Assembly: GCA_030524105.1 (NCBI GenBank)
Contig: JAUNHE010000010.1
Coordinates: forward strand, 1-50,358
Source: Rothia sp. (in: high G+C Gram-positive bacteria)
GTDB taxonomy: Bacteria; Actinomycetota; Actinomycetes; Actinomycetales; Micrococcaceae
Reading direction: 5' to 3'
Length of the DNA: 50,358 nucleotides
Part shown: one piece after another, positions 1 through 50,358 of the stretch
How the letters are laid out: each line of letters opens with the position of its first letter
How positions within the stretch are numbered: position 1 is the first letter of the stretch
Made by a program: the position numbers and the translations under genes
The notes under the pieces: model-generated
Told to the model about the DNA's origin: nothing
What the model saw: the letters and a program-made list of their open reading frames with translations, nothing else
Database searches by the model: none

Positions 1-173
1 ATAGCTAGGGTACCCAGGAGTAATAAGGGCAAATCCTCTTACCGGCTCCAGAATCATTTGCCCCGCCAGCCAAAGGTTTGAGATAATAAGGCTCATTCAG
101 AAGTCAACCGCTGCTAGAGCTTACCGATCAATAAGGGGCGGGCTGACACCCAAGAGAACGTTAGGAGCTGGCC

Positions 174-740
174 TTGGACGCAAGGGTTCAGCAGGCAAAA
201 CCGGAAGATTCAGGACCAGAGCCCCAGCAAAAGATCTGGCATAGCACCCACCCTACTCCCCTAGGCAAGATCTACCTGGCCAGTAACGGCTCCGCCCTCA
301 CAGGCGCCTGGTTAGAAGGCCAGCTGCATTTTGCCAGCGCCAAAGAACTGGGTTGCTACCAAAACCTAGAAGACCAGCCTCTGCTGAGCCAGGCCGCCCG
401 GGAACTGGACCAGTATTTTTCCCGCCAAAGAACCAGCTTTGACCTACCAATTCAACCGACCGGGACAGATTTTCAGCTGGCAGTATGGGCCTTACTTAAG
501 GAAATACCCTACGGGTTTACCAGCACCTACGGAGCTATCGCAGGCATCGTCGGCCCTCATGCCCCAGCTCAGGCGGTCGGCCAGGCCGTGGGCAGGAATA
601 AATGTCTTATTTTTATCCCCTGCCATCGGGTTATTGCTGCTAACGGAAGTCTCAGTGGTTTTTCTGCCGGAATAGACAAGAAAAAATATCTGCTCAACTT
701 AGAAAAGCCGGCAGCCACCCGGGCTAACCGACTTTTTTAA
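174..740 (+). CDS. ogt: Methylated-DNA--protein-cysteine S-methyltransferase
   Basis: Suicidal DNA repair protein that moves the alkyl group from O6-alkylguanine (and O4-alkylthymine) to its own cysteine. The protein is 188 aa, slightly longer than the usual 160–180 aa. The family signature PCHRV is present with the acceptor Cys at residue 150, followed by the C-terminal SGFSAGIDKKKYLL stretch. The residues before it read RNKCLIFIPCHRV instead of the common RNP(I/V)-xx-(I/V)PCHRV, a mild deviation. The likely start is TTG at 174, preceded by AGGAG at 163–167 with 6-nt spacing; no in-frame ATG fits better. It converges on the aquaporin gene with about 30 bp between them and no obvious strong terminator. 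Family assignment is firm; substrate range is inferred. Confidence 0.9.
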   Translation: MDARVQQAKPEDSGPEPQQKIWHSTHPTPLGKIYLASNGSALTGAWLEGQLHFASAKELGCYQNLEDQPLLSQAARELDQYFSRQRTSFDLPIQPTGTDFQLAVWALLKEIPYGFTSTYGAIAGIVGPHAPAQAVGQAVGRNKCLIFIPCHRVIAANGSLSGFSAGIDKKKYLLNLEKPAATRANRLF

Positions 741-771
741 GGAGAGTCCTGCCAGAGGCAGCAGACCTATC

Positions 772-1773
772 TTATGGTTCTTTGCTCTGCCGCCCTAAAT
801 CTACCTGCTGACTAGCGCCTACTTGACCTAACTGGGGAATGGAGCCCGTCGGAATATAGGTTGCAGCAGCGGAAGCAGCTGTTGCTGTGGTGTCCTCAGC
901 TTGCGGGATGATCTCCCCCGAGCGGGAGATGTACATGTGCTTGTTGGCCCAGAGGCCAAAGGCCAGCACCAAGAGAGCAAAGACCGTAGAAAGTAGCAAG
1001 AAAATGCTAACCTGCCCCTGGTAATAGAGTTTAAAGAAAGCGCCCCCCATAGCACCACCAGCCAGAGGAGCACAGACCGGCACCCAGGCATAGTACCACC
1101 GCGAGCTGCCCTTGCCGGCAATAGGCAAAATAGCGTGCATGATACGCGGCCCCAAGTCCCTAGCAGGGTTAAGAGCGTAACCAGTTTGACCACCCAGCCC
1201 AATCACCAGGACAGCCACCATAAAGCCAAAGGCCAGCGGCTTAAGAACATCATTAAGATCTAAGGTCAACCCAAGGTTAGCTCCTTGGAGGGAGGGACGA
1301 AAGTTAACACCAACGTAGAGGGCAGAGAAGACCAGCATAAAAGTACCAATGATTTCCGAAAGAGCATTCGTAAAATAATTGTGGATAGCTGGAACCGTGG
1401 CAAAGACACCCAGCTTTATCTTGGTGTCTGCCGTAGCCTTCCAGTGCGGCAGGTAGTTAAGATAAACCAGGCTGGCACCGGCCATAGCCCCCGCCAACTG
1501 CGAAATGACGTAACCTGGTAGCAGGGCCCAGTCAAACTCCCCGTAGGTGGCCAAACCTAAAGAAACAGCGGGATTAAGGTGTCCACCGGAGTAGGCGTGA
1601 GAGGCGTAGACCCCAAAGGCAACCGCAAAACCCCAGCCAAAAGCAATTGTAAAAAAGTTGTCTCCGTGCCCTTTGGAACGACGTAGTTCCACAGTAGCAA
1701 TGGAGCCACAACCAATAATAACCATGATCATGGTGCCAAGAAACTCGGCCAAATAGGGACTGATGCTGTACAT
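772..1773 (-). CDS. glpF: Aquaglyceroporin / glycerol uptake facilitator (MIP family)
   Basis: Six-helix membrane channel of the MIP family. Both pore loops are visible: GHLNPAVSL (NPA at residues 67–69) and LNPARDLGPR (NPA at 202–204). The Asp after the second NPAR (Asp206) is the hallmark of glycerol-permeable aquaglyceroporins rather than water-only aquaporins. At 333 aa it is longer than E. coli GlpF (281 aa); the extra length is a hydrophilic tail of about 70 residues rich in Ala and Thr. The start is ATG at 1773 behind GGAAGG. No glycerol kinase or glycerol-3-phosphate gene is adjacent, so whether it carries glycerol, dihydroxyacetone or lactate is unknown. It is divergent from the beta-glucoside operon, with about 460 bp between. 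Confidence 0.88.
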   Translation of the reverse strand: MYSISPYLAEFLGTMIMVIIGCGSIATVELRRSKGHGDNFFTIAFGWGFAVAFGVYASHAYSGGHLNPAVSLGLATYGEFDWALLPGYVISQLAGAMAGASLVYLNYLPHWKATADTKIKLGVFATVPAIHNYFTNALSEIIGTFMLVFSALYVGVNFRPSLQGANLGLTLDLNDVLKPLAFGFMVAVLVIGLGGQTGYALNPARDLGPRIMHAILPIAGKGSSRWYYAWVPVCAPLAGGAMGGAFFKLYYQGQVSIFLLLSTVFALLVLAFGLWANKHMYISRSGEIIPQAEDTTATAASAAATYIPTGSIPQLGQVGASQQVDLGRQSKEP

Positions 1774-2088
1774 GGATTGCCTTCCGAACTCAAAACAGTC
1801 AACTGAATTTCTTACCCAGTCTATGTGGTTTTATTTTTGCTTATTTGGGTTCATGTAGTTTTATCAAACGATAAAACCTGGATTAAGGCAAGCGTTTGGT
1901 GTAAAGGTACCCTAATTAACAAGCCTTATTTCAGGCAGGACTAACAAAAATGTGCCCAGTATTACAGTCCTTGAAGGACCTACACCACCGGGGCAGAAAT
2001 GCTAAAAAATAATTGCTAGGTTTCTAGACACAGACTGCTTAACCTGCCTATGATCCTTTCAGGCGGTTGTTACAACTGCCCTACCCTT
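1774..2088. other. Divergent regulatory gap between glpF and bglF
   Basis: No credible gene here. It must hold the glpF promoter (leftward) and the bgl promoter (rightward), but I see no consensus -35/-10 pair worth naming. Two palindromes stand out: an 8-4-8 inverted repeat GTTTTATC-aaac-GATAAAAC at 1858–1877, and GTCCTTGAAGGAC at 1967–1979. Either could be an operator; neither matches a site I can name. A further hairpin, GGCGGTTGT paired with ACAACTGCC (about 2063–2081), precedes the antiterminator target. Confidence 0.45.
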
Positions 2089-2137
2089 GGGGTTGTTACT
2101 TAAGTGGCCGGTACTTCTACCCGCTGCACTGGAGGCA

Positions 2138-2143
<6 letters not shown>
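2089..2143 (+). promoter_or_regulatory. Ribonucleic antiterminator (RAT) target for the BglG/LicT protein
   Basis: The leader of bglF carries the two conserved halves of a BglG/SacY-family RNA target: GGGGTTGTTACT at 2089–2100, and GAGGCAAGACCT at 2132–2143 (known consensus GGATTGTTACTG and CAGGCAAAACCT). The spacing is longer than in the best-known 29–32 nt RATs, so the folded form would have an extended apical part. The 3' half overlaps the first arm of the terminator hairpin, as expected for mutually exclusive structures. The cognate regulator is encoded at 5801–6685. Assigned by pattern and context. Confidence 0.7.
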
Positions 2144-5652
<3,509 letters not shown>

Positions 5653-5677
5653 GTTGGCTCAAAAAAGCTATGCTCCT

Positions 5678-5770
5678 GCGGGGTGGGCTGGACGCCGAGT
5701 CTTTTGGCCCGCCCCGCTGGCGGTTGCTGGCAAGGATCAATAGCTTACCGGTAAACTGTTTTCATTGATC
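5678..5770 (+). promoter_or_regulatory. Two hairpins between bglA and the antiterminator gene
   Basis: First hairpin: GCGGGGTGGGC (5678–5688) with GCCCGCCCCGC (5707–5717), one G·U, no T tract after it. Second: GATCAAT (5735–5741) with ATTGATC (5764–5770), ending 30 bp before the antiterminator start. The first could limit read-through or stabilise bglFA mRNA; no second RAT consensus is visible here. Functional role is inference. Confidence 0.45.
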
Positions 5771-5800
5771 GTGTATAGCCTTAATGGGCCGGGGGTAGAG

Positions 5801-6685
5801 GTGAAAATTGTTCATATCTATAACAACAATGTTGTGCTTGCTCAGGACCAGTCGGCCCAGCAGCGTGTTGTTATTGGCAGGGGTTTAGCTTATCAAAAGA
5901 AAAAAGGGCAGCTGATCGACCCCGACCTTATTGAACAGACTTTTATTCCCGAAGCGAGTAAAGACCTCACCTATTCGGCGAGTCTGCTGGCAGCTATCCC
6001 CTCCCAGCTCCTTCTCTTGGCTGCCCAGCTCGAAGAATACGCCCAGCAGACGATGGGTTTTAAGATCAACCATAGTTTTGTCCTTGCCTTAGCGGATCAC
6101 CTCCACTATGCCCTAGAAAGAACCCAGCAGGGGATTCTCCTTGATTATCCTCTGGCTAGTGAAGTAGAAAGCCTTTACCCACGAGAGGTAGAGTTTGGCC
6201 GCTACGCCCTAAAAGTTATCAAAGATACCTATGGCTTAAGCCTGGCGGATGGTGAGGCCAGCACCATAGCCATGCACCTGGTTAATACCCAGTTTTCTGA
6301 TCATAATCTGGCTAAAACTTTTGGTATGACTCAGCTGCTGGCCCAAATTTTTTCTATTATTTCTTTTGCTTATCAGCAGCCCTTAGACCGCAGGCATCTC
6401 TCGGTGGCCCGGTTTGTAGCTCACCTGCGTTATCTTTTTGTTCGAGTAGAGCATCAAGAGCAGGGGCAGAAGACCAGTTCTCATCAAAGTATTAGTCGGG
6501 CGGTAGCGAGCTGCTACCCCAAAGCTAGCTCCTGTGCCCGTAAGGTAAGAATGCTGCTGGAGATGCATTTAAAGGCAGAACTCTCCGCTGACGAGCAAAC
6601 CTACCTGACAATTCATATTGCCAGGCTGGACCAGGACCTGTGGTCCCACGATTCACAAGACTCAGACCAGCAGGGCAAGGGCTGA
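5801..6685 (+). CDS. licT: BglG/LicT-family transcription antiterminator
   Basis: RNA-binding antiterminator controlled by PTS phosphorylation. The N-terminal co-antiterminator domain covers residues 1–55 (motifs NNNVVL and GRGLAYQKKKG). Two PTS regulation domains follow (about 70–170 and 180–290). All four regulatory histidines expected for LicT are present: His100 (ADHL) and His159 (AMHLVN) in PRD1, His208 (VAHLRYLFVR) and His272 (TIHIAR) in PRD2. The frame is open from 5765, but GTG at 5801 gives the family's normal N-terminus (VKIVHIYNNN) and a length of 294 aa. It would bind the RAT in the bglF leader when beta-glucoside is transported, closing an autoregulatory loop with bglFA. Confidence 0.92.
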   Translation: MKIVHIYNNNVVLAQDQSAQQRVVIGRGLAYQKKKGQLIDPDLIEQTFIPEASKDLTYSASLLAAIPSQLLLLAAQLEEYAQQTMGFKINHSFVLALADHLHYALERTQQGILLDYPLASEVESLYPREVEFGRYALKVIKDTYGLSLADGEASTIAMHLVNTQFSDHNLAKTFGMTQLLAQIFSIISFAYQQPLDRRHLSVARFVAHLRYLFVRVEHQEQGQKTSSHQSISRAVASCYPKASSCARKVRMLLEMHLKAELSADEQTYLTIHIARLDQDLWSHDSQDSDQQGKG

Positions 6686-6704
6686 AGAGGCTTCAAAAAA
6701 TTTG

Positions 6705-7907
6705 TTATTCTTCGAACTCTAAAGAATTATTTTTTGCTACCGTAAAAAATGGAATTAAAGACACTAGGCAGAGTAAAGCAATAAAAATAGTTAGAAATTC
6801 CTGGATTTGAAGTAGACTTCCCAACCCAAAAAATAACATACCTACAGGAATTGCCCCAGTAGTTAATAAGGAATCCCAGTTGGCAAAAATTCTTAGTTGC
6901 TGGGTAGAGAGTCTTTTTTGAATAGTGGTATCCCAGGATATTCCTGCCGATGTCATAATAAGAGCAGCAGAAAATGAAAAAAGGACTATGAGCAGCAAGG
7001 CCGAACCGTAGGCAAAGAAGACAATCTGCAAACTTATCAGTAAACCGGCTAGCATCTGAAGTGACTTCCAAGAGATCTTTTGAAATACTCCGATCAGCTG
7101 ACCTGCCGACCCTACGATCGAACCGGCAGCTAGTGCAGTAGAGACAACAGCCCACTCTGTTGCGCTAAAACGGTTGACGATAAAAGCAGGTCCTGCAACT
7201 CCAGAGTATCCGATGATCAAGCTGATGAGCAGCCAGGTTAGGAGCCCATATATTGACCACTGTGGGAGAAGTTTAAAATCATTAAAACGACGGTTTTTCA
7301 CCTTGTCAGAGTCCTTGACTGGGGATGCTTTTTCTGCGGAAGGTTTTATAAAGAAAAATAGTATAACTCCAATAGAAAAAGTTATGGCATCAAAAATTAA
7401 TATTGGAAGGAACCCAACCCATAAAAAGATAGAAGTAGAAACCGCTGGTGCGATGATCATGAGTGAATCTGTCAATAAATTTGTAACAGAATTAAACTTT
7501 TGAAGGTTATTTTTAGAGACTATTTCTGGAGTTATTGCAAATCGTGCAGGCGTAAAAAATGCCGTTGCCAGCCCGTAGATAAGAGAAGAAATGCTCATGG
7601 CAAGGATAGATTCGCTCAGCATGATCACCCATATGACCAGACCCACTTGGGCAAATAAACGAACGATATCTGCGCCGATCATAGTATGTTTGAGGTTGAG
7701 GGCTGGAAATTTCCGAAATAATAGAGTTCCCGCAAACCTCCCGCACCATAGGGCCAGAAGAACCACCGTGAAACCGGATCCGGTAGCGTCTACCCTCAAA
7801 CCTTCTAAGGCAAAAGCTGTGGGTATCAGCGCATCACCGCATACCGAAACAAAAATCGCAGCAAGAAAAATATTCTCTTGCCGAGAGAAGGAAATGTTCC
7901 TTTTCAT
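6705..7907 (-). CDS. Major facilitator superfamily efflux transporter
   Basis: 400-aa integral membrane protein with about 12 predicted hydrophobic segments. An early motif GDALIPTAFALEG, the loop GLATAFFTPARFAI and the overall layout resemble the EntS/MefA-like group of MFS exporters (siderophore or macrolide efflux). Codon use and composition are clearly more AT-rich than both neighbours (many ATT, TTT, AAA and AAT codons), which suggests horizontal acquisition. It stands alone, converges on the antiterminator gene with about 20 bp between, and diverges from the secreted nuclease gene. Start is ATG at 7907 in an AT-rich leader. The exported substrate cannot be told from sequence. Confidence 0.75.
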   Translation of the reverse strand: MKRNISFSRQENIFLAAIFVSVCGDALIPTAFALEGLRVDATGSGFTVVLLALWCGRFAGTLLFRKFPALNLKHTMIGADIVRLFAQVGLVIWVIMLSESILAMSISSLIYGLATAFFTPARFAITPEIVSKNNLQKFNSVTNLLTDSLMIIAPAVSTSIFLWVGFLPILIFDAITFSIGVILFFFIKPSAEKASPVKDSDKVKNRRFNDFKLLPQWSIYGLLTWLLISLIIGYSGVAGPAFIVNRFSATEWAVVSTALAAGSIVGSAGQLIGVFQKISWKSLQMLAGLLISLQIVFFAYGSALLLIVLFSFSAALIMTSAGISWDTTIQKRLSTQQLRIFANWDSLLTTGAIPVGMLFFGLGSLLQIQEFLTIFIALLCLVSLIPFFTVAKNNSLEFEE

Positions 7908-8123
7908 TATTTAATATTTTCTATTTGCTATCTCATGTGTGCACTCTTGACAAAAAGTTAAATACCCTCACCCATGCTAGGGGTCTGATTTTTCAAAGTC
8001 AATAGATATTGCTGATATCTGGGCGCCCTCACCCCTCGTCGGCTGGCAAATTTAACCTAGCCTAGCCCTGCTATCTTGTTTTATCATGTATAAACAATGC
8101 CAGGTATTTTTGTAAGGAACCCA
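7908..8123. other. Divergent promoter region between the MFS gene and the nuclease gene
   Basis: AT-rich on the MFS side and GC-richer on the other. On the minus strand TTGTCA followed 17 bp later by TAGCAA is a weak promoter candidate for the MFS gene; on the plus strand TTGACA at 7946 has no good -10 partner. No gene is visible. AAGGA at 8114–8118 is the nuclease ribosome site. Confidence 0.3.
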
Positions 8124-10037
8124 ATGACAACCACCAGGCCCTTTCCTCGCACAGTAGCTAGCAGCCTCATAACGCTTACGCTCTCTTTCTACCTCTGCTT
8201 CTACTTCCCAGCCCAAGCAAGTTTTGCTGCCCCCAACCAGCAGACCATAGCCGATATCCAGGGGGCAGGTTTCTCTAGCCCCTTCTCCGGCCAAACCGTC
8301 AGCACCCGCGGTGTTGTCACGGCAGCTTACCCCACAGGCGGACTAAAGGGTTTCTACCTCCAAAGTGCCGGCAGCGGAGGAGACCAACAAGGCACAGTCG
8401 AGCAATCAGAAGCTATCTTTATTTATTCCCCCCAAGGAGTCTCGCAGGTAGAAATCGGGGACTATGTGCAGGTCAGCGGAGAAGTTTCGGAACGCTTTGA
8501 ACAAACACAGATCAGTGTAGCCGCCAACAACCTTCGGGTACTTGACCAGCCGCATGCTCCCGTCAAACCGATAAAGACCGCCTTACCCAGCCAAGACAAT
8601 GAGCGCGAAGCCCTAGAAGGCATGCTGCTACTACCAAGCGGCCCCATCACGGTAACCGATAACTACAATACTCACCGTTACGGTGAAATTGGACTGGTTA
8701 ACGGTTCCCAACCACTACGAGCTGCAACAGATGTTGTCTCTCCAGGCCAAGAGGCTATTGACTACGAGGAGCATGCTGCCCAGCAAGTTTTTTACCTTGA
8801 CGACGGGGCCAGCGTGGACTACACCAGAGGAGCAAGCGAAACTCCCCTACCCTACCTGGCCGGAAGCAATCCGGTGCGAGTAGGCGCTGAACTCACCTTT
8901 AAGAAACCGGTTGTCCTTACTTTCAACCGGGACCAGTGGCGGCTACAGCCAAGCTCTCCGGTAACCGGAGACAATGAAGAGACAACAAGCCCGGTTTCCT
9001 GGTCTCAGACTCGTCCGCAAGAACCTGAAAGGGTAGGTGGCGCTTTTTCCATTGCCAGCTTTAATGTCTTAAATTATTTTTCCACCACCGGAGACCAGCT
9101 AGAAGGCTGCCGCTTCTACCAAGACCGGCAGCAAAACCCGATCAGTGTTCAAGACGGTTGCCAGAGCCGAGGTGCCGCCAATCAAGAGAACCTTAAACGC
9201 CAGCAAGACAAAATTGTTGCGGCTATTCATACAATGGATAGCGCCGTCCTAGCCTTAGAAGAGATCGAAAATTCTGCTGTCTTTGGTAAAAACAGGGATG
9301 AAGCGCTGGACCATTTACTAGCCGGGCTTAACAGCTCCGCTGGCTTTACCAAGTGGGCCGCCCTTGCACCAAGCGGGGACATCCCGGCTAATGAAGATGT
9401 GATTCGGACAGCCTTTATTTATCAGCCCAGCAGAGTAAAGCCCCTGGGGCAACCAAAAATTTTAGCTGATCAAGCCTTTTCTAACGCCCGCCAACCCCTG
9501 GCCCAAGCCTTTGAACCCGTCAAGAAAAGCAGGACGTCACAAAAATTTGTGGCTATTGTTAACCATTTTAAATCTAAGGGATCCGGTTCCGGCCCCGGCA
9601 ATGAAGACAGTAAAGATGGCCAGGGCGCCTCAAACGCCAGCCGAATTGCCCAGGCCCAAGCCCTGGCAGACTTTGCTGCCGACCAGAAAAAACTCCATCA
9701 AACATCTAACCTGATACTGCTGGGAGATTTTAACTCCTACAGCCAGGAAGATCCTATGCGCCTACTCTACGACCGGGGTTTTGTCGATACTGCCAACCAC
9801 TACGGGGCTGGCCCCACCTACCTCTACAATGGCCGGCTTGGTTCACTCGACCACATACTGGTCAGCCAGGAGTTCTTAGCTCAAACCACCGGAACAACAG
9901 TCTGGAATATTAACGCGGCAGAGTCTGTAGGTTTGGAATACAGCCGCTACAACAGCAACATCACCAACCTCTATGCCCCGGACCCCTACCGTTCCTCGGA
10001 CCACAACCCCCAGCTTCTCGGTTTTAATCTTTACTAA
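8124..10037 (+). CDS. Secreted endonuclease/exonuclease/phosphatase-family DNase (ExeM/NucH type)
   Basis: Predicted extracellular nuclease of 637 aa. The N-terminus has a charged start, a hydrophobic core and a cleavage region ending near PAQASFAAP (residues about 30–38). An OB-fold-like domain follows (about 45–290), starting QTIADIQGAGFSSPF and typical of ExeM/NucH proteins. The catalytic domain begins around residue 310 (FSIASFNVLNYF) and has the metal-binding Glu in LALEEIEN, plus GDFNSY, SLDHIL and SSDHNP. The insertion with QSRGAANQENLKRQQDKI is characteristic of this subfamily. No LPXTG or other wall anchor is visible at the C-terminus, so it is probably released. The frame is open from 8097, but ATG at 8124 has AAGGA five bases before it and gives a clean signal peptide. 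Likely role: degradation of extracellular DNA for nutrients or biofilm remodelling. Confidence 0.88.
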   Translation: MTTTRPFPRTVASSLITLTLSFYLCFYFPAQASFAAPNQQTIADIQGAGFSSPFSGQTVSTRGVVTAAYPTGGLKGFYLQSAGSGGDQQGTVEQSEAIFIYSPQGVSQVEIGDYVQVSGEVSERFEQTQISVAANNLRVLDQPHAPVKPIKTALPSQDNEREALEGMLLLPSGPITVTDNYNTHRYGEIGLVNGSQPLRAATDVVSPGQEAIDYEEHAAQQVFYLDDGASVDYTRGASETPLPYLAGSNPVRVGAELTFKKPVVLTFNRDQWRLQPSSPVTGDNEETTSPVSWSQTRPQEPERVGGAFSIASFNVLNYFSTTGDQLEGCRFYQDRQQNPISVQDGCQSRGAANQENLKRQQDKIVAAIHTMDSAVLALEEIENSAVFGKNRDEALDHLLAGLNSSAGFTKWAALAPSGDIPANEDVIRTAFIYQPSRVKPLGQPKILADQAFSNARQPLAQAFEPVKKSRTSQKFVAIVNHFKSKGSGSGPGNEDSKDGQGASNASRIAQAQALADFAADQKKLHQTSNLILLGDFNSYSQEDPMRLLYDRGFVDTANHYGAGPTYLYNGRLGSLDHILVSQEFLAQTTGTTVWNINAAESVGLEYSRYNSNITNLYAPDPYRSSDHNPQLLGFNLY

Positions 10038-10043
10038 ACCTAC

Positions 10044-12950
10044 CTATGGTCTAGAAACCCGCTCCAGCAGCTGCACAATATTCTGGTAAGTGTGGCCGGT
10101 TGCCTCCGTCATTCCCTGTTCACACGTGCGATTTGTGGAAGCATAAGCGCTGTAAGTGGCCTGCTTAAGCTCGGCTGCCTCTGCCCGTGTGGCGGCAGCC
10201 GTCAACTCCGGATGCAGCAGGCCTCTATCACCGGCATAGCCGCAACAGCCCCACTGCCGCGGAACAACCAGCTCCTTGGCAAGAACCCTGCCAACCTCTT
10301 CCAGCCGGTCAAGAAGGCCCAAATGGACAAGGGAACAGGTAGGGTGCAAGACCAAAGATTCCAGCTGCTCTTTAATATGCAGCCTCGGGAGCAACTGCTC
10401 AGCAAGAAACTCTAAGGAATCGACTACCTTCAGCTGCGAGTAGTCGGCTTGCTCAATCCCAGCCTTCTCTGAAGCATCCGGGGTCGTTGTCAAAGCCTTG
10501 CGTAAAACCTGTAAACCCTCGGTACAGGAGGACGCATCACAAACAATGGGCAGCTTGCCACCCTCACTAGCCTGCCACAAGGCAGGTAGAACCCGCTTGG
10601 CTAGCAGCTGATAACCGTCCCTAAAGCCCTTAGACTTCCAGGGTGTGCCGCAGCAAAAACCGGCAATTCCCTCAGGAATACGGTAGGTAAACCCGGCACG
10701 CTCACACAGGGCCATAAAGGCGGTACTTGCATTCATAGGGTCTGGATCGCCATTTGCCTTAACCCCAGAAAACATAGAATTAACACAGGCCGGGAAAAAA
10801 ACTAGCTCCGCCCGGGCCGCCGGTTTACCTACTCTAGCCGGACCAGCAGCAGGAAGTTCTGGTTTATAGAGCGGAAAATTTTCCTCTCCTCCAAGGGCCC
10901 TAGCGGCACGGGTTGCCGCTACCGGCAGAGCAGGAGGCAGAGCTTTAGCAGCCGTAAGCGCAAGGCCAGCAGCTTTATTAAATAAAGCCCAAGATTGAGC
11001 AGCCCCCTTCCAGCCGGCCGAAGCCAAAGGTTTAGTTTGCTGGCTACGTAAAGACCGCACCAAATCTGCAGTATTGATATGGACCGGGCAGCGTGTTAAA
11101 CACATGCCATCTACCGCGCAGGTATCTATCCCGGCATAGTCATAGTCAGCCTTAAGCCGCTCGGCTAGTTCTGTGTGCCCGCTACTTTGAGCTGCCTTAA
11201 TGTGCCGGCGCAGCACGATACGCTGACGTGGAGTAAGGGTAAGATCCTGTGAAGGACACACGGGTTCACAGTAGCCACACTCAACGCAGCGATCCACCTC
11301 CGGCTCAACAGACTCAGCTACCTTCAGGTTCTGCACCAAAGAAGCCGGATCCTCGTTAAGGAGCACCCCCGGATTCAGAAGCCCCTGCGGATCAAGCAGC
11401 TTTTTAACCTCCACCATCATGGTGTACAGCTCAGAACCGTACTGGCGGCGCACAAAAGGAGCCATGATACGGCCCGTCCCATGCTCAGCCTTTAAGGATC
11501 CCTGCTTATCCAGAATCAGCTGCACCATATCCTCGGTAAAAGCCTGGTAGCGACGCAGCTGAGCAGCATCCCTAAAATCCTCATTAAGCATAAAATGAAT
11601 ATTGCCGTCTTTAGCGTGCCCAAAAATAACTGAATCCCGGTAATCGTGCTCAGCAAACAGTTTGGTTAAATCCCGGCAGGTCTGCCCTAGGAGGTCGGTA
11701 GGAACCACCACGTCTTCAAGCAGGGCGTTGGTACCGCTGGGGCGATTACCTGCAACGGCAGTATAGAGGCCACGGCGGGCAGACCACAGCTTACTGCGCT
11801 CAGCAGCCTTATCCGTCATAGCCAAGGGTAAGGCTAAATCAAAACTCTTAAAGACAGGAGCAGCTGCTCCAGCCAGCTCAGCTACCTCTTCTTGAGACTG
11901 ACCTTGAAATTCAACCAAGAGGGCAGCATGCTGCTCCAGAGCGAGCCCAGCTAAAGAAGGGGTGGTCAAGCCGGTCCGTTGGGCCACCCTCAGTGAAGTG
12001 GCATCTAAAAGTTCTGCGGTAGCGACCCGGCTGGCCAGCAGCGCGGGGATAGCCTCCGTGGCAGAAATAAGGTCTTTAAAAACCATTAACCCGGTACTCA
12101 CCGCCGGAAGAATGGGCAGGGTGCGGTAGGTTGCCGAGGCAATGAAGGCTAAGGTTCCCTCCGAACCAATGAGCAGATGCTCCAAAATTTTTACCGGCTC
12201 TCCAAAATCCAGGAAGGAGTTGAGGCCGTAGCCCATGGTGTTTTTCATAGAAAACTGCTGCTCTACCTTTTCTCGCAGCACTTTTTTACTTAAAAGCTGG
12301 CGACGCAGCCTCAGCAGTCCAGCATAGATATCGGGTTCTGCCCCATAAAGCTGGGCATCAGCATCGGGATCTGCCGTATCAATCACCGTGCCGGAGGGCA
12401 GCACAAAAACCATAGACTCTAAGGTATTATAGGTGTTGTACTCCGTCCCTGAACTCATACCAGAAGAATTATTGGCCACAACACCGCCAATAGTGCAGGC
12501 CGACCAGGAGGCCGGATCCGGTCCCAGCCGATATCCGTAGGGAGCCAGATAATTGTTGACCATCATTACCGTTGCCCCCGGTTGAACCCGCACCCGTCTA
12601 CCCTGATCCAGGACCTCTATTTTTTTAAAGTGCCGGCGGGTATCTACCATAATGCCGTCCGTAGAGGCCTGCCCCGACAGGGATGTTCCTCCAGATCGGA
12701 AAGTGAGGGGCAGACGGTGTTTTTGTGCTACAGCAAAGATACGTGCCAGTGCCTGCGAAGACCTAGGCCTAATGATGCCTCCCGGAACTAGTAAGTAATG
12801 GGAGGCATCATTACTGCTGGCTAACCGGTCAAATTCTTGTGCAGAGATATCTTCTGCAGCAATCTCTGACCTCAGCTCTGTGCTCATGGCCTTAAATTGT
12901 TGGGCTATCTTACTGGTAAGAGCACTCGGCCCGTGAGCAACAGCTGGCAT
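10044..12950 (-). CDS. FAD-linked oxidase fused to Fe-S/CCG domains (D-lactate dehydrogenase-like)
   Basis: Large flavoprotein of about 968 aa that oxidises a 2-hydroxyacid, probably D-lactate or glycolate, and passes electrons to quinones. Domains in order: FAD-binding PCMH-type domain (about 40–230; FRSGGTSLSGQA loop); FAD-linked oxidase C-terminal domain (about 240–530); a two-cluster ferredoxin-like segment (CVECGYCEPVCPS near 554 and CAVDGMCLTRCPV near 610); then a cysteine-rich CCG segment (GFCCGTP near 765, WGCCGYAG near 898). This is the GlcD plus GlcF arrangement in one chain. Two starts are possible: ATG at 12962 and ATG at 12950. The second has a properly spaced GGATGAGG and is preferred. 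It converges on the nuclease with only 6 bp between. Substrate is inferred from family only. Confidence 0.85.
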   Translation of the reverse strand: MPAVAHGPSALTSKIAQQFKAMSTELRSEIAAEDISAQEFDRLASSNDASHYLLVPGGIIRPRSSQALARIFAVAQKHRLPLTFRSGGTSLSGQASTDGIMVDTRRHFKKIEVLDQGRRVRVQPGATVMMVNNYLAPYGYRLGPDPASWSACTIGGVVANNSSGMSSGTEYNTYNTLESMVFVLPSGTVIDTADPDADAQLYGAEPDIYAGLLRLRRQLLSKKVLREKVEQQFSMKNTMGYGLNSFLDFGEPVKILEHLLIGSEGTLAFIASATYRTLPILPAVSTGLMVFKDLISATEAIPALLASRVATAELLDATSLRVAQRTGLTTPSLAGLALEQHAALLVEFQGQSQEEVAELAGAAAPVFKSFDLALPLAMTDKAAERSKLWSARRGLYTAVAGNRPSGTNALLEDVVVPTDLLGQTCRDLTKLFAEHDYRDSVIFGHAKDGNIHFMLNEDFRDAAQLRRYQAFTEDMVQLILDKQGSLKAEHGTGRIMAPFVRRQYGSELYTMMVEVKKLLDPQGLLNPGVLLNEDPASLVQNLKVAESVEPEVDRCVECGYCEPVCPSQDLTLTPRQRIVLRRHIKAAQSSGHTELAERLKADYDYAGIDTCAVDGMCLTRCPVHINTADLVRSLRSQQTKPLASAGWKGAAQSWALFNKAAGLALTAAKALPPALPVAATRAARALGGEENFPLYKPELPAAGPARVGKPAARAELVFFPACVNSMFSGVKANGDPDPMNASTAFMALCERAGFTYRIPEGIAGFCCGTPWKSKGFRDGYQLLAKRVLPALWQASEGGKLPIVCDASSCTEGLQVLRKALTTTPDASEKAGIEQADYSQLKVVDSLEFLAEQLLPRLHIKEQLESLVLHPTCSLVHLGLLDRLEEVGRVLAKELVVPRQWGCCGYAGDRGLLHPELTAAATRAEAAELKQATYSAYASTNRTCEQGMTEATGHTYQNIVQLLERVSRP

Positions 12951-13037
12951 GGTAAACCTCATCCTTGAGTAAAAGCTTTTTTATATCCTACGATGCCGCA
13001 GCCTTGTTTGCTGGCACCTGAGGATAGCTCTACTCCC

Positions 13038-13937
13038 CTAGTCGCGTCCCAGCACCGGAATGGAACCGGTCCAGGGCTCCTGAGCCGACCCCCGGCGCCC
13101 CGGCGAATAATCGCGCGGAACAACCACCAAAGGCACCGGCAGGCGGGTCAGAATCTTAGCAGTATGAGAGCTCAAGAAAAGCTGGCCATGCGCAGCTAAC
13201 TTTGAAGAACCGGCCATCAGCACCGAGGCGGCAGACCAATCCAGCGACTCCACAGCCTGGGGCACAGTGTCCCCTAGGCCAACCGCTACTGCCAGCCGAG
13301 CAGACTCGTCCGGCTTAACCGAAGACTGCTTGAGCAAGTCCTGAACCGCAGCCTCACTTTCAGCAGCGGCAGCAGGATCGTCGCCCCCCTCAGCCAGGCA
13401 GACGAGACGAACTGGCAGCTGAGTACGGTTGGCCGTAGCTACCGCTTCCTCCACCAAGGAAATAGAATCAATTTCGGCTGAAACCGCGCAGTCAATCTGG
13501 GCAATACGGGTCTCCGGTGAATAATCGTGTGGCGCTAAAATAACCGGCACGCTAGAACGGTGCAGCAGAGCATTACCCACCGAACCAAGCGAATGGAAAA
13601 GCCAGCCACCGGTCTTGGCACCACCAACCAGGATGGCACCAGCCGAAATAGCTTCTGCAAACTCTATCAAGCCAGAGGCTGTGGACTCTGACTGGCGCAG
13701 GTGAAAACGGGCAGTCAGCTCGGCAGGAACCCACCCTTGGGCCTGCTCAAGCCAACCCACCGCCTGCTGCTGCAAGATAGCCCCAAAATTAGACCGAGGC
13801 GCAGCCAGACGCGGATTCTGATGTTTAAGCACATAAACCACATCAAGCTCGGCCCCCAGAGACCGTGCCAGAACAACGGCCAGATTAAGCGCATCACGCC
13901 CACGAGGAGAGGGCGAATAACCAACAACGTAGCGCAT
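13038..13937 (-). CDS. Tandem universal stress protein (UspA family)
   Basis: 299-aa cytoplasmic protein made of two Usp domains (about 1–145 and 150–290). Domain 1 keeps the nucleotide-binding pattern: VVGYSPSPRGRDAL at the N-terminus and GGAKTGG…SVGNALLHRSSVPVIL at its end. Domain 2 ends AGSSKLAAHG…LTRLPVPLVVVP, with the glycines of the ATP loop less complete. It lies 39 bp downstream of the putrescine oxidase gene on the same strand, with an AAAGGAAAAAT ribosome site, so it is probably co-transcribed. A stress protein tied to an H2O2- and aldehyde-producing oxidase would make sense, but that link is inference. Confidence 0.85.
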   Translation of the reverse strand: MRYVVGYSPSPRGRDALNLAVVLARSLGAELDVVYVLKHQNPRLAAPRSNFGAILQQQAVGWLEQAQGWVPAELTARFHLRQSESTASGLIEFAEAISAGAILVGGAKTGGWLFHSLGSVGNALLHRSSVPVILAPHDYSPETRIAQIDCAVSAEIDSISLVEEAVATANRTQLPVRLVCLAEGGDDPAAAAESEAAVQDLLKQSSVKPDESARLAVAVGLGDTVPQAVESLDWSAASVLMAGSSKLAAHGQLFLSSHTAKILTRLPVPLVVVPRDYSPGRRGSAQEPWTGSIPVLGRD

Positions 13938-13976
13938 ATTTTTCCTTTAGTTCAGAGAAAGGGCAGCAGCTCTGGG

Positions 13977-15407
13977 CTAACCCTTAAGTTTCTCGCTAAT
14001 CATAACGGCAGTCTTTTCGCCCATGCGAACTGCACCGTCGATATGCTGGTAACCTTCACCCGCTAGATCAGCGCAGGACCAGTAAATAGGACCTACCGGG
14101 TCAGCCTGGTAGGCGCCATAGCGGCTGAGACCACCTAGGTCAAAGCTGGTAGCGTAGGCGCCACGGGTCCACTCCTCTGCACCCCAGTCAGACTCGTAGT
14201 AGCGGATGGGGTTGAGGGTCTGCTCCCCCAGCATTTCGGCCATGGATTCAAGAATAGCGCGCTTACGTTCCTCCGCTGAAAGAGTGAACATATAGTCAGC
14301 TTTCTCATCAGAAACAAAGCCAACCAGGGTACCGTGCTTTTCTTCTTGACCGGTAGCCGGATCATAGTTGGTGTTGTCGTAAATTTCCTGTACCAGGTTC
14401 TCGCAGGCAAAGGAGGTACCCGAAAGCCCGTTTTCACGCCAGAAGGGGGTCTCGTAGACAGCGTGTACCTTAATAACCAGACCCAGGGACTGATGCTGAT
14501 GCATCTGATGCTGGCGCCGGTCCAGGGCCGGAACGTAGGAGACACGGTTATAAAGATTAGGTGGAACAGCCATGACGGCGTACTTAGCGCGCACAGTAAC
14601 CTTGCCCTCGGGGTTAGCCACGCCACTTTCACTAAAATCTTCTGCCTCAACGGTCACGGGGTAGTCGCCGTCCTCCTGCCAGCGCAGCACACGCACAGGG
14701 TGACCCAAAATAATATTTTCTTCACCGATCTTTTGGGCCAGGTTAAGGGATACCTTCTGCATTCCTCCTAGAACACGTTTATCAAGAATGAAGTTTTCAT
14801 CCACTAGGTTAGAGAAGGAACCAGCCGAGGCGGCCATAAGAATGGCCTGTAAGGCCGAAAAGGCATGGGAGGGCTTGGTCAGCATGGCCCCGGCAATAAA
14901 GAGAGAAATATTGTTGAGAGCTTCCTGATTAGTAGTTTTGGTCTTAAGCCAGTCGCGGAAGCTAATAGAATCCAGCTCTTTAGCCTGGGGGTGATCCCAG
15001 GGGGCTTCGGCGCCTACCTCAGCAACGATGTCATCCATCATCTTAATTAGACGCAGCATTTCTGACTTAGTTTGCTCGTCAACGGGAAAAATATCCCCAG
15101 AGTAGCGTTTGATCTCGCCCTTAAGGTTTTTGTAGATGGAGTCCCCCTGCCGGTAACGGGAGAAAGTTGTCAGACCCAGTTCTTTAATCAGGGAGATGAG
15201 AGCGGTTTGGTCGGGTGAGACCCACTGGCCGCCAATTTCAATAAAGGCACCGTCAAGATCGCCGTTCCAGGTACGGCCCCCTACGCGGTGGCGGGCTTCA
15301 AGAACAGTAACGGAATGGCCTGCCTGCTGCAAGCGGTAAGCAGCAGTGAGTCCGGAGGGGCCTGCGCCGATGACGGCAACATCGCAAGTGATTTCTGTGG
15401 GAGCCAT
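13977..15407 (-). CDS. puo: Putrescine oxidase (FAD-dependent amine oxidase)
   Basis: Flavin amine oxidase that converts putrescine to 4-aminobutanal with release of NH3 and H2O2. At 476 aa it matches the length of Kocuria and Rhodococcus putrescine oxidases. The dinucleotide-binding motif GAGPSG is at residues 14–19, followed by the conserved VLEARHRVGGRTW. The C-terminal FAD-contact segment is EGYQHIDGAVRMGEKTA. The assignment to putrescine rather than another amine rests on overall resemblance and on neighbours: a polyamine/amino-acid permease, aldehyde dehydrogenases and GABA transaminase. Start is ATG at 15407 behind AAAGGTAG. A TetR-type operator lies about 40 bp upstream. No signal peptide, so it is cytoplasmic. 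Confidence 0.88.
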   Translation of the reverse strand: MAPTEITCDVAVIGAGPSGLTAAYRLQQAGHSVTVLEARHRVGGRTWNGDLDGAFIEIGGQWVSPDQTALISLIKELGLTTFSRYRQGDSIYKNLKGEIKRYSGDIFPVDEQTKSEMLRLIKMMDDIVAEVGAEAPWDHPQAKELDSISFRDWLKTKTTNQEALNNISLFIAGAMLTKPSHAFSALQAILMAASAGSFSNLVDENFILDKRVLGGMQKVSLNLAQKIGEENIILGHPVRVLRWQEDGDYPVTVEAEDFSESGVANPEGKVTVRAKYAVMAVPPNLYNRVSYVPALDRRQHQMHQHQSLGLVIKVHAVYETPFWRENGLSGTSFACENLVQEIYDNTNYDPATGQEEKHGTLVGFVSDEKADYMFTLSAEERKRAILESMAEMLGEQTLNPIRYYESDWGAEEWTRGAYATSFDLGGLSRYGAYQADPVGPIYWSCADLAGEGYQHIDGAVRMGEKTAVMISEKLKG

Positions 15408-15444
15408 GAGCTACCTTTCTTTGAGGCCGGTGCAGAGCACCGGG

Positions 15445-15467
15445 TAAAACGAATACCGTTCGTTTTA
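15445..15467. promoter_or_regulatory. TetR-type operator in the puo–tetR gap
   Basis: Perfect 9-5-9 inverted repeat TAAAACGAA-taccg-TTCGTTTTA, located upstream of the leftward putrescine oxidase gene and the rightward tetR. The same core with the same 5-bp spacer recurs at 16417–16437 before the permease, which supports a common binding protein, most simply the TetR regulator at 15536. Confidence 0.75.
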
Positions 15468-15535
15468 GTGTAACCCAGACCTCAAAAAGTGTGAAGTAAG
15501 CCCCGAAAAAATTTCTCAGTGCTACCGTTATACCT

Positions 15536-16225
15536 ATGACCACAGCAGCAGCCACCCCCCGCCAGGCAGGCCGTCCCGCGGCATCCTTGCTTACCGCGGA
15601 CAAAATTACCAGCGCAGCCCTAGACCTTCTCGAAAAAGAAGGGGACTTTACCATGTCCAAACTGGCGCGAACCTTAGGGGTAGCAGTATCTTCGCTCTAT
15701 AATCATGTGGCCTCACGCAATGAAGTACTGGCAGCAATCTCTGACCGTGTGGCACGCGATATCGACACCAGCGCCCTCCAGAAGGCTGCCGCCCAGCTGG
15801 CAACTAGCCAACTCGACTCCCCCCAAATTCGAAACCTTTGGATAGAGGCAACAAGGCAGTGGGCCCTCTCCTATCGGCAGGCTTTCTCCCTGGCACCAGC
15901 TATTGTGATGACACTAGCGGTTACCCCGGTCCGCCAAGCCCCAGCCACCTTAGCCATGTACGAGCGAGTTACTACCGCTTTTACAGCTTTTGGCATGACT
16001 GCCCAGCGGGCTCTGCTCACCGTTGAGACACTTGAGGCCTTTCTCTTAGGTTCCGCCACCGACCTACACGCCCCGGCCGATATTTTTGATCCGGGCCAGC
16101 ACACCCAGGCCCACCCCACCATGACCGAAGGCTACCGGCAGCTAGGCTCCTCCCCCCAAGAGCAAGCCTTCAATCTTGGCCTAGCCGCCCTTCTATCCGG
16201 GCTTTCCACAACACTAAATCCTTAA
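15536..16225 (+). CDS. TetR/AcrR-family regulator of the putrescine locus
   Basis: 229-aa repressor-type protein. The N-terminal helix-turn-helix is at residues about 20–66 (KITSAALDLLEKEG, TMSKLARTLGVAVSSLYNHV). The alpha-helical C-terminal part would bind the effector and form the dimer. It is placed between divergent puo and the APC permease, with a matching inverted-repeat operator on each side. The simplest model is derepression by putrescine, 4-aminobutanal or GABA. Start is ATG at 15536 with no good ribosome site, so it may be leaderless or start slightly later. The effector is not visible from sequence. Confidence 0.85.
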   Translation: MTTAAATPRQAGRPAASLLTADKITSAALDLLEKEGDFTMSKLARTLGVAVSSLYNHVASRNEVLAAISDRVARDIDTSALQKAAAQLATSQLDSPQIRNLWIEATRQWALSYRQAFSLAPAIVMTLAVTPVRQAPATLAMYERVTTAFTAFGMTAQRALLTVETLEAFLLGSATDLHAPADIFDPGQHTQAHPTMTEGYRQLGSSPQEQAFNLGLAALLSGLSTTLNP

Positions 16226-16482
16226 GCGAGTCCCCTAAGCTGGGCAGCACGTAGGGTCCTAAACCGACAGTGCTGGCCGCGAAACTCCGCACTGTGCAGC
16301 CCTTTTCTAGTAGCAAAGCTACAAAACACCTGGTCAGAACCTGTAGCCATCTTTGCCGGCATAAAAACTTCGTTACTCACTTCACAAACCCTAGTTAAGG
16401 TTGTAATCTAACTAACTAAACGAACGAGATTCGTTTATTTGCACACACAACCGCTGAAGGTGCCAACGAAAAGGAGTCAGAG
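16226..16482 (+). promoter_or_regulatory. Control region upstream of the APC permease
   Basis: About 257 bp with no gene. It holds the second TetR-type operator (16417–16437) and an AAAAGGAG ribosome site about 10 bases before the permease start. I cannot assign a convincing -35/-10 pair. Confidence 0.5.
16417..16437. promoter_or_regulatory. TetR-type operator upstream of the permease
   Basis: Perfect 8-5-8 inverted repeat TAAACGAA-cgaga-TTCGTTTA. It shares the core ACGAA-N5-TTCGT and the spacing with the site at 15445–15467. Its position 46 bp before the permease ATG suits repression of the rightward permease/gab operon. Confidence 0.75.
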
Positions 16483-18072
16483 ATGACCCATACTCCAGCT
16501 AGTCCAAGCCCCAGCCCCCACGGCTCCATCGACGTCAGCGCTACCAACAAAAAAGGCCTATCTTCGGGTAAGGTCACCCTCTTCTCTTCCATCATCATCG
16601 GCATCTCCGTCGTTGCCCCCGCCTATTCCCTCTCAGGCGCCCTAGGCCCCGTCTCCGCTGAAGCGGGTATCTACATGCCTGCCGTCTTCCTGATCGGCTT
16701 TATCCCCATGCTCTTGGTTGCCATTGGCTACCGCGAACTCAACGCCGCCATGCCTGACGCTGGCACTACCTTCACCTGGACCAGCAAGGCCTTTGGCCCC
16801 TACGTGGGCTGGATGGGTGGCTGGGCCCTGCTGGTTGCTACCATTCTGGTTCTGTCCAACCTGGCAGGTATCGCCGTTGACTTCTTTTACCTCTTCCTCT
16901 CCCAGATCTTTTCGAATCCAGACATTGCAGACCTGGCCGCCAACAACCTGGTTAACATAGCCACCTTTATTGCCTTCATGGCCTTTGGCTGCTACATCAC
17001 CTACCGCGGACTCGATGCCACCCAGAAGCTGCAGACCATCCTAATCATCTTCCAGCTTCTGGTCCTCACACTCTTCTCGGCTGTGGCTCTTTACAAGGCA
17101 GCCACCGGCACAGGATTTGCCAATCTCAGCTTCAACCTCGAATGGTTTAACCCCTTTGGTATTGATTCCTTCTCAACCCTGGCAGCTTCAATGTCTCTGG
17201 TCTTCTTCCTCTACTGGGGCTGGGATGCTGTGCTGACCATGAATGAAGAAACCGAAGGTAAACATACAACAAGCGGTACCGCAGCTGTTGGCACCATCCT
17301 AACTATCGTCATCCTCTATCTCTTTCTCTCTGTTGCCACCCTCTCCTTTGCCGGCACAAGCGAAGAAGGCTTAGGCCTGGGCAACCCTGACAACCAGGAA
17401 AATATCTTTGCCGCTCTCTCTGGCCCCGTCTTGGGCTCCTTAGGCATCCTGATGTCTATTGCCGTCATGGTTGCCGCCCTAGCCTCCTTACAATCCACCG
17501 CCGTCTCCCCGGCTCGTACCCTACTAGCCATGGGCTACTACAAGGCACTGAGCCCCAAGTTCGCCCGCCTCTCACCCAAGTATCAGGCCCCTTCCTACGC
17601 CACCATCGCTTCCTGCCTTATCGCCACTCTCTTCTACGTAACGATGCGTTTTATCTCCACGTCGGTACTCTGGGACACTATCGCCGCTCTCAGCCTCATG
17701 GTCTGCCTTTATTACGGGGGAACCGCTTTTGCCTGCGTCTGGTACTTTCGCAAGACATCCCTTAAAAGCGGAACGGCTAAGTTTCTCAACCAGTTCCTAC
17801 TACCGCTCATAGGCGGCCTCATTCTGGTGGTTTTCTTTATTCAAACCTTCTTCGATTCCATGGACCCTGCCTACGGTTCCGGCTCAGAAATAGGTGGCAT
17901 TGGCCTGGTCTTTATCCTCTCCCTGGTCCTGCTCCTCCTGGGTCTGCTGGTCATGGTCTACCAGCGCATTAAACGTCCCGATTTCTTTACCGGGCGGGTA
18001 GCCATGGAAGTCGAACACATGTTAGATCTTCCCGAACCGGAAATGGGTAAAACCCCCACTCCCATAGCTTAA
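16483..18072 (+). CDS. APC-superfamily permease, probable putrescine/amino-acid importer
   Basis: 529-aa membrane protein with about 12 hydrophobic segments and the APC N-terminal glycine-rich helix 1 (GISVVAPAYSLSGALGPVSAEAG). Hydrophilic tails on both ends are cytoplasmic. It is the first gene right of the TetR regulator and carries the regulator's operator in front, so putrescine is the likely substrate; GABA or another amino acid remains possible because APC specificity cannot be read directly. Start is ATG at 16483 with AAAAGGAG ahead. About 110 bp separate it from the aldehyde dehydrogenase, with no clear terminator. Confidence 0.82.
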   Translation: MTHTPASPSPSPHGSIDVSATNKKGLSSGKVTLFSSIIIGISVVAPAYSLSGALGPVSAEAGIYMPAVFLIGFIPMLLVAIGYRELNAAMPDAGTTFTWTSKAFGPYVGWMGGWALLVATILVLSNLAGIAVDFFYLFLSQIFSNPDIADLAANNLVNIATFIAFMAFGCYITYRGLDATQKLQTILIIFQLLVLTLFSAVALYKAATGTGFANLSFNLEWFNPFGIDSFSTLAASMSLVFFLYWGWDAVLTMNEETEGKHTTSGTAAVGTILTIVILYLFLSVATLSFAGTSEEGLGLGNPDNQENIFAALSGPVLGSLGILMSIAVMVAALASLQSTAVSPARTLLAMGYYKALSPKFARLSPKYQAPSYATIASCLIATLFYVTMRFISTSVLWDTIAALSLMVCLYYGGTAFACVWYFRKTSLKSGTAKFLNQFLLPLIGGLILVVFFIQTFFDSMDPAYGSGSEIGGIGLVFILSLVLLLLGLLVMVYQRIKRPDFFTGRVAMEVEHMLDLPEPEMGKTPTPIA

Positions 18073-18182
18073 GACAAACAGATAGCCTACCTACTAGCTG
18101 CTGGGCAAGCGTAGGATGGACTGTGAGACAAGAGCACCGTTTCACCCAGCAAAGACGCTTACTAAGGAAAGGTACACTCCCT

Positions 18183-19670
18183 ATGACCGTAGACGTAAAG
18201 GAACTCCTAGCAAAGGTACCCACCGGCCTGCTCATTGGCGACCAATGGCGCGCCGCCTCAGACAAGGGAACCTTCGATGTTGAAAACCCTGCAACCGGTG
18301 AAATCATTGCCAGCCTGGCCTCCGCCACCGAAGAGGATGCCCTAGCCGCCCTCGACGCAGCCTGCCGTGCAGAAAAGGAAGCCGGAGAACATGGCTGGGT
18401 AGCCTACTCCCCTCGTCAGCGGGCCGAGATTCTGCTCCGGGCCTTCCAACTAGTCAGTGAGCGTGCCGACGAATTCGCCACCCTTATGACCTTAGAAATG
18501 GGCAAACCCCTAGCTGAGGCTAAAGGGGAGGTTGCCTACGGTGCAGAATTTCTGCGCTGGTTTGCAGAAGAAACCCCTCGCCACTATGGCCGTAGCCTCA
18601 CTATGCCCGAGGGTAAGCTGCGTATGATCACCCGCCATAAGCCGGTTGGCCCCTGCCTGCTCATTACCCCCTGGAACTTTCCCTTAGCCATGGGTACCCG
18701 AAAAATTGCTCCGGCTATTGCAGCTGGCTGCACCATGGTGCTCAAACCTGCCCGCCTGACCCCGCTCACCAGCCAGTACCTGGCTCAGACCCTACTCGAT
18801 GCCGGCCTACCGGCAGGGGTTCTCAACCTGGTTCCCTCAGCCTCAGCCTCGGCTATCTCTGAACCTATTATGAGCGATTCTCGTCTACGCAAAGTATCCT
18901 TTACCGGCTCTACCCCCGTAGGCAAGAATCTGCTCAAAAAAGCTGCTGACAATGTGCTACGCACCTCCATGGAGCTGGGGGGTAATGCCCCCTTCCTGGT
19001 CTTTGAGGATGCAAACATAGACCAGGCAGTTGCCGGTGCCATAGCCGCCAAAATGCGTAATATCGGCGAAGCCTGCACCGCGGCCAACCGTTTCATCGTG
19101 CACGCATCCTTGGCTGAGGAATTCTCACAAAAATTTGCACAAAAGATGAGCGAGCTACGACTAGGCAATGGTCTGGATCAGGACGTAACCGTTGGCCCCC
19201 TGATTGAGCAAAAAGCCCAGGACGCTATGCTTGCCCTTGTTGAAGATGCTCTCGCCCAGGGTGCCCGTCTTTTGACCGGCGGCAAGAAGGGGCAGGGACC
19301 AGGTTACTTCTTTGAACCTACCGTACTTGTAGATGTTCCTCGCCAAGCCCGTGTAGCCCGTGAAGAAATCTTTGGCCCTATCGCCCCTATCTTTACCTTC
19401 ACGACAGAAGCTGAGGCCTACGAGTTAGCTAATGACACCGAGTACGGTCTAGCTTCCTATGTCTTTACCGAATCTATCGACCGGCTCTACCGGGCCAGCG
19501 ACCACCTGGAGTTTGGAATCATGGGCTTTAATGCCGGTGTTGTCTCCAACGCTGCTGCCCCCTTTGGGGGTGTCAAGCAGTCTGGCATGGGCCGCGAAGG
19601 TGCAGCTGAAGGTATCGACGAATACTCTTCCATCCAGTACATTGGTCTGCGCGACCCTTACACCAGCTAA
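18183..19670 (+). CDS. gabD: NAD(P)-dependent aldehyde dehydrogenase, succinate-semialdehyde or 4-aminobutanal type
   Basis: 495-aa soluble aldehyde dehydrogenase. The catalytic Cys is residue 298 (GEACTAANRF) and the general-base Glu is residue 264 (MELGGNAP). The cofactor loop LLITPWNFPLAM and the FTGSTPVGK motif are intact. The sequence looks most like actinobacterial succinate-semialdehyde dehydrogenases. Since the locus encodes two dehydrogenases and needs two activities (4-aminobutanal to GABA, succinate semialdehyde to succinate), either may do either step. The frame is open back to 18123, but ATG at 18183 with AAGGAAAGG upstream is the better start. It lies in the permease–gabD–gabT run. 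Confidence 0.88.
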   Translation: MTVDVKELLAKVPTGLLIGDQWRAASDKGTFDVENPATGEIIASLASATEEDALAALDAACRAEKEAGEHGWVAYSPRQRAEILLRAFQLVSERADEFATLMTLEMGKPLAEAKGEVAYGAEFLRWFAEETPRHYGRSLTMPEGKLRMITRHKPVGPCLLITPWNFPLAMGTRKIAPAIAAGCTMVLKPARLTPLTSQYLAQTLLDAGLPAGVLNLVPSASASAISEPIMSDSRLRKVSFTGSTPVGKNLLKKAADNVLRTSMELGGNAPFLVFEDANIDQAVAGAIAAKMRNIGEACTAANRFIVHASLAEEFSQKFAQKMSELRLGNGLDQDVTVGPLIEQKAQDAMLALVEDALAQGARLLTGGKKGQGPGYFFEPTVLVDVPRQARVAREEIFGPIAPIFTFTTEAEAYELANDTEYGLASYVFTESIDRLYRASDHLEFGIMGFNAGVVSNAAAPFGGVKQSGMGREGAAEGIDEYSSIQYIGLRDPYTS

Positions 19671-19756
19671 ACTACCGCCAGCACCCCGGCTACTGCCCGG
19701 TGTTTGCACCTCAAAAACTTTTGTAGCTTAACCTATCACTGAAAGAAACTTCTCTT

Positions 19757-21100
19757 ATGACTAAGATCACCTACCGCCTACCTCAGGAAATCAAGCTGAC
19801 CGGCGCCCTTCCCGGCCCCAAGTCCGCTCAACTCGCTGCTCGCCGCGCCGCCAGCCTACCTGCCTCCGTAGCTTCCGTTCTGGATGTTTATGCTGCTGAT
19901 GCGGACGGCGGCGTGCTGGTGGATGTGGATGGCAACTCTTTTGCCGATCTGGGCTCCGGCATTGCCGTTACCTCCGTGGGCGCCTCCGCCCCTAAGGTTG
20001 TTGGCGCCGTCAGCCAGGCGGTCAGCCATTTTACCCATACCTGCTTTATGGTTACCCCTTACGAGGGTTACTTAGCCCTTGCCGAAAAGCTTAACCAGCT
20101 GACTCCTGGCAACTTCGAAAAGCGTTCTGTCCTCTTTAACTCTGGTGCTGAAGCTGTAGAAAATGCCGTTAAGATTGCCCGTGCAGCAACGGGACGCAGT
20201 GCTGTGGTTGTCTTTGATCATGCCTACCACGGCCGTACCAACCTGACCATGGCTCTTACCGCTAAGTCCGCCCCCTATAAGAAGGGCTTTGGCCCTTTTG
20301 CCCCCGAGATTTACCGTGCCCCCATGAGCTACCCCTATCGCGACGCTAATACCAGCGGTGAGCAAGCAGCAGCCCGCGTGATCGACATGATCGAAAAGCA
20401 GATCGGCTCAGAATACGTTGCTGCCATTCTGATTGAGCCCGTACAGGGTGAGGGCGGCTTTATTGTTCCCGCCCAGGGCTTTTTGCCCAAGCTCACCGAC
20501 TGGGCCCGGCAGAAGGGCATTGTTTTTATTGCGGATGAAGTCCAGACCGGTTTCTGCCGTACCGGCTCCTGGTTTGCATCCGACCAGGAAGGCATCGAGC
20601 CCGATCTCATTACCTCTGCCAAGGGTATAGCCGGTGGCATGCCTCTTTCGGCAGTTACCGGCCGGGCCGAGCTCTTTGACAAGGTACAGGCAGGTGGCCT
20701 GGGCGGCACCTACGGCGGCAACCCCGTGGCCTGTGCCGCTGCCCTAGCCACCATTGAGACCATGGAAGAATGGGATCTAGCTGCCCGGGCTCGGCGCATC
20801 CAAGAAATCTGCCGCGAAAAGCTGGAAGTCTTGGTCGATGAACTTGACATCGTCGGTGAATTCCGTGGCCGCGGCGCCATGCTAGCCCTTGAGTTTGTGG
20901 CAGATTCGGTTTCTAAGGAGCCTCACCCTAGCGCAGCTAAAGACCTTGCGGCAGCTTGCGCTAAACGTGGTGTTCTGATTCTTACCTGTGGCACCTACGG
21001 CAACGTCGTGCGCCTGCTGCCCCCGCTAACCATCAGCGAAGAGCTGCTTACCCAGGCCCTGGATATCTTCGTCGAAGAAATCCGCAAGGTCGCAGCCTAA
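19757..21100 (+). CDS. gabT: 4-aminobutyrate--2-oxoglutarate aminotransferase
   Basis: PLP-dependent class-III aminotransferase, 447 aa, the normal size for GabT. It moves the amino group of GABA to 2-oxoglutarate, giving succinate semialdehyde and glutamate. The PLP Lys is residue 289 (TSAKGIAGGMPLSAV). Other signatures are NSGAEAVENAVKIAR, AYHGRTNLTMALTAK, IEPVQGEGGF and FIADEVQTGFCRTG. It is placed between two aldehyde dehydrogenases, consistent with its role as the middle step of putrescine-to-succinate catabolism. Start is ATG at 19757 with GAAAGAAA ahead. Confidence 0.93.
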   Translation: MTKITYRLPQEIKLTGALPGPKSAQLAARRAASLPASVASVLDVYAADADGGVLVDVDGNSFADLGSGIAVTSVGASAPKVVGAVSQAVSHFTHTCFMVTPYEGYLALAEKLNQLTPGNFEKRSVLFNSGAEAVENAVKIARAATGRSAVVVFDHAYHGRTNLTMALTAKSAPYKKGFGPFAPEIYRAPMSYPYRDANTSGEQAAARVIDMIEKQIGSEYVAAILIEPVQGEGGFIVPAQGFLPKLTDWARQKGIVFIADEVQTGFCRTGSWFASDQEGIEPDLITSAKGIAGGMPLSAVTGRAELFDKVQAGGLGGTYGGNPVACAAALATIETMEEWDLAARARRIQEICREKLEVLVDELDIVGEFRGRGAMLALEFVADSVSKEPHPSAAKDLAAACAKRGVLILTCGTYGNVVRLLPPLTISEELLTQALDIFVEEIRKVAA

Positions 21101-21104
21101 ATCC

Positions 21105-21219
21105 CTGGGGCGGGATGGGCGCCCCTCTGTCGGCTAACCTTCTCGAGCTCGCGCAGAGCGTTCGCTCGATTCATGCCAGACCCAGCCAGCCGACTGCCGG
21201 GGCACCCATCCCGCCCCGG
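21105..21219 (+). repeat. Long nested inverted repeat between gabT and the second aldehyde dehydrogenase gene
   Basis: Outer arms at 21105–21125 and 21199–21219 are 21 bp each and pair at all but one position (one G·U, one C·A). Inside them GTCGGCT (21129–21135) pairs with AGCCGAC (21188–21194), and GAGCG-tt-CGCTC (21156–21167) closes the tip. There is no T tract, so it is not an ordinary terminator. Candidates are an mRNA-stabilising or processing hairpin within the gab transcript, or a REP/MITE-like element. No second copy is seen in the window. Confidence 0.6.
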
Positions 21220-21246
21220 CTAGTTAGATGCAAAGGAATGTAACTC

Positions 21247-22623
21247 ATGAGCTACCGTCTTGAAGACCCCACCACCGGCCAGGTGCTCGAAACCTTCGAC
21301 ACCATGACCGACGAGCAGGCCAGCGCCGCCATTGAAACCGCCCACACCGCCTACCTGTCCTGGCGGACCACCGCTGTTGAAGAACGAGCTGCCATCGTCA
21401 AGCGTATTGCCCAGCTCTTTGAAGAACGCAAGACCGAGTTGGCCAAAATTATCTCCCAGGAGATGGGTAAACCTCTCTCAGAGGGCATCGAAGAAGCTGA
21501 GTTTTCTTCCGCTATCTTTGCCTACTATGCGGATATAGCAGCTGACCACCTTAAAGATGAGCCTATCCCTTCTAGTGCCGAGAACTCCCAGGCCTACATC
21601 CAGCGTAGGCCCCTGGGCGCTCTGCTAGGCATTATGCCCTGGAATTTCCCCTACTATCAGGTTGCCCGTTTTGCCGCTCCCAACCTAATGCTGGGTAACA
21701 CCATTGTGCTTAAGCATGCCGAGATTTGTCCCCGCTCAGCCCTGGCCATTGAGCAGCTGCTGCTGGATGCTGGCCTGCCCCAGGGAGTCTACCAGGCCGT
21801 CTTTGCTAGCCACAGCCAGATCGAGTCCATGATAGGCCAGCGCCATATTCAGGGTGTTTCGCTGACCGGGTCGGAGCAAGCTGGCGCTATCGTGGCCGGT
21901 ATTGCAGGTAAGAACCTAAAGAAGGCGGTGCTGGAGCTGGGTGGCTCTGACCCTTACATCGTCTTGGACACCGACGATGTGGCTGGTGCGGCAGCCACCG
22001 CCTGGGGTTTCCGTATGTACAACACCGGCCAGGCCTGTAACTCTAATAAACGTCTGATTGTTATGGACCATATATACGATCAGTTTGTGGCTGAGCTGGT
22101 CAAGTTAGCGCAGGCCATGCAGCCCGGCAAACCTACTGAAGCCAAGGAGACCACCTACATGCCCCTGTCCTCCCGGTCAGCGGCTGAGGGTCTCAAGAAG
22201 CAGCTGGACGCGGCTGTTGCTGCCGGAGCCACCCTGCAGGTTGGTGGTGAGCTGCTGGATGAGACAAGCGCCTACCTTTCCCCGGCCGTGTTAACCGATG
22301 TACCCGTAGGCTCCGAGGTCTACTACCAGGAGCTTTTTGGCCCTGTCGCAACGGTTTACCGAGTGAGCAGCGAAGAAGAAGCCATCGAGCTGGCTAACAA
22401 CACCCAGTACGGCCTAGGCGGCGCCGTCTTCTCCCAGGACGAAGAGCGTGCCCGCCGCCTGGCCCAGCAGATTGACGCCGGCATGGTCAACGTTAATACT
22501 CCTGCCGGTGAGGGCGCCGAAATTCCTTTCGGCGGTGTTAAGAACTCCGGCTACGGCCGCGAACTAGGCCCCTACGGCATGGACGAATTTGTTAACAAGC
22601 GTCTCTACTTTATTCAGAAGTAA
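21247..22623 (+). CDS. NAD(P)-dependent succinate-semialdehyde dehydrogenase-like enzyme
   Basis: 458-aa aldehyde dehydrogenase of the short GabD2/Sad-like type (resembling M. tuberculosis GabD1). Catalytic Cys is residue 264 (TGQACNSNKR) and general-base Glu is residue 230 (LELGGSDPY). The cofactor motif GIMPWNFPYYQ and LTGSEQAG are present. It complements the dehydrogenase at 18183 in oxidising 4-aminobutanal or succinate semialdehyde. Start is ATG at 21247 with AAAGGAATG ahead, just after the long inverted repeat. Its last 78 bp are duplicated, in diverged form, at 23163–23240, meaning this end of the gene has been involved in a rearrangement. A strong terminator follows immediately. Confidence 0.9.
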   Translation: MSYRLEDPTTGQVLETFDTMTDEQASAAIETAHTAYLSWRTTAVEERAAIVKRIAQLFEERKTELAKIISQEMGKPLSEGIEEAEFSSAIFAYYADIAADHLKDEPIPSSAENSQAYIQRRPLGALLGIMPWNFPYYQVARFAAPNLMLGNTIVLKHAEICPRSALAIEQLLLDAGLPQGVYQAVFASHSQIESMIGQRHIQGVSLTGSEQAGAIVAGIAGKNLKKAVLELGGSDPYIVLDTDDVAGAAATAWGFRMYNTGQACNSNKRLIVMDHIYDQFVAELVKLAQAMQPGKPTEAKETTYMPLSSRSAAEGLKKQLDAAVAAGATLQVGGELLDETSAYLSPAVLTDVPVGSEVYYQELFGPVATVYRVSSEEEAIELANNTQYGLGGAVFSQDEERARRLAQQIDAGMVNVNTPAGEGAEIPFGGVKNSGYGRELGPYGMDEFVNKRLYFIQK

Positions 22624-22625
22624 TA

Positions 22626-22668
22626 AAAAATAAGCCTGTCTCGCCAAAAATGAGACAGGCTTATTTTT
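22626..22668. terminator. Bidirectional intrinsic terminator
   Basis: A perfect 17-bp stem of AAAAATAAGCCTGTCTC (22626–22642) and its complement (22652–22668) around a 9-base loop. A and T runs at the two ends make it work on both strands: rightward after the aldehyde dehydrogenase and leftward after the 71-aa gene, whose stop codon overlaps the T run. Confidence 0.9.
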
Positions 22669-22882
22669 AAGTGTTGGCTTTATGGAATTTTCTATAATTT
22701 AATACCGTGCCTATTAGAAAATAGATAGACATTGTAGGGAGTACTAAATTTGCCAGTTGAGCTGTTTTTTGAAAATCTGAAAAAATAATTACTATTACTG
22801 CTGCGGTGGAAGAAATTATAAAAAACAGAAAGGAAGAAAAAGCTGCTAATGCTCGCTGAGATGCTTCTGCGTTATTAAACAT
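22667..22882 (-). CDS. Small two-helix membrane protein, unknown function
   Basis: 71-aa protein with two hydrophobic helices (about residues 13–34 and 44–62) and a basic C-terminal tail (NYRKFHKANT). It belongs to no family I recognise. Its ATG lies four bases after the stop of the 37-aa peptide gene and has no ribosome site of its own, so it is probably translated by coupling. The DNA is clearly more AT-rich than the surrounding gab genes. It lies in an insert bounded on the left by the dehydrogenase 3' end and on the right by a diverged copy of that end. Possible roles by analogy (inference only): processing, export or sensing of, or immunity to, the peptide encoded just upstream. Confidence 0.6.
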   Translation of the reverse strand: MFNNAEASQRALAAFSSFLFFIISSTAAVIVIIFSDFQKTAQLANLVLPTMSIYFLIGTVLNYRKFHKANT

Positions 22883-22886
22883 GATT

Positions 22887-23000
22887 CTATATGGCTGAAG
22901 CGTTTTTGGCAGGTTGTCCGTAGGCAGGCGTGCTTAGTAGTGGAATTGCCAGGCATAGTGAAAATAAGAGCGATAGCAAAGGTTTGATAAAAACTCTCAT
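22887..23000 (-). CDS. 37-aa signal-peptide-bearing small peptide, unknown function
   Basis: The reading frame MRVFIKPLLS… has a near-perfect ribosome site (AGGAGG, 9 bases before the ATG). It shows signal-sequence features: two positive residues in the first six, a hydrophobic core (residues 7–22), a helix-breaking Pro, and plausible signal-peptidase sites after Ala26 (STPA) or Gly28 (AYG). Cleavage would release a peptide of 9–11 residues, ending in PAKNASAI. The -1 residue of the only Cys context (FSLC) argues against a lipobox. It is followed after 4 bp by the 71-aa membrane protein gene. A secreted signalling or antimicrobial peptide is one reading; the remnant of a longer secreted protein is another. 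Below usual gene-finder length limits. Confidence 0.55.
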   Translation of the reverse strand: MRVFIKPLLSLLFSLCLAIPLLSTPAYGQPAKNASAI

Positions 23001-23023
23001 GGTGAACAACCTCCTGTTTGGGA

Positions 23024-23040
23024 TCTAGAAATTTTCTAGA
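23024..23040. promoter_or_regulatory. Palindromic operator candidate before the small-peptide operon
   Basis: 8-1-8 inverted repeat TCTAGAAA-t-TTTCTAGA, ending 24 bp upstream of the peptide start, directly before its ribosome site. A related repeat lies at 23129–23142. Likely a repressor site or the 5' hairpin of the small mRNA. Confidence 0.5.
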
Positions 23041-23128
23041 ACATGGGGTGGACCCAATTTGACTTGAAGAAGGATTACTTCTGTCGTTGTATCGTAATAT
23101 TTTTTTTCAGGGGGGCACAAGACTTTCG

Positions 23129-23142
23129 TAGAAAAAATTCTA
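23129..23142. promoter_or_regulatory. Second TAGAA…TTCTA inverted repeat
   Basis: TAGAA-aaaa-TTCTA shares the TAGAA/TTCTA arms with the palindrome at 23024–23040, about 103 bp between centres. Two related sites bracketing the presumed promoter of the small operon suggest one regulator binding both. Short arms make this tentative. Confidence 0.35.
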
Positions 23143-23162
23143 GCTTTTGAAGATTGGACTTC

Positions 23163-23240
23163 TCCGGCTACGGCCGCGAGCTAGGCCCCTACGGCATGGG
23201 CGAATTCGTCAACAAGCATCTCTACTCTGTCCAAAAGTAA
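23163..23240 (+). pseudogene. 3'-end remnant of an aldehyde dehydrogenase gene
   Basis: 78 bp ending in TAA that match the last 78 bp of the dehydrogenase at 21247–22623 with 9 mismatches by my count. They encode the same C-terminal 25 residues (SGYGRELGPYGM…) apart from four substitutions. Nothing upstream of 23163 continues the match. It is either the tail of a deleted tandem paralogue, or the original tail displaced when the current gene end plus the AT-rich small operon was recombined in. Confidence 0.85.
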
Positions 23241-23320
23241 AGCTAGCTGAAAAGGTTAGCCTTGTCACCTTGTAGTAGAATGTGACAATACTCGTCAGGA
23301 GCATAAAAATAAGGCAGAAG

Positions 23321-23423
23321 GCCGCCACCCATCTTCCCCAGAGCATATTTTCCGCACCTGCCAGGAAACAGAATATGCAGCATCAGCCGATAACTCAAGG
23401 CTGATCGGGACGTGGGTGGCGGC
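23321..23423 (+). ncRNA. Candidate three-way-junction leader RNA upstream of the GabP-type permease gene
   Basis: The outer stem is 11 perfect pairs: GCCGCCACCCA (23321–23331) with TGGGTGGCGGC (23413–23423). It continues after a small internal loop with TCCC (23335–23338) and GGGA (23407–23410). Two hairpins sit inside. One is GCATATT/AATATGC (23343–23349 with 23372–23378) extended by TTCC/GGAA (23350–23353 with 23364–23367). The other is ATCAGCC/GGCTGAT (23382–23388 with 23399–23405). The junction is tight, with 0–4 unpaired bases between helices. Shortly after the outer stem comes TTTT, so the stem could also act as a terminator. The permease start is 30 bp downstream. It resembles no riboswitch class I can name. 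A 7-13-7 inverted repeat TTGTCAC/GTGACAA (23262–23288) lies upstream. Confidence 0.5.
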
Positions 23424-23453
23424 GTCCTTTTAAAATGACAAGGAAAACACATC

Positions 23454-24922
23454 ATGACACCCTCACCCTACGACCGGAAGGTCTCACCCGAGACCTCCGT
23501 AGGCCTACGCCTCCAGCGCCCCAGCCCACCCGTTGAAGGGGACGCCACCGTACACAAACTGCGCCCCCGCCACGTCACCATGATCACCCTAGGCGGTATC
23601 ATCGGCGCCTCCCTCTTTGTGGGCTCCAGCAACGTCATCCGCTCTGTAGGCCCTGCCGCGCTTATCTCCTACCTCATCGGCGGCCTGCTAGTCTTTTTAG
23701 CCATGCGGATGCTGGGCGAAATGGCAGCAGCCCGCCCCACCATCGGCTCCTTCATGGAATACGCCCGCGTAGGCTTGGGCAACTGGTTGGCTGGCTCTAC
23801 TGGTACTTCTGGGTTGGTGTACTAGCCTACGAGGCAGTGCTGGGCGGTGAAACCCTGGCCAGCTGGTTTCCCGCCCTGCCAGCCTGGGCTGCTTCCCTAA
23901 CCCTGCTAGCTATCTTTGTGGGTAGCAACCTGATCTCTGTACGTACCTTTGGCGAAGTTGAATTCTGGCTGGCCTCCATCAAGGTTCTTGCCATCCTAGT
24001 CTTCCTGGGCGCAGGCACCCTCTACGCCCTGGGCCTGTGGCCCAACTCCGTCAATACTGTCGCCAACCTTTGGTCTCACGGCGGCTTTGCCCCCAACGGC
24101 TACGGTATCGCCTTAACCGGTGTCGCCTTGGTCATTTTTTCCTACTTCGGCACCGAAATTGCCGTTATGGCTGCCGCCGAATCAGAGGACCCTGCCAAGG
24201 GTATCCGTCAAGCCTCCTCCACCGTCATTTGGCGTATCTTGCTTTTCTTCCTAGGTGCTATCCTCGTTATTACCATGGTCATCCCCTGGGATGAGCTGCC
24301 TGAGCCCACCGATGTGGCTTCTGCTCCTTTCACCCAGGTTTTTGAGCGCCTGGGCTTGCCCGCCGCCTCACTCATCATGCAGCTAGTCATCTTTACCGCC
24401 GTGATCTCGGTACTCAACTCCGGCCTCTACTCGGCCTCCCGCATGGTCGCTGCCCTCTCCCAGCAGGGCTTTGGGCCTGCCCTGCTGGCCAAGAAGTCCA
24501 GTCGCGGCGTGCCGGTCTATGCCCTACTTGCTTCAACCATTGGCGGTGTAATCGCCTCAATCGTTAATTTTGCGGCTCCCGACTCCGGTATCTTTGACTT
24601 CATCATGAACTCAGCCGGCCTGGTTGCCCTCTTTGTCTATGTCTTTATCGCGCTGACCCAGTGGAACATGCGCCGTAAGATGAGCCCCCAAGAGGTCGCG
24701 GGCCTAAAACTCAAGATGTGGTTCTTCCCCTGGTTTAACCTGGTGCTTATCGGCGGTGTTCTCTTTGTGCTAGTTATTATGCTGACTAGCGAATTAGGCC
24801 GCACTCAGGTCTTCACTTCTCTGATCATCACTGCGGTAATGCTGGCCCTCTGGCCCCTGGCACGCAAAAAAGCCAGGCAGGTAGAGCAAGACCGTGCATC
24901 CTCAGCGGAGCTAAAAGTTTAA
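23454..24922 (+). pseudogene. gabP: GabP-type amino acid permease gene with a frameshift
   Basis: Two consecutive frames together encode one APC permease of about 485 residues. The first part (23454–23825) covers the N-terminus with the consensus amphipathic loop PTIGSFMEYARVGLGNW. The second, open across 23789–24922, continues with GWLYWYFWVGVLAYEAV, which is the expected next stretch in GabP/ProY-like transporters. The break is at a GGCTGGCT tandem at 23789–23796. Adding one GGCT unit restores an uninterrupted frame; the family usually has a few more residues here, so a slightly larger deletion is also possible. The rest of the protein shows no further damage, suggesting a recent mutation or a sequencing/assembly error. 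It would import GABA or a related amino acid for the gab genes. Start is ATG at 23454 with AAGGA. Confidence 0.85.
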
Positions 24923-24925
24923 GGT

Positions 24926-24971
24926 AAAAGCCCCAGCAAACAAGTCTTGTACCTGTTCGCTGGGGCTTTTT
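24926..24971. terminator. Bidirectional intrinsic terminator after gabP and the tRNA
   Basis: Arms AAAAGCCCCAGC and GCTGGGGCTTTT enclose a 22-base loop with its own ACAAG/CTTGT pairing. T runs on both strands allow it to stop rightward gabP transcription and leftward tRNA-Pro transcription. Confidence 0.88.
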
Positions 24972-24975
24972 GACG

Positions 24976-25049
<74 letters not shown>

Positions 25050-25085
25050 AGCTGCCCGGCCAAAGACGGCCAAAGCACTAGACCA

Positions 25086-25115
25086 ACTATACAGTACCGT
25101 ATCGGCAAAGAACAA
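25086..25115 (-). promoter_or_regulatory. Probable promoter of tRNA-Pro
   Basis: On the minus strand TTGTTC (-35) and TATAGT (-10) are separated by 18 bp, which would start transcription about 30 bp before the mature tRNA 5' end. Position and match to the housekeeping consensus support it. Confidence 0.45.
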
Positions 25116-25152
25116 ATCCTGCCGGACAGCTGAGGCAAACGGCAGTCAGCTC

Positions 25153-26742
25153 CTAACGCCGCCTGGCCTGGGAGCTACGACCAGCTTTAGCTCCCTTACG
25201 ATCAGCACCGGCACGCCGGTCCCGCACCCGCATAGAAATCTCCAAAGGAGTGCCCGTAAAATCAAAGGTTTCCCGCAGGCGTCGGGTAATAAAACGTCGA
25301 TAACCGGGATCCAAAAATCCGGTTGTAAAAAGCACAAACTTAGGGGGACAAGACTGAACCTGTGTTCCAAATAAGATTCTAGGCTGCTTACCCCCGCGTA
25401 AAGGATGGGGGTGGGCTGCCACGATCTCACCCAAGAAAGCATTAAATCTGCCGGTAGGAATCCGAACATCCCAGGAGGCAAGTGCAGTTTCTAAAGCAGG
25501 GACCAGCTTATCCTTATGCCAGCCAGTCCTGGCAGAAATATTTACTCGCGGCGCCCAGGCAACGTGGGCTAGGTCCCGGTCAATCTCTCTTTCTAACAGT
25601 TCACGGCGCTCCTCATCCAAGGAATCCCACTTATTAAAAGCAAGGACCAGTGCCCGACCCGAATCAACAACCTGCTGAATAATGCGCACGTCCTGCTCAG
25701 AAATAGGCTCAGAAACATCCAGCAAAACAACACAGACCTCAGAACGCTCAATAGCAGTTTGTGTCCGCAAAGAGGCATAAAAATCCGCCCCTTTAGCCAT
25801 GTGTACCCGGCGACGAATACCCGCAGTATCTACAAATCTCCAGGGTTTCGAGCCCAGCTCAACAATCTCATCAACCGGGTCCCTGGTGGTACCAGCCAAA
25901 TCATTAACAACAGAGCGCTCCTGACCAGCCAACTTATTCAGCAAGGAAGACTTACCCACATTGGGCCTGCCCACCAAAGCAACACGACGCGGCCCTCCCA
26001 AAGCCTCTGGCTGAGCATACTGTGAATACTCCGGCATCACCTCCAGCACAGCGTCCAGCAAATCAGCCAGGCCCCGGCCGTGCAAACCAGAAACAGGGTA
26101 AGGCTGGCCCATTCCCAAAGACCACAGGGCATGGATCTCAGCCTCCTGGTGGTCAGCATCCACCTTGTTGGCCAGCAAAAGAATAGGCTTATCTACCCGA
26201 CGCAGCATGCGCACAATGGCCTCATCCGTGGTAGAAATACCAACCATAGCATCAACAACCAGCAGCACCACGTCAGCATGGGCAACGGCGATCTCTGCCT
26301 GGGCAGCCACCTGGGCGGCAATACCGCGCGCGTCCGCCTCCCAACCGCCGGTATCGACCAGGGTAAAATTCTTTCCATTCCACTCCGCATGGTAAGAGAC
26401 CCGGTCCCGGGTTACCCCGGGTTTATCTTCCACAACTGCCTCGCGCCGGCCAAGGATCCGGTTAATGATGGTTGACTTACCAACATTAGGCCGGCCAACA
26501 ATGGCAACCACCGGGTCAGCCTGGTCATCAGCCACGGGAAGAGATTCAAAGCCCCAGGCGCCTAGCAGCTGCCTGTCCTCTTCGTCAAGATCGTAGTCAT
26601 CCAGCCCAGCCAGTAGGGCCTGTGCCCGTTGGTCTGCGCTTTCATCATCAATTTCGGCCAAACGTTCAGATACGTCGGCCCTACCGCCCTGAAGAAACTT
26701 AGCCTCGTAATCTTCCGGCTCAACAGTGTTCTGTGCTGCCAT
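25153..26742 (-). CDS. der: Ribosome-biogenesis GTPase Der (EngA)
   Basis: Double GTPase needed for 50S subunit maturation. Two G domains are clear, each with GRPNVGKS(T/S) P-loops, DTGG/DTAG switch motifs, and NKVD/NKWD base-recognition motifs. A C-terminal KH-like domain (about 440–515) and a basic tail ([15 protein letters not shown]) follow. The N-terminal ~65-residue acidic extension is typical of actinobacterial Der. The frame opens with a GTG at 26778, but ATG at 26742 (MAAQNTVEP) is the more likely start, giving 529 aa. It is the last gene of the leftward housekeeping run, 78 bp after cmk. Confidence 0.95.
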
Positions 26743-26820
26743 AGTGGGTTTCACTTTCTGATCTCTTCTACTCTTCACAACAGTCTAGTGCAGACCATTA
26801 ACCAGAGATACCTGTTCTTA

Positions 26821-27492
26821 CTAGCGCTTTAGCTCTTCTTCAACTGCCGTAATAACGGCCTGAACCGTCTGATCAAAATCTAGCTCTGACGAATCAACCA
26901 GGGCCACTCCCTCAGCTGCCTGACTAAAATTATTAACCCGAGAATCCTTCTGGTCCCGGTCAGCAACCTGCTTTTTGAGCTGGTGCTGGCTCTGGCTACC
27001 TCCCAGCTGCATACCGCGGCGGGCCATCCGAACTTCTTCAGAAGCCGTCAGCAAAATTCGGGCAGAAGCATCCGGAGCAACCACGGTGGTAATATCCCGG
27101 CCCTCGGCAACAATGCCTTTCTTGGCCTGAGCAATCAGCTGACGCTGAAGCTCAATAAGAAGGTGACGGACCTGAGGCACAGCAGCCACGGCAGAAACCG
27201 ACTCAGAAATCCGGGGGCTGCGAATCTGCTGGGAGACGTCAAGACCGGCAACCACAATAGATTCATGGTTCGGATCCGTTCCCTGATCTAAGGGAAAATT
27301 CTGGGCAGCTGCAGCTATTGCCGCCCGGTCACTGAGGTCGATCCCTTCTTCCAAAACATACCAGGTAAGAGCCCGGTACATGGCACCGGTATCTAAGTAC
27401 TCTAGTTTGTAGTGCCGGGCAACAGCCTGAGAAACAGATGACTTTCCCGAACCCGACGGTCCATCAATTGCGATGACAAGTTTTTTATCCAC
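26821..27492 (-). CDS. cmk: Cytidylate kinase
   Basis: Phosphorylates CMP and dCMP with ATP. The 223-aa protein has the P-loop GPSGSGKS at residues 11–18, the GAMYRAL segment, the AEGRDITTVV motif and the lid-region pattern RxxRD near residue 180. Start is GTG at 27492 with AAAGG upstream. The order cmk–der is conserved in actinobacteria. Confidence 0.95.
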   Translation of the reverse strand: MDKKLVIAIDGPSGSGKSSVSQAVARHYKLEYLDTGAMYRALTWYVLEEGIDLSDRAAIAAAAQNFPLDQGTDPNHESIVVAGLDVSQQIRSPRISESVSAVAAVPQVRHLLIELQRQLIAQAKKGIVAEGRDITTVVAPDASARILLTASEEVRMARRGMQLGGSQSQHQLKKQVADRDQKDSRVNNFSQAAEGVALVDSSELDFDQTVQAVITAVEEELKR

Positions 27493-27525
27493 AATGCTAC
27501 CTTTCTAGCGGCGGTTCTAGCTGCG

Positions 27526-28689
27526 CTAACGCACAACCTTCCAACCGGCCTCTGTTAAATCTGCTATAAGTTGTTCATACTCACTGGGGTCAACAGCAAT
27601 TTCTGCCATGCCTACCGGCTGCCCAGGAGAATGCTCTAAGCGCAAGTCCTCTAGGTTAACTCCCAGCTGCCCAATTTCCTGTAAGAGCCGGGCCAGGGTC
27701 CCCGGACTATCGTCAACAAGAACGGTTAAGGAGGCAAAAGCTGCCGGGGGTCCACCGTGCTTACCCGGGATACGGTCCACCCCGGCCTTGCCCGCACTCA
27801 AAAGCTGGGCAATATCTAACCTAGCCCCCTGGGCGGCCGGGTTCTCAAGGGTAGAAATCAGCCGATTCAGATCGTGACGGACCCCGTAGAGGGCCTCTAC
27901 AACGGGAGAGGCATTGGCAGCTAGAATTTGAATCCATAAGGCCGGGTCAGAGCCAGCAATCCGGACTGTATCCCGTAGCCCCTGCCCGGCCAGGGCTAAA
28001 GCCTCAAGAGGGGTCTGCTGTAGCCTAGCAGCCAGCAGAGAACTTAAAACCTGCGGCAGGTGGGAGATCAGGGCAACAGCCTGATCATGCTCGGCAGCAT
28101 CAAGGTAGCTTATGATTGAGCCAAGCTCCAGCCCCAGCCTCTGGGCTAGTTTAAGGGCCCGCTCGCTAGCCTGTTCATGCTGACAGATAACAAAGGGGCG
28201 GGAGGTGAATAGTTCTGCCCGGGCAGCAACCGGGCCAGACTTTTCCCGGCCAGCCATGGGGTGGGTGCCCAGGTAACGACTGCTATCAGCAGCAGACTGC
28301 TGGACCTGCGCCAAGATTGCAGCCTTAACAGAAGCAATATCAAGAACAATGCTGCTCTTCCAGCGCTCCAGCTGTTCAATGACTAGCTGGGCTGTCACGT
28401 CCGGCGGCGCCGCTACGATCACCAACTCGGGTTCGGCAGGCAGGCAAGCATAAATATCCTGGCCGTAAGCCAGGGCCCGTAAAGAACTACCGGCTCCAAT
28501 ATCCTGGGCTATAGCCTCTACCGTGGGTGAGGCATCAAAGAGGTAGACTTGCACCCCCTGGCGGCTCAGGGCCAGGCCAACGGAAGCACCTAAGAGGCCG
28601 GTACCAATGATCAGAACGCTTCCCTTGATGGAGGAGTTACGGGTTTGCTTTTTTTGCCCCCTGCTGGGCTGGTTAGTGCTAGCCTTCAT
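27526..28689 (-). CDS. tyrA: Prephenate dehydrogenase
   Basis: NAD(P)-dependent oxidative decarboxylation of prephenate to 4-hydroxyphenylpyruvate for tyrosine synthesis. At 387 aa, the N-terminal Rossmann fold shows GTGLLGASVGLA (about 30–41). The catalytic His lies in the GTHPMAGRE motif. The dimeric helical domain is in the middle. A C-terminal ACT-like domain (about 310–387; VLVDDSPGTLARLLQEIGQLGVNLEDLRLEH) suggests feedback control by tyrosine. The N-terminal 25 residues are basic. The ATG lies 6 bp after the rluB stop, so translation is probably coupled. Confidence 0.92.
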   Translation of the reverse strand: MKASTNQPSRGQKKQTRNSSIKGSVLIIGTGLLGASVGLALSRQGVQVYLFDASPTVEAIAQDIGAGSSLRALAYGQDIYACLPAEPELVIVAAPPDVTAQLVIEQLERWKSSIVLDIASVKAAILAQVQQSAADSSRYLGTHPMAGREKSGPVAARAELFTSRPFVICQHEQASERALKLAQRLGLELGSIISYLDAAEHDQAVALISHLPQVLSSLLAARLQQTPLEALALAGQGLRDTVRIAGSDPALWIQILAANASPVVEALYGVRHDLNRLISTLENPAAQGARLDIAQLLSAGKAGVDRIPGKHGGPPAAFASLTVLVDDSPGTLARLLQEIGQLGVNLEDLRLEHSPGQPVGMAEIAVDPSEYEQLIADLTEAGWKVVR

Positions 28690-28695
28690 CTGGGC

Positions 28696-29655
28696 CTACA
28701 TACCGACAGAAGCCAAAAGTTCACCGATTTCAACCTGGGATAGGTTACGCACGCTCCCCTGCCGTTGAGAGCCTATCCGGATGGGACCCATTTCTACACG
28801 CACCAGTTTTTCTAGCGGATAGCCTACAGCCTCAAAAAGACGGCGGACAATGCGGTTTTTACCGGAATGGATGGACACTTCAATGAGGACGTGGCCGGGG
28901 GTGGAGTCTACCAGGCGGAAGGAATCTAGCTGAGCTAGACCGTCTTCTAAGCGGATACCTTTTTTAAGCTGATTACCCAGGCCGTTTTCTACGGGGCCCC
29001 GCACCTGAACCAGATAGGTTTTAGGAACCCGGTAGGAAGGGTGGGTGAGTCTGTTGGTCAGTTCACCGTCGTTGGTGAGCAGCAGCAGGCCTTCGGTTTC
29101 TACGTCCAGGCGGCCAACGTGAAAGACTCGCTGGCTCATGGACGAGCGTAGGTAGTCCTTAATGCAAGGCCTGCCTTCTGGATCTTCCATGGTGGACACA
29201 ACACCGGCGGGTTTGTTAAAGGCCAGGTAGATCATTTTTTCTTTGGTTTGAATAGTGATGCCGTCTACCCGAATAATAACCTTTTCTGGGTCAACTCTTA
29301 GGCCTAGTTCGGTCACAATCTGCTCGTTGACAGTAACCCTGCCCTGGCTAATCATCTCTTCGCAGACTCGGCGGCTAGCCACGCCGGCCTGAGCCATAAC
29401 CTTTTGAAGGCGGATGCCCTCGTGCTCGTAAAAATCAAAGTGATCCACCGGTTCTGCCCGGGGCCGACGCGGCCGGTGGGGGCCAGCATAGTTCTTTTTC
29501 TGCGGGCGGCGCTCACCGATTTCGTGGGCAAAGGGCCGGCTGGATCCTAGGCTGCTGCTTTTCTTGGGAGTACTGCTTTTACGCTGAGGCGCTTTTTTTG
29601 CCTGGTTTTTTCTGGCAGTTTTTGCGGTGTGGCCTTTTTTAGCTTGCGTTGCCAT
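28696..29655 (-). CDS. rluB: 23S rRNA pseudouridine synthase (RluB family)
   Basis: Isomerises uridine in 23S rRNA helix 89 (by family). A basic, low-complexity N-terminal extension (about 75 residues rich in Lys, Ser and Arg) precedes the S4 RNA-binding domain (GIRLQKVMAQAGVASRRVCEEMI). The RsuA-type catalytic domain has the catalytic Asp in HVGRLDVETEGLLLLTNDGEL. The open frame reaches 29733, but ATG at 29655 (MATQAKKG) is preferred, giving 319 aa. It follows scpB in the conserved scpA–scpB–rluB order, with about 220 bp between. Confidence 0.92.
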   Translation of the reverse strand: MATQAKKGHTAKTARKNQAKKAPQRKSSTPKKSSSLGSSRPFAHEIGERRPQKKNYAGPHRPRRPRAEPVDHFDFYEHEGIRLQKVMAQAGVASRRVCEEMISQGRVTVNEQIVTELGLRVDPEKVIIRVDGITIQTKEKMIYLAFNKPAGVVSTMEDPEGRPCIKDYLRSSMSQRVFHVGRLDVETEGLLLLTNDGELTNRLTHPSYRVPKTYLVQVRGPVENGLGNQLKKGIRLEDGLAQLDSFRLVDSTPGHVLIEVSIHSGKNRIVRRLFEAVGYPLEKLVRVEMGPIRIGSQRQGSVRNLSQVEIGELLASVGM

Positions 29656-29878
29656 AGCTGGGTTTGCTCTCTTACTGCTGAGGGTAGGTATGTTAGCGGT
29701 ACTGCCGGCAGAAACCTCCTGGCGTAAGACCAAGTGGGGTAGGGTTTTTCCACCCCGGTAGTGTCGGTATCCTCACGGCAGCGACTTATATTGTTTTTAT
29801 TCTAAACAGTTTTCTGCACCTACCCTAGTCTCTAAGGGACTTGGCTGTGGTTAGGTGCCCCACGTTTGTGGCTGCTCT

Positions 29879-30637
29879 TTAAAGGCTGTCTTCTAAAAGA
29901 GTAAGGTCCTCTGCCTCTGGGAGGAAGGGGGCTAAGGCCGGTAGTTCTTCTAAGCTGTTGAGACCCAACTTTTCTAAAAAAGTATCCGTTGTCAGATAAA
30001 GGCGGCTGCTTGCACTTGCCTTTGTGCCCCGATCTGCTGGGCAAATCAGGCCGTGTTGTTGCAGTGTCCTAAAGGCCGCATCCACGTTTGTTCCCCGTAC
30101 GCTGGCGACGTAGCTGCGGCTGGTTGGCTGCTGATAGGCAATAATAGCTAGGGTTTCCATGACAGCCCGGGAAAGCTTGCTGCTGTTAGCTCCTCCGATA
30201 AGATTTTTAATCCAGGGAGCAAAGTCCTTTCGGGCGTAGAGCCGCCAGCCACCGCCAACCTGGCGCAGCTCAAATCCGCGAGGTTCTGCAACAGGCTGGC
30301 CTTGCCGATAACCGCGGTACTCCTGCTGGAGCTGGTCCAGGCAGGTTTCTACCGTTTTTTCGGGTACGATGAGGGCGCCCGCTATCTCGCTGACAGTAAC
30401 GGGTTTATCAGCCACGGCAAGGATAGCCTCAATGGCAGAAGGGATTCCACCGGGCTGCAGGTCAACTCGGTTGATTTGCTCTTCTTGAACCTGGCTATCG
30501 GGCTGATGGGATTCGCCCTGCTCTGCCCCTGCTTCAGGCACAGCTGACTTCTCTTGATCTGCCCCTTCAGGGCTCCAGGACCCGGAGTTAAGAATCGCTA
30601 GGTCTGCATCAGAGTAGTCGGGGTGCTGATTAGTCAT
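29879..30637 (-). CDS. scpB: Segregation and condensation protein B
   Basis: Regulatory subunit of the SMC–ScpAB chromosome-condensing complex. Two winged-helix domains are recognisable from about residue 60 (IPSAIEAILAVADKPVTVSEIAGALI) to about 230, including LSRAVMETLAIIAYQQPTSRSYVASVRGTNVDAAFRTLQQHGLI. An acidic N-terminal tail precedes them. ATG at 30637 has GGAAGGAG six bases before it and overlaps the scpA 3' end by 8 bp, indicating translational coupling. 252 aa. Confidence 0.93.
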   Translation of the reverse strand: MTNQHPDYSDADLAILNSGSWSPEGADQEKSAVPEAGAEQGESHQPDSQVQEEQINRVDLQPGGIPSAIEAILAVADKPVTVSEIAGALIVPEKTVETCLDQLQQEYRGYRQGQPVAEPRGFELRQVGGGWRLYARKDFAPWIKNLIGGANSSKLSRAVMETLAIIAYQQPTSRSYVASVRGTNVDAAFRTLQQHGLICPADRGTKASASSRLYLTTDTFLEKLGLNSLEELPALAPFLPEAEDLTLLEDSL

Positions 30638-31505
30638 GGGCTGCTCCTTCCGGTAGGTCAGTTGCGAGCGCACCGGCTTGTCCCCGGTAGGTCAGTTCAA
30701 CCTCTACCTCCGCTAGGCTAGCTTCTTGTTTTAAGCTGATCAAGCCATTGCGATAGAGCTCCAGGATGGCAAAGAAACGGAAAATCGCTATTTCTAAGGC
30801 TGAGCTGCTAGCTAGCAGGGCGGTTAGACTGGTTTTTTTCTGGTGTTTAAGCCTTTCTAGAATGACTTCTTCCTGGGCTGCGACACTGGTTATGGGTGGG
30901 CTTAGGTGTTCTAGTTGTTTTTGGTCCTGGCTGTCTGGCTCCTGGCCGGATCCTGATTTGGCCCCATCGGGAGCTGTTAGGAGTGCTTGTGCTGCTAGTC
31001 TGGCAAATTCTTCAGGGCCTAGGTCAAAAACTAGGTCTGGTAGCACCTGTGCAAAGACCGGGTCCAGGCCAACTGAACGGGGGATTTCTTGGTTTTCTAG
31101 GGCGTATTTTTCTTCAAAGATTTCGGCGACGTCTCGGTAGGCCCGGTATTGAAGTAGTCTGGCAAAGAGTAGGTCACGTGTCTCGAGCAGGGCGGTGTTT
31201 TCTGCTATCCGGTCCTGGTGGCGCGGTAGCAGGCGGGCTAGCTTAAGTTCTAGCAGGCTGGCTGCTGTCACTAGAAATTCGCTGGCCTCATCGAGGGCCC
31301 GGTCTGTGTCCTTGTCTAGGTTTGGCAGGTAGTGTAGGAACTCATCGGTTACCTCTGCTAAAGCAATATCGGTAATGTCAAGTTTTTTCCGGGCAATAAG
31401 GTGTAGGAGCAGGTCGAAGGGGCCAGAAAAATTTTCTAGTTTAAGGGTGAAGCCCCCCGCTTCTTTGTTGGGGCGGTGGGCTTGCTCTGATTTGGTAGTT
31501 TTCAC
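30630..31505 (-). CDS. scpA: Segregation and condensation protein A (kleisin)
   Basis: Kleisin subunit that bridges SMC heads. The N-terminal signature is FTLKLENFSGPFDLLLHLIARKKLDITDIALAEVTDEFL. The C-terminal winged helix around residues 215–275 ends in LELYRNGLISLKQEASLAEVEV. The middle linker carries acidic and Gln-rich sequence. 291 aa from GTG at 31505; the ribosome site is weak, so the exact start is uncertain by a few codons. Sits between parA and scpB on the same strand. Confidence 0.93.
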   Translation of the reverse strand: MKTTKSEQAHRPNKEAGGFTLKLENFSGPFDLLLHLIARKKLDITDIALAEVTDEFLHYLPNLDKDTDRALDEASEFLVTAASLLELKLARLLPRHQDRIAENTALLETRDLLFARLLQYRAYRDVAEIFEEKYALENQEIPRSVGLDPVFAQVLPDLVFDLGPEEFARLAAQALLTAPDGAKSGSGQEPDSQDQKQLEHLSPPITSVAAQEEVILERLKHQKKTSLTALLASSSALEIAIFRFFAILELYRNGLISLKQEASLAEVEVELTYRGQAGALATDLPEGAAHD

Positions 31506-31540
31506 TGCTGTCAGTGTAGGGTCTTTCCTGGTTCTAGGTA

Positions 31541-32413
31541 TTAGGGTGAGCCGCCTCGGCTGATCAGTTCCCTGGCCAGCTGCCGGTAAGCCTGGGCGCC
31601 CTGGTGTTCTGAGGCGTAGGAGAGGATGGGTTCGGCCGAAACCGTGGCGTCGGGAAATTTGACGGTGCGTTTGATTACCGTATCAAAAACTTTATCTCCG
31701 AAGGCGTCAATGATGCGGGCCAGTACCTCTTTAGAATGGAGGGTTCTTGCGTCAAACATGGTGGCTAGTACTCCGTCGATCTGGAGTTTGGGATTGAGCC
31801 GGTCTTGGACCTTCTCAATTGAATCGACCAGCAAGGCAACGGCTCGTAGGGCAAAGAATTCGCAGATCAGGGGAATAATAACGCCGTGGGAGGCGGTTAA
31901 GGCGTTGACCGTTAGCAGCCCCAAGGAGGGTTGGCAGTCGATGAGGATAAGATCGTAGTCATTTTCTACCTGGCGTAGGGTGGAGGCCAGCACCTGTTCT
32001 CGGGCTACTTCGTTAACAAGCTGTACTTCTGCGGCGGAGAGGTCAATATTGGCCGGTAGTAAATCAATATTGGCTACGGAGGTGTGCTGGATAACGTCCT
32101 GTAGGTCAACGTTGCGATCCATCATGACGTTGTAGACCGTCAGGTCAAGCTCGTGGGGATTGGCTCCAAATCCGGCTGAGAGTGCGCCTTGCGGATCGAA
32201 GTCGACTAAGAGAACTTTGCGGCCGCATTCGGCTAAAGCGGCACCTAGGTTAATGGTAGAGGTAGTTTTTCCTACTCCACCTTTCTGGTTAACCATAGAT
32301 ATGATCCGGGCCGGCCCGTGGCTCTGCAAGGGTTTGGGGTCAGGATAAACCTTAAGGGGGCGACCAGTAGGGCCGAGCTGGGGATCGCCGTGCGAATCAG
32401 TCACTAACCTCAC
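31541..32413 (-). CDS. parA: ParA/Soj-family chromosome-partitioning ATPase
   Basis: Deviant Walker ATPase with NQKGGVGKTTSTINLGAALA, VLLVDFDPQG and LILIDCQPSLGLLTVNAL. The 290-aa protein has about 35 residues before the P-loop. There is no adjacent ParB gene; this is the ParA-like gene that sits next to scpAB in actinobacteria (like M. tuberculosis Rv1708), distinct from the oriC parAB pair. Start could be GTG at 32413 or GTG at 32404; neither has ideally spaced signals. The gap upstream (32414–32569) separates it from the propionate genes. Confidence 0.9.
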   Translation of the reverse strand: MRLVTDSHGDPQLGPTGRPLKVYPDPKPLQSHGPARIISMVNQKGGVGKTTSTINLGAALAECGRKVLLVDFDPQGALSAGFGANPHELDLTVYNVMMDRNVDLQDVIQHTSVANIDLLPANIDLSAAEVQLVNEVAREQVLASTLRQVENDYDLILIDCQPSLGLLTVNALTASHGVIIPLICEFFALRAVALLVDSIEKVQDRLNPKLQIDGVLATMFDARTLHSKEVLARIIDAFGDKVFDTVIKRTVKFPDATVSAEPILSYASEHQGAQAYRQLARELISRGGSP

Positions 32414-32569
32414 CTTTTCAAAACTGAAAACTTTACTCTGACTACTAGGTTACAGGCCTTAAGGCCATATGGGGTACAGGTTCGCGCTCAGCGCGGCCGC
32501 TGAAAGAAAGTTGATCAGAGGAATCGGCAGTCTACAGGTTAGCAGGTCGATCCCGAGCGGGTCTGGAGC

Positions 32570-34498
32570 TTAGCTTGAGGGCCTTAGGAGGGCAGAGATG
32601 CTCTCTAGTACCGATTCGTCTTCAATGGTTGAGGGAACCTTGTAGTTTTCGCCGTCAGCTATTTGCCGCATGGTTTTTCGTAGAATTTTGCCCGACCGTG
32701 TCTTCGGTAGGGCTTCAACAACCGTAACTTCCTTAAAATCTGCTACGGCCCCGATCTGCTGGCGCACCTGGCTGATTAGTTGGCTGGCAAGCTGATCATG
32801 ATCAATGTCTGCCCCGGCTTTAAGGACCACATATCCTGCTGGTTTCTGCCCTTTAAGCCGGTCGGCAATACCTATAACAGCGCACTCAGCAACAGCAGGG
32901 TGTGAGGCTAGCACCTGTTCCATGGCTCCGGTGGAAAGCCGGTGCCCGGAGACGTTAATAACGTCATCGGTTCTTCCCATCACGTAGACGTAGCCGTCTT
33001 GGTCAATGTAGCCGGAGTCTCCGCTTGTGTAGTAGCCTTCAAAGGCTGAAAGGTAGGAGCTGATAAAACGTTCATCGTTGGCCCATAAGGTTGGTAAGCA
33101 TCCCGGCGGTAGCGGTAGTTTGAGGCAGAGGTTTCCCTCAATGCCTGCAGCTACTGGGGACCCGAAGGGGTCCAGTACCTCAAGGTTGTAGCCGGGCACC
33201 GGCAATGACGGGGAGCCGGGTTTGATATCTAGCGGTTCTAGCCCCCGTAGGTTAGCGCAGATTGCCCAGCCGGTCTCGGTCTGCCACCAGTGGTCAACTA
33301 CCGGAACCTGCAGCTTCTGGCTAGCCCAGTGGTAGGTTTCTGGGTCTAGGCGTTCACCGGCAACAAAGAGTGTTTGCAGGCTTGAGGTATCGTACTGCTC
33401 TAAGAGTTCTGCTTCAGGGTCAGCCTTACGGATGGCTCGCAGGGCGGTGGGGGCTGTAAAGAGAACCTTTGCTTTACAGTCCTGGATGACTCGCCAAAAG
33501 GCGCCAGCGTCGGGGGTGCCCACCGGCTTGCCCTCATACATGACCGTGGTGGCGCCGGCCAGAAGGGGGCCGTAAACAATGTAGGAATGGCCCACGACCC
33601 AGCCAACGTCGGAGGCCGTCCACATGACCTGGCCCGGCCCGATGTCATAGATGTAGCGCATGGACCAGTTTAAGGCCACCGCGTGTCCGCCGTTATCACG
33701 AACTACTCCCTTAGGTGTGCCGGTTGTTCCGGAGGTGTACAAGATGTAGAGGGGGTCGGTGGCGGCGACTTCAACCGGTTCAGCTGGGCTGCTGCCCTGC
33801 TGGGCCTGCTGCCAGCTCTGCCACAGGACCGGGCTGCCCTTCTCTTTGGCTCTGGCTGAAGCCTGCTCTACGGAGTCTTTGAATCCAGGCCGCTCGTGGA
33901 CAAAAACCGCTGCGGGTTTAGACTGGGCCAGCTCAATGGCTTCTTCGACAGCAGGAATGTATTCAATGTTTCGGCGCGGTTCCATGCCGCCGCTTGCTGT
34001 TAAGATGAGCTTAGGCTGGCAGTCATCAATGCGGCTAGCCAATTCTGTGGGGGCAAAGCCACCAAAGACTACCGAATGCACTGCGCCCAGACGGGCGCAG
34101 GCCAGCATGGCTACATGGGACTGAGGAATCATGGGCATATAGATAAGAACCCGATCTCCCTTGACCACTCCAGCTTGAGCCAGTGCGCCGGCAAAAGCGG
34201 CTACTTGTTCTTGCAGTTGTCCGTAGGTGATCTCCTCGCGTAGCTTTTGCATGGCTGAATCAAAAATAATGGCTGGCTGGTCTGCCCGGCCCTGTTCTAC
34301 GTGCCGGTCGACGGCGTTGTAGCAGGTGTTAAGGGTGGCGTCAGGAAACCAGCGGTAGAGGGGCGGGTTCTGATCATCCAGGGCGCGGCTGGGTTTGCGG
34401 TACCAGCTGATCTGTTCTGCGGCAGTCAGCCAAAATTTCTCTGGGTCTGTGATGCTTTCTTTAAAAGCTTGAGCGTAAAGTCCTTGCTGGCCGGTCAT
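32570..34498 (-). CDS. prpE: Propionyl-CoA/acetyl-CoA synthetase (AMP-forming)
   Basis: Activates propionate (or acetate) with ATP and CoA. 642 aa. The acyl-adenylate motif YTSGTTGTPKGVVRDNGGH, the WWQTETGW segment, the YTSGDSGYIDQDGYVYVMGRTDDVINVSGHRLS hinge region and the C-terminal catalytic Lys in LPKTRSGKILRK (about residue 605) are all present. The VVFGGFAPTELASRIDD stretch and the divergent position beside gntR–prpDBC point to propionyl-CoA synthetase (PrpE) rather than generic Acs. Start is ATG at 34498 with GAGGAG six bases ahead. It shares a control region with gntR that contains two identical palindromes. Confidence 0.88.
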   Translation of the reverse strand: MTGQQGLYAQAFKESITDPEKFWLTAAEQISWYRKPSRALDDQNPPLYRWFPDATLNTCYNAVDRHVEQGRADQPAIIFDSAMQKLREEITYGQLQEQVAAFAGALAQAGVVKGDRVLIYMPMIPQSHVAMLACARLGAVHSVVFGGFAPTELASRIDDCQPKLILTASGGMEPRRNIEYIPAVEEAIELAQSKPAAVFVHERPGFKDSVEQASARAKEKGSPVLWQSWQQAQQGSSPAEPVEVAATDPLYILYTSGTTGTPKGVVRDNGGHAVALNWSMRYIYDIGPGQVMWTASDVGWVVGHSYIVYGPLLAGATTVMYEGKPVGTPDAGAFWRVIQDCKAKVLFTAPTALRAIRKADPEAELLEQYDTSSLQTLFVAGERLDPETYHWASQKLQVPVVDHWWQTETGWAICANLRGLEPLDIKPGSPSLPVPGYNLEVLDPFGSPVAAGIEGNLCLKLPLPPGCLPTLWANDERFISSYLSAFEGYYTSGDSGYIDQDGYVYVMGRTDDVINVSGHRLSTGAMEQVLASHPAVAECAVIGIADRLKGQKPAGYVVLKAGADIDHDQLASQLISQVRQQIGAVADFKEVTVVEALPKTRSGKILRKTMRQIADGENYKVPSTIEDESVLESISALLRPSS

Positions 34499-34573
34499 AA
34501 CTATCTCCTCGTTGAGACAAACTTAGATAGGTTGCAAGCTAATCTAGTGTTCTTATTCACACAATGCAAGAGC

Positions 34574-34655
34574 TTGTATACAAATTTTTTATTTTTTGAG
34601 AAAAATTTCATTTTGTCCTGCAAAAATACAATTTTTTTCTCAGGATTGTATACAA
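34574..34655. promoter_or_regulatory. Paired GntR-type operators between prpE and gntR
   Basis: The same 10-bp palindrome TTGTATACAA occurs at 34574–34583 and 34646–34655, centres 72 bp apart (about seven helical turns, so on the same face). The DNA between is extremely AT-rich with A and T tracts, suited to bending. A partial copy (AATACAA) lies at about 34625–34631. The likely binder is the GntR regulator at 34727, controlling both the leftward prpE and the rightward gntR–prpDBC. Confidence 0.78.
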
Positions 34656-34726
34656 ACTCCTGCCTCTTCCATTACAGTGGTAGCAGAAGGTCTCAGCTAA
34701 TCCGGCCAGTCTTTTAGAGGAGAACC

Positions 34727-35392
34727 ATGCGTGCAAGCGACAAAGCCTACCAGGCGCTCAGAGCAGACATTATGAGTGGGGAACTTAGCCCTGGCCAAAC
34801 TATTGCAGAAGTTGAGCAGGCAGAACGCATTGGGGTATCGCGCACCCCGGTACGTGAAGCCGTCAGCAGGCTCCTAGCCGAGGGCTTAGCCGAACCCAAC
34901 CCCGGCCGAGGCGTTATTGTCTCCCCCATCTCTGCAGACAATGTACAAGCCCTCTTTGAGCTGCGGACCAGCCTAGACTGCACTGCAGCAGCCCTGGCTG
35001 CCCAGAAAGGAGATCCTAGAATATTCACCGATCTAGCCCAACAGTTTCTTAAAGTTCTGAGCAGGCTAGAAGCGGGTAGTAGGGAACTAACCGGCTACTA
35101 CAGGCTCGTGGAGCAGCTGGATAAGTGCATTGACGAGGCAACTGCCAACCGCTACCTGGTGCAGGCCCAAAATTCTATCCGCAGCCAACTAATCCGCCTC
35201 CGTAAAATGTCCAAGGCCAATCCCCGCCGGCTAGCACAAGCCGCGCAGGAGCATGCGCAAATAGCCCAGTCTATAGCCTCCGGTAATCCTGAGCTAGCCC
35301 AGGCGGCCACTAAGATTCACCTCCACAATGCCCTCATGGCCATTAAAGAAGCCTCCGAGGCCGACCAGCAGAGAGCTGCACGGGCAGCATAG
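34727..35392 (+). CDS. GntR-family (FadR/FCD-type) regulator of propionate catabolism
   Basis: 221-aa transcription factor. The N-terminal winged helix (residues about 3–70) has the GntR signature [42 protein letters not shown]. The C-terminal all-helical FCD ligand-binding domain spans about 75–210. AGAGGAG lies just before ATG at 34727. It is the first gene of the prp operon and sits beside two TTGTATACAA palindromes, the size and symmetry expected for FadR-type sites. The inducer is probably a 2-methylcitrate-cycle intermediate or propionyl-CoA (inference). Confidence 0.88.
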
Positions 35393-35445
35393 GCGCTAGC
35401 CTGCAGCCTCCAGCAAGAAATCTAGTAGAAGTAAAGGAAGAAAAA

Positions 35446-36963
35446 GTGACAGTTGAGCACCAGGTTCGTGTCTATAGCAGCCAAGAAAATCTGGCCCGTA
35501 CCGACCAGCTAGCCTACAAAATAGCCCAGGTAGCCAGTGATGACGTAGCCGTCACCCCAGAAGTTGAGCAGATGGTCATCAACCGCATCATCGACAATGC
35601 TGCGGTTGCCATTGCCTCACTCAACAGAGATCCCATTATCTCCGCCCGTTCGCAGGCACTTGCCCACGCCCCCAGCTCCTCCGGCCAGGGGTCCACCCTC
35701 TTTGGGCTTAACAATCAGCACAAGGTAGCGCCAGAATGGGCCGCCTGGGCCAACGGAGTAGCGGTTCGTGAACTGGACTATCACGACACTTTTCTTGCCG
35801 CAGAGTACTCCCATCCGGGAGACAATATTCCCCCCATCCTGGCAGTAGCCCAACATGTACAGGCTCAGGGCAAGGACCTGATTCGCGCCATAGCAACCGG
35901 CTACGAGATCCAGGTAGACCTGGCCAAGGCCATTTGCTTGCACAAACACAAAATTGACCACGTTGCCCATCTAGGGCCTTCGGCCGCAGCGGGCATTGGA
36001 ACCCTCCTCGGCCTGGATACCGAAACGATCTTCCAGGCAGTCGGCCAAGCCCTCCACACCACAACCGCCACCCGCCAGTCTCGTAAAGGCGAAATATCAA
36101 CCTGGAAGGCCCATGCACCGGCTTTTGCCGGCAAGATGGCAGTAGAAGCGGTAGACCGAGCTATGCGCGGGCAAACTTCCCCAGTTCCTATCTACGAAGG
36201 TGAAGACGGCGTCATCGCCTGGCTGCTGGATGGCCCAGAAGCTAACTACCGGGTAAGCCTGCCAGCACCCGGGGAAGCAAAAACCGCCATCCTAGATACC
36301 TACACCAAGGAGCACTCAGCCGAGTATCAGGCCCAAGCCTGGATAGACCTAGCCCGCAAGCTACATCAGGAACACCCAGAATTTGCAGACCCCAACCGGG
36401 TCGAAAAAATTGTGCTCCACACCTCTCACCACACCCACTATGTTATTGGTTCCGGTGCCAACGATCCCCAAAAATATGACCCCACGGCAACCCGAGAGAC
36501 TTTGGACCACTCCATCCCCTATATCTTTACCGTCATGCTCCAAGACGGCCACTGGGACCACGTCAGCTCCTACAAGCCCCAACGCGCCCAACGCCCCGAC
36601 ACCGTAGCTCTTTGGCACAAAGTCAGTACCCAAGAAGACCCTGAGTGGACTAGGCGCTACCATTGTTTAGACCCCAAAGAAAAAGCCTTTGGTGGCAGGG
36701 CAGAAATTACCCTGACCGACGGAAGTGTTTACAGCCAAGAAATTGCTGTAGCTGACGCCCACCCCCTGGGAGCACGTCCCTTTGGCCGGGCAGAATACAT
36801 TGGCAAGCTGGAAAAGCTGGCAGAAGGCATCGTTTCCCCAGCAGAGCTGAACCGTTTCGTCCAGGCGGCAGAAAACCTTGCCCACCTGCAAGCCTCAGAG
36901 CTAGACCAGCTTAATATCATCGCCTCTATTGCCCTCAAAGAATCAAAGAAGGGTATCTTCTAA
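35446..36963 (+). CDS. prpD: 2-methylcitrate dehydratase
   Basis: MmgE/PrpD-family enzyme of 505 aa that dehydrates 2-methylcitrate to 2-methyl-cis-aconitate. Typical stretches are [87 protein letters not shown] and [21 protein letters not shown] start at 35446 with AAGGAAG ahead. Second gene of the propionate operon; prpB starts 1 bp after its stop. Confidence 0.93.
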
Positions 36964-36964
36964 A

Positions 36965-37891
36965 ATGCTCTATTCCCACAAAACTCCAGCACAAAAAAGG
37001 GAAGACTTAAGAAGCATGCTTGCTTCTGGAAAAACCCTCCAGTTCCCCGGGGCCTTTACCCCCTTATCAGCCCGGCTAATTCAAGAAAATAGCTTTGACG
37101 GTGTCTACATCTCCGGAGCTGTCCTAGCAAACGAATTAGGCTTCCCAGATATAGGCCTGACCACCCTGACCGAAGTAGCCCACAGGGCAGGCCAGATTGC
37201 CAGACTCACCGATCTACCGGCAATTGTTGACGCAGATACCGGCTTTGGTGAGCCCATGAATGTTGCCCGCACCATTCACGAACTTGAGGAGCAAGGACTG
37301 GCCGGCTGCCATATTGAAGATCAGTTTAACCCCAAACGCTGTGGCCACCTGGACAATAAAAATATTGTGGATGAAGAAACAGCCATTCATAGAATACAGG
37401 CTGCCGTTCAGGCCCGTCGTGACAAAAATTTTCTGATTATGGCCCGTACCGATCTGCGCGGTATTGACAGCCTGGAGGCTGCCATTGACCGCATGAAAGC
37501 CCTGGTAGAAGCTGGTGCAGATGCCATTTTCCCTGAGGCCATGAAAGATCTGAGTGAATTTGAAAAAGTGCGTAAAGCCCTTGAGGTACCGGTGCTGGCC
37601 AATATGACCGAATTTGGTAAATCTGCCCTGTACAGCAAACAAGACCTGGAAAAGATCGGTATTAATATGATCATCTACCCGGTGACCTTGCTGCGCTCCT
37701 CCTTAGGAGCCATGGAAAGAGTACTACAAACCATCAGTACCCAGGGCAGCCAGGAAGAAGCTGTCGGCCAAATGCTGACCAGGTCCCGCCTCTATGATCT
37801 TGTTGATTACCAGGCCTATAACCAGTTTGATACCGGCATCTTTAACTTTGAGATTCCCCAACGTTTTATCAGCCAAGACCCTAAGCAGTGA
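36965..37891 (+). CDS. prpB: 2-methylisocitrate lyase
   Basis: ICL/PEP-mutase superfamily enzyme that splits 2-methylisocitrate to pyruvate and succinate. 308 aa. The catalytic KRCGH motif has its Cys at residue 126. Metal and substrate motifs GAVLANELGFPD, VDADTGFGEP and IEDQFNPKRCGH are present. The frame is open upstream inside prpD, but ATG at 36965 gives the family N-terminus. It sits between prpD and prpC with minimal spacing. Confidence 0.94.
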   Translation: MLYSHKTPAQKREDLRSMLASGKTLQFPGAFTPLSARLIQENSFDGVYISGAVLANELGFPDIGLTTLTEVAHRAGQIARLTDLPAIVDADTGFGEPMNVARTIHELEEQGLAGCHIEDQFNPKRCGHLDNKNIVDEETAIHRIQAAVQARRDKNFLIMARTDLRGIDSLEAAIDRMKALVEAGADAIFPEAMKDLSEFEKVRKALEVPVLANMTEFGKSALYSKQDLEKIGINMIIYPVTLLRSSLGAMERVLQTISTQGSQEEAVGQMLTRSRLYDLVDYQAYNQFDTGIFNFEIPQRFISQDPKQ

Positions 37892-37908
37892 CTGAGGAGA
37901 ACTGAAGC

Positions 37909-39057
37909 ATGAACCAGCAAACAAATGTACACAAGGGCCTGGCCGGTGTGGTTGCAGACTATACGGCTATCTCAAAGGTCAACGCAGAAACCAACTCTCT
38001 CCTCTACCGGGGCTACCCGGTACAGGAGCTGGCCCAGAAGTGCTCTTTTGAGGAAGTCGCCTTGCTCCTGTGGGACGGTGAACTGCCCGAAGCAGAACGG
38101 CTGGCAGAATTTATAGACTTTGAGCGTTCCCACCGTGACCTGGACCAGCAGCTTAAGCAGGTCATCGACGCCCTGCCCACAGACTGCCATCCCATGGACG
38201 TCTGCCGTACCGCGGTCTCCTTTCTCGGGGCCAAGGATCCGCTAGCCCACGATTCATCAGTAGAAGCAAATATGGCCAAGGCCTGGTCGCTCTTTGCCGC
38301 CATGCCAGCAGTGGTCTCTTACGATCAGCGCCGCCGCCAGGGCCAAGGGCTCATCGCCCCCAGAGAGGACCTGGACTACTGCGATAACTTTTTGTATATG
38401 GCCTTTGGCCAGCAGCCAAGCCCGGAGGTTAAGCAGGCCTTCAAAGTTTCTATGGTCATGTACGCTGAGCATTCCTTTAACGCCTCTACCTTTGCTGCCC
38501 GAGTGATTACCTCCTCCCTGTCCGACCTGCATTCTGCAGTAACGGGAGCCATCGCCGCCCTCAAGGGCCCCTTACACGGTGGAGCTAACGAAGCCGTCCA
38601 GCAGACCTTTGAAGAAATTGGTTTACGAGACTCTGAGACCCCACAAGAAGCCAAGGCGCGCGCTCAAGCCTGGCTAGATGAGGCCCTGGCCCAGAAGAAA
38701 AAAATCATGGGATTTGGCCACCGGGTTTACAAAAACGGTGATTCCAGGGTGCCAACCATGCAGGCCGCCTTCTTTGACATGGTGGAATACTATAAGCGGC
38801 AGGACATTATTGGCCTCTACCTGGGTTTGGCAGAAGCCATGGACGAAGCCAAGGGTATTAAACCCAACCTGGATTACCCGGCTGGGCCCACCTACCACCT
38901 GATGGGGTTTGCTACCCCCACCTTTACCCCTCTTTTTGTCTGTTCCCGCCTCACCGGCTGGACAGCCCACATCATGGAGCAGCTGGAATCTAACTCCTTA
39001 ATTAGGCCGCTCTCGGCCTACCGGGGCCTTGCAGAACGTTCCCTGAACAGCGACTAG
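37909..39057 (+). CDS. prpC: 2-methylcitrate synthase
   Basis: Citrate-synthase-fold enzyme condensing propionyl-CoA with oxaloacetate. 382 aa. Catalytic histidines are visible: His223 (LHGGANEAV) and His271 (FGHRVYK); the Asp-containing segment is LDYPAGPTYHLMG. Short bacterial type, as expected for PrpC. Start is ATG at 37909 with GAGGAG upstream. Last gene of the prp operon; its stop overlaps by 4 bp the end of a convergent gene, with no terminator between. Confidence 0.94.
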   Translation: MNQQTNVHKGLAGVVADYTAISKVNAETNSLLYRGYPVQELAQKCSFEEVALLLWDGELPEAERLAEFIDFERSHRDLDQQLKQVIDALPTDCHPMDVCRTAVSFLGAKDPLAHDSSVEANMAKAWSLFAAMPAVVSYDQRRRQGQGLIAPREDLDYCDNFLYMAFGQQPSPEVKQAFKVSMVMYAEHSFNASTFAARVITSSLSDLHSAVTGAIAALKGPLHGGANEAVQQTFEEIGLRDSETPQEAKARAQAWLDEALAQKKKIMGFGHRVYKNGDSRVPTMQAAFFDMVEYYKRQDIIGLYLGLAEAMDEAKGIKPNLDYPAGPTYHLMGFATPTFTPLFVCSRLTGWTAHIMEQLESNSLIRPLSAYRGLAERSLNSD

Positions 39058-40016
39058 GACTGCCCACCAGCCTGGGGGCAGCCCACCCCTTGGGGGTTCT
39101 TAAGACAGGAATCCCCTACCTGGCCAGGTTTTGCTTTCCAGACGGTAAGCTGCTTGGGCTGACTTTTTACCAGGCCAGTGCCTGCAATAACCCGCCAGGG
39201 CCCCTGACCTACCCGGTATTCTCCACGATATTCAGTGGTAACCGAATACTGGTACTGACCCGTCTGGCTGTAGCGGTGGGAGGTGGGGGTCTGCCGATCC
39301 CAGTCTTGGCCTACCGAGTATCCCGGAGTGTTTAAGGGACCGCTGCTACTACCATCCCCATAATCAAAGGTATAGCTGACCGGAGTAATCTTAATCTGCA
39401 CCGCTACACCAGCCATGGTGCGGGTAAAAGTCTGTTCACTAGCCTTAGCATAAATATTGGTGTTGTAGTTTTTCAGGGTGTGGGGTGCCAAGTCCTGAAA
39501 AAGTTCTGCCGCCGGCAGGCTAAGCTGATCAAATTCTTGTGTAGCAGCTGTGTGAGTGGCCGGCTGCTGGGCTAGCAACTCTACTCCCTGCTGGGCAAGC
39601 CCACTAGGATTGGTTCCCGGGGCGGCACTCAGACAGCGGAAATCGCCCCTAGCGTCGGGGGTAAGTAGGGCGGTTAGCTGGCCGGGCTGGCCTGCCTGAT
39701 CCAAACAAGTGCTGGCCGCCAAGTCCTGGTCTGCCAGCTCGTCAAGGGTCCTGGAGCTGTCCGCCGTTAGTTCAAGCTCTTGAGCTAACTGGCTGTAATC
39801 CTGGCCCAGGTCTCCTTCGAGCATGGTTGGGGCTAAGGTGTCTTGCTGGCTATGTGCAGCAGCGGTGAGCTCAAAATCAATAAAGCTTAAGAGTGCCGCT
39901 AGGGAACTACGATCGGCAGACCAGCTGATTTCTGCATCCGTTTGTGCCCGGGCAGGAAGCATGCCGGTAAACAGGGTCAGTAAGCACACAAGACCAAAGG
40001 TTACTATTCTGTTCAC
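39054..40016 (-). CDS. Secreted protein with a C-terminal PKD-like segment, unknown function
   Basis: 320 aa with a Sec signal peptide (basic start, hydrophobic 5–19, cleavage near ARAQ, residue 24). The middle part has no recognised motif and is rich in Ala, Gln and Leu. The C-terminal ~110 residues look like a PKD/Ig-fold (ITPVSYTFDYGDGSSSG … HRYSQTGQYQYSVTTEYRGEY). No wall-anchor motif. Start is GTG at 40016 with GGGAGG, 2 bp after the upstream lipoprotein gene stop, so the two are a coupled pair. A surface or secretion-associated role is inferred only. Confidence 0.72.
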   Translation of the reverse strand: MNRIVTFGLVCLLTLFTGMLPARAQTDAEISWSADRSSLAALLSFIDFELTAAAHSQQDTLAPTMLEGDLGQDYSQLAQELELTADSSRTLDELADQDLAASTCLDQAGQPGQLTALLTPDARGDFRCLSAAPGTNPSGLAQQGVELLAQQPATHTAATQEFDQLSLPAAELFQDLAPHTLKNYNTNIYAKASEQTFTRTMAGVAVQIKITPVSYTFDYGDGSSSGPLNTPGYSVGQDWDRQTPTSHRYSQTGQYQYSVTTEYRGEYRVGQGPWRVIAGTGLVKSQPKQLTVWKAKPGQVGDSCLKNPQGVGCPQAGGQS

Positions 40017-40018
40017 TT

Positions 40019-40681
40019 TTACCCTCCCACCGGTTGCTGATCAAGAACAGACCACTGCTTCTCATCCGTAAACTGCACGGTAATAGTAAATCCATGCTGG
40101 TTATTTTTTGCTAAGTTAAAACCGTTGATCTTAGAACCGTCAACAGTAATTGCGTTCACCCACCGGTAGGTTACCGGCAGACTATAGCGCCCCTGCCCTT
40201 CAGAAATAAGTAAGTCTACTGCCGGCTTAATACTAGAGGTTCCCCCTACAATCCAACCACCGCGCTGGTAAAGCTGGGTTAAGGTACGGTAGTTATTCTG
40301 TTCTTGCTCAAAGTCGCTAGAAATGTACCGGGCCAACTCAGCGGTCTGACCCGTTTGAATGGCATAGTTACGGAGGTCATTCCAGTAGTAAAGAAATGTT
40401 TCTAAAGCTTGAGCTGTCTCTAACTCCATGCCCTCGGGCTTTTGAGGCAAGGGAACATTCTGAGCGGGCCCGTGTTCATCGGCGGCGCGGTATTTACCGG
40501 GTAAATGATCCTGCGCCGCCGACTCTTTAGGGACAGCCGAGTCCGCCTGAACGGTAGCGCCCGCCACGGTTTTCTCTTCTTCTAGACCGGTTTTTTCTGC
40601 AGATACAGCACAGCCTGCCAGCACAAGGCATCCTAGGCTGATCAACACCGTACTTACGTGGCGTGTGTGTGCGAGTTTCAT
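40019..40681 (-). CDS. Lipoprotein, DUF6318-like
   Basis: 220-aa lipoprotein: signal sequence with lipobox LAGC, lipidated Cys24. After a linker it has GPAQNVPLPQKPEGM…ALETFLYYWNDLRNYAIQTGQTAEL, which resembles the DUF6318 lipoproteins of Micrococcaceae. The paired cysteines that I recall in other members after this point seem absent here. Start is ATG at 40681 with only a weak ribosome site. It is coupled to the PKD-type secreted protein gene downstream. Function unknown. Confidence 0.65.
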   Translation of the reverse strand: MKLAHTRHVSTVLISLGCLVLAGCAVSAEKTGLEEEKTVAGATVQADSAVPKESAAQDHLPGKYRAADEHGPAQNVPLPQKPEGMELETAQALETFLYYWNDLRNYAIQTGQTAELARYISSDFEQEQNNYRTLTQLYQRGGWIVGGTSSIKPAVDLLISEGQGRYSLPVTYRWVNAITVDGSKINGFNLAKNNQHGFTITVQFTDEKQWSVLDQQPVGG

Positions 40682-40849
40682 TATCTGGGTTTACCGTTGC
40701 GTACTCGACTCGTTGAATGGTTGTCATTGCTTAGGTTAATGCCAGTGCGCCATCATGTTGAGTTATTTCTAACAATCTAATTTTTTGGGCCACATTTACC
40801 CCATCCTACGTTTGCTAACCAACACCAGCCGCCCTTCAGCAGAAGCAAG

Positions 40850-41821
40850 TCAACGAGCTCTAGGGTGGGTAGCAGCAAAAACTTCGCGCAGGGTATCGGC
40901 CGTAATTTTGGTGTAAATCTGTGTGGTAGTTACCGAAGAATGCCCTAGGAGTTCCTGCACCACCCGAATGTCTGCCCCGCCTTCAAGAAGATGCGTAGCA
41001 TAGGAGTGCCGTAAGGTATGCGGGGAAAGCTGGCTGGTCAGCTGGGCAGCCTGGGCTGCTTTTTTAAGAATAAGCCAGGCACCTTGCCGAGTCAGCCGTC
41101 CGCCGCGGGCGTTAAGAAACAGGGCCGGCGTACCTTTGCCCTTCTGGGCTAGGGCGGGACGGGCCCGCACCAGGTAGTCACTAATAGCCTGGCTAGCATA
41201 AGAACCTACAGGAACAATACGTTCTTTAGAGCCCTTACCAAAAAGCCTTACCCCGGCTGCCCCCTGCCCCTGCTGGTCTTTGCCGGTATCCGTCACGGCA
41301 GGTGAAAGATCATCAAGATCAACGGCAATAACTTCTGAAATACGGGCACCGGTAGAGTACAGGAATTCCAGCATGGCCCTGTCCCGTAGGCCCCCCGCTG
41401 TCTGAATATTGCTGGCCTCTAACAAGGCAGTCACTTCATCAACTGAGATAGCTTTAGGCAGTCTCAGGCCCACACCGGGTGGCTGTATGCTGGCAGCCGG
41501 ATCTTGCTCACTTATTTTTTCGCGGACCCAAAATCGGTGCAGTCCACGGACAGCAACAAGGGTTCTGGCCACGCTACGAGCGCTCAAACCCGCACCGGCC
41601 GGGCTTGGTTCGGCCAGGTAGACAGCAAAATTACGGATATCTTGCTGCTTAATGTCACCCGGATTTTTAACAGCAGCAGCCCCTAGGTAGGCACAGTACT
41701 TTTCCAGGTCCCGGCGGTAGGAGTCTAGGGTGTTGTCTGCCAAAGCTCGCTCAACAGCCAGGTACTGTAGGTACTGTTGCAGCGGCCCTTGCAGACTAGC
41801 CTGCTCCTTGCTGTCCGGCAT
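40850..41821 (-). CDS. xerD: Site-specific tyrosine recombinase XerD
   Basis: Chromosome dimer resolution recombinase. 323 aa with N-terminal SAM-like core-binding domain (about 10–105) and C-terminal catalytic domain. Catalytic residues: Arg160 (TGARISEV), His268 and Arg271 (HTLRHSYATHLLEGG), His294 (LLGHSS) and Tyr303 (QIYTKI). An insert of about 15 residues (VTDTGKDQQGQGAAG) lengthens the loop after the first Arg. Its place between NUDIX/pyrG and parA/scpA is the conserved chromosomal xerD position, so it is not a phage integrase. Confidence 0.93.
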   Translation of the reverse strand: MPDSKEQASLQGPLQQYLQYLAVERALADNTLDSYRRDLEKYCAYLGAAAVKNPGDIKQQDIRNFAVYLAEPSPAGAGLSARSVARTLVAVRGLHRFWVREKISEQDPAASIQPPGVGLRLPKAISVDEVTALLEASNIQTAGGLRDRAMLEFLYSTGARISEVIAVDLDDLSPAVTDTGKDQQGQGAAGVRLFGKGSKERIVPVGSYASQAISDYLVRARPALAQKGKGTPALFLNARGGRLTRQGAWLILKKAAQAAQLTSQLSPHTLRHSYATHLLEGGADIRVVQELLGHSSVTTTQIYTKITADTLREVFAATHPRAR

Positions 41822-41827
41822 CCTCTT

Positions 41828-42544
41828 TTAGGCCCCGGCCTCTGTGCTGGGGTTAATCTCGCCTCTAAAGTCTGCATCCCGCAGCAGAGGATGAGCGTCA
41901 AAAGGCAGATCTGCCGGGTACAGTGTACTGAAATTTCGGGCAAGAGCTGCCTCCAAGGCCAGAATCGCATTGGTTGCTGCCGCGTTATGGATGCGGCCGG
42001 CTAGCACGGCCGCTACAGCCTGATCTATGTCTACCCAGCGCATGACGATTTCAGCTTCCTCCTGCTGGCGTTCCTGCCTCTTGGACGAAGGGATGGCAGA
42101 AATATCACGGGCAAGGTAGATTCGGCAGGCCTCTGCGCTACTTCCAGGTGAGTTGTAGAATTCCATGAGGGTATCCCACCGCCTGGCCTCTAAAAAGGTC
42201 TCTTCAGCAAGTTCACGAGCAGCAGCTTCGAGAGGGGCTTCTCCGGCAATATCCAGTAGCCCGGCCGGCACCTCCCAGAGGCTGGCTCCTACCGGGTGGC
42301 GGTACTGGTTAATAAGGAGAATTTGCTGCTTTTCATTCATGGCAGCAACCGCTACTGCCCCGGGATGACGCAGGAAATCACGGTTAAAGGGTTCGGCCCC
42401 ATCCACCAGAGATACCTCTTCTTGGACAAGGTCCCAGACCCGGCCCTTAAAGATACTCCGCTGCTTGCTGACGCAACGCGGATTAACGATATCTGCTAGC
42501 TGAGTCTGGTCTTGAGCTAGCTGAGGGGCGTCGAGGTCAGTCAT
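41828..42544 (-). CDS. NUDIX hydrolase (ADP-ribose pyrophosphatase-like)
   Basis: 238-aa hydrolase of the ADP-ribose pyrophosphatase type found after pyrG in actinobacteria (M. tuberculosis Rv1700 position). The Nudix box reads [20 protein letters not shown]: the metal-binding RELxEE core is intact, but Phe replaces the usual Gly near its end. Preceding [15 protein letters not shown] is typical. The start ATG overlaps the pyrG stop (ATGA), so it is coupled to pyrG. Confidence 0.87.
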
Positions 42545-44232
42545 GATGAGCGCTTGCTACGTTGGCTGAGGGCGGCTGCTATGAGCCCGGCAAAGAGTGG
42601 GTGAGGCCGGGTAGGCCGGGAACGGTATTCTGGGTGGGCCTGAGTAGCAACATAGTAGGGGTGGAGTTCTTGGGGAAGCTCAACGTTCTCTACCAGCTGT
42701 CCGTCCGGAGATACTCCAGAAATACGAAGACCGGCTTCTTCCAGTTCTTGCCGGTAGTCATTATTGACTTCGTAACGGTGCCGATGGCGTTCAGCAACCT
42801 CAAGGCTGCCGTAGGTTTGTGCCAGGACCGATCCTTCAGTCAGCAGGGCCGGGTAGAGTCCTAGTCGCATGGTACCGCCCAGATCCCCCGCGCCGTCAAC
42901 AAACTGTTTTTGTTCTTCCAGGGTTGCGATGAGCGGTGCTGGGGTCTGCGGGTCAAATTCTGTTGATGAGGCCTGCGAGATGCCGACAACGTTACGGGCA
43001 TACTCTAGGACCATGCACTGCATGCCCAAACAAATACCGAGGGTCGGTATCTTATGTTCACGGGCGTATTTGAGGGCCCCAATTTTACCGTCCAGGCCCC
43101 GAATACCAAAGCCACCGGGAACAAGGATGGCATCCATATCACGGAGCTGATGGGCTGCGTCTTCGTCAACCGCACAGAGGTCTGCTGCCACCCACTTGAC
43201 GTTTACTTTTGCCTTATTGGCAAACCCTCCAGCTCGCAGGGCTTCCGAAACGGACAGGTAGGCGTCCGGTAAGTCTATATATTTTCCAACCAGGGCAACG
43301 TTAACTTCAGTTTTTGGTTGGTGGACAGCGGCTAGTACCTTGTCCCATTCTTCAAATTGGGCTGGCCCGTATTCTAGGCCCAGGTAGTCCAGGATGTAGG
43401 TGTCCAGATTTTGTCCGTGCAGGATTTTGGGGATGTCATAGATGCTGGGAGCATCTGCGCAGGAGATCACCGCTTCGGGCTCTACATCGCAGGCGTTGCC
43501 TATCTTCGTTTTATGGGATTCGGGCACTTCCCTTTCACAGCGCAGCACCAGGCCATCGGGGATGATGCCCAGGCCACGAAGGGCCGCCACCGAATGCTGG
43601 GTAGGTTTTGTTTTGAGTTCCCCGGACGGGCCTATAAAGGGCACCAGGGAGACATGGAGAAAAAATACTTGGTTACGGCCGAGGTCTCGACGTACTTGTC
43701 GGGCGGCCTCCAGGAAGGGCTGGGACTCAATGTCTCCAACGGTGCCACCGATTTCGGTGATGATGATATCCGGTGCTTTGCTGCGCTGGGCAGGCAGCCG
43801 CATCCGCCGTTTTATTTCATCGGTGATATGGGGTATTACCTGAACGGTATCGCCCAAGTATTCGCCGCGGCGTTCCTTGGCAATGACGGATGAGTAAACC
43901 TGACCGGTTGTCACATTAGCTAACTGGTCTAGGTTCTCGTCTAAAAACCGTTCGTAGTGGCCTATATCCAGGTCTGTTTCTGCCCCGTCGTCAGTAACAA
44001 AAACCTCTCCGTGTTGGAAGGGATTCATGGTCCCTGGATCTACGTTGAGGTAGGGATCAAGTTTTTGCATGGTAACCGATAGTCCGCGCGAACGCAGCAG
44101 CCGGCCCAGAGAGGAAGCCGAAAGCCCTTTGCCCAAGGATGAGGCTACACCGCCGGTAACAAAAATATGGCGGGTGAGTTCCCCGTTTTCTGATTTATTC
44201 TTTTTATTGACCACGGAATTTAAGAGTAGCAT
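42541..44232 (-). CDS. pyrG: CTP synthase
   Basis: Converts UTP to CTP using glutamine. The synthase domain (about 15–280) starts [17 protein letters not shown] and holds [15 protein letters not shown]. The glutamine amidotransferase domain (about 300–555) has the nucleophile Cys401 (LGICLGMQ) and the His/Glu pair in THPEY-type context (QAHPEYRS). 563 aa from ATG at 44232; a TTG 12 bp upstream is also possible but sits too close to the AGAGG. Confidence 0.95.
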
Positions 44233-44301
44233 TTTTTCTGGCAAACCTCTATGAGACTGTTGGGCCCTGCCGGACGCCCATCAACCCTCTTTGTAACCGC
44301 T

Positions 44302-46029
44302 CTAGTTTCTGCTGCCAGCTGCAGCCACCGCCCCAGCTTCTTTAAGAAGTTCTCTGGCATGTTCTCTAGCAGAAGCCGACTGGTCGTGACCGGCAAGCAT
44401 GCGGGCTAGCTCTACCACTCGTTCCTGCTCATCTAAAATTTTGATCTTAGAAGCTGAGGCAGCATCGTTTTTTAGAACCAAAATATGCTGGTCAGCAAAG
44501 GCAGCTACCTGCGGCAAGTGCGTAACAACAAGAACCTGAACATGCTGAGCCAGGCGGGCCAGGCGCCGTCCAACCTCCAGGGCTGCCTTACCACCAACTC
44601 CGGAATCAACTTCGTCAAAAATAAAGGTTGCTACCGGGTCCACCTCCGCTAAAACTACTTCTAAAGCCAGCATCACCCGGGAAAGTTCACCCCCAGAAGC
44701 TCCCTTACCCAGCGGTCGAGGCTGGGCTTGCGGGTAGGGCTGCAATAAAAAAGTCAGCGTGTCTTTGCCTTCGGGCCCAAACTTTTCTGCTTCTTTAACC
44801 GCAACTACGAGGCTGGCCTGCGGCATAGCTAAGGCCGATAACTCCTGTGAAACAGCCCGGGCCAGTTTCTGCCCCGCTTTTTCTCGAAGCTGGTAGAGTT
44901 TCTTTGCAGTCAGCTGCATGGCTTCCTGCAGCTGAACTAACTCCTCTTCCAGGGCACCTTCTCTAGCCGGGTCGTCGCTTAGGTTGGCAAGCCGGGAGCG
45001 CGACTCTTGGGCCCAGGCAAGTACCTCAGCAATATCGGCGCCGTATTTACGGGTTAGGCCCCGTAGCTGGGCCCTGCGTGTTTCAACCTCAGCCAGCCGC
45101 TCAGGCCCTTGGAGGTCCAAAGAAGAGCCGTATGCAGCAAGTTCTTCTTTAATATCGGTAACCTGAATCAGGGCTTCCCTCAGCCGGCTAGCTAAAACTG
45201 AAAGTTCTGCATCTGAATCAGCTTCTCTTTCAAGGGCAGTTCCTGCCTTATCTAAAAGAGCCACAACGTTTGCGCCGGCATCTTGGCTGTAGTCTGAGCC
45301 GCTCAGTGCCGTGGCGGCTTCTTCAAGCGCTAGGCGAATACCTTCAGCGTTGCTTAGACGGGCAGCTTCCTCCTTCAGGGCGGTGTCTTCTCCCGGGCTG
45401 GGCTGGACCGCATCAATTTCTGCCAGGGCAGTCTGTAAAGACTGTGCTTCTAGGGCACGGGCACGGGAATTTTCACGGACCTGCCCTAAAAGTTCAGTAA
45501 CTTGACGGTAGCGTTCGTAGCTGGCCCGGTAATCCTTTTTAACCCGGGCAAGCTGTCCACCAGCATAGGAGTCTAGTGCGTGGCGCTGCTGCTGGGCGGA
45601 TTTTAAGCGCAGCTGGTCTGATTGGCCGTGTACAGCTACTAGCTGCTGGCCAATTTCAGCAAGTTTTGCCGCGGGCGTGGTGCAGCCGCCCACGTAGGCC
45701 CGCGACCTGCCCTGGGCAGAAACCGAGCGTGCCAGCAGGAGTTCACAGGAGTCGGTATCAATATCTTCAACTTCCCCACCGGCATCTTCCGCTATTTTTA
45801 GGGCCGGATGGTCCTGCGGTAGCCGTACCACCGCTTCTGCTAAAGCTTTGCTGGCCCCTGAACGAACAGCCTGTGCGTCGCTACGGGCGCCAAGGAGCAT
45901 GCCTAAGGCGGTAACCACCATGGTTTTTCCGGCACCGGTTTCACCGGTTAAAACAGATAAACCGGGCCCCAGGGGAAGCCGAGCATCGCTGATAACACCT
46001 AAATCACGCAGGTGTATTTCTTCTAGCAC
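44302..46029 (-). CDS. recN: DNA repair protein RecN
   Basis: SMC-like double-strand-break repair ATPase. 575 aa. Walker A GETGAGKT at 29–36; long coiled-coil arms (about 150–360); ABC signature around LGKGASGGELSRVMLALE; Walker B TFIFDEVDSGVGGKAALEVG. GTG start at 46029 with GGAAGG ahead. Order recN–pyrG conserved; between recN and nadK there are about 50 bp. Confidence 0.95.
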   Translation of the reverse strand: MLEEIHLRDLGVISDARLPLGPGLSVLTGETGAGKTMVVTALGMLLGARSDAQAVRSGASKALAEAVVRLPQDHPALKIAEDAGGEVEDIDTDSCELLLARSVSAQGRSRAYVGGCTTPAAKLAEIGQQLVAVHGQSDQLRLKSAQQQRHALDSYAGGQLARVKKDYRASYERYRQVTELLGQVRENSRARALEAQSLQTALAEIDAVQPSPGEDTALKEEAARLSNAEGIRLALEEAATALSGSDYSQDAGANVVALLDKAGTALEREADSDAELSVLASRLREALIQVTDIKEELAAYGSSLDLQGPERLAEVETRRAQLRGLTRKYGADIAEVLAWAQESRSRLANLSDDPAREGALEEELVQLQEAMQLTAKKLYQLREKAGQKLARAVSQELSALAMPQASLVVAVKEAEKFGPEGKDTLTFLLQPYPQAQPRPLGKGASGGELSRVMLALEVVLAEVDPVATFIFDEVDSGVGGKAALEVGRRLARLAQHVQVLVVTHLPQVAAFADQHILVLKNDAASASKIKILDEQERVVELARMLAGHDQSASAREHARELLKEAGAVAAAGSRN

Positions 46030-46082
46030 CTTCTGTACCTTCCATCTCTTAACAGGTTGAAATTGCCAGGAAACTCAAGGCC

Positions 46083-47012
46083 TTATCCACCCTGGATAGG
46101 GCCTCTCCAACCGGTTGTGGGTAGGTGAAACTTTGCAACAAGTCGCTCTGAGAACGGCGCCGGATGAATCCGGGCTAGCCGAACAGATTTAGCAGAACGT
46201 GACACTTCGATTCGTGATCCGGGTGGTAGATCCCGTGTTCTCCGCCCGTCACACCAGAGCACCCCCGAAGCCCTATTTGAGGGCAGTAGCTCAACCGCCA
46301 TGCGCGAGGTGGGGGAGGTAACCAGCGGGCGAGAAAAAAGGGTGTGGGCGCTTAAAGGAACCATCAGCATGGCCTCTACCTCTGGCCAAACAACGGGCCC
46401 TCCACCAGAGAAGGCATAGGCTGTAGAGCCGGTAGGGGTTGCTAGGACTACTCCATCACAGCCAAAGGTGCTCAGCGGAAGCTCGTCAACCTCAATGACC
46501 ACTTCGATCATTTTTTCCCGGTTGCCTTTCTCAATGCTTGCCTCGTTGAGGGCCCAGGTTTGCACCAGCTTTCTTTGACCGTCCCAGGCGCTCACGTCAA
46601 TAGCCATCCGCTCTTCCACCGTATAACGCGAATGGACGATATGATCCACCGTCTCCTTGAGGTCAGACTCTTCTGACTCTGCTAAGAAACCAACGTGGCC
46701 CAGATTAACTCCCACCAGAGGTATATCTGTATGCCGTATCCTTTCAGCAGCCCGAAGGATAGAGCCGTCGCCGCCTAAAACAATACCCAGTTCAATTTCT
46801 ACCAAGGCCACGCTTTCACGTACCACACCAACGGGCACCGGGTCTGCCCAGCCCGCTTGCAGCGATTCTAGGTCGGACCGTTCCAGGACCGGGCTCAGCC
46901 CCGCCCGGTAAAGCTGATGGCAGACGCTGCGGGCTGCCAGACGCGCTTCTTCGCGGCCGGTATGGGCAAAAACTAAAATTTTGCGTTCGGCTTGAGGTTT
47001 AGAATCGTTCAC
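46083..47012 (-). CDS. nadK: NAD kinase
   Basis: Phosphorylates NAD to NADP. Motifs: ILVFAHTGREEARLAARSV at the N-terminus, the catalytic GGDGS in LGGDGSILRAAERI, the NLGHVGFLAE segment and the C-terminal TPTGSTAYAFSGGGP. The frame is open to a GTG at 47057, but GTG at 47012 (after TAGAGG) fits family N-termini better, giving 309 aa. The choice is uncertain because neither has ideal spacing. Downstream of tlyA as in mycobacteria. Confidence 0.93.
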   Translation of the reverse strand: MNDSKPQAERKILVFAHTGREEARLAARSVCHQLYRAGLSPVLERSDLESLQAGWADPVPVGVVRESVALVEIELGIVLGGDGSILRAAERIRHTDIPLVGVNLGHVGFLAESEESDLKETVDHIVHSRYTVEERMAIDVSAWDGQRKLVQTWALNEASIEKGNREKMIEVVIEVDELPLSTFGCDGVVLATPTGSTAYAFSGGGPVVWPEVEAMLMVPLSAHTLFSRPLVTSPTSRMAVELLPSNRASGVLWCDGRRTRDLPPGSRIEVSRSAKSVRLARIHPAPFSERLVAKFHLPTTGWRGPIQGG

Positions 47013-47100
47013 GCCTCTAGCGTATTGCACCGGAGCGCATTTTTGAACAGGAAACACTCTTTATTCGAATACTTTTTCGAACCAAAGCCTTGTCCAGCAG

Positions 47101-47829
47101 TTAGGGTTTGCGGCACCAGAGGAAGTACTCAATATTTCCGTTTTGTCCGGGCAGGACGCTCTCTTGCTGACCGGCAATATCCAGGCCCAGTTCTCTGGCG
47201 GCACCTTCCACTGTATGCAGGGCAGCCTGCCGGGCCCGGGGGTCTTTAACAATAGCCCCCGGGCCTAGGCCGTCCTTACCCACTTCAAATTGGGGCTTAA
47301 CCAGCAATACTAGTTCCCCTCCAGCGCGGGTTACCCCCGTTAATGCTGGTAGAACCAGGGTCAGGGATATAAAAGAAAGATCGGCAACAGTTAAATCTAC
47401 CGGCCCAGCAAGCTCTTGCTGCTGTAGATAACGGACGTTGACACCCTCAAAAAGTTGAACCCTGCCATCCTTAGCTAGCCTGGAATCAAATTGACCGTGC
47501 CCCACGTCTACGGCAAGCACCTGGGCTGCGCCCTGCTGCAGCAGAACATCGGTAAATCCTCCGGTTGAGGCACCGGCATCTAGGCAGCGCCGGCCCGAGA
47601 CTTGGATGCCAAAAGCTTTAAGAGCAGCAGCGAGTTTATGTCCGGCTCGAGAGACATAGCTGTTAACCCCCGATTCTAGGAGGGTAAGACGATCATCCGG
47701 GTCTACCTGTTGGGAGGGCTTAAGGGCTAGCTGCTCGTTAACCTGCACTGCACCTGCCTGAATCAGCCTAGCGGCTAGGGTGCGAGATTTAACCATGCCG
47801 CGAACCAGCAGTGCTTTATCGAGTCGCAC
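47101..47829 (-). CDS. tlyA: TlyA-family rRNA 2'-O-methyltransferase / hemolysin A homologue
   Basis: Predicted 16S/23S rRNA cytidine 2'-O-methyltransferase, responsible in mycobacteria for capreomycin susceptibility. The N-terminal S4 domain (VRLDKALLVRGMVKSRTLAARLI) is followed by an FtsJ-like Rossmann domain with LDAGASTGGFTDVLLQQGA, VDVGHGQ, DLSFISLTLVLPAL and LVKPQFE. The frame opens at 47907, but GTG at 47829 gives the family start and overlaps the end of a small upstream gene by 14 bp, indicating coupling. 242 aa. Confidence 0.92.
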   Translation of the reverse strand: MRLDKALLVRGMVKSRTLAARLIQAGAVQVNEQLALKPSQQVDPDDRLTLLESGVNSYVSRAGHKLAAALKAFGIQVSGRRCLDAGASTGGFTDVLLQQGAAQVLAVDVGHGQFDSRLAKDGRVQLFEGVNVRYLQQQELAGPVDLTVADLSFISLTLVLPALTGVTRAGGELVLLVKPQFEVGKDGLGPGAIVKDPRARQAALHTVEGAARELGLDIAGQQESVLPGQNGNIEYFLWCRKP

Positions 47830-47983
47830 TATCCTGGCCCTGGTCGACCTGCTCTGCAGCAAGTTGCTGGGCCAGTTTTCTGTAGCCCTGCGCCCTTTCA
47901 CTGGCATCTAAGCAGAGTACCGCCCGCAGCTGCTCTTCAAAATCCCGGTCCATATTCTCCCGATCTTCAGTAGCGTCAGCCAC
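47816..47983 (-). CDS. Conserved small protein between the HAD hydrolase and tlyA
   Basis: 55-aa acidic, helical protein (starts VADATEDRENMDRDFEEQL) with a strong ribosome site (CAGGAG, seven bases before GTG at 47983). Its start overlaps the HAD gene stop by 8 bp and its stop overlaps the tlyA start by 14 bp, so it sits tightly in the operon. In M. tuberculosis a small ORF (Rv1693) occupies the same place between Rv1692 and tlyA. Unknown function; probably a real conserved gene often missed because of its size. An inner ATG at 47953 is a weaker alternative. Confidence 0.75.
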   Translation of the reverse strand: MADATEDRENMDRDFEEQLRAVLCLDASERAQGYRKLAQQLAAEQVDQGQDSATR

Positions 47984-48965
47984 GGTTAAACTCCTGGGGT
48001 GCCAGGGCTTCTAGCAGGTCTGGATGGGCAGCCCACCAGGCGGCACAGGCCACCCGCCACAGATCTATCTCCTTGCCCTCTCCACGGACTTCAAGTGTGT
48101 TACCGCTAGCCTGAGCTTCATAGCCGGCCCCTCGGGCCCGACTACCAGCCTGATCAACCACAAGCTCAACCTGGGGGTAAGGCAGAAAGAGATCTGCCAA
48201 ACTAGCCAGCACATACTTGGGCCGTTGCTGCCTGGGTGCAGCCAGCAGGGTTTCGTAAGTATCTACACCGGTTAGCACACAGGCACTAGCCATACCGGCC
48301 CGGTTTCCACCCAGAATATCGGTATCCAGCCTGTCTCCCAGCACCAGAGGCTTACTGCTGCCCACCCGACTAGCTGCACTGGTAAAAATAGGGGCTTGCG
48401 GTTTACCTGCAATACGAGGGGTCCGCCCGCTGGCCTTTGCAACAGCATCGACCAAGGTGCCATTACCCGGAGCAATGCCGCGCTCCTGTGGAATAGTCCA
48501 GTCCGTATTGGTGGCCACCCAAATAACTGCAGGATCTGCTAGCGTGTAGGCTGCTTCTGCTAAGTCTGCCCAGCCCAGGCCGGGGTCAAAGCCCTGGACC
48601 AGGGCTACGGGAGCCTCTGCCCTTCTCTTCACGGGTTTTAAACCTACCTGACGAAGGCAGTCAGCAAGAGCGGCTGATCCCGTTACCTGCACAGCCTCTC
48701 CAGGGCTTAGTTGCTGACCCAATAACTCTGCAGCAACTTGGGCAGAGCTAATAACATATTCTGGGCCGGTTTTAAGCCCTAGCTCTTGCAGGTGCTCAGC
48801 CACCCGGTCAACTGTGCGGGAGGCATTATTGGTAACGTATATGACGGGAACCTGTTCCGCTTGGGCACGGTTAAGGGCTTCAACCGCCCCCGGTATAGCA
48901 TGGGGTCCAGCGTAAACGACACCGTCAAGATCACTCAGAATAGCATCGTGTTCTTCTAGCAGCAT
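47976..48965 (-). CDS. HAD-superfamily hydrolase, subfamily IIA (NagD-like phosphatase)
   Basis: 329-aa phosphatase. The HAD nucleophile motif ILSDLDGVVYAG has catalytic Asp12 and Asp14; motif II VTNNASR; motif IV LGDRLDTDILGGNRAGM. A C-terminal ~90-residue segment after the HAD core (VLASLADLFLPYPQVEL…) occurs in actinobacterial members and in the M. tuberculosis homologue Rv1692, a glycerol-3-phosphate phosphatase. Substrate here is inferred only by position and family. ATG at 48965 follows the TPR gene stop directly. Confidence 0.9.
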   Translation of the reverse strand: MLLEEHDAILSDLDGVVYAGPHAIPGAVEALNRAQAEQVPVIYVTNNASRTVDRVAEHLQELGLKTGPEYVISSAQVAAELLGQQLSPGEAVQVTGSAALADCLRQVGLKPVKRRAEAPVALVQGFDPGLGWADLAEAAYTLADPAVIWVATNTDWTIPQERGIAPGNGTLVDAVAKASGRTPRIAGKPQAPIFTSAASRVGSSKPLVLGDRLDTDILGGNRAGMASACVLTGVDTYETLLAAPRQQRPKYVLASLADLFLPYPQVELVVDQAGSRARGAGYEAQASGNTLEVRGEGKEIDLWRVACAAWWAAHPDLLEALAPQEFNRG

Positions 48966-50081
48966 CTAGGCTCTGTCCCCTGTCTCCGTTTGCTTGTGTC
49001 CAGGTGAGCTGGGCAGTTCTGTTTCCGTCTCTGCTTGAGTCAGGGGGTCTTCCTGAATCTCCTCTTGTTTCTGCTGACCGTGCTCAGCGGTTTCTTCTTG
49101 GGATTCTTCCTCTTCTAGCGGCTCAAAAAGTTCAGCTTCTCCAAAGATGTCAAAGATTTCTGGCTCAACAAAATCGCCTTGGCCAAGTGCCGCTTCAGTC
49201 ATCAGAGCCAGTTTATGCCAGCGTTTTGCTTCTTGGACCTTACCGGCTTGCTCCTGTAGTTCTGCATAAGCTGTAAAGAGTCGAGGGCTGTAGTCGTAGC
49301 CGCGTTTGCTGTTGAGCTCCGGTATTTCTAGGGCTTTGCTGGCAGCTGCTAGGTCACCCCTGTCCCTGTAGATACCGGAAACGACCAAGGCAATTTCTAC
49401 ACGTTGAGCCGAGCTAAGGTTGAGCTGGGCTGATTCTTGGGCAAGTTCTAAAGCTTTGTCGGTTCGCCCTAGGGCCCGTTCGTTATCAATCAAGAGGGCC
49501 AAGTGCTCATGGGAGCCGCTCATGCGGCGATGAGTGCGTAGTTCCCGCAGGGAGGTTTCAAAATCTTCTGCAGCATAGGCGGCAATACCAACAGCCTCCC
49601 TGACTGCACTGATTCGCCCGGCCCTGCGCCCGGCAGCTTTGGCATGCTCTAGGGCAAAAGCCGGGTCTATGTCCAAGTAACGTCCCGTCATGACCAGGTG
49701 TTTAGCTACAGTTTCGGCATTATCTTTCTCTAGGGCACGCAGTTCACGCCTGACGGCACCGTCAAGCTCACGGCCGGTAACATCGCTATCTAAGTCCGGT
49801 GCTTTAAAGGCGGGGCGGCCTTCACCACGGGCTTGAGCTGCTGCCTCTTCCCGGGCCATCCGCAGGCGCTGCCCGCCGCGACGCGACCCAGAGCTAAAGT
49901 CCTGCCCAGAATGCTGCGGCCGGCGCTTGTTGTGCTTATTTTTTTGCCAGCTAGCTGACCCCTTTTTGTCTTTAGCGGCATAGGATTTTTTGCTGGCACG
50001 GTTTCGGCCCGAGCTATGGCCTCCGGAAGGATCTGCCCACCTACCGTTTGTCTTTGCTTGCTGTCCTTGTGAATCAGGCAA
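48966..50081 (-). CDS. TPR-like protein with a basic disordered N-terminus
   Basis: 371 aa. Residues 1–85 are basic and low-complexity (many Lys, Arg, Ser, Gly). Residues about 100–320 form helical repeats of TPR type (for example AFALEHAKAAGRRAGRISAVREAVGIAAYAAEDFETSLRELRTHRRM). The C-terminal 55 residues are acidic (Glu/Gln-rich). It corresponds in position to Rv1691. TTG start at 50081 with AGGGAG five bases ahead. First gene of the conserved leftward run in this window; role unknown, possibly RNA- or ribosome-associated given its charge layout (inference). Confidence 0.83.
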   Translation of the reverse strand: MPDSQGQQAKTNGRWADPSGGHSSGRNRASKKSYAAKDKKGSASWQKNKHNKRRPQHSGQDFSSGSRRGGQRLRMAREEAAAQARGEGRPAFKAPDLDSDVTGRELDGAVRRELRALEKDNAETVAKHLVMTGRYLDIDPAFALEHAKAAGRRAGRISAVREAVGIAAYAAEDFETSLRELRTHRRMSGSHEHLALLIDNERALGRTDKALELAQESAQLNLSSAQRVEIALVVSGIYRDRGDLAAASKALEIPELNSKRGYDYSPRLFTAYAELQEQAGKVQEAKRWHKLALMTEAALGQGDFVEPEIFDIFGEAELFEPLEEEESQEETAEHGQQKQEEIQEDPLTQAETETELPSSPGHKQTETGDRA

Positions 50082-50231
50082 GTATGCTCCCTTGTGTCTG
50101 TGCCTTATCTAGGCGTAATACTGGCAAATCACGGAATTGATGACCGACTGCCGTCTTCCAGTCTATAGGGTAAGTAGCCTTGATGGGATCTTTTATACTT
50201 GCTCTGCTTTGTTTTGCTGTTCCCTTTAAAC

Positions 50232-50257
50232 AAAAAGAAGGGCCCCTCCGGGCCCCC
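50232..50257 (-). terminator. Intrinsic terminator of the gene beyond the right edge
   Basis: GGGCCC (50240–50245) and GGGCCC (50250–50255) form a GC stem around CTCC. On the minus strand it is followed by TTCTTTTT. It would end a leftward transcript entering from outside the window and so separates that gene from the TPR operon. Confidence 0.65.
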
Positions 50258-50264
50258 CACACAC

Positions 50265-50358
50265 ACTCTCAACAACCAACCAACCAGTCGGTCACCGGTC
50301 ATCACCAACCAGCCAGCCATCACCAGCCGGTCAACCAACCAGTTCAACCGGTTATTGT
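50265..50358. repeat. Imperfect ACCA/CCGGT-rich short repeats at the window edge
   Basis: Irregular reiterations of CAACCAACCA, CCAGCCAGCCA and CCGGT/ACCGG occupy the last ~95 bp. They make long but meaningless frames. Could be intergenic slipped-strand repeat DNA; cut by the window end. Confidence 0.5.

Follow-up and report, generated by a model that had tools for sequence, protein, structure and literature searches.

In Bacillus subtilis, the toxin SdpC is made as a Sec-secreted precursor that is cut to a hydrophobic, disulfide-bearing C-terminal toxin, and SdpI is the membrane protein that provides immunity. The active C-terminal fragment of halocin C8 is cysteine-rich. For the haloarchaeal HalC8 and HalH4, release of an active C-terminal fragment from a precursor is described (PMC12893001), and a reference of that paper reports a single gene for both production of and immunity to halocin C8. 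The pneumococcal blp cheaters no longer make or export the bacteriocin and keep immunity, the transporter gene blpA being disrupted (PMC4739721). Here, a small cassette of Rothia sp. is compared with these systems. It is located in a stretch of 50,358 nt (contig JAUNHE010000010.1), referred to as the window. Judged from its sequence, the cassette is likely a toxin-deletion remnant of a unit made up of a Sec-secreted bacteriocin-like toxin and its immunity protein, with the immunity gene left as an orphan.

The genes of the cassette are on the minus strand, opposite to both neighbours, gabD and a gabP-like permease gene. The ribosome binding site AGGAGG (23010..23015) is located 9 nt ahead of an ATG at 23000, which opens a 37-aa frame (22887..23000). 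This frame, a signal peptide with a short tail, represents the start of a secreted precursor that has lost approximately 205 codons. Four bases (22883..22886) separate it from a 71-aa frame (22667..22882) with two hydrophobic stretches, encoding a two-helix membrane protein that is probably the immunity protein of the vanished toxin. No ribosome site belonging to the 71-aa frame itself was found by eye. A terminator hairpin (22626..22668), usable from either side, lies between gabD and the cassette. It is a perfect 17-bp inverted repeat (22626-22642 / 22652-22668) with a folding energy of -24.1 kcal/mol, compared to a shuffle mean of -5.9 (z -8.2). Ahead of the pair lies the palindrome TCTAGAAATTTTCTAGA (23024..23040), which is probably an operator or may be another cassette-specific control site. 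The palindrome and the ribosome site are found in the upstream block of all four aligned loci. The palindrome occurs once in the 2.19-Mb window genome and once each in three of five other Rothia genomes searched, which are exactly the carriers of the cassette; the two genomes without the cassette have none. Although the palindrome is unique per genome and bound to the cassette, the cassette encodes no regulator. A promoter scan found no sigma-70-like promoter ahead of the pair on the minus strand. The ribosome site, the two frames with their four-base gap, the terminator and the palindrome had all been listed in the preliminary description, and each was confirmed on the minus strand.

The cassette is a genuine insertion, since the 79-bp 3' end of gabD recurs behind the pair and since in genome G273 a gap of about 0.12 kb, free of the cassette, separates the same neighbours, gabD and gabP. 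The original gabD end (22545..22623, plus strand) and its second copy (23162..23240, plus strand; 89% identical), which marks the far edge of the insertion, flank the cassette. Corresponding second copies are also present in G287 and G147. G287 agrees with the window at both insertion edges: gabD borders the cassette at one edge, and the duplicated gabD end borders it at the other. For G147, the contig of the cassette includes only the edge that faces away from gabD, where the second gabD-end copy adjoins the cassette. The G+C content is 0.44 at 22501-23500, versus 0.54-0.60 in the next intervals outward. Low G+C content, opposite strand, gabD duplication and the cassette-free G273 bear out the initial impression of an AT-rich insertion divergent from its neighbours. 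The permease gene beside the insertion is split into two frames (23454-23825 and 23837-24922), which is an apparent frameshift or possibly a sequencing error.

The 37-aa frame had initially been taken for a gene releasing a peptide of 9-11 residues. In G287 and G147 (R. nasimurium E1706032 and irhom_31), the same start, MRVFLKSLLSLLFSLCLAIPLL, opens a 242-aa secreted precursor, which ends 4 nt ahead of the same 71-aa gene, as in the window. The DNA alignment of four loci contains a single gap of 615 columns in the window copy, in frame, spanning from codon 36/37 (after QP...SA) to the stop. The intact R. nasimurium homologues thus identify the frame as the truncated start of a longer secreted protein, an outcome that had been named in advance as fatal to the peptide gene, and on their strength the reading of the 37-aa frame as a peptide pheromone or toxin gene is rejected. 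Compared with the precursor family, the window copy retains the signal peptide and lacks both pro-domain and six-cysteine core; because the signal peptide alone is kept, it is a remnant and not a working precursor. To judge from these alignments, what survives in the 37-aa frame is the signal sequence of a larger, bacteriocin-like protein, the rest of which has been deleted. Of the secreted peptide and partner membrane protein originally proposed, the peptide gene gives way to a truncated precursor, and the suggestion of immunity for the partner fits best.

Relatives of the 71-aa protein were found in 4 of 295 genomes of the family, all from one genus, the window genome among the four. In the three other genomes (3/3), the relative stands directly behind a precursor, intact in two and broken in one. 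The 71-aa gene is thus tied to a toxin-type gene that is missing in the window, as an orphan immunity gene should be. The broken case is G033, where the relative lies elsewhere in the genome, behind a precursor that is interrupted by frame breaks and lacks about 105 nt of its core, the 71-aa gene itself being open. Searches with the 71-aa protein gave no match among plasmids. A scan of viral contigs detected no relative (7 stretches). In the PDB, searched by sequence, a single-protein query had one match (E 0.67) and a profile query had none.

The precursors consist of a signal peptide, a pro-domain and a C-terminal six-cysteine core. A profile built from four precursors had matches with an E value of 0.01 or lower in 19 of the 395 family genomes. 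Five weak genomes (G314, G043, G262, G246 and G142) were dropped from the count, leaving 15 loci in 14 genomes. Of these loci, eight are intact, six are broken or reduced, and one (G224) is without a recognisable signal peptide. The broken or reduced precursors are those of the window, the second copy of G033, G212 and G219 (stop), G323 (frameshift) and G156 (last residues only). In the phylum, the profile matched 3 of 396 genomes, namely the window genome, G640 (strong) and G438 (weak, left out of the counts). Searches of plasmids with the precursors returned only those of Arthrobacter agilis, with another intact precursor, and of Pseudalkalibacillus (Bacillota). The cysteine spacing 18-3-11-2-17 was present in 14 of 16 loci scanned with a pattern in which the gaps of 3 and 2 were fixed beforehand and the others were free within limits; the two loci lacking the core are G156 and the broken copy of G033. 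The distant Pseudalkalibacillus relative (L044:4792-5588) keeps the core, with a spacing of 18-3-9-2-17 by eye, and has its signal peptide in another frame. It is followed by a transposase-like frame, with no two-helix gene directly behind, which counts against reading the family as a two-gene unit. In Pfam and NCBIfam, no precursor or partner examined scored over a curated cut-off (the alignment scans give the cut-off of the first member only). The G033 precursor matches the beta-lactamase ROB model by chance (E 0.008, 15 bits versus a cut-off of 675). No account of the precursor family was recognised in the literature searched, most subscription journals lying outside the search. In G043 (L033:1151-2163), the C-terminus behind a related pro-domain is cysteine-rich but of a different kind, and an overlapping small membrane protein lies in front; judging by this arrangement, an exchange of cores is possible. 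A further bacteriocin-immunity pair may lie near the intact cassette of G033 (L012:2879-3476, minus strand), where a 127-aa membrane protein comes after a 76-aa glycine/alanine-rich protein.

A two-helix frame of approximately 58-73 aa, some of these lengths assuming an internal ATG, lies directly behind the precursor at all 16 loci scanned for cysteines and in the window. It accompanies all ten intact precursors (the eight of the family, G640 and the A. agilis plasmid) and is open at 15 of 15 family loci, those with broken precursors included. Precursors have therefore been lost repeatedly beside open partner genes. Precursors are, on the other hand, about 3.5 times as long as the partners and would therefore break first by chance; on length alone, six of six partners would be open with a chance of about 0.2. 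With a profile of the partners, the search of 395 family genomes yielded 35 strong matches (E 8e-13 or better), of which 11 lie at precursor loci and 24 elsewhere; weaker matches were dropped, with the exception of the C10 locus (G000). The precursor and partner profiles were each searched against 395 family genomes, in sets that are perhaps not identical. The upstream DNA of 19 of the 24 matches elsewhere was inspected, and no precursor frame was seen. Remnants of a precursor C-terminus stand ahead of the partners of G156 and G141 (tblastn E 2e-5 and 0.009) and, by eye only, ahead of those of G050, G280 and G195. The window genome has a second orphan of 58 aa on contig C10 (about 20019-20195, minus strand, equal to L107:2020-2196, minus strand), adjoining a carbonic anhydrase gene and sharing 57% identity with the partner that accompanies the intact precursor of G033. 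Directly ahead of it lies a remnant of a precursor C-terminus with 33 of 48 nt identical, a value reached by none of 20,000 random 48-mers from the window; the tblastn search that gave the G156 and G141 remnants did not pick it up. Several orphans within one genus may represent a single event. Partner profile A6 found no match in G287 and G147, so only place, size and topology connect the 71-aa type of Rothia with the other partners. The DUF5957 match of one partner (E 0.004, under the cut-off) and those to DUF308, SirB and others are chance matches.

From this gene content we infer toxicity, protection, translational coupling and processing. The original cassette would have been a two-gene unit of bacteriocin type, consisting of a Sec-secreted precursor and a small two-helix membrane protein protecting the producer. 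The signal peptide and pro-domain would be cleaved off, presumably by proteolysis, and the hydrophobic C-terminal core thereby set free would be about 60 residues long, with its six cysteines presumably joined in three disulfides. This core would attack the membranes of relatives, and the two-helix protein would shield the membrane of the producer. The window strain has lost 615 nt of the precursor in frame and retains the promoter region, the palindrome, the ribosome site, the signal peptide and the stop. Because the deletion is in frame and both the ribosome site and the stop are kept, a ribosome would still arrive 4 nt ahead of the 71-aa gene, and with the stop of the translated stub in this position coupled translation could continue. 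The strain would then no longer produce the toxin but would still be immune, or would have been so for some time. The partner is read as an immunity protein because loss of the toxin with retention of the partner is the pattern expected of immunity. The pattern is suggestive rather than a proof, and it would extend to the 71-aa type of Rothia by position and topology only.

One alternative is that the deletion killed the unit and that the 71-aa gene is a functionless relic, drifting neutrally. Between the window and G287, the 71-aa gene has a dN/dS of 0.33 (17 synonymous, 20 non-synonymous; Fisher p 0.003), a pairwise value that also spans the time before the precursor was lost; the value for gabD is 0.10. 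Changes specific to the G033 copy number 13 synonymous to 12 non-synonymous (p 0.002), on a branch that likewise includes time before the loss. On the window branch, 5 synonymous and 12 non-synonymous changes, compared to 53:160 sites (Fisher p 0.77), look neutral and are exactly what drift predicts; there is no sign of constraint since the split, and a single strain of the species is available. With just 17 changes counted, however, weak constraint would stay hidden. The 71-aa frame is open, with no stop or frameshift, the ribosome site, palindrome and terminator are intact, and orphan partners are common in the family. We regard the relic as unlikely, though by some way not negligible, and it overlaps with the reading as orphan immunity. 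A still working 37-aa mini-gene, exporting a short peptide or serving as a translated leader for the 71-aa gene, is very improbable. An in-frame deletion that preserves start, ribosome site, signal peptide and 4-nt junction would suit it, but one deletion in three is in frame anyway, and the 36 codons differ by 8 synonymous and 10 non-synonymous changes in the window, which gives no clear constraint. Searches of 295 and of 35 genomes brought up longer or broken precursors and no homologue of the 37-aa product.

The precursor could also have no antibacterial role and serve instead at the cell surface or in development, as a secreted protein whose tail is knotted by disulfides. The family libraries give it no function, which leaves room for such a protein. 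Against it are the frequent loss of the precursor with its neighbour retained, the patchy distribution, the carriage on plasmids and the hydrophobic, glycine-rich C-terminal core, all of which are typical of bacteriocins, and we consider it quite improbable. Somewhat better placed, and still rather unlikely, is a two-helix protein that helps in export or maturation, or has an older membrane function to which precursors were attached. Many copies do stand alone, some apparently at fixed places of a genus (g22 beside a methyltransferase, and g32), in the manner of housekeeping genes, and immunity could reside in the pro-domain, given that a single halocin C8 gene reportedly gives both production and immunity (a reference of PMC12893001). 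Nothing would favour keeping an export helper once its cargo is gone, yet in several genera the partners have survived the loss of precursors, and some orphans were once paired, because precursor remnants stand in front of them.

With the orphan-immunity reading preferred, what appeared to be a new micro-peptide operon becomes an ordinary but informative event, in which the toxin was lost and the probable immunity was left. The find in the window is itself a remnant, and of greater interest is the family behind it, a compact, bacteriocin-like one that the comparison brings to light. It has an exact cysteine signature and is unnamed in the protein-family libraries searched. Intact copies in public Rothia nasimurium genomes make it directly testable, and together the genomes would form a record of producers becoming immune non-producers among nasal and skin commensals and soil relatives. 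In a wider and more tentative view, to which we give slightly less than even credence, these six-cysteine bacteriocins, secreted by the Sec route, would make up a class that is undescribed and widespread in the Micrococcaceae and beyond (one order-distant actinobacterium and one Bacillota plasmid), in which two-helix immunity genes far outnumber toxins. Many species, this Rothia with two orphans of two types among them, would be immune non-producers, and in-frame deletion would be favoured as it stops the toxin and keeps the translational link.

Among described systems, SdpC/SdpI appears similar in its Sec-secreted precursor, hydrophobic cysteine-bearing C-terminal core and membrane partner, and differs in that the partner described here has two helices only. 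The Pfam and NCBIfam scans, whose libraries may not include a model for SdpC, gave no match to one. The SLATT family (NF033631) shares two membrane helices and a weak score with the partners; E values of 0.19 and 0.46 (11.2 and 10 bits versus a cut-off of 60) reject membership. The halocin C8 family model (TIGR04449) was over its cut-off in none of 8 genomes and had no match at the precursor loci, although G333 and G033 gave two weak matches away from these loci; as a control, the model was found in 4 of 14 named genomes and over the cut-off in one. A secreted precursor with a C-terminal core is common to halocin C8, HalH4 and the family described here, in which the layout alone is read from the genes. 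A separate two-helix gene lies behind the precursor here, whereas halocin C8 reportedly has a single gene for both roles. With the pneumococcal blp cheaters, the window strain would share the retention of immunity by non-producers. The proteins are unrelated, and in Rothia the toxin precursor itself is deleted, rather than blpA disrupted.
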